Positions 1 through 37,579 of a stretch of 37,579 nucleotides of DNA are shown here, one piece after another. Below the pieces are notes generated by a model that saw only the letters and a program-made list of their open reading frames with translations, was not told the DNA's origin and made no database searches. This DNA comes from Saprospiraceae bacterium (GTDB lineage Bacteria > Bacteroidota > Bacteroidia > Chitinophagales > Saprospiraceae). Position numbers and translations under genes: made by a program. The stretch lies in contig JABSSL010000115.1 in assembly GCA_013214355.1 (NCBI GenBank), forward strand, positions 1-37,579, read 5' to 3'. Position 1 is the stretch's first letter, and each line of letters starts with the position of its first letter.

Positions 1-176
1 TAGGGCTTGTTGTTGGTGATAACACGCAACAACGACTGGGGGCCGGGGCGTTTTTCTCCAGCTCTAGGGCTTGTTGTTGGTGATAACACGCAACAACGGC
101 TGGGGACCAGGGAATTCTTTCCCCAGCCCCTGGGCTTGTTGTTGGTGAAAATACACAACAACGGCTGGGGACCGGG
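1..176. repeat. three tandem ~65-bp repeats containing inverted repeats
   Basis: Three head-to-tail copies begin at about 1, 65 and 130 (periods 64 and 65). The first copy touches the window edge, so the array may extend leftwards. Each copy contains GTTGTTG ... CAACAAC (9-15/27-33 in copy 1) around an 11-nt loop that can add GTG/CAC pairs. A second inverted repeat, GGCTGGGG/CCCCAGCC (98-105/121-128), spans the junction of copies 2 and 3. The copies differ by scattered substitutions, mostly in the tail. They lie about 30 bp past the stop codon of the MFS gene, so they could act as its 3' hairpins, but their origin is unknown. Confidence 0.85.
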
Positions 177-205
177 GAACCATAAAGTCTTTAGGCTATT
201 CTGCT

Positions 206-1435
206 TTAAACTGCTTGATGCTTTCTTTTCATCTGTTTTTCTAGAGCTACCAAGCCAATAGTAGCGACCATACTAACTCCGCCAACAAATAACCATAGGA
301 TGTTATAACCGAAATGCTCAGCCATTTGCATTCCTAAGGTCGGAGCCAATATCAGGGAGGTAGAGAATCCCATGGAGAAAAGCCCCATGTATTCCCCCCG
401 TTTCAATGGACTGGCTCGCTCCATCGCAAAGGAGCTGGAAAAGGGCATACTCAGCATTTCACCGAAAGTCAAAGTAATAATGAACAGGATTGGAATGATA
501 ATCCACTGCTGCGCCATCGGTAACAACATGAACGATAGCCCGGTTAACAATACACCAATGGCTACATTTGTGAGCCTGGAATAATGCTTCTCCATGGCAT
601 ATACTAATGGCATTTCCATAATGAAAATCATCACTCCATTTATCGTTACTACCAAACCAATCTGTAATTCATTGAATCCTACTTCCTGTTTCAAGAAAAC
701 GGGTAATACCGTGAAGAACTGCATGAATGTCAACGCACTAAGACTAATGAACAGGATGAATAGCAAGAAATATTTGTCTTGATAAGGGGAAGTATTTGCC
801 TTTTTGCCTTTCTGTTCTTGACTCAGTTCTCCTGTCATCTTTTCCTTTCTAGGCGTCAAGAATTGCCATAGAATCAATGCTGCGGATAGGCAAGTCAAGC
901 CATCGATTACGAACAACCAATCATAACCTAAGCTGATCGCCAGTAAGCCTCCCATGGCAGGGCCAGCCGCAAAACCAAGATTCACTGCAAGTCGAAGCAG
1001 GGCGTAGGAACGCGTCAGGTTTTCCGGATTACTGTAGTAGGCCACGGAAGTTTGACTAGCAGGACGAAAAGTATCTGCAATGGTAGACAACAGGAAGATA
1101 GTCATACACATGGAATAAAAATCCTGCATCTGCATTAGCACAAAGAATATCAGTCCCGTACCTACTAATGCCCAAAGCTGTACCTTATAGTAACCGATGC
1201 GATCTGTCAATTGCCCTCCTAGGTAGGAGCCTAAGACGGAGCCGATACCAAAGCAACTCATAACCATACCGGCTTGCGCTAAGGAGAAACTCTTTTCTGT
1301 AGTCAAAAAAACAGTCATAAATGGGATTACCATAGCCCCGGCGCGGTTAACAAACAATACCAGCGCCAGTAACCAGATATCTCTGGATAATCCGCTGAAG
1401 GAATTCTTGTACAATTGGAGCGTTTGTTGGAACAT
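206..1435 (-). CDS. MFS transporter (drug-exporter-like)
   Basis: A 409-residue, almost wholly hydrophobic protein with the pattern of about 12 transmembrane helices, as is usual for the major facilitator superfamily. A motif-A-like loop, GQLTDRIGYYK, lies between predicted helices 2 and 3, and a charged central loop (around residues 200-220, EKMTGELSQEQKGKK) separates the two six-helix halves. Family knowledge: proton-coupled exporters of the inner membrane, often drug efflux; the substrate cannot be read from the sequence. It starts with ATG at 1433-1435. It is divergent from the sigma factor gene, with a 265-bp shared upstream region that holds a palindrome at 1513-1529. The tandem repeats at 1-176 follow its 3' end. 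Confidence 0.9.
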   Translation of the reverse strand: MFQQTLQLYKNSFSGLSRDIWLLALVLFVNRAGAMVIPFMTVFLTTEKSFSLAQAGMVMSCFGIGSVLGSYLGGQLTDRIGYYKVQLWALVGTGLIFFVLMQMQDFYSMCMTIFLLSTIADTFRPASQTSVAYYSNPENLTRSYALLRLAVNLGFAAGPAMGGLLAISLGYDWLFVIDGLTCLSAALILWQFLTPRKEKMTGELSQEQKGKKANTSPYQDKYFLLFILFISLSALTFMQFFTVLPVFLKQEVGFNELQIGLVVTINGVMIFIMEMPLVYAMEKHYSRLTNVAIGVLLTGLSFMLLPMAQQWIIIPILFIITLTFGEMLSMPFSSSFAMERASPLKRGEYMGLFSMGFSTSLILAPTLGMQMAEHFGYNILWLFVGGVSMVATIGLVALEKQMKRKHQAV

Positions 1436-1481
1436 GAGTGTCAGGTTTTGGTGCGATAGTTTGATAGCTAACCTTCGCGAT

Positions 1482-1514
1482 CTTGAATAAGTTCCTAGGA
1501 CGAGATTAATTTTG
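1482..1514 (+). promoter_or_regulatory. putative Bacteroidota promoter (CTTG-N21-TAATTTTG)
   Basis: CTTG at 1482-1485 and TAATTTTG at 1507-1514 fit the TTG/TAnnTTTG consensus of Bacteroidota vegetative promoters, with a 21-nt spacer. It points to the sigma factor gene at 1701 and would give a leader of about 180 nt. The -33 half is weak, so this is a candidate only. Confidence 0.3.
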
Positions 1515-1529
1515 TGTAAGGTTTACACA
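1513..1529. promoter_or_regulatory. operator-like palindrome
   Basis: TGTGTAA-GGT-TTACACA is a perfect 7+7 inverted repeat in the region between the divergent MFS and sigma factor genes, 78 bp upstream of the MFS start. It overlaps the end of the putative plus-strand -7 element, where a repressor would block initiation. No regulator gene lies next to it, so the binding protein is unknown. Confidence 0.4.
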
Positions 1530-1700
1530 TATGGACTAAGGTAGATAGATGCTCTACTAATGAATCCCTCCTGACGCTTGAGCAGTTAGTTAAGGGTAGG
1601 ATGATAGCCCTTTCAAGCAAAATATTATTTTTAGCTTTGATTAGTCCATACTATAAGGATGGATTCTCAGTAGCTAAGCGAAAAACCGGGTCCACAGAGC

Positions 1701-2291
1701 ATGAAGGAAGAAGTTGGCACAATACAAAAAGAGCAAGCATTGCTTTCGAAAATTCGGCAGGGTGAACGTAAGGTACTGCATCAACAGTACCAGCTTCATC
1801 GAACGGCTTTTATTGATTGGGCCGAACGAAGGTATCGATGCTGTACGGAGGATTTGATGGACATCTATCAGGAGGCTTTCATCGTTTTGTACCAAAACCT
1901 GGTGGAAGGGAAGATTGACCAAATGAAATGTAGCATTCGGACCTATATTTTTAGCGTAGCTAAAAACCTGTTATTCAAGCAATTTCGTAGCAATAGTAAA
2001 GTGGAGTCTACAGATACTGAAGAAATGTATTACTTGGCTGATGATGACTTGAATGTGGAGGAGGAATGGGTCGCTACGGAGCAACAACTAAATTTGAAAC
2101 AAGCCATCTCCCAACTTGGCCAGGTATGCCAGGATCTATTAACCTTGTTTTACTATCACGGGTTGGATCAGGAATCCATTATGCAGCGGATGAAGTACAA
2201 GAACCGCCAAACGGTAAAAAGCCAGAAGGTAAGATGTATGCGGCAGCTAGAAAAGTTGGCTAAGTCAAGCTTTGTAGGAGAGTTGCGCTAG
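1701..2291 (+). CDS. RNA polymerase sigma-70 family (ECF-type) sigma factor
   Basis: The protein is 196 residues, the usual size of ECF sigma factors. Region 2 is visible around residues 50-95 (DLMDIYQEAFIVLYQNL, then TYIFSVAKNLLFKQFR, the promoter-melting helix). Region 4 covers about 135-190 with a helix-turn-helix pattern (LLTLFYYHGLDQESIMQRMKYKNRQTVKSQKVRCMRQL spread over this stretch) that would contact the -35-type element. The start is ATG at 1701. No anti-sigma factor is encoded beside it: the next gene is a convergent cyclophilin. The 196-residue form without an adjacent anti-sigma resembles stand-alone ECF genes of Bacteroidota. Its regulon is unknown. Confidence 0.85.
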   Translation: MKEEVGTIQKEQALLSKIRQGERKVLHQQYQLHRTAFIDWAERRYRCCTEDLMDIYQEAFIVLYQNLVEGKIDQMKCSIRTYIFSVAKNLLFKQFRSNSKVESTDTEEMYYLADDDLNVEEEWVATEQQLNLKQAISQLGQVCQDLLTLFYYHGLDQESIMQRMKYKNRQTVKSQKVRCMRQLEKLAKSSFVGELR

Positions 2292-2306
2292 GGGAGGGTA
2301 GGAATC

Positions 2307-2334
2307 ACGGAGAAAAGCTTAAGCTCTTCCCCGT
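2307..2334. terminator. imperfect hairpin between convergent genes
   Basis: A 12-bp stem with two A-C mismatches and a TTAA loop sits in the 56-bp gap between the ends of the sigma factor (+) and cyclophilin (-) genes. There is no clear T-tract, so a bidirectional terminator role is only suggested by its position. Confidence 0.25.
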
Positions 2335-2347
2335 AGATATGCATATT

Positions 2348-2785
2348 CTAATCTTCAATGATTTCAATCTTATCGATGGTGTCTCCTTGGCGGATATCGT
2401 CGATTACCTCCAATCCTTCTACTACTTTTCCAAAACAAGTATGGTTCCGGTCCAAGTGCGCGGTATTCGTTCGACTATGGCAGATAAAAAACTGTGATCC
2501 ACCTGTATTTCTACCGGCGTGAGCCATAGAAAGCACACCTCTGTCATGGAATTGATTATCGCCATCTAATTCACACTGAATCGTCCAACCTGGACCTCCT
2601 CTACCGGTGCCTTCGGGGCAACCCCCTTGAATTACAAAATTAGGAATCACGCGATGGAAAGTAAGCCCATCGTAAAAACCTGATTTGGCTAACTTAATGA
2701 AATTACCTACTGCGATTGGGGCATCGTCCTCGTAAAAGTCGACCTTCATCGTACCTTTCGCGGTATGGATCTCTGCTTTTTTCAT
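2348..2785 (-). CDS. peptidyl-prolyl cis-trans isomerase, cyclophilin type
   Basis: A 145-residue single-domain cyclophilin, without signal peptide, so cytoplasmic. It catalyses cis-trans isomerisation of peptide bonds before proline. The active-site signature [13 protein letters not shown] is at residues 43-55 with catalytic Arg45 and Gln53, followed by [16 protein letters not shown] (87-101) and [12 protein letters not shown] (110-121). The position of the human CypA tryptophan (Trp121) is occupied by His110, as in many bacterial members that bind cyclosporin poorly. Length is slightly short but complete. It starts with ATG at 2785 and has its own TACCTTTG promoter element upstream. Confidence 0.93.
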
Positions 2786-2827
2786 TGATCAAATTTGGTT
2801 CTCGAATAATACAATTCTTAAGTCCCG

Positions 2828-2835
2828 CAAAGGTA
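2828..2835 (-). promoter_or_regulatory. -7 promoter element (TACCTTTG) of the cyclophilin gene
   Basis: Read on the minus strand, TACCTTTG matches TAnnTTTG exactly and is followed by GCGGG, a very common context in Bacteroidota promoters. It would give a start site near 2821 and a leader of about 36 nt. No good TTTG -33 element is seen at the expected distance. Confidence 0.5.
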
Positions 2836-2971
2836 GGTTTTATTTTGAATTAATGCCTTCCGTATTCGGTAAGGGCTAGGCTAGTAAAATTGCCAGATCA
2901 GAAAAGCAACTATTTGGACTGGGAAGTCTCCTTATGTAAAAGATAAATACACTCTAAAACTCGACTAGAAC

Positions 2972-5359
2972 ATGTGGAGAAATCACCTACGATCCAGCCT
3001 TCGCCATTTTTGGCACAATAAGTTTTTTAGCTTAATCAATCTGTCTGGCTTGAGCATTGGCCTGGCAGCTGCCTTACTAATTATCCTTTACGTTCTGGAT
3101 GAACTATCCTATGAAAAACACCATCAACAGGCCGAGCAGATTGTTCGGATAGAGGTGGAGGCTAGTTTTGAGGGGTCGACCATGAAATTGGCCAAGGCAC
3201 CGAACCGGGCCGCTCCTTTTTTGAAAGAGCAATTACCGGAAGTAAAGGAAGCCGTTCGCGTTTTTCCGCACAATTTTGGTGAATCGGCCTCGATTACCGT
3301 GGGGAATCAGAATTTTGTCGAAACTAAGCTCTTCTGGGCGGACTCCAATCTTTTCAAAGTATTCACCCTTCCCTTGCAGCAAGGAGACCCCAATACAGTA
3401 TTGAGAGGTAACAATAAAGTTATCTTAAGTGCTCGAGCTGCAGCCCGGTATTTTGGAACTCAGAATCCGGTCGGGCAGGTACTCAAGATTGATAACCGCT
3501 ATGACATGGAAGTCACTGGCGTCTTCGAAGATGTACCTTCCAATACGCATCTTGACTTCGAAATGATTGGGGCTTTCCCAACTATACCTCTGGGACAGCC
3601 TAGAAGACTCAGCTGGGGAAATTCCAGCTTTTTAACCTTCCTCCTTTTACATCAAGGTGTGGATCCTGCTAGTCTTGAAACAAAGATCTCAGCAGCAGCG
3701 CAAACTCATATCCCGGAGGATCGACTATGGTTTGATTTTAAAGTTAAGCCCTTGTTGGATGTACACTTGTATTCCAAAGGTGTTGAGGATGATACGGCCG
3801 CTTACGGCAATATTAGCCAGATTTGGGTGCTATCTGCTCTCGCTGCCATCCTCCTCTTGATCGCCTGCATCAACTATATGAATTTAGCCACTGCCAAATC
3901 GGAGCAACGAAGTAAAGCCGTTGCGATCAATAAAACGCTGGGCGCTACGGGCCGACAGATGGCTAGTCAGTTTTTCTTAGAAACGGGCTTGTTAGTAGCG
4001 ATTGGATTGGGATTGAGTTTACTGTTTATCTTTTTGGTCATTCCTTACTTCAATGAGATGACGGGTAAGGATCTACGCTTTGCCCATCTCTTTCGACCGG
4101 GATTATTACTCAGCCTTTTGGGGGGCTGGGGCGTGATCACCTTGATTGCCGGAGCCTATCCAGCGGTATTTTTATCCTCATTTACTCCTAATCACATCCT
4201 TCGCGGGAAAAATAGAGAAGGGAAGGGTGTGATTTCGCTTCGTAAAGGATTGGTGGTGTTTCAATTTGCCGTTTCGGTGGTTTTGATGATTTGTACGATG
4301 ATCTTGTATCAGCAGTTGAACTACATCGGGGACAAGCAACTAGGGTTTGATCCAGAGCAAGTAGTAGCGGTTCGGGTATTGGGTATCCGGCCTGCCAGCA
4401 ACATTCTGAGCTTGGAAAAGGAATTGCAGCAATTGTCCACTGTAGTAAGTACTTCCTTATCTCAGACGTACCCAGGGCATGGGGCCAGTGGACGATCTAT
4501 TTCCAAACCCAATGATCCAGAGGGGCGAGGAGCAGATCTTACGACTTGTAGGGCGCACCCGGGGGTGATTGATGTATTAGATCTGAATTTGATTGCGGGG
4601 AGAACGCTTAAAGTATTGGAAGAGGAAGATACTTTAACGCAGATTATTCTAAACGAATCTGCTATTGAATACCTGGGCTGGACACCAGAAGAGGCTATTG
4701 GAAGGCGCGTAGAGGCTGATTTGGGACCGACGACCGTGGTGGGTGTAGTGGAGGATTTCCATTTTGCTTCTTTACATCAAGAAATTGGCTTGTATGGATT
4801 TCATAACCGACAATCGGAATGGTTGCAGTATTTATTGCTTCGGCTGAGAACCACCGATCTTCGGGAAGCCATGCAGCAAATAGAAAATGTATTTGAAAAG
4901 GTAGCTCCTAGTACCGCGCTAGAGTACGTCTTCTTGGATGATAGTTTGGACAAACTCTATAAGAGTGAGGAACGTCTGGCCGGGGTGGTTTTCATCTTTG
5001 CAGGCCTGGCTATTTTCATCGCTTGCTTGGGCCTTTTTGCTTTAGCGGCCTTTGCCACGGAGCGGCGCATCAAAGAGATCGGTATTCGTAAGGTATTGGG
5101 GGCGTCGGTGGCGAATATTGTGAATCTGTTGTCGCAAGATTTTCTCAAGCTAGTACTAATTGCCATTTTTATTGCCAGTCCCATTGCTTGGTGGGTACTG
5201 CAGAATTGGTTGTCGGATTTTGCTTATCGGATCAATATACAATGGTGGGTCTTTGCCGTTTCGGCAGGATTGGCCATCCTGATCACACTCTTGACAGTGA
5301 GTGCGCAAAGTATTAAAGCGGCCTTAATGAATCCGATCAAGAGCCTGCGGACGGACTAG
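2972..5359 (+). CDS. ABC transporter permease (FtsX/MacB-type, two-domain)
   Basis: A 795-residue inner-membrane protein. The N-terminus (WRNHLRSSLRHFWHNKFFSLINLSGLSIG, written over residues 2-30) is the standard opening of Bacteroidota FtsX-like permeases. The layout is: TM1 (about 20-42), a periplasmic MacB_PCD domain (about 43-270), three TM helices with an FtsX domain (about 280-400), a further TM and second periplasmic domain (about 425-670), and a final FtsX domain with three TM helices (about 675-795, including RRIKEIGIRKVLGAS). Family knowledge: MacB-like proteins use mechanotransmission, not classic transport. No ATPase gene is adjacent, so its partner is elsewhere or unknown. The last 23 nt overlap the end of the convergent CHAT gene. 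Confidence 0.9.
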   Translation: MWRNHLRSSLRHFWHNKFFSLINLSGLSIGLAAALLIILYVLDELSYEKHHQQAEQIVRIEVEASFEGSTMKLAKAPNRAAPFLKEQLPEVKEAVRVFPHNFGESASITVGNQNFVETKLFWADSNLFKVFTLPLQQGDPNTVLRGNNKVILSARAAARYFGTQNPVGQVLKIDNRYDMEVTGVFEDVPSNTHLDFEMIGAFPTIPLGQPRRLSWGNSSFLTFLLLHQGVDPASLETKISAAAQTHIPEDRLWFDFKVKPLLDVHLYSKGVEDDTAAYGNISQIWVLSALAAILLLIACINYMNLATAKSEQRSKAVAINKTLGATGRQMASQFFLETGLLVAIGLGLSLLFIFLVIPYFNEMTGKDLRFAHLFRPGLLLSLLGGWGVITLIAGAYPAVFLSSFTPNHILRGKNREGKGVISLRKGLVVFQFAVSVVLMICTMILYQQLNYIGDKQLGFDPEQVVAVRVLGIRPASNILSLEKELQQLSTVVSTSLSQTYPGHGASGRSISKPNDPEGRGADLTTCRAHPGVIDVLDLNLIAGRTLKVLEEEDTLTQIILNESAIEYLGWTPEEAIGRRVEADLGPTTVVGVVEDFHFASLHQEIGLYGFHNRQSEWLQYLLLRLRTTDLREAMQQIENVFEKVAPSTALEYVFLDDSLDKLYKSEERLAGVVFIFAGLAIFIACLGLFALAAFATERRIKEIGIRKVLGASVANIVNLLSQDFLKLVLIAIFIASPIAWWVLQNWLSDFAYRINIQWWVFAVSAGLAILITLLTVSAQSIKAALMNPIKSLRTD

Positions 5360-8300
5360 AGGTACGATTCTCAGGAAAATAATAGTACATGCCAATACCG
5401 ACTACGAAAATGATTAGTGAAAACCAGAAACCCATTGGAATGCCACTTTTGCTAAGTGGTTTGGGGTCACCCATCAGCATGAAACCCGCCCAGTAATAGG
5501 GATGTGCCAGTTGGTCAAGCTTGGCTCCTTGCAGATAGTCAAGTTTGGCCTTGCGTAGGGCTTCATTTTTGGGCAAACCATCCTTGAGATTCTGATAAAA
5601 GCGCACCATCAAGGCAGGGGTGGTTTGATCTGGAATTTTCCATAAACTCATTACGGTTGAAGGTACGCCAGCCAAGGCAAAAGCGTGAGAAAGGCTCATC
5701 AGTCCTTCCCCTCTTTTCATTTTACCTAAACCGGTGTTGCAAGCGCTTAGTACGACCAAGTCAGCTTGTAGGTCATAGTTGTACAATTCGTACGCACTTA
5801 ATTGCCCATCTTCTTCTTTTTCAGTGTTTTGAGTAAAAAGAAGTTTAGAGAACTGTGGTGCATTTTCTTCAATAAAGGCATGCATGGCCAAGTGTAGAAT
5901 CTGATATTGAGCCGCAACTTCTTCAAATTGTGATTTGGTGGCCTTAGCCTTGAGGAAAGGCTCCGCCTCAAAGATGGCTGCGATGTCTTTCACTTCCTTT
6001 TCTGCTCCTGGTAGGGGTAAATATCCCGAGCGTACCACATCTTGAAATACAGCAGCTAGAAGCGTATCGTTTTCTTGGATTTGATAGGCGTCGTAATTGG
6101 CAGCAAAGGCTCCCAGCTCTTTTTCTGCCTTGCATTTTCTTTTTGATCGGTCCGACCAAAGCCAGGTGGCTGAATAAGCATAGGAAAGGGTGTGACTTTG
6201 CAGTAAATAAGGCGCAGTGGCGAAGGCGTGCCGCTTTTGAGCAGGTGCAGTGAAGAGAATCTCAAAAGGAAGGAGATTTAGCAGACCATCGGCTACGATG
6301 GTAAGTTGCTGGATATCTTCGGGCAGTTTAGCCAAAACGGGTTCCATCACCTTCTGATACAATCCATAGGCCATTTGTCCAAATTCTTTCACGCCACTTT
6401 TCTGGCCACCGGCTAGCACTTCTTTTCTAAATAGAGCAAGGTCCTCGGACCAATTGGCGGGCCCGCTTAAGGCTTGCCAGTGAGTGGAGGAGGGGGTGAC
6501 AAGAAAGACAAAAAGGTGTTCATCCCCTACAAAATACTCTAGCAGCGCTTCATCAGCGCCTAATTCTCGTTGAATATCAGCGACTCTGATGCTTTGATTA
6601 TCATATTTAAGCCGGTAGTATGCGGGGTATTCTCGTTCTAATTCTTCCTTTAACTCCTGTAAGGCAGTACCGGTGTGGAAAACACTATCCTGCCACTGAT
6701 AGCGCTGTGATTCAGTGGTTTGGCTTTGTTGGGAAAGGTAGTGCAGGCGTTCTCGATATACGGTTAGTTTCCCTTTCAGCTCTTTTTCCTGCGCTAGGAT
6801 TTCGTCTGGGATATTAGCTTTCTGCGCGCCCTGGTTTTCGCGTAAGGTTAAGCGCAAAGTGTTGACTTTGGCTGATTCGCTCAGGGCAAATCCTTGCTCC
6901 AGTAACTCTATTTTGCCCGTTTCTTCGTAAAGGGCGAGTTTGATCTGTAAGGCCAGATCGGTGAGATTGAGTTGTTCTTCGATGAAGTCTCTTCGCTTGA
7001 AAGTCTCCTCTGTAAATAACTGAATCAATTGTAAGCTTTCATCTATCTGTTTTTCAGCTTCCTGTAATTGACTTAGCTGCTTGCTATCTTGAAATTGGTG
7101 CAACAGGATTTTGGCACGTGTAGCGAGGAGGTGCGCCATATCCAGGGATGATTCGGGAGGGTAGGAGGGGGTAATGGCCTTTTCAATCCAGGCCTGTGCC
7201 TCTGTATATTTTCCTTGCTGATCTAACAGTCGGGCCTTTTCAGCCGCTGCATTACTTATTCGCCATTGTTTGTTGTGAAAGTTACTAATGGCGTAAGCGT
7301 CCTCCACAAATCGCTCCGCTTTTTCGAAATCCGCTTGCTGGCGATAGATCTTTGCCATCTCTAGATAAGTCTCGGCGTAATGCAAACTGTCCTGTGCCTT
7401 GATGACCGTATTTAGGTCCAGAATCTGTTGGTGAAAATCTAAAGCATTTTCATATTCCTTCAATTCTGCATAAAATTTTGCCATCTCCTTGTATACAACT
7501 CGTCGCTCCGACGGCGCTTTCTCGCCTTCGGATTCATCTAGGAGTAGTTGGTAAGTAGCTAGTGCTGCGGTATAATCTCCTCGATGGGCATGGAATTGGG
7601 CCTGATTGTTTAAGACATAGTAGCGCATCAATTGATGTAATTCTTCCTTTTCTTCTGCAATTTGCCAGGCTCGCTGCGCTAGTAAAATGCTTCTTTCCTC
7701 GTCATTAATGGCGGCATAGAGTTCTGCCTTCAATAAGTAGGCCTGCCCGATCTGCATATAGTAGCTGTGAGATATGGGTTCTTCCTTTTCTTCACATTCT
7801 TTCTTGTAGGCTTGCAGGTACGCTATCGCTAAATCACAGGAGGCTAGTGCCCCGGCATAGTCTTTCGTAAAAGCTTGCACCGCACCGATGGCTCGGTGGT
7901 TCCAGCCAATGTCCAACTTCTTATCCATCTGGATGTAAAGATCCAAAGCAGCATTGTAGTAGTAATAAGCGCTATCGATGTCTTCGTTTACATCAAAATA
8001 GATCCTCCCGAGACTGTATACGGCATCGGCATTTTGACCGCTTAAGGTTCCGTAAGCCTTTTCGTAATACGTCGCGGCTCGCTTCATATTTGGGGCTGCG
8101 GCCTCCCACTCACCATTTAGGTGTTTGGTTTTGCTAATCATGAAATAGGTGAGTCCAAGCAAAGAATCATTTTCTGGTTCATATTCCAGAATCAATTGCA
8201 AAGCTTTTTCGAGGAGTTTATCCCCACTTTCATAGTCGGCACTTTCTCCGTAGGCATTTGCCTGTTGAAGCATGGGAATGATATCGGCTTCCGTGAGCTT

Positions 8301-8402
8301 TTGGGTCCATGAGATCATGGGATGCATAAGTAAGCCGATCAGCAGAAAGAATGGAATTTTGTTTCTCAAAGTATCCGTAGTTGCTAGTTCATAGGGACTC
8401 AA
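5337..8402 (-). CDS. CHAT-domain protease with TPR array, membrane anchored
   Basis: A protein of up to 1021 residues. An N-terminal hydrophobic segment (about 14-33) looks like a signal peptide or anchor. Residues 35-480 are tetratricopeptide-like helical repeats; 480-620 is helical and charged; 620-970 is a CHAT domain (caspase-like family). The expected His-Cys pair is present: His841 in LAMHAF and Cys888 in VLSACNTGLG, followed by the typical GEGLMSLSHAFALAGVPSTV. A C-terminal TM helix (about 991-1009) and a short tail follow. The frame opens with TTG at 8402; a second TTG at 8369 would begin right at the signal-like segment and is equally plausible; no ATG lies before the hydrophobic segment. 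Family knowledge: CHAT proteins are proteases or scaffolds in stress or cell-death circuits. Substrate unknown. Confidence 0.88.
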   Translation of the reverse strand: MSPYELATTDTLRNKIPFFLLIGLLMHPMISWTQKLTEADIIPMLQQANAYGESADYESGDKLLEKALQLILEYEPENDSLLGLTYFMISKTKHLNGEWEAAAPNMKRAATYYEKAYGTLSGQNADAVYSLGRIYFDVNEDIDSAYYYYNAALDLYIQMDKKLDIGWNHRAIGAVQAFTKDYAGALASCDLAIAYLQAYKKECEEKEEPISHSYYMQIGQAYLLKAELYAAINDEERSILLAQRAWQIAEEKEELHQLMRYYVLNNQAQFHAHRGDYTAALATYQLLLDESEGEKAPSERRVVYKEMAKFYAELKEYENALDFHQQILDLNTVIKAQDSLHYAETYLEMAKIYRQQADFEKAERFVEDAYAISNFHNKQWRISNAAAEKARLLDQQGKYTEAQAWIEKAITPSYPPESSLDMAHLLATRAKILLHQFQDSKQLSQLQEAEKQIDESLQLIQLFTEETFKRRDFIEEQLNLTDLALQIKLALYEETGKIELLEQGFALSESAKVNTLRLTLRENQGAQKANIPDEILAQEKELKGKLTVYRERLHYLSQQSQTTESQRYQWQDSVFHTGTALQELKEELEREYPAYYRLKYDNQSIRVADIQRELGADEALLEYFVGDEHLFVFLVTPSSTHWQALSGPANWSEDLALFRKEVLAGGQKSGVKEFGQMAYGLYQKVMEPVLAKLPEDIQQLTIVADGLLNLLPFEILFTAPAQKRHAFATAPYLLQSHTLSYAYSATWLWSDRSKRKCKAEKELGAFAANYDAYQIQENDTLLAAVFQDVVRSGYLPLPGAEKEVKDIAAIFEAEPFLKAKATKSQFEEVAAQYQILHLAMHAFIEENAPQFSKLLFTQNTEKEEDGQLSAYELYNYDLQADLVVLSACNTGLGKMKRGEGLMSLSHAFALAGVPSTVMSLWKIPDQTTPALMVRFYQNLKDGLPKNEALRKAKLDYLQGAKLDQLAHPYYWAGFMLMGDPKPLSKSGIPMGFWFSLIIFVVGIGMYYYFPENRTSSPSAGS

Positions 8403-8499
8403 TGAGTCCGAGGGACGATTTGTTTTTTTCTTGATATAAAAGTAATGAAAATTAGGTAAACTCGGCTTCTTGATCCGCTTAGTAATCGCAATTGCTGAT

Positions 8500-8528
8500 A
8501 GTAGTCAAAAGATTATTTATTGACTACT
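8500..8528. terminator. hairpin after the DUF3686 gene
   Basis: AGTAGTCAA (8500-8508) and TTGACTACT (8520-8528) form a perfect 9-bp stem with an 11-nt AT-rich loop, ten bases past the stop codon of the minus-strand DUF3686 gene and upstream of the CHAT gene. There is no strong T-tract on the minus-strand exit side, so it could be a terminator or a 3'-end stabiliser. Confidence 0.4.
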
Positions 8529-8537
8529 GCCTTAGGA

Positions 8538-11500
8538 TTAACTTTGATCAGACAAGGCTTGCGTCAGTACCTCAGAAATAGATTGCTTTAGCTCCTCGAA
8601 AGAATCACTATCTGGGAATACCTCACGGATTAAGCTCGCACTCTGGATTTGCTGAAGCAATAGTTGACGTTGCTCATCTCCCAAGCATTTCTCCCAAATG
8701 AATCGAGCCAATACGCGCTCCTTCGGCGTATACGCCATCACCCCTACTTGCTGGTGGATTTGTAGTAGGGCTTCTAGGATTTGGGCGGCATCTTCTGCAT
8801 GGATACCCTTAATATACCCTTCTTCGTAGCGTTGGCCAGCTTCTTTTTGCGCTAGCTCCAATAGATTCTGGCTGGCCAAGACTTTAGGACCATAATCTTC
8901 CCAAAGACAATAGGCGAGATATTCAGCACGATAGACCTGCTTGTTTTCTGAAGGTAGATGTTGGGACCATACGGACTCCATCTCCAGAATGCTGGCATCG
9001 TCCACCACTTCGTAGAAATTGGTTCCGGTGAGGTGGTAGTATAGTTGATTTTCTTTCTGAACGATGGTCAAATCTAGTGGCTGCACATTAACACTAAATT
9101 GGTGTTTACCAAATTTGATAATGTTCTCGCCCTTCACAAAGAGATCTTGCTGGTCACGTAGACTTCTGATGGCTTCTTCCTGCAAACTCTTCAGGCGAGT
9201 TTGTACGGCATCAGCTTTGTTGGTGTCCTGTAGACTACGCAGTTGCTTGATGATATCTCTGACCTTATCCACCATGAGATCGGCGGCAAAAAAGCCATTG
9301 ATAGCATCTACCTCTTCAAAGCTCTGACTGCGCTGCTGGATTCCTCCCAGGATTCGATCGGCGGCTTGTTGGAGAGCGGTGGTACGATTGTTTAGCGCCT
9401 CTAGCAAGCTCTTTTTGCGGCCTTCGAAGGCATTATAGATTTCCTCCCGCTTATCGGTTAACTTCTCAGTGAAGGTGTCATACTCCACAAACTTACTTTC
9501 CAACTCTTCCAGTTGGATCATGAGTTTGGTGAGATAGGTGTCACATTGCTGCGGGGTTTCTGATAATTCAAGGAAGTTGATGATACCCTGATCCAAAAGC
9601 CGGATCTGGGCATTGAATTCAGCCTTAGCTTCTGTACCCGCTAGGTCTTTTTTATGGCGCTTAAGTCCTGCCTTGACCTGATTGAGTCGGGCAAAGATCT
9701 GCGATATGTTGTCTACAATCGCAGTGGTGTGGGTGGCATCTTCGATCTTGAGGTTACTCACGATATCGATCAACAGCTGTAACTCATCTCCAATCTGCGT
9801 CACCTCTTCTCCCAAATCGTCTGCCTCTCGAGCCGTCTTTATTTCACCCATCAAGGCCTGCTTCTCCTCTATCTTGGCTTGGTAAGGAGCCAAGGCTTTT
9901 TCATCTAGCAGAAACTCTACGCAAGCTTCAGAAAGTCTTTCGCTTTTCTCAACCGCTTCTACTTCTAACTCATTGATGAGCTCCAAATTGGTGTAGCGTA
10001 GATCCTTCAGCGAAATAATGGCGCCGCGAAGCTTACGCAAGTCGGCTAGTGCTTGTACAAAGGCATCGATTTGGTCGAACGATTGGCGATCTACCTCCTT
10101 AAAGATATCTTTAGCTTCCTTTTCGACTGCTGCGATTTGATTAGTCGTAGCGCGCTGGATGCTGATCTTTTTGTCATACTCTTCTATAGCTGCTGTAGCA
10201 GTCGCCTTGATCTCCAATAAGGGCTCTTCCAAATGGAAGCTCTCATCTTTATCAATCCAATAGTAGCTATCCGTAATATTGGTACAGATTTTCACCAGGT
10301 CATCATAAAGCCCTGTGTAGGAGTCATCTTTGGCCGACAAGGTGAGCACCTCATGACACTCAGCCATAGCCTTCACAATATCTTTGTTCCCAATTTTATA
10401 CAGGAAGCTGTCTTTATGGGCGGAGGGTAAGGGCTTCCCTTGTAGAAAAGGCGTTTGCCAAATCTGCACGACATGATGCTTGCTGGGCTCATCCTCTGTC
10501 TTAAAATAGCTCAATTCGCCATCAGGGAAAAGGGCAAAGCCATGGCAATGGATCGGGGTTTCTACCTTTTGCTCAATAAGATTGTATTGATGTAGGAGGT
10601 AGGTGCCTTTGCTGTCATTTTGGAAAACAAAGAGATAATCCTCTCCATTGGGGGAAATAATGCGCTTTTCAAAGTGCTTCTTTTGAAGCGGCACATCAAA
10701 AATCTTGAATTCTCCCGTTTGTAAGTAATAACCATTGGCAAAGATCAGACCCTGGTTGTCTGGCAGGAGTACGCCACTATCTTCCAACGCATCAATGCGT
10801 TGTACTTCTTGTAACCTTTCATTGAACACAAAATAACGGAAGTCCTCCTGGTAAGGGCGGATTTTTAAAGCAATCAGATTACCGAGGTCCGCATATAGAT
10901 ATTCCGCATCATCCAAACTTTGATCCGGATAGGCCACTTCTTCCTCATAGATACCTTTCCCATCATTGGTATTATCTTCTACTTTGATGGTCAAATCGCC
11001 ACCAACGGTCTCTACAAAGACACGATCCATGATGGACATATGCGGATGACGTCCCTGCCGCTGATCTTCACGCCCTGCTCTCACCCAACGGAACTCATGT
11101 TGCTCTGGCTTGCGGATCTCGTGCTCACTTCGCGCATCTATATAGACCAACTCCTCGTCCCTAATCAACCGTTTAAAGGCCTTAATGTCTTGTGGATTGG
11201 CCGATACTTGAAATACCATGTAGAAGTAGGTGCCTTGACGGACAAAGCGAGAGAAGAAAGCTTCTTTGTAGTACCGGTATAAATTTTGGAAATCAAGCTC
11301 GAACTTTTCCTGACGGATTGGGGTGAGCTCCCCTTCTTTAAAAGTATTTTCCTGAAAGTGGTAAAGGCTAAATACATCCTCTAGTTTAATCCCTGCCCGG
11401 AGGCCAATGTGCACATTGTAGCCAAATAAACACCATTGGCCGAGGGAAATGATATCTCTGGCTACGCAGTAATTGGCTGTATTAATGCGATCGTTGGCGA

Positions 11501-11681
11501 TCAACTGGGATTCCACGGCTCCAAAGACTTGTTTTCGGGCCGCATTAAGTTGATCGAGTCTTTGCCTGAGATCATCAGCTTGTTGAGAGAGTCGATTTCT
11601 GATGATCTCGTAAGTCCCTGCTTCCAATTGTACAGTAGCTGCTGGCTGGTTAGCGCTGGCTTGCTTATGGGTGTCTGCCAT
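8538..11681 (-). CDS. 'DNA repair ATPase'-type protein (DUF3686) lacking a visible AAA domain
   Basis: A 1047-residue soluble protein. The opening (VQLEAGTYEIIRNRLSQQAD ... NTANYCVARDIISLGQW) and a beta-rich stretch (about 130-470) match what I know of the DUF3686 family, annotated as ATPase involved in DNA repair. Residues about 480-850 are long charged helices, probably coiled coil; 850-1047 is helical and ends EVLTQALSDQS. Family knowledge: DUF3686 is found together with an AAA domain in longer proteins. Here I find no GxxxxGK[ST] P-loop anywhere, and only 135 bp separate the stop from the next gene, so the ATPase part is absent or encoded elsewhere. Start is ATG at 11681. Family call from memory; biochemical role unproven. 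Confidence 0.75.
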   Translation of the reverse strand: MADTHKQASANQPAATVQLEAGTYEIIRNRLSQQADDLRQRLDQLNAARKQVFGAVESQLIANDRINTANYCVARDIISLGQWCLFGYNVHIGLRAGIKLEDVFSLYHFQENTFKEGELTPIRQEKFELDFQNLYRYYKEAFFSRFVRQGTYFYMVFQVSANPQDIKAFKRLIRDEELVYIDARSEHEIRKPEQHEFRWVRAGREDQRQGRHPHMSIMDRVFVETVGGDLTIKVEDNTNDGKGIYEEEVAYPDQSLDDAEYLYADLGNLIALKIRPYQEDFRYFVFNERLQEVQRIDALEDSGVLLPDNQGLIFANGYYLQTGEFKIFDVPLQKKHFEKRIISPNGEDYLFVFQNDSKGTYLLHQYNLIEQKVETPIHCHGFALFPDGELSYFKTEDEPSKHHVVQIWQTPFLQGKPLPSAHKDSFLYKIGNKDIVKAMAECHEVLTLSAKDDSYTGLYDDLVKICTNITDSYYWIDKDESFHLEEPLLEIKATATAAIEEYDKKISIQRATTNQIAAVEKEAKDIFKEVDRQSFDQIDAFVQALADLRKLRGAIISLKDLRYTNLELINELEVEAVEKSERLSEACVEFLLDEKALAPYQAKIEEKQALMGEIKTAREADDLGEEVTQIGDELQLLIDIVSNLKIEDATHTTAIVDNISQIFARLNQVKAGLKRHKKDLAGTEAKAEFNAQIRLLDQGIINFLELSETPQQCDTYLTKLMIQLEELESKFVEYDTFTEKLTDKREEIYNAFEGRKKSLLEALNNRTTALQQAADRILGGIQQRSQSFEEVDAINGFFAADLMVDKVRDIIKQLRSLQDTNKADAVQTRLKSLQEEAIRSLRDQQDLFVKGENIIKFGKHQFSVNVQPLDLTIVQKENQLYYHLTGTNFYEVVDDASILEMESVWSQHLPSENKQVYRAEYLAYCLWEDYGPKVLASQNLLELAQKEAGQRYEEGYIKGIHAEDAAQILEALLQIHQQVGVMAYTPKERVLARFIWEKCLGDEQRQLLLQQIQSASLIREVFPDSDSFEELKQSISEVLTQALSDQS

Positions 11682-11889
11682 ATTTCAGGTTGTGCTTATT
11701 GGTTTTCTGAAGTAGGAAGTAACTTAAGGAAACTTCCTCCTTTATTATACTTGGTAGGAGGAATATATGCTCAGCAAGACAAATCTTCTACTTTTGTCGG
11801 CCAATGAAAGGCTAAACTCGACGAAAAAGAACCCTTGTATCAATTGCCAGGGTGGACTTCAAAAAGTTGCGATCTACCTTTTATTCGGA

Positions 11890-12699
11890 TTAGCTTTCCG
11901 GCAGCACCAGTAAGGGTAATTGGTTTCGATAGGCTTGGTTCACCGTATTGCTACCCTGCAGAAGACGCTCAAAGAACCCTTTTTCCCTACGGATCATGCA
12001 CAACACATCACAGTCATTGGTTTTGACAAATTTACTGATGGTATCGTTAATGGTGTTGGATAAAGGAACTTCTAGATAGTGGCTTTCAACTCCATCTAAG
12101 TCCACCTTGGGCTTGGGAGGAGATGTCGGACTTGTTTCTGTTTTCACATTGAGTATCGTTACTTTGGCCCCAAACTTTACCGCCAGCTGCTGTAGGGGGC
12201 TAAGTACAGCTTTCGAGATTTTATCATGATCTACCGCCAGGACAATATGTTTAATGGGTATTGTGGTAGATTCAGGAGGGATAATGAAGATGGGAATTTT
12301 GGCCATATTAAGAGCCGTAGCGGCCACACTGCCAAAAATGACCTTCTTAAGACCCGATGCTCCCTTGCTGCCAAGCACGATCATATCTATCTCATGTTCC
12401 TCTACTTTCCGTTCGAATAAGGCTAAAATTGGCTCCCGCGCCACTTTCCCATGAACGCGTAATCCCTTCTCGGTAATGCTTTGCTGGAATTTGAGTTGCG
12501 TCAATTCCATCTTCCGTTCCAGTTCTTTCTTCAGTGGCTGCTCATCTGCTGGAAAATCTCGATTGTAATCTACTTTGCTGACGTGATATACATGATATAA
12601 CAGAAGCTCACTGTTGAATGCGGCACCTATTTCCATGGCATAGGAAAAGGCGTGATCAGCTACTGGAGAAAAGTCGGTGGGAACTAGTATTTTCTTCAT
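11890..12699 (-). CDS. universal stress protein, tandem Usp domains
   Basis: A 269-residue cytoplasmic protein of two UspA domains. Domain 1 (residues 1-142) opens with KKILVPTDFSPVADHA and has a complete nucleotide motif G110-x2-G113-x9-G123-S124, so it probably binds ATP. Domain 2 (about 148-269) opens with KHIVLAVDHDK, but its motif is degenerate (IRREKGFFERLLQGS keeps only the final GS), so it probably does not bind ATP. Family knowledge: tandem Usp proteins are induced in starvation or redox stress. It is co-oriented with the M24 gene upstream (136-bp gap) and the DUF3686 gene downstream (208-bp gap), but the gaps argue against a tight operon. Confidence 0.93.
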   Translation of the reverse strand: MKKILVPTDFSPVADHAFSYAMEIGAAFNSELLLYHVYHVSKVDYNRDFPADEQPLKKELERKMELTQLKFQQSITEKGLRVHGKVAREPILALFERKVEEHEIDMIVLGSKGASGLKKVIFGSVAATALNMAKIPIFIIPPESTTIPIKHIVLAVDHDKISKAVLSPLQQLAVKFGAKVTILNVKTETSPTSPPKPKVDLDGVESHYLEVPLSNTINDTISKFVKTNDCDVLCMIRREKGFFERLLQGSNTVNQAYRNQLPLLVLPES

Positions 12700-12835
12700 A
12701 GTTGGAAGTTTTCCTTACCAGTAGGACCAATTTTTTTGTAGCAATGTTTACATCCGGATTAGGTCTTTCGCTAGAATTTCAAATCAATGGGAGAAAGCAA
12801 AACCAAAGTTGTTGTGAATCAATTTCTTAGTTGAG

Positions 12836-14179
12836 TCATTGTCCCATTTTACCCTTTTGTCTAGGAATCAAAAACAACTCCTTCTGACGCCCGTCGATGT
12901 ACCATACCTTTTCTCCATCAAAGAAGGCATCCTCCTCCATCATCATCCGGATATCCTTATTCCATTCAGGGATCTTGACCAAGGTGTTCAATTCGATCGA
13001 ATAGGCGGTGTTGGGATATAGTGGATAATCTCCCTTGTGTGGAACACCACCCTGTTGATCCCAGAGGCCAATGGTCGGCCCGGCGCCATGACCGTGGTAG
13101 CCGATCGGGTGACTGTAGATGGTGGGCTCAAATCCTGCTGCCTTACCTTTCTTCAGCGCGTTTGCCAGCATTTCATTCCCCGTACGGCCCGTCTTAAATT
13201 CGGCGGTGAGGATATCCATCACGGCTAAACCTTTTTTAAAAGCGTCCTGCAGGTATTGCGGCGGCTCGGTCTCTCCAGGCTTCAAGACATAAGCATTTTC
13301 TTGGGTATCGGTATTGAGGCCGAGGTAAGTAATGCCCAGGTCCATGTGTATCAGATCTCCGGGCTGGATGATTTCCTGGTCCGGTCTTCTAGAGAAATTC
13401 CTCAGGTGCTCCTTGCTATCAGGATCATGGCGTTGTACATCTACCGTTGGGTGGAACCAAGCTTTAAGCCCTAATTCTCTGATGCGCTCTCGATACCACC
13501 AAACGACATCTTGGGTCGAGGTTATACCTGGCTGGATTACTTTGTCCGAGAGTCCTTCCGCAATAATCTCATGGGCAATACGACAAACTTGCTGGTAAAC
13601 GATCATCTCATTTTTGGTACGAGTTTCTAGCCAGCCAATGGCCAGTGTTGTACCGTCTACTAGTCTTTCTTTATATTTAGCCTCAATGCTTTTCACTAGT
13701 TTATCGTAGTGGAAGGAAGATAGACCATCCGCCAGTCCAAAATGTTCAGATCGATTCACAGCGATCTTCTTGGGATTTCTTTCTTTAATGATCTCTGCTA
13801 GACGGGCCCATTGGTCTGGCTGTTTATCTTTATCCCAAGCCTTTGTAAATACCTCTCCCACATCATAGCGGGCACAGGCTAGGGTTTCCAGTTTATCTCC
13901 ATCATCATAAATGATTAGCATGGTGGTTCGACGAGCCGCTAGCCAATTGGAAGGTAGCATTGTTTTTAATACGGCATCTTCATTGTACTCCTTAGAAATC
14001 AAAATCCACATATCTATCTCTGATCTCCGCATGATGTCTGGTAAAACGGTTTCCATTCGTTCTTTTAGCCAAGCATCTCTTACTTCTCCTTGTTGTTTCA
14101 AATCTAAAATCTGTGGCATCTGCGCCTGTGCGAATACCGGGATAAAGGCAAAGGCAAGTAGTATAAATAATAATCGCAT
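12836..14179 (-). CDS. M24 family metallopeptidase (Xaa-Pro aminopeptidase-like), exported
   Basis: A 447-residue protein with a cleavable signal peptide (about 1-19, LLFILLAFAFIPVFAQAQ), so probably periplasmic. An N-terminal creatinase-like domain (about 20-180) precedes the pita-bread catalytic domain (about 190-430). All five metal ligands of the family can be assigned: Asp280 (HMDLG), Asp291 (NTDTQ), His364 (GHGAG), Glu396 (SIELN) and Glu416 (MMMEEDAF). It should cleave N-terminal residues, typically before proline, with a dinuclear metal centre. The final lysine/glutamine-rich tail is ordinary. Start is ATG at 14179. The 575 bp upstream also hold the promoter region of the divergent respiratory operon. 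Confidence 0.9.
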   Translation of the reverse strand: MRLLFILLAFAFIPVFAQAQMPQILDLKQQGEVRDAWLKERMETVLPDIMRRSEIDMWILISKEYNEDAVLKTMLPSNWLAARRTTMLIIYDDGDKLETLACARYDVGEVFTKAWDKDKQPDQWARLAEIIKERNPKKIAVNRSEHFGLADGLSSFHYDKLVKSIEAKYKERLVDGTTLAIGWLETRTKNEMIVYQQVCRIAHEIIAEGLSDKVIQPGITSTQDVVWWYRERIRELGLKAWFHPTVDVQRHDPDSKEHLRNFSRRPDQEIIQPGDLIHMDLGITYLGLNTDTQENAYVLKPGETEPPQYLQDAFKKGLAVMDILTAEFKTGRTGNEMLANALKKGKAAGFEPTIYSHPIGYHGHGAGPTIGLWDQQGGVPHKGDYPLYPNTAYSIELNTLVKIPEWNKDIRMMMEEDAFFDGEKVWYIDGRQKELFLIPRQKGKMGQ

Positions 14180-14755
14180 GTGATCTTTTTGCTGTCAAAA
14201 TAATAAAATTGAACTAATGCCTACCGAACAATTTACGATCTAGAGTGTGGAAGGATTAAGGAAGAGGGGAGAATGAGTTAGGAGTGATAGATAATGACAG
14301 CGGGGAATAGAAAACTGATTCCGAAAAGTCGGAAATCCTGCGCACTCACTTTGCTAACTTGCTTTTGATGCCGAATGGATTTGAGTCAATCCAAAGTTCT
14401 TTTTCCCTAATTCAGTAAGGAGGAGCAATTGGCCCATCTATTGGGGACGAAAATTGGTTTGTCAGAGAAATTTAACCGAAACTTGACAATCTTGTGACAC
14501 AATGAAAGTATTTGGAAAAAATTTTGATTTGACTTTTTTAGCTAACAGCAAATAAAAAGTGGTGATTTAGAGCCCCTGCTCAACCTAATTTGGATAGTTA
14601 GGGTTCCTAATTCATCTTGTTTATCTAGAATGAATCTAAATAGTATCCGGGTTTCCCGATTTATTGTTAAAAATCTTAACGAATTATATCTTTGCCGAAA
14701 ATCGTGCCGAAGGCATAGATTTTTAGACAGAAAAGGATAAAAATATCAAGAAGAA
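14180..14755. other. 576-bp intergenic region between M24 gene and respiratory operon
   Basis: No convincing gene is seen. The right end holds the actA promoter (14663-14694). Operator-like sites upstream are TTGTGACACAA (14492-14502, perfect 5+1+5 palindrome, about 200 bp before the inferred start site) and TTAGG-GTT-CCTAA (14598-14610). The region becomes AT-rich from about 14480. No regulator gene is nearby to identify a ligand for these sites. Confidence 0.5.
14663..14694 (+). promoter_or_regulatory. promoter of the ACIII-oxidase operon
   Basis: ATTG at 14663-14666, a 20-nt spacer and TATCTTTG at 14687-14694 match the Bacteroidota TTG/TAnnTTTG promoter. The following GCCGAAAA context is also typical. 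The start site would be near 14701, leaving a leader of about 55 nt before the actA ATG at 14756. Confidence 0.65.
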
Positions 14756-16183
14756 ATGGTTCATAAATCATTGATTAATCGGGCATTACTGCTCTTGTCT
14801 TTTTTGACGCTCCAGATTTCAGTTTTCGCGCAAGATGAAGCTGCTGTCAACGCGGGTAAAGCGCTTTTCAAAACCAACTGTGCTTCGTGTCACAATAAAA
14901 ACATGAAGGACGACCTTACTGGGCCTGCCCTGGGGGGAGTGGAAGAGCGTTGGGCAGATTATGACCAAGCTGACTTGTATTCTTGGATTCGTAACTCACA
15001 GGCGCTGATCCAAGCGGGTCATCCAAAGGCCAACGAGGTGTACAACCAGTGGAACAAAGTGGCAATGACAGCCTTCCCAAATTTAACGGATGACGATATC
15101 AGTAATATCTTATCCTACATCAACTGTACCTATGCGGGGAACTGTCCGGGCCAAGTGGCGGTGACGAGTGCTCCTGGTGCCGGTGGAGCAGGAGGTGCTG
15201 ACGAAGGTTCTAATACGGGATTATTCGTTGTCTTGGCCGTTATCCTTGGTATTCTAGCCATCGTGTTGGCGCGCATCGCCTCCAATTTGAACTACATGTT
15301 GAAAGTTCAAGCAGGAGATGGAGGAGCTGGTCGTCGTTCTCTAGTGGACATCCTTACTAGCAAGGGCGTAATCGGTTTCTTGATTTTTGCACTCGTTGTA
15401 CTCGGTGGATATACTACGGTGAACAACGCGATCTCCATGGGCCGCCAGCAAGGTTATCAACCAGAACAACCGATCAAATTCTCTCATGCCACGCATGCCG
15501 GTGCACAGAAAATTGATTGCCAGTACTGCCACGACGGTGCCCGACGATCTAAGCACTCTGTGATCCCAGCAGCTAATACCTGTATGAATTGCCACAAAGC
15601 TATTAAGGTGGGTTCTACATACGGTACAGCCGAGTTGACTAAGATTTTTGCTTCGGTTGGTTATGATCCATCTACAGATACTTACATCCAAGATATTGAG
15701 AGCAAGTCAAATGATGAGCTGAAAGCGGTCTATGCCAAGTGGATTCAGAATGAATACATGAAGGAGGAGGATGCCAAAGTAAATAAAGTGGAAAGTGTGG
15801 TGGACGAGCAGTGGGATGCCATTGTTACTGCGCTGACTAATCCGGACGAAGGCGATGAAAGCGTTTACGGTCCAATTAATTGGATCAGAATTCATAACCT
15901 ACCTGATCATGCTTACTTCAACCATGCCCAGCACGTTTCGGTGGGTAAAGTAGAATGCCAGCAGTGTCATGGTAAGGTAGAAGAAATGGAAATTGTCGGT
16001 CAATACGCGCCCTTGTCAATGGGCTGGTGTATCAACTGCCATAGACAAACAGAAGTACAATTTAGCGGTAATGAGTACTACAAATCTTACAGCCGATATG
16101 TAGAGGAGCTAGAGAGTGGAGCCAGAGATAAGGTAACCGTAGAGGATATCGGAGGTTTGGAATGCCAGAAGTGCCATTATTAA
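14756..16183 (+). CDS. actA: ActA, multiheme cytochrome c subunit of alternative complex III
   Basis: A 475-residue exported, membrane-bound cytochrome. A signal peptide (about 1-25, ending VFAQ) is followed by a monoheme cytochrome c domain (about 28-132, CASCH at 42-46), a TM helix (about 153-175), a second TM helix (about 202-222), and a pentaheme domain with CQYCH (255), CMNCH (276), CQQCH (401), CINCH (425) and CQKCH (470). That makes six CxxCH sites, one more than the pentaheme ActA described for Rhodothermus. The last motif is almost at the C-terminus. It should carry electrons from ActB toward the oxidase. First gene of the operon; a 115-bp gap with an AT-rich inverted repeat follows. 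Confidence 0.92.
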   Translation: MVHKSLINRALLLLSFLTLQISVFAQDEAAVNAGKALFKTNCASCHNKNMKDDLTGPALGGVEERWADYDQADLYSWIRNSQALIQAGHPKANEVYNQWNKVAMTAFPNLTDDDISNILSYINCTYAGNCPGQVAVTSAPGAGGAGGADEGSNTGLFVVLAVILGILAIVLARIASNLNYMLKVQAGDGGAGRRSLVDILTSKGVIGFLIFALVVLGGYTTVNNAISMGRQQGYQPEQPIKFSHATHAGAQKIDCQYCHDGARRSKHSVIPAANTCMNCHKAIKVGSTYGTAELTKIFASVGYDPSTDTYIQDIESKSNDELKAVYAKWIQNEYMKEEDAKVNKVESVVDEQWDAIVTALTNPDEGDESVYGPINWIRIHNLPDHAYFNHAQHVSVGKVECQQCHGKVEEMEIVGQYAPLSMGWCINCHRQTEVQFSGNEYYKSYSRYVEELESGARDKVTVEDIGGLECQKCHY

Positions 16184-16202
16184 TTAATAGTGTTTAATTG
16201 AT

Positions 16203-16252
16203 AATTAATAATTGGGAGATCATTCTTCATTCTCCATTACTCATTATTAATT
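16203..16252. repeat. AT-rich inverted repeat between actA and actB
   Basis: AATTAATAAT (16203-16212) and ATTATTAATT (16243-16252) are a perfect 10-bp inverted repeat. An inner GGAGA/TCTCC pair (16215-16219/16231-16235) can extend it past an internal bulge. It lies in the 115-bp actA-actB gap with no T-tract, so mRNA processing or stability is more likely than termination. A miniature mobile-element remnant is another option. Confidence 0.5.
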
Positions 16253-16298
16253 GTTCATTACAAACGTGAAAGCCAATAGGTTCTTATAATTCATAAAA

Positions 16299-19200
16299 AT
16301 GAAGGAACAAAATAATCATATCTGGACGGGGACTGCTGATCTGAGTAATGCCTCGGACGTGCAAAAAGCAGCCAAGGAAGAGTTTGTTTCCCTGCCTGTT
16401 ACCGAGCAATTAGCCAATGACGATAACTTAAACGTAGAGGCGAGCCGTCGTGATTTCTTGAAGTACCTGGGTTTCAGCCTTGGTGCGGCAACGGTTGCGG
16501 CTAGTTGCGATATCCCAGTCAAGAAAGCGCTACCTTATGTAGTAAAGCCTGACGCCATTGTTCCTGGTGTCGCTACTTACTACGCTTCTAGTTTTGTACA
16601 AGGTGGAGACTACTGTGCCATTTTGGTAAAAACAAGAGAAGGTCGTCCTATTAAGATTGAGGGTAATAGCTTTTCTTCCATTACTAAAGGAGGAACTAGT
16701 GCTAGAGCCCAGGCTAGTGTTTTAAGCTTGTACGATACCAGTCGAATCGATGGCCCTTACCGAATAGGTGAAGCGGCATTTGATCAGGCAGGTGCTAAAA
16801 GAACAAGTCCAGGTTGGGCAGCTATTGATGCGGAGATCAAGGGTAAACTGAGCGGAAGCGCAAGAGTACGTATCGTAGCAAACACTATTTTGAGTCCGAC
16901 AACCAAGAAGGCGATTGCTGATTTTACGGCAAAGTATCCTAATACTAAGGTGGTGACTTACGATCCGGTTTCTAGCTCTGCGATGCTAGAGGCAAATGAA
17001 GAAAGCTTTGGAATGAAGATGATTCCAAGTTACCACTTCGATAAGGCGGATGTAATCGTAAGCTTCGATGCTGATTTCTTGGGAACTTGGATCTCTCCAA
17101 TCGAATTTGCAGGACAGTACGCCAAGAATCGTAAGATCACGGATGTAAATAATGCTAAACTCTCTAGACACATCCAAGTCGAGAGTCACATGACGCTTAC
17201 GGGATCTAACGCTGATAACCGTATCTTAATCAAGCCTTCTCATCAAGGTGCAGCCATCGTTGCTCTACACAATGAGATTGCTCGCGCTACTGGAAATGTG
17301 GCGATCAACCCAGTAAGTGGCGCAGATCCAGCCATCGCTGGCAAGATGAAGAAAGTAGCTGAAGAATTGTTGGCACACAAGGGGAAATCCTTGGTCGTGT
17401 CTGGTTCTAATAATAAAGGAGAGCAAGTATTGATCAATGCGATCAATGACTACCTTGGCAATTATGGAGCAACAATTGATTTGCTTGTTCCTTCCTTCCA
17501 ACGTCAAGGTATTGATGCTGAAATCCAGGATCTCATCAAAGAGATGAATGCAGGCCAAGTGGACGCCTTGTTCGTAATGGACGGCGCCAACCCTGCTTTT
17601 GATATACCTAATGCAGACCAATTTGTAGCCGGTGCTGCTAAAGTTGGTTTGAAAGTGTCTTTTGCGGGTCTTCCTAATGAGACCACCTTGGTTTGTGATT
17701 TTGCTACTCCAACTCACCACTTCTTGGAAAGTTGGGGAGATGCAGAGCCTAAGGCGGGACATTACAGCTTGATCCAACCGACCATCGCTCCCTTGTTTGC
17801 CTCTGTTGGTAAGGGGGGGACAAGAGAAGCTGGAGAGTCTCTATTGGTTTGGTCAGAGAGTGCTGCATTAGATGCTACGGCTGAGCAGCCTTATTACGAA
17901 TACTTGAAGGCACACTGGGAGGAAGCTATTTTCCCAATGCAAAACAAGTTCGCTACCTTCCAGGCATTCTGGGATAGCGCCTTGCACGATGGTATTTTGG
18001 AAATGCCAGCTCCTCCAGCTGAGGCTCCAGTAACTTTCCAAGGAAACATCAAAGTAGCTGGTGTTCAAACTAGAAAGCCAGCTAGTTCTGAATTAGAGAT
18101 TTCTTTTTTTGAAACAGTGAATGTAGGGGCGGGTCAATACGCCAACAACCCTTGGTTGATGGAAATGCCTGATCCCATTACCCGCTGTGTTTGGGGGAAC
18201 TACCTAGCTATCCCCGTGAAATGGAATGGTGGCAACGAATTCTCTGCTTTTAAAGATCTAAATGGTGCAGAATTCTACAGCGAAGCTGATCAGGTAGATG
18301 TAACCGCTAAAGGAGCTACTAATCGCTGTACCGTGATCCGTCAGTTTGGTCAAATGGATGGAACGGTAGCTATGGCGATCGGATATGGACGCAAAACTAC
18401 TGGTATCATGGGCCGAGCCCTTGGTCAGGAAGTAGGGGTGGATGTATACCCTTGGTTGTCTACCGACGAATACGGTAATACGCAATATTATGCGACCGAC
18501 GTAGATGTTTCCGGCAGACAAAGCAAAGATCTAGAATTTGCCTGTGTACAGTACCACCATACCATGGGTGTGACGGCTCGCGGAGAGGATGGCGAAATGA
18601 TAATGGATGAATCTACCGGAAAGCCATTGAATGTAGATGAGAAGGCAGCGATGACCTTAGGTGCTGGTTACCAGGGCGGTATTACAGAGCGTTCCATTAT
18701 TTACAAAGGTAATCTGAAGGATGTTGGAGAGCTTGCTGAGAAGATCAAAGAGAAGAGAGCTTTTGCTGAGACCTTGAACTCTCACTCTCTATATCCGTAT
18801 GAAGAATATAAAGAGAAATATTATTCTCAAGGCCACCACTGGGCGATGCACGTTGATCTTAACGCTTGTATTGGCTGTGGAGCTTGCCAAGTAGCTTGTG
18901 TAGCTGAGAATAATGTACCCGTTGTTGGTAAGCGTGAAGTACACCGTCACCACGAGATGACTTGGTTAAGAATTGATCGCTACTTCTACGGAGACTACGA
19001 AAATCCAAATGTAGTTTACCAACCTATGATGTGCCAGCACTGTGACAATGCTCCATGTGAGAATGTATGTCCAGTAGCTGCAACGAACCACAGTGCAGAA
19101 GGTTTGAACCAGATGACGTATAACCGTTGTATTGGTACCCGTTACTGCGCCAACAACTGCCCGTACAAAGTGCGTCGTTTCAACTGGTTAGACTACACTA

Positions 19201-19598
19201 CTGCAGACTTGTTTGCTTCTAATGAGCCAACGGTTAGCGGTGAGGAGCTACCTTATGGAGCAGATAACCTAACTCGTATGGTCTTGAACCCTGACGTTAC
19301 AGTACGCTCTCGTGGTGTGATTGAGAAGTGTAGCTTCTGTGTTCAACGTATCCAGGAAGGTAAATTGACTGCCAAGCGTGAAGGTCGTAAGTTGATGGAC
19401 AATGATGTGAAGACAGCTTGTCAAACGGCTTGTCCTACTGGCGCAATCGTATTTGGTGATGACAACAACACCAAAGGAGAATTGCACGAAAAAATGGCGC
19501 ATCCATTGAACTACAAAGTTCTGGAAGAAATCGATACTCGTCCATCTGTGGATTATACGGCTAAAATCAACAACCGTAGCGAAGCCTTGGACGCCTAA
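16299..19598 (+). CDS. actB: ActB, iron-sulfur / molybdopterin-oxidoreductase-like subunit of alternative complex III
   Basis: A 1099-residue periplasmic-side subunit. It has a long pre-region and then an extended Tat motif SRRDFLKYLGFSLG (49-62), the leader type known from Bacteroidota MoCo/4Fe-4S proteins; Cys70 follows it and could be lipidated. Residues about 75-790 resemble a molybdopterin oxidoreductase; in characterised ACIII this part binds no cofactor. The C-terminal ferredoxin-like part has four cysteine groups: 857/860/863/867, 912/915/920/924, 944/950/954 and 1011/1014/1041/1045. The third group reads CIGTRYCANNC, lacking one cysteine, as expected for the single [3Fe-4S] site beside three [4Fe-4S] sites. 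It passes electrons from quinol oxidised at ActC to ActA. Confidence 0.95.
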   Translation: MKEQNNHIWTGTADLSNASDVQKAAKEEFVSLPVTEQLANDDNLNVEASRRDFLKYLGFSLGAATVAASCDIPVKKALPYVVKPDAIVPGVATYYASSFVQGGDYCAILVKTREGRPIKIEGNSFSSITKGGTSARAQASVLSLYDTSRIDGPYRIGEAAFDQAGAKRTSPGWAAIDAEIKGKLSGSARVRIVANTILSPTTKKAIADFTAKYPNTKVVTYDPVSSSAMLEANEESFGMKMIPSYHFDKADVIVSFDADFLGTWISPIEFAGQYAKNRKITDVNNAKLSRHIQVESHMTLTGSNADNRILIKPSHQGAAIVALHNEIARATGNVAINPVSGADPAIAGKMKKVAEELLAHKGKSLVVSGSNNKGEQVLINAINDYLGNYGATIDLLVPSFQRQGIDAEIQDLIKEMNAGQVDALFVMDGANPAFDIPNADQFVAGAAKVGLKVSFAGLPNETTLVCDFATPTHHFLESWGDAEPKAGHYSLIQPTIAPLFASVGKGGTREAGESLLVWSESAALDATAEQPYYEYLKAHWEEAIFPMQNKFATFQAFWDSALHDGILEMPAPPAEAPVTFQGNIKVAGVQTRKPASSELEISFFETVNVGAGQYANNPWLMEMPDPITRCVWGNYLAIPVKWNGGNEFSAFKDLNGAEFYSEADQVDVTAKGATNRCTVIRQFGQMDGTVAMAIGYGRKTTGIMGRALGQEVGVDVYPWLSTDEYGNTQYYATDVDVSGRQSKDLEFACVQYHHTMGVTARGEDGEMIMDESTGKPLNVDEKAAMTLGAGYQGGITERSIIYKGNLKDVGELAEKIKEKRAFAETLNSHSLYPYEEYKEKYYSQGHHWAMHVDLNACIGCGACQVACVAENNVPVVGKREVHRHHEMTWLRIDRYFYGDYENPNVVYQPMMCQHCDNAPCENVCPVAATNHSAEGLNQMTYNRCIGTRYCANNCPYKVRRFNWLDYTTADLFASNEPTVSGEELPYGADNLTRMVLNPDVTVRSRGVIEKCSFCVQRIQEGKLTAKREGRKLMDNDVKTACQTACPTGAIVFGDDNNTKGELHEKMAHPLNYKVLEEIDTRPSVDYTAKINNRSEALDA

Positions 19599-19675
19599 AT
19601 TTGATCATTAAGAACTAAGAGAGGATTCCTCTTTTTTGATACGCACCGAGGTGCCGATATAAATAAGCTTAACTT

Positions 19676-21076
19676 ATGAGTGCTCCTGTTTCTTCAATAA
19701 GAGAACCATTAATTAACGGTGGAAAAACGTACCACCAGATCACTGAGGACATTTGTTCTCCGACTGAGAAGACGCCAAGTACGGCTTGGGTGATCGCCTT
19801 TATTATCGCGGTGGCGGGCTTGGCGTTCTACGTCTTTTGTGTGGCGTGGACCGTATGGGTTGGTATTGGCTCATGGGACTTGAACCGTACGATTGGATGG
19901 GGTTGGGATATTACCAACTTCGTTTGGTGGGTAGGTATTGGTCACGCAGGTACCCTGATCTCAGCGATCTTGTTGCTCTTCCGTCAGAAATGGCGTACCG
20001 GGGTAAACCGAGCTGCTGAGGCGATGACCATTTTCGCGGTAATGTGTGCCGGACAGTTTCCATTGATTCACATGGGACGTCTTTGGCTGGGTTTCTTTAT
20101 TTTCCCTTACCCCAACACGCGTGGGCCACTTTGGGTAAACTTTAACTCGCCACTACTCTGGGACGTATTTGCGATCTCTACTTATTTCACGGTTTCCTTA
20201 TTGTTCTGGTATACAGGTTTGGTACCTGACTTTGCTACAGTGCGGGACCGCGCTAAAGGAGTACGAAGAAAAATATACAATTTCCTATCCTTCGGATGGA
20301 CAGGATCTGCTAAGCACTGGCAAAGATGGGAGAGTCTATCTCTAGTTTTGGCCGGATTAGCAACTCCTCTTGTACTTTCTGTACACACCATCGTATCGTT
20401 TGACTTCGCCACTTCGGTAATACCTGGTTGGCACACCACCATTTTCCCGCCTTATTTTGTTGCAGGAGCGATCTTTTCGGGATTTGCGATGGTACAGACG
20501 CTGATGTTGATGACGAGGAAAGTATTGAAGTTGGAAGAATATATTACGCTGGCGCACATTGAGAGTATGAATAAGGTGATTCTTGCTACCGGTACCATTG
20601 TGGGGGTAGCTTACCTTACGGAACTCTTCATTGCCTGGTACTCAGGATATATCTACGAACAGTACGCCTTCTACAACCGGGTACTTGGGCCGTATTGGTG
20701 GTCTTACGTGGGAATGATGTCTTGTAATGTACTGTCTCCACAGTTGTTCTGGTCTCGTAAGATTCGTAGAAGCATCTGGTGGACCTTCTTGATGTCTATT
20801 TTTGTGAATATCGGTATGTGGTTCGAACGATTTGTGATTATCGCTACTACTTTGGCCAGAGACTACTTGCCATCAAGCTGGAGTTACTACACACCAACTT
20901 GGGTAGAAATTGGCTTATTTGTGGGTACGCTAGGTCTGTTCTTCACCTTGTACTTGATCTTTAGCCGAGTAGCACCGACAGTAGCTGCTGCCGAGATCAA
21001 GAGTATCTTGAAGACATCAGGTGATCAGTATACTGGACCGAATGCAGAGAAGCATAGCCACGCAGAAGCACATTAA
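19676..21076 (+). CDS. actC: ActC, NrfD/PsrC-like quinol-oxidising membrane subunit
   Basis: A 466-residue protein with about ten TM helices, the NrfD/PsrC fold of ACIII. Conserved-looking features include GHAGTLISAILLLFRQKWRTGVNRAAEAMTIF (around residues 90-120), the area of the proposed menaquinol site and proton path, and PLVLSVHTIVSFDFA (about 230-244). It ends in a short His-bearing tail (EKHSHAEAH). It would oxidise menaquinol in the inner membrane and hand electrons to ActB. A 77-bp gap from actB and 32 bp to actD support one transcript. Confidence 0.95.
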   Translation: MSAPVSSIREPLINGGKTYHQITEDICSPTEKTPSTAWVIAFIIAVAGLAFYVFCVAWTVWVGIGSWDLNRTIGWGWDITNFVWWVGIGHAGTLISAILLLFRQKWRTGVNRAAEAMTIFAVMCAGQFPLIHMGRLWLGFFIFPYPNTRGPLWVNFNSPLLWDVFAISTYFTVSLLFWYTGLVPDFATVRDRAKGVRRKIYNFLSFGWTGSAKHWQRWESLSLVLAGLATPLVLSVHTIVSFDFATSVIPGWHTTIFPPYFVAGAIFSGFAMVQTLMLMTRKVLKLEEYITLAHIESMNKVILATGTIVGVAYLTELFIAWYSGYIYEQYAFYNRVLGPYWWSYVGMMSCNVLSPQLFWSRKIRRSIWWTFLMSIFVNIGMWFERFVIIATTLARDYLPSSWSYYTPTWVEIGLFVGTLGLFFTLYLIFSRVAPTVAAAEIKSILKTSGDQYTGPNAEKHSHAEAH

Positions 21077-21108
21077 TCCATTTTGACAAGTACTTCAATC
21101 CTAATATA

Positions 21109-21639
21109 ATGAACAAGGAAAATACAGAGGTTTTATTCGGCTTGTACGATGATGAGACCGATTTGCTAAAAGCGGTAAAGGTTGCTAAGGACGATCATCT
21201 AGATATTATGGATGTATTCACGCCTTTCCCCGTTCACGGTTTGGATCCGCTTTTGGGTCTATCTGAAAGCCGACTTCACATCGCTGGTTTCATCTACGGG
21301 GCGATTGGTACGCTTACGGCCTTCTTGTTTATGACCTGGGTTTTTACGAGAGACTGGCCCATTATTTTTGGTGGTAAGCCTTATTTCTCTGCTCCAGCCT
21401 TCATTCCTATCACTTTCGAGCTTACCGTACTTTTTGCGGCGGTAGGTATGGTGGTGACGTTCTACATTATTTGTGGCTTAGGACCAGGCGTAGTCAATCC
21501 TAGTCTTGACGATAGAATTACAGATGATAAGTTCTGTATCGCTTTCGATACCAGCAATGCGGATGAGAGTGTGGTAGAAAAGCTGAAGTCGTTCTTCAGT
21601 TCCACTGGAGCTTCTGAGGTTAACACGAAGACGATTTAA
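21109..21639 (+). CDS. actD: ActD, DUF3341 membrane subunit of alternative complex III
   Basis: A 176-residue protein. Residues 1-55 are a cytoplasmic domain (VLFGLYDDETDLLKAVKVAKD) followed by a two-helix hairpin (about 60-80 and 100-125) and a short C-terminal domain. This matches DUF3341, the ActD family, a structural subunit without cofactor. Its position between actC and actE is the family's usual one. The start is ATG at 21109. Confidence 0.93.
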   Translation: MNKENTEVLFGLYDDETDLLKAVKVAKDDHLDIMDVFTPFPVHGLDPLLGLSESRLHIAGFIYGAIGTLTAFLFMTWVFTRDWPIIFGGKPYFSAPAFIPITFELTVLFAAVGMVVTFYIICGLGPGVVNPSLDDRITDDKFCIAFDTSNADESVVEKLKSFFSSTGASEVNTKTI

Positions 21640-21701
21640 GGAAGTGTTTAGACACTCCTTAGTACACTAATTTGAGCAAGCGTTTTTTCAAATATCGACT
21701 A

Positions 21702-22631
21702 ATGAAATCATTCAAAGTATTACTAATCGCTGCGATAGCCGTCATTATTCTTCAGGCTTGTTCACCAGCAGGTGGAGAGTTTGCAGGTAGTGAATATATG
21801 CCTGATATGGGCCACTCCGTAGCTTACGAGGCCAATACTTACAACTATTACTATCATAATACTTGGGACAAGGCGAGTTCTACTGATCTATGGAAGTTGT
21901 CTCAGCCAAGACTCCCAGTTAGCGGTACCATTCCAAGAGGTTATGCAGGGGTAGCGATGGCTTCCAATGCCACTGCTCAGTCTGCCATGATGGATGAGCT
22001 GAGAGGAGGATCTTCTACCAATGGGATTGCAGTGCCCTTAAGTGGTAATGCTCCTTATTATTACGAAGACACTGAAGAAGAGCGTCTTCGTGCCACCGCG
22101 GAGATCATTGATAATCCATTCCCGATCACAGCTGATGGTTTGGCTCGAGGAAAGGAATTGTACGAAGTTTTCTGTGGTATTTGCCACGGTAATAAAGGAG
22201 ATGGTAATGGTTATCTAGTGAGTGAGGAGAATGGAAATGCAGTATATCCTGCTCAGCCGGCGATCTTTACTACGGATGAATTCTTAGCTGCCTCTAACGG
22301 TCGGTATTACCATGCGATCATTTATGGTAAGAATGTGATGGGAGGATATGCGGATAAGATGTCTTACGAAGAACGCTGGCAAGTCATCCACTGGATTCGT
22401 GCTCTTCAGGCGAAGGAGAAAAAATTGGCTTACGACGAGAACGTAAATACCTTGAATGAGACTTTCGGTACGCCAATGAGTAGAATGGCACAGGTCGCTG
22501 ACCATGCTACCGATCATGAGGGAGAAAGCCATGAAGCTGGCCACGATGGTGAGGAAGGACATGGTGAAGACCACGGGGAAGAACATGGAGAAGAGCACGG
22601 TGGGGACCACGGAGAAGGTGAACACAAATAA
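21702..22631 (+). CDS. actE: ActE, monoheme cytochrome c lipoprotein with His-rich tail
   Basis: I prefer the ATG at 21702 over the in-frame TTG at 21672, because it starts a clean lipoprotein signal MKSFKVLLIAAIAVIILQAC (lipobox LQAC). The protein is then 309 residues. The single heme site CGICH is at 158-162 in a GKELYEVFCGICHGNKGDGNG context. It would be anchored to the outer leaflet of the inner membrane and accept electrons from ActA. From residue about 268 to the end the chain is almost only His, Glu, Asp and Gly (more than ten histidines), a likely metal-binding tail outside the cytochrome fold. Spacing to actD is 62 bp. Confidence 0.93.
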   Translation: MKSFKVLLIAAIAVIILQACSPAGGEFAGSEYMPDMGHSVAYEANTYNYYYHNTWDKASSTDLWKLSQPRLPVSGTIPRGYAGVAMASNATAQSAMMDELRGGSSTNGIAVPLSGNAPYYYEDTEEERLRATAEIIDNPFPITADGLARGKELYEVFCGICHGNKGDGNGYLVSEENGNAVYPAQPAIFTTDEFLAASNGRYYHAIIYGKNVMGGYADKMSYEERWQVIHWIRALQAKEKKLAYDENVNTLNETFGTPMSRMAQVADHATDHEGESHEAGHDGEEGHGEDHGEEHGEEHGGDHGEGEHK

Positions 22632-22652
22632 GCCGACTCACTCTTGAGCTAA

Positions 22653-22709
22653 GGATGAAAATGATCATCCCTGCTGTAATTAATCAGAAAACAACCAGGT
22701 ACGCCTGGT
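22653..22709 (+). other. two small hairpins in the actE-actF gap
   Basis: GGATGA/TCATCC (22653-22658/22665-22670) and ACCAGG/CCTGGT (22694-22699/22704-22709, loop TACG, a UNCG-type tetraloop in RNA) occur in the 105-bp gap. Neither has a T-tract. They may limit 3' decay or tune the relative output of the two halves of the operon. Confidence 0.35.
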
Positions 22710-22736
22710 AGCTATAAATCTTACAAGCTTAAAACA

Positions 22737-23993
22737 ATGAACCAATTCGTTCTTGAAGCAAAACATCGGACACTCCTTCTAACAGGTGTAGGTATAGGCG
22801 TGTTATGTTTGGTATTGACCTTCTTGGGAGATGATGAGTTGCATACTCGCTTTTGGTCTAATTATTTGCACAATACGGTTTTCTTCTTGGGAATTGCCTT
22901 TATGGCGGTTTTCGTACAATCGGCCTTTATTACTGCTTGGGCTGGTTGGTACACTTCGTTTAAGCGAGTGTGGGAAGCTGCATCGACCTTTTTAGTGCCT
23001 GCTTTGATCCTGATGATTCCGATCATTGCTGGTCTTTGGGGACATTTCCACCATCTATATCACTGGGCGGATGCAGAATCAGTAGCAAATGATCCTGTTT
23101 TACAGGGCAAATCTTCTTTCCTTAACACTAGCTGGTACACCTTCGGTACCTTGATTATCGTGGGTACTTGGATCTTTTTTGGATACAAGCTAAGAAGTTT
23201 GTCTTTACAGGAAGATAAGATGGCTCAAACGGCTGACTTCAAGATCCACAAGCAAGTACGAATTTGGGCGGCGGCTTTCTTGCCGATTGCAGGTTTCTCA
23301 AGTGCCGCAGTAATTTGGCAGTGGGTAATGTCTGTAGATGCGCACTGGTATAGTACCCTATTTGCTTGGTATACAGCCGTGAGTTGGTTCGTTTCATTAA
23401 TGGCTCTTACTATCCTTTGCTTAATCTTTATGAAGGGTAAAGGCTACTTTGAAAGCGTGACAGATGAGCACATGCACGATTTGGGTAAATATCTTTTCGC
23501 TTTCAGTATTTTCTGGACCTATCTATGGTTTTCTCAATTCATGTTGATTTGGTATGCAAACGTTGGGGAAGAAACGGTTTATTTCCAAACCAGAATGGAA
23601 CAATATCCTGTTCTATTCTACGGGAACCTGCTCCTGAACTTTATTACGCCATTCTTCGTGTTGATGAGAAACGATACTAAACGTAAGTATGGTACACTAG
23701 CTTTTGTATCGATTACTGTGTTGATCGGTCACTGGTGGGATTTCTTCCAAATGATTAAGCCAGGTGTATTGCATACCGCACATGAGGTGATGGCACACGG
23801 ACATGGTGCTGAAGGAGGACATCATGCAGCTGGTTTCCTAATGGGCTTCACGATTCCAGGTTTATTGGAGATCGGAACCTTCATTGGATTCCTTTCTGGA
23901 TTTATCCTGTATTTCTTTAGTCAATTAGCTAAGGAGCCATTGCACCCAACTAATGACCCATACATCGAAGAGAGCCTACACCATCACGTATAA
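22737..23993 (+). CDS. actF: ActF, second NrfD-like membrane subunit of alternative complex III
   Basis: A 418-residue integral membrane protein with about ten helices, homologous in layout to ActC but smaller, as in other ACIII operons. Recognisable stretches are QVRIWAAAFLPIAGFSSAAVIWQWVMS (about 170-200, with the SVDAHWYSTLFAWYT segment following) and GHWWDFFQMIKPG. A periplasmic or cytoplasmic loop near 344-362 is His-rich (AHGHGAEGGHHAAG). It contributes to the membrane dimer of NrfD-like subunits and possibly to proton movement. Last gene of the act block, 105 bp before oxidase subunit II. Confidence 0.93.
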   Translation: MNQFVLEAKHRTLLLTGVGIGVLCLVLTFLGDDELHTRFWSNYLHNTVFFLGIAFMAVFVQSAFITAWAGWYTSFKRVWEAASTFLVPALILMIPIIAGLWGHFHHLYHWADAESVANDPVLQGKSSFLNTSWYTFGTLIIVGTWIFFGYKLRSLSLQEDKMAQTADFKIHKQVRIWAAAFLPIAGFSSAAVIWQWVMSVDAHWYSTLFAWYTAVSWFVSLMALTILCLIFMKGKGYFESVTDEHMHDLGKYLFAFSIFWTYLWFSQFMLIWYANVGEETVYFQTRMEQYPVLFYGNLLLNFITPFFVLMRNDTKRKYGTLAFVSITVLIGHWWDFFQMIKPGVLHTAHEVMAHGHGAEGGHHAAGFLMGFTIPGLLEIGTFIGFLSGFILYFFSQLAKEPLHPTNDPYIEESLHHHV

Positions 23994-24067
23994 GAAACCA
24001 CTTATTTAGATTAATTCTAAACAAAATTGACAATCAGCAGTTCGCTGAACAAGTTTTCTGGATTCTG

Positions 24068-24075
24068 TATTTTTG
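24068..24075 (+). promoter_or_regulatory. possible internal promoter -7 element before oxidase subunit II
   Basis: TATTTTTG at 24068-24075 matches TAnnTTTG and lies 23 bp before the subunit II ATG. No good -33 TTTG is seen at 17-23 nt upstream, so an internal promoter is weakly supported. It would let the oxidase be made independently of ACIII. Confidence 0.25.
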
Positions 24076-24098
24076 ATATAGGATAAAAACTAAAAATA

Positions 24099-25589
24099 AT
24101 GACCGCATTACTTGCTATAATTTGTGTTATTTTAATTGCCGTCATTGCCGTACAGGTCGGTAAAGTGACTGAGCTTGCGGGGAAGATCAGAGGTGAAGAA
24201 GAGGTCCAGCAGCAGTCCAACCGAATGAATGCTAGTTTGGGAATGATCTTCATGGTGATTTTCTTGGTCGCCTCGGTGGTTTCGGCTTTCTATTACAAGA
24301 ACTGGATGCTGGGATACGGCCCGCACGAAGCGGCTTCTGAGCACGGGGTAAGTTTGGACTATTTGTTCAACATTACACTGTTCTTCACGGGCATTGTATT
24401 TATCATCACTCAGATCTTGTTGTTCTACTTTGCTTGGAAATACCAAGGTAAGAAGGATCGCAAGGCACTGTTTATGCCTCACGATAACAAATTGGAAATT
24501 ATTTGGACCATTATTCCAGCCGTAGTAATGACTTTCTTGGTTGTGGGTGGTTTGGATGTGTGGAACGAAGCCATGGCTGATGTTGAGCCAGGTGAAGAGG
24601 CCATCGAATTGGAAGCTACGGGCTACCAATTTGCTTGGGCGCTACGTTACCCAGGAGAAGATGGTAAACTGGGAACTAGAGACTACACCAAGATCAACGG
24701 AATTAATACGTTGGGTCAGGTTTGGACGGACGAAAAGAACTTGGATGACTTGATGGTTGACGAGATCGTTCTTCCAAAAGGTAAGCAGGTTAGAGTACGT
24801 ATTATCGCTAGAGATGTACTACACAACTTCTATCTACCTCACTTCCGTGTGAAAATGGATGCTGTTCCTGGTATGCCTACCTACTTTGTTTTCACCCCAA
24901 CGAAAACAACGGAGGAGTACAGAGAAGAATTGAGTAAATATCCAGAATACCAGACACCTGATCCAAATGATCCTGAAAAAATGCTTTGGGAGACTTTCGG
25001 ATATGAGCTAGCTTGTGCTGAGCTATGTGGATCTGGACACTTTAGTATGAGAAGACCAGTTCGTGTCGTTGAAGAAGACGAGTACGAAGCTTGGTTAAAC
25101 GGACAAAAGCCATTCTATCTAACAACTATTCGCGGTACGGATGAAGATCCATTCAAGGATGAACTACTAGACTTTGAAGTTAAAGAGCGTAGAACTTCCT
25201 TTATGAATACCTTCAACAAAGCTTACGCAGCTACTGATGACAGTTTGAAAATCGTTCGTCTACCTTACGTAAGTTTCGAAACCGGTTCTTCAACATTGAC
25301 TCCACTTTCTCGTTATGAATTAGATAATGTGGTGGACGTGATGAAGCAATTTGGTGAGATGACTATCGAGGTTGCGGGTCACACCGACAACACGGGGGAT
25401 GCTGATACCAATAGAACGTTATCAGAATCTCGCGCTAAAGTGGTGTACGATTACCTCGCCGGTAAAGATGTTGCTACAGATCGTATGTCTTATGTTGGCT
25501 ATGGCCAAGATAAGCCGGTTGATAGCAATGATACAGACGATGGTAGAGCAAACAATCGCCGTACTGAATTTAAGATCCTAACTCAGTAA
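24099..25589 (+). CDS. ctaC: cytochrome c oxidase subunit II fused to an OmpA-like peptidoglycan-binding domain
   Basis: A 496-residue protein, about 150 residues longer than ordinary subunit II. Helices lie at about 2-22, 46-65 and 85-110 with another at about 127-150; the cupredoxin domain spans about 160-330. The CuA site is complete: His242 (VLHNFYLPHF), then Cys306, Glu308, Cys310, His314 and Met317 in CAELCGSGHFSM. After a linker (about 335-385), residues 386-496 form an OmpA-family domain: FETGSSTLTP, GHTDNTG (Asp430), LSESRAKVVYDYL (Arg445) and GYGQDKP ... NNRRTEF. Asp430 and Arg445 are 15 residues apart, as are the diaminopimelate-binding Asp271 and Arg286 of Acinetobacter OmpA. The reading frame is continuous with no stop or shift, so the fusion is real in this sequence. 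Confidence 0.96.
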   Translation: MTALLAIICVILIAVIAVQVGKVTELAGKIRGEEEVQQQSNRMNASLGMIFMVIFLVASVVSAFYYKNWMLGYGPHEAASEHGVSLDYLFNITLFFTGIVFIITQILLFYFAWKYQGKKDRKALFMPHDNKLEIIWTIIPAVVMTFLVVGGLDVWNEAMADVEPGEEAIELEATGYQFAWALRYPGEDGKLGTRDYTKINGINTLGQVWTDEKNLDDLMVDEIVLPKGKQVRVRIIARDVLHNFYLPHFRVKMDAVPGMPTYFVFTPTKTTEEYREELSKYPEYQTPDPNDPEKMLWETFGYELACAELCGSGHFSMRRPVRVVEEDEYEAWLNGQKPFYLTTIRGTDEDPFKDELLDFEVKERRTSFMNTFNKAYAATDDSLKIVRLPYVSFETGSSTLTPLSRYELDNVVDVMKQFGEMTIEVAGHTDNTGDADTNRTLSESRAKVVYDYLAGKDVATDRMSYVGYGQDKPVDSNDTDDGRANNRRTEFKILTQ

Positions 25590-25670
25590 GAGAATTGGAT
25601 CGTACTACTTAGAGAAACAATAAACTTCAAGTTCTCCTATATTGGAGATGCATAATAAACTTTTTTATCA

Positions 25671-27533
25671 ATGGCTTCTAATGTTGCAATAACCGCGCCT
25701 CAGACTCAAGAAGATCTTCTCATAGAGGAGTATGGGTATGATGACCATTTTCATGATCATCACCATGGCGATAAGTATCAATCTAACTTTGTAACAACCT
25801 ATATTTTTAGCCAGGATCACAAGATGATTGCTAAGCAGTTCCTGATCACAGGTATGTTTTGGGCGATTATTGGAGGTTTGATGTCACTGGTTTTCCGTTT
25901 GCAATTGGGTTTCCCGGAAGAGAGTATGGCTTGGTTAAAGCCAATACTTGGTAAGTGGATCACGGTAAATGATGCAGGAATCGGAACCTTGGCGCCAGAG
26001 TTTTACTACGCTTTGGTAACCATGCACGGAACCATCATTGTATTCTTCGTATTAACTGCTGGATTGAGTGGTACTTTTAGTAACCTACTTATTCCTTTGC
26101 AGGTAGGAGCGAGGGATATGGCTTCTCCTCTCCTGAACATGTTTTCTTACTGGTTCTTCTTCTTGGCAGGGGTTGTAATGTTTGCTTCCTTGTTTTTGAA
26201 TACGGGACCCTTCTCGGGAGGATGGACGGCCTACCCGCCGCTCAGTGCGCTGCCGCAGGCCTCGTCTGGATCAGCGGCAGGTATGACTCTATGGACGGTA
26301 AGTTTGGTACTGTTCGTGGTATCTGTATTGCTAGGTGGTATTAATTATGTTACCACTGTATTGAATCTTCGTACGAAAGGTATGACCATGTGGCGTTTGC
26401 CATTGACCATTTGGGCATTCTTTATTACGGCGATCATTGGTATACTTTCATTCCCGGTATTAGCATCAGGTTTCTTCTTGTTGATGTGTGATCGTGGTTT
26501 GGGTACCAGCTTCTTCCTAAGTGAAATCTTTATCGGTGGACAGGCATTGGATCACGTTGGTGGTAGTCCAGTATTGTACCAGCACTTGTTCTGGTTCTTG
26601 GGACACCCTGAGGTGTATATCATTATCTTGCCTGCGATGGGTATTGTATCAGAAGTACTTTCTGTACATGCACGTAAGCCGATCTTCGGATATAAAGCGA
26701 TGGTTTATTCCATCTTGGCAATTGCTTTCTTGTCGTTCATCGTATGGGCTCACCACATGTTCATGTCTGGTGTGAATCCATTTATCTCTAACTTCTTTGT
26801 GATCTTCACACTGATCATTGCAGTACCTTCTGCGGTGAAGGTGTTTAACTGGATTGCGACTTTGTATGGAGGTAATGTGCGTTTCAATTCTGCAAGTTTG
26901 TTTGCAATTGGATTTGTTTCGATGTTTATCTCTGGTGGTTTGACGGGTATTTTCCTTGGAAACTCTGCCATTGATATCCAGTTGCACGATACTTACTTCG
27001 TAGTAGCTCACTTCCACATTGTGATGGGTATTGCCGCTTTCTTCGGTATGTATGCCGGTGTATACCACTGGTTCCCTAAGATGTTTGGACGTTTCATGAA
27101 CGAAACGCTAGGTAAGATTCATTTCTGGGGTACTTTGATTGGCGCTTATGCCATCTTCTGGCCCATGCACTACTTGGGTATGGCTGGTGTACCTCGTCGT
27201 TACTATAGCTTCGACATCTTCGATACTTTCCGTCACTTCAGTACCATGAATAAATTCATCACTATTGCAGCAATCATCGTTTTTGCCTTGCAAGTATTGA
27301 TGGTGATCAACTTCTTCTACAGCATCTGGAAAGGTAAGAAGATGACTACGCAGAATCCATATGGAGCAAGTACTTTGGAATGGACTACGCCAATTGAAGT
27401 AGGACACGGAAACTGGCCTGGTAAAATTCCTGCAGTACAGCGTTGGCCATATGATTATGGTAAAGATGGAAGAGAGTTTATCTCTCAGGTAGAGCCAATG
27501 ACGGAGAAAGAGATCGCAGAGGGAGCGCACTAG
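25671..27533 (+). CDS. ctaD: cytochrome c oxidase subunit I (A1-type, aa3)
   Basis: A 620-residue protein with twelve or more TM helices, the catalytic subunit that reduces oxygen to water and pumps protons. Ligands are all present: His119 and His449 for low-spin heme a, His447 for the high-spin heme, and His312, His361 and His362 for CuB. GHPEVY (311-316) gives the cross-linked His312-Tyr316 pair and the A1-type glutamate Glu314; a D-channel-like VGARDMASP motif is also seen. The N-terminus before TM1 carries a His/Asp cluster (residues 24-33, DDHFHDHHHG) not needed for the core. An 81-bp gap follows subunit II. Confidence 0.97.
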   Translation: MASNVAITAPQTQEDLLIEEYGYDDHFHDHHHGDKYQSNFVTTYIFSQDHKMIAKQFLITGMFWAIIGGLMSLVFRLQLGFPEESMAWLKPILGKWITVNDAGIGTLAPEFYYALVTMHGTIIVFFVLTAGLSGTFSNLLIPLQVGARDMASPLLNMFSYWFFFLAGVVMFASLFLNTGPFSGGWTAYPPLSALPQASSGSAAGMTLWTVSLVLFVVSVLLGGINYVTTVLNLRTKGMTMWRLPLTIWAFFITAIIGILSFPVLASGFFLLMCDRGLGTSFFLSEIFIGGQALDHVGGSPVLYQHLFWFLGHPEVYIIILPAMGIVSEVLSVHARKPIFGYKAMVYSILAIAFLSFIVWAHHMFMSGVNPFISNFFVIFTLIIAVPSAVKVFNWIATLYGGNVRFNSASLFAIGFVSMFISGGLTGIFLGNSAIDIQLHDTYFVVAHFHIVMGIAAFFGMYAGVYHWFPKMFGRFMNETLGKIHFWGTLIGAYAIFWPMHYLGMAGVPRRYYSFDIFDTFRHFSTMNKFITIAAIIVFALQVLMVINFFYSIWKGKKMTTQNPYGASTLEWTTPIEVGHGNWPGKIPAVQRWPYDYGKDGREFISQVEPMTEKEIAEGAH

Positions 27534-27562
27534 TGCTCAGAAACTAGAAACTAGATTACAGA

Positions 27563-27592
27563 GGGCGGTCTGTTCTTCAGAGCAGACCGTCC
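27563..27592 (+). other. intercistronic hairpin between subunit I and ctaB genes
   Basis: A 10-bp stem (27563-27572 with 27583-27592, one G-T pair, core CGGTCTG/CAGACCG) and a 10-nt loop. It lacks a T-tract, so it is unlikely to be a full terminator. It could protect the 3' end of the oxidase message or partly attenuate transcription before the assembly gene ctaB. Confidence 0.55.
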
Positions 27593-27615
27593 TTGAACAA
27601 TAAATCGATCATATC

Positions 27616-28515
27616 TTGTCAACAAAAGCAGTACAGCATCATAGCAGTCCAGGCTTCTTGCAAAAGATCCAAGACTACAAGATGTTGGTTAAGTTGAGAC
27701 TAAGTCTTACGGTAGTATTTTCCTCCGTAATGGCTTTCTTGATTGCTAGTAATGGCAACTGGACTTGGCTGGCTGTAGCTGTACTAGCCTTAGGTGGTTT
27801 TCTGGTGACAGGAGCGGCTAATGCTTTGAACCAGGTTTTGGAGAAAGATTATGATAAGTTGATGACGAGAACTGCTAATCGACCTATAGCTGCCGGACGC
27901 ATGACGACTTCAGAAGCGGTTTTGGCTGCTGGTTTTATGAGTATGATTGGTATTTCTCTTTTGGCCTTTTTCAACCCTTGGGCTGCTTTCTTAGGGACCT
28001 TATCTTTGGTGTTTTACTCCTTCGTGTATACACCATTAAAAAGGATTTCACCAATAGCGGTATTTATTGGTGCTATTCCAGGAGCACTGCCCACTATGAT
28101 CGGTTGTGTGGCGATAGAAGGACAGCTAACCTTATTGGCCTTGAGCCTTTTTGGGCTACAGTTCTTCTGGCAATTTCCACATTTCTGGTCTATCGGTTGG
28201 TTAGGTTATGAAGACTACAGCAAAGCCGGCTATAAGTTGGTACCGATGCGCGATGGGAAGATGGATGACAAAGAGATGGGGTGGCAGTCTTTATTGTGTG
28301 CCTTTGTATTACTACCCGTAGGCTTGTTGCCTTATTTCACGGGAGTAAGTGGTCTGGTATCCGCTATCTTAGTTGCTATACTAGGAATTGGATATGTAGT
28401 AATGTCCTGGCATTTTTATCGAAAGCCAGAACGTAAGACAGCCTTGGGCTTAATGTTTTATTCTTTTGCATATATCCCATTTTCCCTGATCCTTTTATTT
28501 ATTGATAAAATTTAA
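27616..28515 (+). CDS. ctaB: protoheme IX farnesyltransferase (heme O synthase)
   Basis: A 299-residue UbiA-type prenyltransferase with about eight to nine TM helices. It adds a farnesyl group to heme b to make heme O, the precursor of heme a for the oxidase encoded around it. The signature NQVLEKDYDKLMTRTANRP (about residues 73-91) carries the conserved Asp residues and Arg. Another conserved loop is W..GYEDYSKAGYKLVPM (about 198-215). The frame starts with TTG at 27616; an internal ATG at 27682 would cut into the conserved N-terminal region before helix 1, so TTG is preferred. It ends four bases before the next gene. Confidence 0.93.
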   Translation: MSTKAVQHHSSPGFLQKIQDYKMLVKLRLSLTVVFSSVMAFLIASNGNWTWLAVAVLALGGFLVTGAANALNQVLEKDYDKLMTRTANRPIAAGRMTTSEAVLAAGFMSMIGISLLAFFNPWAAFLGTLSLVFYSFVYTPLKRISPIAVFIGAIPGALPTMIGCVAIEGQLTLLALSLFGLQFFWQFPHFWSIGWLGYEDYSKAGYKLVPMRDGKMDDKEMGWQSLLCAFVLLPVGLLPYFTGVSGLVSAILVAILGIGYVVMSWHFYRKPERKTALGLMFYSFAYIPFSLILLFIDKI

Positions 28516-28519
28516 TCAG

Positions 28520-29098
28520 ATGGAAGTGGCTGTAGGAAAACAACAATTTACTCGAAATAAAATACATCCTAAGAAATTTGCCTTGGCAGTAGCCTGTGGC
28601 AGTATTCTCATGATGTTTTCGGCGTTCACTAGTGCTTATATTGTGAGACAGGCCGCCGGTAATTGGCTAGAATTTCAATTGCCATCCTTGTTTTTCTTGA
28701 GTACTGGAATCATTTTAGCGAGTAGTTTGACATTACATTTCTCTTATAAGTCTTTCTTGAAGGGAAATGAGCAGCTGTATAAGACACTGCTAGTAGTTAC
28801 CCTGATCCTAGGACTGGGATTTGTGGTGATGCAATATCAAGGTTGGTTGAGTATGATGGAGATGGGGGTGCCCTTGAAGACTAATCCTTCCGGAGATTTC
28901 ATTTATGTGATCTCTGGGGTACACGCGGTACACGTGTTGGGAGGAGTTACGGCTTTGATCATTGCACTCTTGCATGCATTTACCTTGAAGTATAAGGTAA
29001 CGCCGGCAAGGAAACTACGCTTTGAATTGACTTTTATTTATTGGCATTTTGTTGGATTTTTGTGGTTGTATCTGATCGTATTCTTTTCGATCCAATAA
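28520..29098 (+). CDS. cytochrome c oxidase subunit III-like protein (first of two)
   Basis: I choose the ATG at 28520 (192 residues) over the in-frame TTG at 28502, which would overlap ctaB. The protein has about five TM helices and the subunit III pattern: SAFTSAYIVRQAAGNW, then FVVMQYQGWLSMMEMGV, VHAVHVLGGVTALI (the HxxHVxxG motif) and a final YWHFVGFLWLYLIVFFS. Two consecutive subunit III genes are common in Bacteroidota oxidase operons. It is likely structural and may stabilise proton uptake. Spacing to ctaB is four bases, so the two are probably translationally coupled. Confidence 0.9.
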   Translation: MEVAVGKQQFTRNKIHPKKFALAVACGSILMMFSAFTSAYIVRQAAGNWLEFQLPSLFFLSTGIILASSLTLHFSYKSFLKGNEQLYKTLLVVTLILGLGFVVMQYQGWLSMMEMGVPLKTNPSGDFIYVISGVHAVHVLGGVTALIIALLHAFTLKYKVTPARKLRFELTFIYWHFVGFLWLYLIVFFSIQ

Positions 29099-29137
29099 CC
29101 ACTAGAGTATAAACAAAAAACAAAATATTTTTTACTG

Positions 29138-30124
29138 ATGGCAACAACTGATACAGTAGTTGAGCACGAAGTTCACGATGATAAGGAGTTATGGTCTGGC
29201 GCCAAAGAACCCTTTAAGGCGAGTTATGGAAAATTGATGATGTGGTACTTCCTGTTGTCAGATGCGTTTACGTTTGCTGGCTTTTTGATCGCTTATGGAG
29301 CTTTACGTTTCAGTAGTCCTACTTGGCCAGTTCCTGACTTTGTATTCAAGACTCACCCGTTTGGTAGCAGTGAGTTACCATTGATTTTCGTTACGGTGAT
29401 GTCGTTCTTGTTGATCATCAGTTCGGTGACGATGGTACGTGGAGTACAGGAAGGACATCGTAATAATACCAAAGGGGTGGTATTCTGGATGCTTCTTACT
29501 ATCCTTGGTGGTATTGGATTCTTAAGTTGCCAGGCTTGGGAATGGACCAATCTGATTGCTACTGAGCACATGACAGTGACTCGTAATCCGTTCGGTACGC
29601 ACGTGGAATCTGGTGTTTATCTCAATGACGATGGATCAGAATCCGACGAAGTCTTTGAAGCCGGAGCCAGCTATTTGATTCATAAGGCTGGTGGACACGG
29701 ACATGGGCACGGTGATGACCATGGTGATGATTCGCACGGTGGAGAAGCGCATAGTGATGATGGACATGGTGATGGTCATGGAGCACATGCCACAGATCCA
29801 GGAGACTACAAAGGTCATGTGATAGACAATGAAGGATTTTTACATAGAAAATACAAAGTAACGGAAGGTCCCAACGAAGGAATGGTGAAGTATGAAAGCT
29901 TTGGACCGAAGTCGTTCGGTGCCCTGTTCTTTTTCATCACAGGTTTCCACGGCTTCCACGTATTTTCGGGGGTGGTGTTCCTTTTCATTATTATGATCAA
30001 TGCTGCTAGTGGATTGTACGTAGAAAGGAACAATGGGCATGAAATGGTAGAGAAGATCGGCTTGTACTGGCACTTTGTAGACTTGGTGTGGGTATTCGTA
30101 TTCTTGGTATTCTACCTACTGTAA
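29138..30124 (+). CDS. ctaE: cytochrome c oxidase subunit III (second), with His-rich insertion
   Basis: A 328-residue protein. Core helices match subunit III: WYFLLSDAFTFAGFLIAYGAL (about 30-50), SSVTMVRG, a helix ending in CQAWEWTNL (about 130-138), GALFFFITGFHGFHVFSGVVFLF (about 260-285) and a final YWHFVDLVWVFVFLVFYLL. Between the third and fourth parts, residues about 182-218 are a hydrophilic run of alternating His, Gly and Asp (HGHGHGDDHGDDSHGGE) within a larger loop of about 110 residues. This insertion is absent from ordinary subunit III and is a plausible Cu or Zn binding loop. Spacing to the previous gene is 39 bp. Confidence 0.92.
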   Translation: MATTDTVVEHEVHDDKELWSGAKEPFKASYGKLMMWYFLLSDAFTFAGFLIAYGALRFSSPTWPVPDFVFKTHPFGSSELPLIFVTVMSFLLIISSVTMVRGVQEGHRNNTKGVVFWMLLTILGGIGFLSCQAWEWTNLIATEHMTVTRNPFGTHVESGVYLNDDGSESDEVFEAGASYLIHKAGGHGHGHGDDHGDDSHGGEAHSDDGHGDGHGAHATDPGDYKGHVIDNEGFLHRKYKVTEGPNEGMVKYESFGPKSFGALFFFITGFHGFHVFSGVVFLFIIMINAASGLYVERNNGHEMVEKIGLYWHFVDLVWVFVFLVFYLL

Positions 30125-30167
30125 GATCATCATTCATTAATTAGCAATTGCTTTAAATCCAATATAA

Positions 30168-30584
30168 ATGGGACATTTAAGCTACGAAGAATCAATCAAG
30201 AAAGTATATCAGGGACTTATCCTGTTGGGGGTGGTAACCCTTATTGAAGTAGGATTATCATTATTTGGTAAAGGATATATCATTGGTGGAGTAGAAGACT
30301 ACAAAGCCGTTATCTATCTCGTAGGCCTAGGCTTGATCGTACTTTCTTTGTATAAGGCTTACTTTATTATCTACGAGTTTATGCACATGCGCTATGAGGT
30401 AAAAGGATTAGCACTTAGTGTTTTGCTTCCCACCCTCCTATTGATCTGGGCGATTATCGCTTTCTTCCAAGAAGGAGGTTCCTGGAAAGACCGTAGAGAT
30501 CAAATACAGGAAAAGAATGCTGAGCCATCTGATGCGCAAGGCATGCTACCCGATGATGTTTATCGACTCGAAAACTTCGGTTAG
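30168..30584 (+). CDS. cytochrome c oxidase subunit IV (prokaryotic COX4 family)
   Basis: A 138-residue protein with three predicted TM helices (about 15-32, 42-65, 80-100). The stretch KAYFIIYEFMHMRYEVKGLALSVLLPTLLLIWAIIAF contains the EFMHMR motif of the family; it is written here only to mark residues 63-99 with that motif. It is an accessory oxidase subunit of unclear detailed role. It is the last gene before the strong terminator at 30591, so it closes the operon. Confidence 0.88.
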   Translation: MGHLSYEESIKKVYQGLILLGVVTLIEVGLSLFGKGYIIGGVEDYKAVIYLVGLGLIVLSLYKAYFIIYEFMHMRYEVKGLALSVLLPTLLLIWAIIAFFQEGGSWKDRRDQIQEKNAEPSDAQGMLPDDVYRLENFG

Positions 30585-30585
30585 C

Positions 30586-30622
30586 AAAAAGGGCGAGAAA
30601 CTAGCTTCTCGCCCTTTTTTTT
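30586..30622 (+). terminator. intrinsic terminator of the ACIII-oxidase operon
   Basis: GGGCGAGAA (30591-30599), loop ACTAGC, TTCTCGCCC (30606-30614), then eight T (30615-30622). A preceding A-run (30586-30590) lets the stem extend, so it can work in both directions. It lies two bases after the subunit IV stop. Confidence 0.93.
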
Positions 30623-30623
30623 G

Positions 30624-30672
30624 ATTATGACATTTGGGCTACCTCAAGGTAAATGATCAAATTATGACATTT
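30624..30672. repeat. 12-bp direct repeat upstream of the Sco-like gene
   Basis: ATTATGACATTT occurs at 30624-30635 and again at 30661-30672, 37 bp apart, in the 135 bp between the terminator and the Sco-like gene. The spacing is about three and a half helical turns. It could be a pair of regulator sites; no promoter consensus was found between them. Confidence 0.45.
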
Positions 30673-30758
30673 CTCCACTAACCATATCAACGTATCCCTG
30701 TTATAAGGTAGTAAAGAACGAAAGCGAGAAGCCCAGAAAAGAGGATAAACTACTTATT

Positions 30759-31358
30759 ATGCGTAAAGCACTTCAATTTGCGGCTTTATTTTTACTGCTG
30801 GTGGGATTACCTGCGGGCTCTTGGTACTACCTTCAGAAAGGCCTAGATTATCGCCTGGAGACGATGGGACAGCTAACGGATCACGGAGACTTCAGACTGC
30901 TTACCAGTTCTCCCAGTACCGAGGGAGAAAAAGCCAGTGTACGAGTAATCAATTTTCTTGCTGCAGATGCTAACGAAAGAGCCCAACAGGGGCTACTGTT
31001 GTCAAAATTATATGAACAGTTTGATAAACGAGAGGATTTCCAACTCGTCACTTTTTGGGATTCTACTGCTGTGAGTGAACTTGATCAATTCAGGGCAGAT
31101 CATGGACTGGAGGAAGAGCCTCAATGTATGTTTGCACCCCTCGCTGGAGATACCTGGACCAAGTTTATTCAAACCTATGAAAAAGAGCCTGGTAGTTCAA
31201 CGCAGTATATCGCCCTGGTTGATATGGAAGGAAATATTAGAAACTTCTATGTTCAGCAGGACCAAGAAAAAGTGAAGGACCTCGTGGAGCACATTGCACT
31301 CCTACTACCCATGAAAAAGCAAGATAAACCAGAATTGCGAAGAGAAATAGAAAAGTAG
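30759..31358 (+). CDS. Sco-like thioredoxin-fold protein lacking copper ligands
   Basis: A 199-residue protein with an N-terminal anchor or signal (about 4-24). The order of motifs recalls SCO1/SenC: a strand VRVINFL (about 62-68), FQLVTFWDS (about 93-101), then YIALVDMEGNIRNFYV (about 150-165) and a final helix. Real Sco proteins have CxxxCP after the first strand and a distal His ligand; here that place reads AADANERAQQG and the only cysteine is in EEPQCMF. So it should not bind CuA copper in the known way. It sits in the usual Sco place between the oxidase genes and DUF420. Family assignment rests on layout; a diverged thioredoxin-fold protein of another type is possible. Confidence 0.65.
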   Translation: MRKALQFAALFLLLVGLPAGSWYYLQKGLDYRLETMGQLTDHGDFRLLTSSPSTEGEKASVRVINFLAADANERAQQGLLLSKLYEQFDKREDFQLVTFWDSTAVSELDQFRADHGLEEEPQCMFAPLAGDTWTKFIQTYEKEPGSSTQYIALVDMEGNIRNFYVQQDQEKVKDLVEHIALLLPMKKQDKPELRREIEK

Positions 31359-31937
31359 ATGGAAGCGAATTTACAATTAGCTAAAAAATTAAATGTGGCT
31401 GCCTGGATCGTTACAGCGGCAGTACTACTATTGGTTGGACTGATGCGTCGGGTTAAAATAGCTTTGCCAGACGGGTGGGACTTTAGTTTTTTACCTCCCT
31501 TTCATGCCAGTCTGAATGCGCTGACTGCGGTGGTGTTGATCGTTGCTTTTTACTTTATTAAGCAGAAAAATATTGAGGCGCATCGAAAGGCCATCTATGT
31601 GGCTATGGGCTTATCGGTACTTTTCCTCTTGTCTTATGTCGCGTATCATTTCACAAGCCCAGAAATCAAATTTGGAGATAGTAATTTTGATGGGATTGTC
31701 GACGCTGCGGAAGCAGCTGCGGTGGGAAGTACTCGTACGGCTTATTTGATCCTATTGATCACGCATATTACATTGGCGGGTTTGATATTGCCCTTTATCC
31801 TTTTTACCTTTATAAGAGCTTATACAGGACAAGTGGCAAGGCATCGCAAAATGGCTCGTTGGGTTTTTCCCTTGTGGCTATATGTGGCTGTGACAGGTCC
31901 GATTTGTTATTGGATGTTGATGCCCTATTATCCCTAA
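31359..31937 (+). CDS. DUF420 (CtaM-like) membrane protein with EF-hand-type loop
   Basis: A 192-residue protein with five TM helices (about 12-28, 46-65, 76-97, 125-147, 163-185). Family knowledge: DUF420 proteins such as Staphylococcus CtaM are needed for aa3-type oxidase maturation. Family histidines are seen in PFHASLNAL, EAHRKAIY, THITLAGLILPF and RHRKMARW. Unusually, the loop before helix 4 contains D107-S-N109-F-D111-G-I-V-D115-A-A-E118, a perfect match to the EF-hand/dockerin calcium loop D-x-[DN]-x-D-G-x-hydrophobic-D-x-x-E. Its ATG follows directly after the TAG of the preceding gene, with no gap, so translation is probably coupled. Confidence 0.88.
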   Translation: MEANLQLAKKLNVAAWIVTAAVLLLVGLMRRVKIALPDGWDFSFLPPFHASLNALTAVVLIVAFYFIKQKNIEAHRKAIYVAMGLSVLFLLSYVAYHFTSPEIKFGDSNFDGIVDAAEAAAVGSTRTAYLILLITHITLAGLILPFILFTFIRAYTGQVARHRKMARWVFPLWLYVAVTGPICYWMLMPYYP

Positions 31938-32004
31938 GCTAATTCGAAAAACCATGTATAGCTGATTTTCGCAGCATCAGTTGTTTACAGTAAATCAAAA
32001 ACAT

Positions 32005-32274
32005 ATGAAACATATCACTCGCATATTGTCTATCATGGCTTTGGCATTGAGTCTACAGTTCATTAGCGTCCCAGAGGCTAATGCACAATGTCCGATGTGT
32101 AGGATGTCCGCTGAAAGTAATCTAAAGAATGGTGGGACTGACGGGAAAGGATTGAATAATGGTATTCTTTATATGCTGATTACTCCCTATCTACTAGTGG
32201 GGGTTGTAGGATATATCTGGTGGAGAAATCGACGTTCAGAAGGAGAGGAAGAGGAACTCGTTGCTTTTGAATAA
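32005..32274 (+). CDS. small CPMC-motif membrane protein of the oxidase cluster
   Basis: I prefer ATG at 32005 to the TTG at 31981, because it begins a standard signal peptide (MKHITRILSIMALALSLQF, cut near ANA-Q). The mature part opens with CPMCRMSAESNLKNGG, a CxxC pair, then GLNNGILYMLITPYLLVGVVGYIWW (one TM, written here as the region about residues 56-80) and an acidic tail. It is 89 residues. Small proteins of this type, with CPMC just after the signal, commonly follow oxidase assembly genes in Bacteroidota; the role is unknown, with metal binding or thiol chemistry as options. Confidence 0.8.
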   Translation: MKHITRILSIMALALSLQFISVPEANAQCPMCRMSAESNLKNGGTDGKGLNNGILYMLITPYLLVGVVGYIWWRNRRSEGEEEELVAFE

Positions 32275-32301
32275 ACGATCCTCTTTATACGAGAAATAGA
32301 A

Positions 32302-32335
32302 AAAGCCTACCGGACGAACCGGTAGGCTTTTTTGT
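32302..32335 (+). terminator. intrinsic terminator of the oxidase-assembly genes
   Basis: AAAGCCTACCGG (32302-32313), loop ACGAA, CCGGTAGGCTTT (32319-32330), then TTT-G-TTT. The A/T ends make it symmetrical, so it can also end the minus-strand DUF3575-like gene transcript from the right. Confidence 0.92.
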
Positions 32336-32355
32336 TTGGTCTTTAACGTTCAGCT

Positions 32356-32874
32356 TTAGTTCAAAATGTAACCTAAAGTTAAGAGACTGATGGTTGGAAT
32401 AATGCCATCGCCGAAAATATCCGTATCGCCGAAGTCACCGGTAACTATACCATAAGCAGGTCCGATGTTAACTTCCACAGTGAATTTTTCCGAGAATACC
32501 CATTGATAACCAATAACGCCACCGATTGTAATCAGTGTATAATTATTGATGATATCACTGTTACTTCCAATGAAACCTACGCTTGCAATTGGGCCAGCAT
32601 ATAGACCTTTAGGACGGTCATTGCTATCTAGGTAGAAGCGGTATTCACCACCTACTCCAAATCCAGTATAGCGAATTCCCACTAGACCTCTAGAATAAAA
32701 GTTTGCCTTTAGATACAAGGAAGTTTTGTCGGTCAGAAAAGTCTCGTAGCCACCATTTAAGCTACCGAATGCTAGACCGATTGGGTTTACCTTTACAACA
32801 TTTTGACCATTAAGATTGCTCGCCATAAAGAACAACATCAGAAATGAGGCGATACTTAAAAACTTGGTTTTCAT
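32356..32874 (-). CDS. outer membrane beta-barrel protein (DUF3575-like)
   Basis: A 172-residue exported protein. The signal peptide (about 1-23, ending SNLNGQ) is followed by alternating-pattern strands: VVKVNPIGLAFGSLNGGYE, TSLYLKANFYS, GFGVGGEYRFYL, GLYAGPIASVGF and a terminal TISLLTLGYILN ending in an Asn. This is the pattern of small Bacteroidota eight-stranded barrels such as DUF3575. Its 3' end faces the terminator of the assembly genes. The 374-bp upstream region contains a hairpin and a distant -7 element. Confidence 0.78.
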   Translation of the reverse strand: MKTKFLSIASFLMLFFMASNLNGQNVVKVNPIGLAFGSLNGGYETFLTDKTSLYLKANFYSRGLVGIRYTGFGVGGEYRFYLDSNDRPKGLYAGPIASVGFIGSNSDIINNYTLITIGGVIGYQWVFSEKFTVEVNIGPAYGIVTGDFGDTDIFGDGIIPTISLLTLGYILN

Positions 32875-32996
32875 AAATGAGGATTTAGGTTTGAAAAATT
32901 ATCAATGTTAGTAATGAATGTCTGATTTAGTAATAAGAATCCACACAATTGCATGCTGGGTTCTTATGGATAAACAATTTGGACAAACAGGAATAA

Positions 32997-33016
32997 TTTT
33001 TACGGAAGCGTAAAAA
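32997..33016. promoter_or_regulatory. perfect 8-bp palindrome with GAAG loop
   Basis: TTTTTACG-GAAG-CGTAAAAA lies 122 bp upstream of the barrel gene start. As RNA it would fold as a stem with a GNRA-like tetraloop; as DNA it could be an operator. It falls inside the leader if transcription begins near the TATATTTG element. Confidence 0.5.
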
Positions 33017-33097
33017 GGCAGGAATGGAAGTGTAAGCAAGTTTGAATTTCATCAGAGCTTTACGCGGGTTTCACTTGGTTTTGGTCTTTTAGCAAGG

Positions 33098-33105
33098 CAA
33101 ATATA
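33098..33105 (-). promoter_or_regulatory. TATATTTG -7-like element
   Basis: On the minus strand, TATATTTG fits TAnnTTTG. It would give a leader of about 220 nt for the barrel gene. No TTTG or TTG is seen at the -33 position, so confidence is low. Confidence 0.25.
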
Positions 33106-33248
33106 AGAACAGTTTTGGTTAAAAAAAAGGGGGGTGTCCCAAACAGGCTTATTGGGGTATTTATAATGAGTTCATAAATACTTAGTAATCAGCACTGTAT
33201 CATGCAGGAAAAAAGTCTCGTTAAGCTATCTTAGGGTAGAGTAGGGGC

Positions 33249-33668
33249 TTAGGATTCCTTTTTATCCGATTTGTAGACCCGACCGTTTTCCTGAAAAGAA
33301 GCATACAGCACGATAGCCCAGCCCACAATGAAAAAGGTGCCTCCGAGTGGGGTGATGGGGCCTAGCCATTTTACTTCCAGATTCAGCCACTCCCTGACGG
33401 AAAGTACATAGAGTGAACCCGAAAAAAGGATGATGCCGATTATGAATGCCCAGCCAGCATATTCCATCATTTGCGTCTTTCTAAAGTACAGCCAAAGACC
33501 TAAAAACAACAAGGCAAAAGAGTGGTAAAACTGATAGGTAACTCCGGTTTCAAAGGTAGCGAGCTGTTCTGGATCAAGTACTTGTTCCAAGGTGTGGGCA
33601 CCAAAAGCACCCAAAATTACTGCGGTCATGGCAAAAAAGCTACCCGTTCTGATGAACGACTTTCTCAT
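33249..33668 (-). CDS. DUF423 family inner membrane protein
   Basis: A 139-residue protein with four predicted TM helices. The opening (ILGAFGAHTLEQVLDPEQLATFETGVTYQFYHSFALL, spread over residues 18-54) shows the DUF423 pattern: AFGAH followed by FETGVxYQxYH. A later SGSLYVLSVREW and PLGGTFFIVGWAIVL also fit. Function of the family is not known. It ends in a charged tail. Start is ATG at 33668. Confidence 0.9.
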   Translation of the reverse strand: MRKSFIRTGSFFAMTAVILGAFGAHTLEQVLDPEQLATFETGVTYQFYHSFALLFLGLWLYFRKTQMMEYAGWAFIIGIILFSGSLYVLSVREWLNLEVKWLGPITPLGGTFFIVGWAIVLYASFQENGRVYKSDKKES

Positions 33669-34035
33669 AGGTTGATGTGATGTTAGTAGTCTAAAAACGC
33701 TCTAGTCGACACACTACTATATGCATAGATGATATTTGGAAACAAACACATAGCAGTTGATCTACTTATAGTGGTTAAAAATCTTTTTAATTGTCAATAG
33801 CACTAGTTACCGAGAGCAAAACTGGATGGTGAAAGCAAGGGGTTACCAACCGATTTATACACGGCAAAGGAGAGACCATTTTTCAATAAGCATTTTACTA
33901 ATTTGGGAAACAATCTTCCCGATAATATGGGTAAGGTAGATGACCAAGTCTTGAAGAGGAGCTTAAAGGTACTATTATGCTACGGATATTATGACTAATT
34001 GTACCAAAATTTTACCCGATTTCTGTGAGTTTTTA

Positions 34036-34065
34036 CAAAGATATGTTGTAATTACCTGCAGCAAA
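34036..34065 (-). promoter_or_regulatory. minus-strand promoter (TTTG-N18-TATCTTTG)
   Basis: On the minus strand, TTTG (34065-34062), 18 nt, then TATCTTTG (34043-34036) match the Bacteroidota promoter at both elements and spacing. The start site near 34029 lies about 360 nt before the DUF423 start, so it makes a long leader or a separate small RNA. Confidence 0.45.
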
Positions 34066-34127
34066 ATTAGTTTTTTGGCAGCAGTGCTTGTCTTTGACAA
34101 CTAGCAGCCTTAAGTTCTCAGTTACTA

Positions 34128-34183
34128 GAAGCCATCTCAAAAAGATCCTTTTGCAGCGCAAAGGATGTTTTTGAGATGGCTTC
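34128..34183. repeat. 56-nt near-perfect palindrome
   Basis: A 16-bp outer stem (34128-34143 with 34168-34183, core CCATCTCAAAAA) and a 9-bp inner stem (ATCCTTT...GC with GCAAAGGAT, one bulged T) closed by an AGC loop; the two are separated by a G-G mismatch. The inner stem is followed on both strands by five T, so it can act as a bidirectional terminator. It ends 27 bp before the TTG of the next gene. Its outer ends recall insertion-sequence tips. Confidence 0.8.
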
Positions 34184-34210
34184 CAATACACACACTAAAA
34201 GTCTGAACTT

Positions 34211-36721
34211 TTGAAGAAAATTAGAATCCCTATCATAGTCCTTCTTTTGCTTTCTATAGGAGCATATCTACTGCTAACTCAATGGTCTTTTTCTCCCTTG
34301 AGAAAACTCAAACCTATAGAGGCTTTGCCTTTCGATGCTCCCTATGGCTTTCAGTTTCTTTCGCTCCCGCCTGAGGAGTCCCTCCCACTGGAGGAAGACC
34401 TAGAGCAGAGCAGCTATTGGATGAGCATTCTTGATAAGCTCGGAATCTTGAGTCTAAGGGAACGACAAAAACTTTTGGTTTGGCCTGCCGGTAAGCAGGC
34501 TTTCGATAGACAATTATTTATTTATGATTGTAGTGGTATTGATTTGCCAAAGGAGGATTGGGAGGCTAAAGGTGCACAATTAACTTATTATAAGGGGCAT
34601 CAATTATATCAATTAAAGGATCAGGCAGGAGCGGATATAGTTCTATCGACTTACCGAAATCTAATTCTACTGAGCCATCAATCCGTATTTATTGAAGATG
34701 CCTTACGGGAATTGACGGATCAAAACCGGGCCATAGATCTGAAAATTAATCATCCTAGTTCCTGGCCCTGTACGTCCAAGGAGTCTTTGGCCACAAGTTA
34801 TTATCATTTTCCTTTCGCTAGCTCTCTTTTCCAAGAGGCGACTCAGCAGGGACTTAGTTACCTGAGGCCAATGACCTGGGAAGGGTGGTGTATCCATTGG
34901 CAAGACCAAGTTAATCGTTCGGTCTTCACAGCAGAAGTATTTTGGAAGGAGGAGCAGAATTTGGCGGTTTCCAAGCAAACGGGATTGAGGATGGCAGCAG
35001 CACTTGAGCTCATCCCTTCCTGGGCAATGGATTGGGAGCTATTGCAATTGAAAGACATCCAAAAAACCAATAGCAGATTAACTGCGGGCCGCGCTGATTG
35101 GCTTAGTCGTTACATCTTACCTTGGGCCGGCGATCATATCGGTTGGATCGATTTGATGCCAACGGCCGAAGCCGTTTCGCTGGCTTGGTTGGTTCCTTAT
35201 CAAGATAGTTTATTGGCTCAACAAAGTTTACGCGGATTCCTAGAGGAGGCGGGGGAATTAGAAAGAGAAATCTATCAAACCTTTGAATTGGTGCAAGTAA
35301 ATGCCCAGAATCTATTTGGCGCCTGGCGGAAAGGAGATGAACTAGTGCAAAATCCGTGGTGGTGTAAACTGGCTAACTATTACGTATTCGCAGCTGATCA
35401 ACAAGGACTTAGACAATTAATTGACGCCTATATTGTTGGGCAAAATATGCTTCAGCATGAGTTGCCGGATAACTTAATTCAACTTGAAACGCAATGGATT
35501 AGGGGATTACCCTGTCCAACATCATGGAGAGGTATTATTCCTTCAGACAGTAAAGCTATGTGGCTGAGTGGAAAAGACACTCGCAAGGGCTGGCAGGTCG
35601 AAGGTTTTCCTGCCAGCCTTTCTGCGGACTTGCCAAGCGGCCCGACGGTGCTGTGGCGGAGTCGACTTCGCAGGGAACTCGATCTAGCCCCGAGCTTCAT
35701 ACCCCTGACTGAGGATCGTTGGAAAGCAGCAGCTACGGATCGAAGTCGTGGAATCTATCTTCTTGACCAAGATGGAGATATCCTTTGGCGAAGAGAATTT
35801 AGTGGCGTCAGGCTATCTGAAATCTTTCCATTGGTTCGGCAAGGTGCTTCAGAAAGAAGCTTATTGTTCAATACCAATGAGGCTTTATATCAATGGGATG
35901 AATCCGGGCAGGCCGTTGATCAATTCCCTATTATACTACAACCAGAGGCTAGCACGGGAGTATTAGCGGTAGATTTTCAGCAGGAAGAGATTTATGAGTT
36001 TTTTGTTCCCTGCAAAAATGGAATCTATGCATTCGCCGAGGATGGGGTGCCATTGCCAGATTGGAATCCCTTAGCTGCGGCGGGCCAATTTTTGCAGCCA
36101 TTGCAGCATTTACAAACAAAGACGGATGATTATCTTTTGGGTTTGAATAGTGCTGGAGTCCTGCACAATTGGAAGCGCTTAGGCATGGATCATTTTCCGC
36201 CCAAACAACTGAGTCCAAGCGCGAATCCCTTAGGAGTGGAATCGCAGCAAGACCCCATGCGTGTTGCAGTCGTAGATGACATGGGACTTGCGCAGATAGT
36301 GAATATGGAAGGAGCGCAATTTGGCTTACCCTTAGCAGTGGGATCAGATAGTACCGTACAGTTCTGTGCTGGCAATTTTATTGGCGATGCAAGAATGGAC
36401 TTCATGACGATGCGAGAAGAAGGCCTGAGACTTCATTATTACTCCAATAAAGGTTTTGAGGATGGTGTCCACCAGCGGCTGGATATGAGGCCCGATTCGA
36501 TCTTTACCGTCTCGGTTGCAGGACGAACTTATGATTTAGTAGGGAGCTTGGATCGTGCCAAACAGGAGATTCGATTGTATGACGGGAAAGGGAATCTATT
36601 GCCTGGTTTTCCCTTGGCCGGTACTACGCCATTTAAACTTTATCCGCTGGATTCAAGGAATGATTATGTTTTGTTAGTTGGACATCAGGACTGGTTGCTC
36701 GCCTACCGAATACGGCTGTAG
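34211..36721 (+). CDS. large membrane-anchored protein of unknown function
   Basis: I do not recognise this 836-residue protein. A TTG start at 34211 gives MKKIRIPIIVLLLLSIGAYL, a clear N-terminal anchor or uncleaved signal; the next Met is far inside. Residues 30-430 are a mixed alpha/beta extracytoplasmic part, in layout reminiscent of DUF3352-type proteins. Residues 440-836 look like a beta-propeller: repeated strand pairs with turns such as LLDQDGDILWRREF, YAFAEDGVPLPDW, GNFIGDARMDFMTMREEGLRL and LYDGKGNLLPGFPL. It faces the ung gene tail to tail with only three bases between stops. The hairpin at 34128-34183 lies just upstream and may be in its leader. Confidence 0.8.
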   Translation: MKKIRIPIIVLLLLSIGAYLLLTQWSFSPLRKLKPIEALPFDAPYGFQFLSLPPEESLPLEEDLEQSSYWMSILDKLGILSLRERQKLLVWPAGKQAFDRQLFIYDCSGIDLPKEDWEAKGAQLTYYKGHQLYQLKDQAGADIVLSTYRNLILLSHQSVFIEDALRELTDQNRAIDLKINHPSSWPCTSKESLATSYYHFPFASSLFQEATQQGLSYLRPMTWEGWCIHWQDQVNRSVFTAEVFWKEEQNLAVSKQTGLRMAAALELIPSWAMDWELLQLKDIQKTNSRLTAGRADWLSRYILPWAGDHIGWIDLMPTAEAVSLAWLVPYQDSLLAQQSLRGFLEEAGELEREIYQTFELVQVNAQNLFGAWRKGDELVQNPWWCKLANYYVFAADQQGLRQLIDAYIVGQNMLQHELPDNLIQLETQWIRGLPCPTSWRGIIPSDSKAMWLSGKDTRKGWQVEGFPASLSADLPSGPTVLWRSRLRRELDLAPSFIPLTEDRWKAAATDRSRGIYLLDQDGDILWRREFSGVRLSEIFPLVRQGASERSLLFNTNEALYQWDESGQAVDQFPIILQPEASTGVLAVDFQQEEIYEFFVPCKNGIYAFAEDGVPLPDWNPLAAAGQFLQPLQHLQTKTDDYLLGLNSAGVLHNWKRLGMDHFPPKQLSPSANPLGVESQQDPMRVAVVDDMGLAQIVNMEGAQFGLPLAVGSDSTVQFCAGNFIGDARMDFMTMREEGLRLHYYSNKGFEDGVHQRLDMRPDSIFTVSVAGRTYDLVGSLDRAKQEIRLYDGKGNLLPGFPLAGTTPFKLYPLDSRNDYVLLVGHQDWLLAYRIRL

Positions 36722-36724
36722 CGC

Positions 36725-37396
36725 CTATAACTGCCAATCTATCGGACGCTTTCCTTTTGACTCCAAGAAAGAGTTAGCTTGAGAAAAGTGACGGCTACCA
36801 AAATAGGCGCCACCTGCTAGTGGGGAAGGGTGAGCAGCTTCGAGAATCAGATGTTTAGCGGAGTCGATTAGCACCTTTTTATTTCGCGCAAAGTTGCCCC
36901 ACAACATAAAAACTACGCCTTCTCGCTGAGTTGAAATAGCCCGTATGACGGCATCGGTAAAGGTTTCCCACCCTTTCTTCTGATGAGATCTGGACTTTTT
37001 GTGCTCCACAGTCAATACTGCGTTTAGTAAAAATACACCCTGTTGAGCCCAATGCGTTAGGTCTCCATGCTTAGCCGGCGTGAGATTGAGATCACTGGCC
37101 AATTCCTTGTAAATATTACGTAAGGAAGGCGGAATTCGAATCCCCTTGGGCACGGAGAAGCTTAGCCCCATGGCCTCGCCAGAATTAATATAGGGATCTT
37201 GTCCTAGGATCACCACCTTTACTTGGTCAAAGGGAGTAGTATCAAAAGCATTGAAAATTAAGGAACCGGGCGGGTAAATGGTTTTGCCTGCACTCTTTTC
37301 AGCTTTAACAAAGGATATTAGGCCTTGAAAATAGGGCTGCTCAAATTCTGCAGCGAGTGCTTGCTTCCAGCTTTCTTCAATGCGAACGTTACTCAT
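36725..37396 (-). CDS. ung: uracil-DNA glycosylase, family 1
   Basis: I start it at the ATG at 37396 (223 residues, the usual Ung length); the frame runs on to a TTG at 37459 but the extra residues are not Ung-like. It removes uracil from DNA as the first step of base excision repair. Motif A is GQDPYINSGEAMGLSFSV (65-82, catalytic Asp67); the uracil-recognition Asn is Asn125 in LLLNAVLTV; motif B is HPSPLAGG (His189, Leu193). Motif A normally reads GQDPYHGPGQAHG; here His after Tyr is Ile70 and the next residues are NSGEAM. It should still be active because Asp67, Asn125 and His189 are kept. Confidence 0.93.
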   Translation of the reverse strand: MSNVRIEESWKQALAAEFEQPYFQGLISFVKAEKSAGKTIYPPGSLIFNAFDTTPFDQVKVVILGQDPYINSGEAMGLSFSVPKGIRIPPSLRNIYKELASDLNLTPAKHGDLTHWAQQGVFLLNAVLTVEHKKSRSHQKKGWETFTDAVIRAISTQREGVVFMLWGNFARNKKVLIDSAKHLILEAAHPSPLAGGAYFGSRHFSQANSFLESKGKRPIDWQL

Positions 37397-37470
37397 TAGT
37401 GTGCTGTTTCTGAAGTTATCTAAAGCGTTCCGGTGCTGGTGAAAAACAGCAAGAGACAACTTCTCTATTT

Positions 37471-37579
37471 AGGGCGTCCTCAAAAAGTCGGCGCTGATTT
37501 CAGGTTATCATCATACCAGTTGGGCGCTTCGAAGTGGTTGAGTAAGCCACAGCTCTTGCTGTTGATTTCATTATAGTTG
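37471..37579 (-). mobile_element. right-edge fragment of a probable insertion sequence
   Basis: The tip-like sequence GGGCGTCCTCAAAAAGTCGG begins at 37472 and contains, on the minus strand, the stop codon of an ORF that runs in from outside the window. An ORF ending within the terminal repeat is typical of IS transposases. The other end and any target duplication lie outside the window, so the identity is unproven. Confidence 0.5.
37480..37579 (-). CDS. C-terminal end of an ORF entering from the right (transposase suspected)
   Basis: Thirty-two codons are visible before TGA (complement of 37480-37482). The peptide reads NYNEINSKSCGLLNHFEAP then NWYDDNLKSAPTF. It has protein-like composition, and the frame is open to the edge. 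I cannot name the family; the context of the terminal repeat points to a transposase. It lies 83 bp upstream of the ung start, so its insertion may have replaced the ung promoter. Confidence 0.45.
   Translation of the reverse strand, partial: NYNEINSKSCGLLNHFEAPNWYDDNLKSAPTF

Follow-up and report, generated by a model that had tools for sequence, protein, structure and literature searches.

The window, by which we refer to the whole analyzed stretch of 37,579 nucleotides from a Saprospiraceae genome, hosts on its + strand an alternative complex III (ACIII) gene set (14756–23993), a set of oxidase genes (25671–30584) and, between the two, a single unbroken open reading frame at 24099–25589 encoding a protein of 496 aa. 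In this protein, subunit II of an aa3-type cytochrome c oxidase (COX2) is fused to a C-terminal OmpA-type domain (COX2-OmpA). The gene is linked to the COX1, COX3, and haem o synthase genes. The members ActA to ActF of an ACIII operon were all recognized, ActD by its own profile, ActA, ActB, ActC, and ActE by content and position, and ActF by position only. The features are the following:

14756–16183, +: ActA-like multihaem cytochrome c with an N-terminal cytochrome c domain, ACIII (by content and position)
16299–19598, +: ActB-like protein, molybdopterin-like and iron-sulphur subunit fused (by content)
19676–21076, +: ActC-like membrane subunit, NrfD-type
21109–21639, +: ActD (PF11821)
21672–22631, +: ActE, monohaem cytochrome c with a lipoprotein-type N-terminus, without OmpA domain in the window
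22737–23993, +: ActF-like membrane protein without Pfam or NCBIfam match (by position)
24099–25589, +: COX2-OmpA, subunit II of cytochrome c oxidase with C-terminal OmpA-type domain, 496 aa
24099–24191, +: additional predicted N-terminal helix of the fusion, residues 1–31, probably transmembrane
24195–24572, +: three more predicted helices, residues 33–158, including the COX2_TM match at 76–149 (low-to-moderate model confidence)
24591–25073, +: CuA domain, residues 165–325, with H242, C306, E308, C310, H314, and M317
25074–25250, +: linker, residues 326–384, with a predicted helix at 358–377, near-constant in length within the family
25251–25583, +: OmpA-type domain, residues 385–495, with Asp430 and Arg445
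25671–27533, +: COX1, oxidase subunit I
27616–28515, +: haem o synthase (CtaB)
28502–29098, +: COX3-type subunit, copy 1
29138–30124, +: COX3-type subunit, copy 2
30168–30584, +: prokaryotic oxidase subunit IV (COX4_pro)

The C-terminus of ActE (approximately 22485–22631 in the window) forms a His/Asp/Glu-rich, possibly metal-binding tail, both in the window and in most aligned fused relatives. Within the 11.2 Mb draft genome, the fusion is the sole COX2 match (E 0.001), while COX1 is matched twice, the second time in a 716-residue frame on a different contig, and the OmpA profile 47 times.

The fusion of a CuA subunit II with an OmpA-type domain is real. As the original prediction had read it, one frame carries the complete CuA subunit followed by the OmpA domain, and all three Pfam profiles concerned score above their cut-offs: COX2_TM at residues 76–149 (41.9 bits, cut-off 22.8), COX2 at 171–265 (41.6 bits, cut-off 22), and OmpA (PF00691) at 393–487 (E 2.2e-20, 73.3 bits vs. 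a cut-off of 27.2), the last spanning profile positions 2–98 of 98. The NCBIfam CoxB equivalog reached 138.5 bits, slightly below its cut-off of 147.7. In an 18-row alignment, the CuA ligands H242, C306, C310, H314, and M317 are invariant; E308 is present in the window protein and lies outside the invariant columns. Directly before the CuA ligand loop, an insertion (24933–24995, residues ~279–299) is common to the aligned Saprospiraceae COX2s, fused or plain, and missing in four aligned loci (L086, L089, L092, L095). A SecG profile touches residues 2–61, which include the N-terminal helix, at a score under the SecG cut-off. A caa3-like cytochrome c domain on the fusion was ruled out, the sequence being devoid of CxxCH and matching no cytochrome c profile. 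In the OmpA part, Asp430 and Arg445 stand at the predicted positions with a spacing of 15. By motif and spacing, they match D271 and R286 of Acinetobacter OmpA, which interact with diaminopimelic acid (PMC6572160).

The full protein, whose modelling had been proposed along with the original prediction, was modelled with AlphaFold2 (18 rows; mean pLDDT 81.6, pTM 0.66). Confidence differed by block, with a pLDDT of 80–93 in the OmpA part and 48–83 in the membrane helices, and the model places a helix at linker residues 358–377. A Foldseek search against the PDB returned COX2 chains as best matches (7au3_B at E 1.8e-13). At rank 41 it recovered 6jfw_A, the peptidoglycan-binding OmpA-type domain of PA0833 (31% identity, with a TM-score of 0.76 when normalized to target length), so that the C-terminal domain is predicted to adopt an OmpA-like fold. 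The COX2 fold has its C-terminus on the periplasmic side, and by this topology the C-terminus of the fusion would be periplasmic as well. A corresponding model of an ActE-OmpA protein (13 rows) reached a mean pLDDT of just 49.5, too low for use. The OmpA domain model begins at a distance of 68 residues from CuA Met317 in the window, a value that is also the median of 120 rows (range 54–88, sd 3.6; exactly 68 in 57 rows), near-duplicates and rows of other families included. The predicted linker of about 50 residues is accordingly a fair figure for the free part, but falls short of these 68 residues, which are partly predicted helix adjacent to the CuA domain. Approximately 20 unstructured linker residues together with the 20-residue helix could span ~95–105 Angstrom beyond the CuA domain, which would perhaps be of the order needed for wall contact.

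Extension of the analysis to 150 genomes of the same family, recognized as Saprospiraceae by the named matches of the fusion protein (Saprospiraceae or Lewinella-type records), revealed COX2-OmpA in 101 of them. A COX2 without OmpA domain was found in 38, a degenerate COX2 C-terminus unmatched by the domain model in two (G144, G048), and an unclassified fragment in one (G127); the remaining eight were scored as lacking COX2, i.e., had no match better than ~1e-25. Among the 101 are three genomes with a gene truncated at contig ends or interrupted by a frameshift (G086, G147, G043), as well as G145, which bears two distinct COX2-OmpA genes (L147, L161). Two congeneric genomes share the architecture at 94–95% identity and one named record at 86%, while other members of the family have it, among the matches listed, at identities as low as 45%. 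Of two named organisms, the isolate Neolewinella persica DSM 23188 (L078) is fused and Flavilitoribacter nigricans is plain; a genome assembled into one contig (G060) carries the fusion too. An assembly or binning chimera, which had been named as a possible refutation of the original prediction, is thereby ruled out, given 101 of 150 fused family genomes including the isolate and the one-contig genome.

On phylum level, 88 of 296 sampled genomes matched the fusion protein at 1e-25. All six Saprospiraceae among them are fused, no match outside this family in the sample covers both parts, and all ten matches of one other family (f2) end by residue 356. A sample of 298 genomes of the order, in which the matches listed reach ~E 2e-85 and f2 falls outside them, yielded a full-length match in at least four genomes of at least three other families, namely G481 (f55), G454 (f64), and G457 and G468 (f53), at 39–44% identity. 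In the fetched loci of all four, the OmpA domain was confirmed by HMM. Judged from these samples, the fusion appears to be usual in most Saprospiraceae and not in Bacteroidota at large. Accordingly, the original view that OmpA domains are no normal part of a respiratory enzyme stands for the phylum at large, but not for most sampled Saprospiraceae, and is further qualified by a photosystem subunit treated below.

Within the family, further variation of the COX2 C-terminus was observed. In genus g48 (L157, L159, L228), it has the length of an OmpA domain and is unmatched by the domain model, an apparent decay of the anchor. Several plain COX2s carry other long C-terminal tails (L186, L190, L196, L197, L200, L202, L204, L206), which by eye are acidic, Lys-rich, His-rich, His/Gly/Thr-rich, or coiled-coil-like. 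Plain and fused COX2s occur together within single genus codes (g20, g40, g57, g59, and, in family f53, g248). One contig titled as Beijerinckiaceae (L087) bears a Bacteroidota-type COX2 with 42% identity to that of the window and is probably mislabelled or derived from a mixed bin.

A second carrier of the OmpA domain was found in ActE, a cytochrome c lipoprotein that belongs to ACIII and is encoded two genes upstream of COX2; in two examples, Pfam OmpA scored 76 and 90 bits alongside cytochrome c domains. This ActE-OmpA is present in 11 of the 38 COX2-plain Saprospiraceae genomes (G112, G069, G100, G097, G126, G003, G033, G036, G113, G125, G005). The domain is seen on neither gene in 27 of the 150 family genomes, all with plain COX2, 25 with plain ActE and two (G134, G027) with no ActE in view. 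Conversely, ActE is plain in all 61 of the 101 fused family genomes in which it is visible. Beyond Saprospiraceae, ActE-OmpA occurs in six intact genomes of two families, five of f59 (G490, G502, G497, G514, G506) and one of f66 (G480), or seven with G518 (f59), in which the OmpA domain lies in a different frame overlapping the ActE end; one fetched locus each of f59 (G472) and f66 (G459) is plain. COX2 is plain at all ActE-OmpA loci (L185, L186, L188, L190, L191, L193, L199, L201, L203, L204, L205, L234–L239), for L237 as judged from the same genome's COX2 on another contig (L253). Frameshifts split ActE-OmpA in L245 (G518) and COX2-OmpA in L198 (G043), representing either sequencing error or real loss. 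With ActE-OmpA as query, only six out of 292 phylum genomes were matched at a cut-off of 1e-30, which weaker fusions would escape; all six are Saprospiraceae, and none of them matched at full length. In the fetched family loci, comprising mostly ~6 kb of flank (~1.5 kb for L012–L046), no other OmpA-domain ORF of at least 80 aa was detected at E 1e-4, and none of 18 same-class loci outside the order with both genes seen carried the domain on either.

Among the 131 tree rows with both genes visible, 68 have COX2-OmpA, 16 ActE-OmpA, 47 neither (three of them degenerate), and none both. The 102 family rows among these (64, 10, 28, and 0, respectively) gave a Fisher's test value of 2e-5, obtained from related rows, and the 29 non-family rows an exclusion p of 0.55. 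A sister-pair test of the exclusion comprised only four pairs, with the other trait differing in none or one of them, and is powerless at that number. The mutual exclusion between COX2 and ActE thus appears to rest on few independent events. The OmpA domain recurs on one or the other partner of a putative supercomplex.

The evolutionary history was approached by a FastTree phylogeny of the COX2 core and COX1 (172 rows, nine of them less than half filled), from which the window, G135, and G097 (dropped with duplicates) as well as broken loci are omitted. COX2-OmpA is found on most early-branching Saprospiraceae, an early exception being the plain row L192, and is missing at many scattered tips. 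The tree holds 19 changes of the COX2-OmpA label and six of the ActE-OmpA label, counts that do not separate gain from loss. In the simplest reading, COX2-OmpA would be old in the family, and ActE-OmpA would have arisen within it where COX2 had lost the domain. Trees of the domain itself (110 columns) are poorly resolved; in these, the COX2 domains of f53 (96/87) and the ActE domain of f66 (96/96) join paralogues on starred branches. None of the AU tests rejected its constraint, be it one clade of Saprospiraceae COX2 and ActE domains (p 0.50), of Saprospiraceae COX2 and the four other-family COX2 domains (p 0.26), or of Saprospiraceae COX2, ActE, and f53 (p 0.083), nor did those of wider clades with f55/f64 (p 0.29) or f59 ActE added (p 0.43). 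A relocation of the domain from COX2 to ActE and an independent capture are both compatible with these tests, and separate origins are not statistically secured.

Conservation was determined for domains matching the model over at least 85 positions, which excludes the degenerate copies of g48 (L157, L159, L228). Of 113 distinct COX2-borne family domains, 112 have Asp430 and all 113 have Arg445, and both residues are retained in all four other-family COX2 domains and all 18 ActE-borne domains; in paralogue domains the counts are 26 of 28 and 28 of 28. The pair singled out by the original prediction hence turned out to be near-invariant across the family, and so are Thr429, Asn438, Leu441, and Ser442, as in paralogues. 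Mean column conservation over 109 fused rows amounts to 0.76 in the CuA part, 0.52 in the linker, and 0.62 in the OmpA part, and the median identity to the window to 0.65 in the COX2 part (residues 33–325) vs. 0.51 in the OmpA part. For pairs among the window, L071, and L072, dN/dS is 0.019, 0.035, and 0.037 in the OmpA part and 0.012 and 0.021 in the CuA part (third pair saturated), all being rough values at dS >1. Pairs with the more distant L073, which are saturated, gave a dN of 0.13–0.16 for OmpA vs. 0.056–0.060 for CuA, i.e., ~2.5 times as much. These values point to purifying selection on the OmpA domain, which is constrained, though less so than the CuA part.

In our favored interpretation, to which we assign a probability of roughly 0.6, we are dealing with a functional subunit II whose OmpA-type domain grips peptidoglycan and thereby ties an ACIII-aa3 supercomplex to the cell wall. 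The domain on the periplasmic C-terminus would most likely grip the diaminopimelate stems of peptidoglycan, and this grip would fasten the inner-membrane supercomplex, so that it diffuses less and keeps a set distance from the wall. The anchor would act like that of MotB or TssL, here on a respiratory enzyme, and one anchor per supercomplex seems sufficient, on whichever subunit acquired it. Tethering is favored by the spread of the fusion, its status as sole COX2, the conserved Asp/Arg pair, the purifying selection, the constant linker, and the alternation between COX2 and ActE. The location of the domain on either gene of the same operon also supports the form of this idea that invokes an ACIII-oxidase supercomplex. 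The existence of such a supercomplex in the window organism is suggested by analogy, through the shared operon, to Flavobacterium johnsoniae, from which ACIII was isolated in complex with aa3 and in which ActE is lipid-anchored, electrons still reaching aa3 without it (PMC8552683). The faster evolution of the OmpA part relative to the COX2 part counts against tethering, as do the 27 family genomes that show the domain on neither gene, the small number of independent events behind the exclusion, and the statistically unsecured separate origins. The frequent absence of the domain and the degenerate copies indicate that it is dispensable, such that the anchor may be useful in some settings and not essential. 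Overall, the interpretation given in the original prediction is partly supported. The sequences show the fusion, its operon and spread, the conserved ligand residues, the purifying selection, and the alternation; peptidoglycan binding, the supercomplex in this organism, its tethering, and a benefit from it are inferred.

Several other explanations have to be weighed against this wall-tethered supercomplex. The gain might lie with the envelope, the oxidase merely being a convenient abundant carrier of a spacer between inner membrane and wall. The 47 OmpA matches in the genome, indicative of heavy use of the domain in this lineage, and a carrier varying among relatives as if any abundant one will do would fit this idea, which we nevertheless regard as unlikely, as the carrier near the operon is always COX2 or ActE and no other ORF of at least 80 aa in that neighbourhood has the domain. 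Alternatively, the domain could by now have lost peptidoglycan binding and serve as a protein–protein clamp or stability module inside the supercomplex; the near-fixed linker length and the predicted helix at 358–377 could indicate such a defined docking. The near-invariance of the DAP-contact Asp/Arg pair and of the four accompanying residues, shared with paralogues, speaks against the loss of binding and makes a clamp improbable.

Little credence is likewise given to a nearly neutral capture, in which a chance fusion brought in a common domain that was then tolerated and repeatedly lost. Such a course would fit the 19 label changes of COX2-OmpA on the tree, the degenerate copies in g48, and the other odd COX2 tails in several genomes, but not the low dN/dS, the ligand residues kept at identities down to 45% among the matches listed, or the recurrence of the domain on a second subunit encoded in this operon. 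The tethering reading can, in turn, be extended toward a respiratory stator, with a domain captured more than once, on COX2 or ActE and never both, that immobilizes respiration; the alternation would then be genetic evidence that both complexes form one unit. We put this extension forward tentatively, at somewhat less than even odds.

A comparison with known systems shows which part of this picture is new. Anchoring of inner-membrane machines by OmpA-type peptidoglycan-binding domains is already known, as two papers document for the MotB/PomB stator and for TssL/TagL of type VI secretion (PMC8253398, PMC9093738). MotB/PomB and TssL chains in the PDB match the window's OmpA domain; these are, however, force-bearing or secretion machines, whereas the fusion is a respiratory enzyme. 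The caa3-type oxidase (PDB 2yev) resembles the fusion by an additional C-terminal periplasmic domain on subunit II, and its chain 2yev_B is Foldseek rank 2 for the fusion model. This added domain, a cytochrome c, bears haem c and feeds electrons, in contrast to the OmpA-type domain devoid of CxxCH on the fusion. Closer in kind is PsaB of Gloeobacter photosystem I (PDB 7f4v, chain aB), a core energy-transducing subunit with an OmpA-type C-terminus, whose residues 771–866 match the window's OmpA domain at E 9.2e-13; it differs in being part of a photosystem, in a cyanobacterium, on a carrier unrelated to COX2. The C-terminal extension of Gloeobacter PsaB has reportedly been described earlier; our search of open-licence papers found none on it. 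In the structure paper, PsaB was modelled for residues 3–727, with the OmpA-type stretch outside, and the word 'peptidoglycan' does not occur in the text (PMC9000952). For the COX2-OmpA fusion itself, no report was found in the open-licence literature; one article mentions OmpA and an oxidase, but separately (PMC12487129). An OmpA-type domain on a respiratory terminal oxidase and its alternation between partner complexes are hence the new elements.

With this fusion, a respiratory enzyme joins the machines that use OmpA-type domains, its nearest parallel being Gloeobacter photosystem I. For the question whether bacterial respiratory complexes and supercomplexes are fixed or freely diffusing, these bacteria offer a natural comparison, with close relatives having or lacking the domain on COX2 and others having it on the partner complex. 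If the stator reading is true, terminal respiration would be fixed in the envelope in Saprospiraceae and in scattered families of their order.
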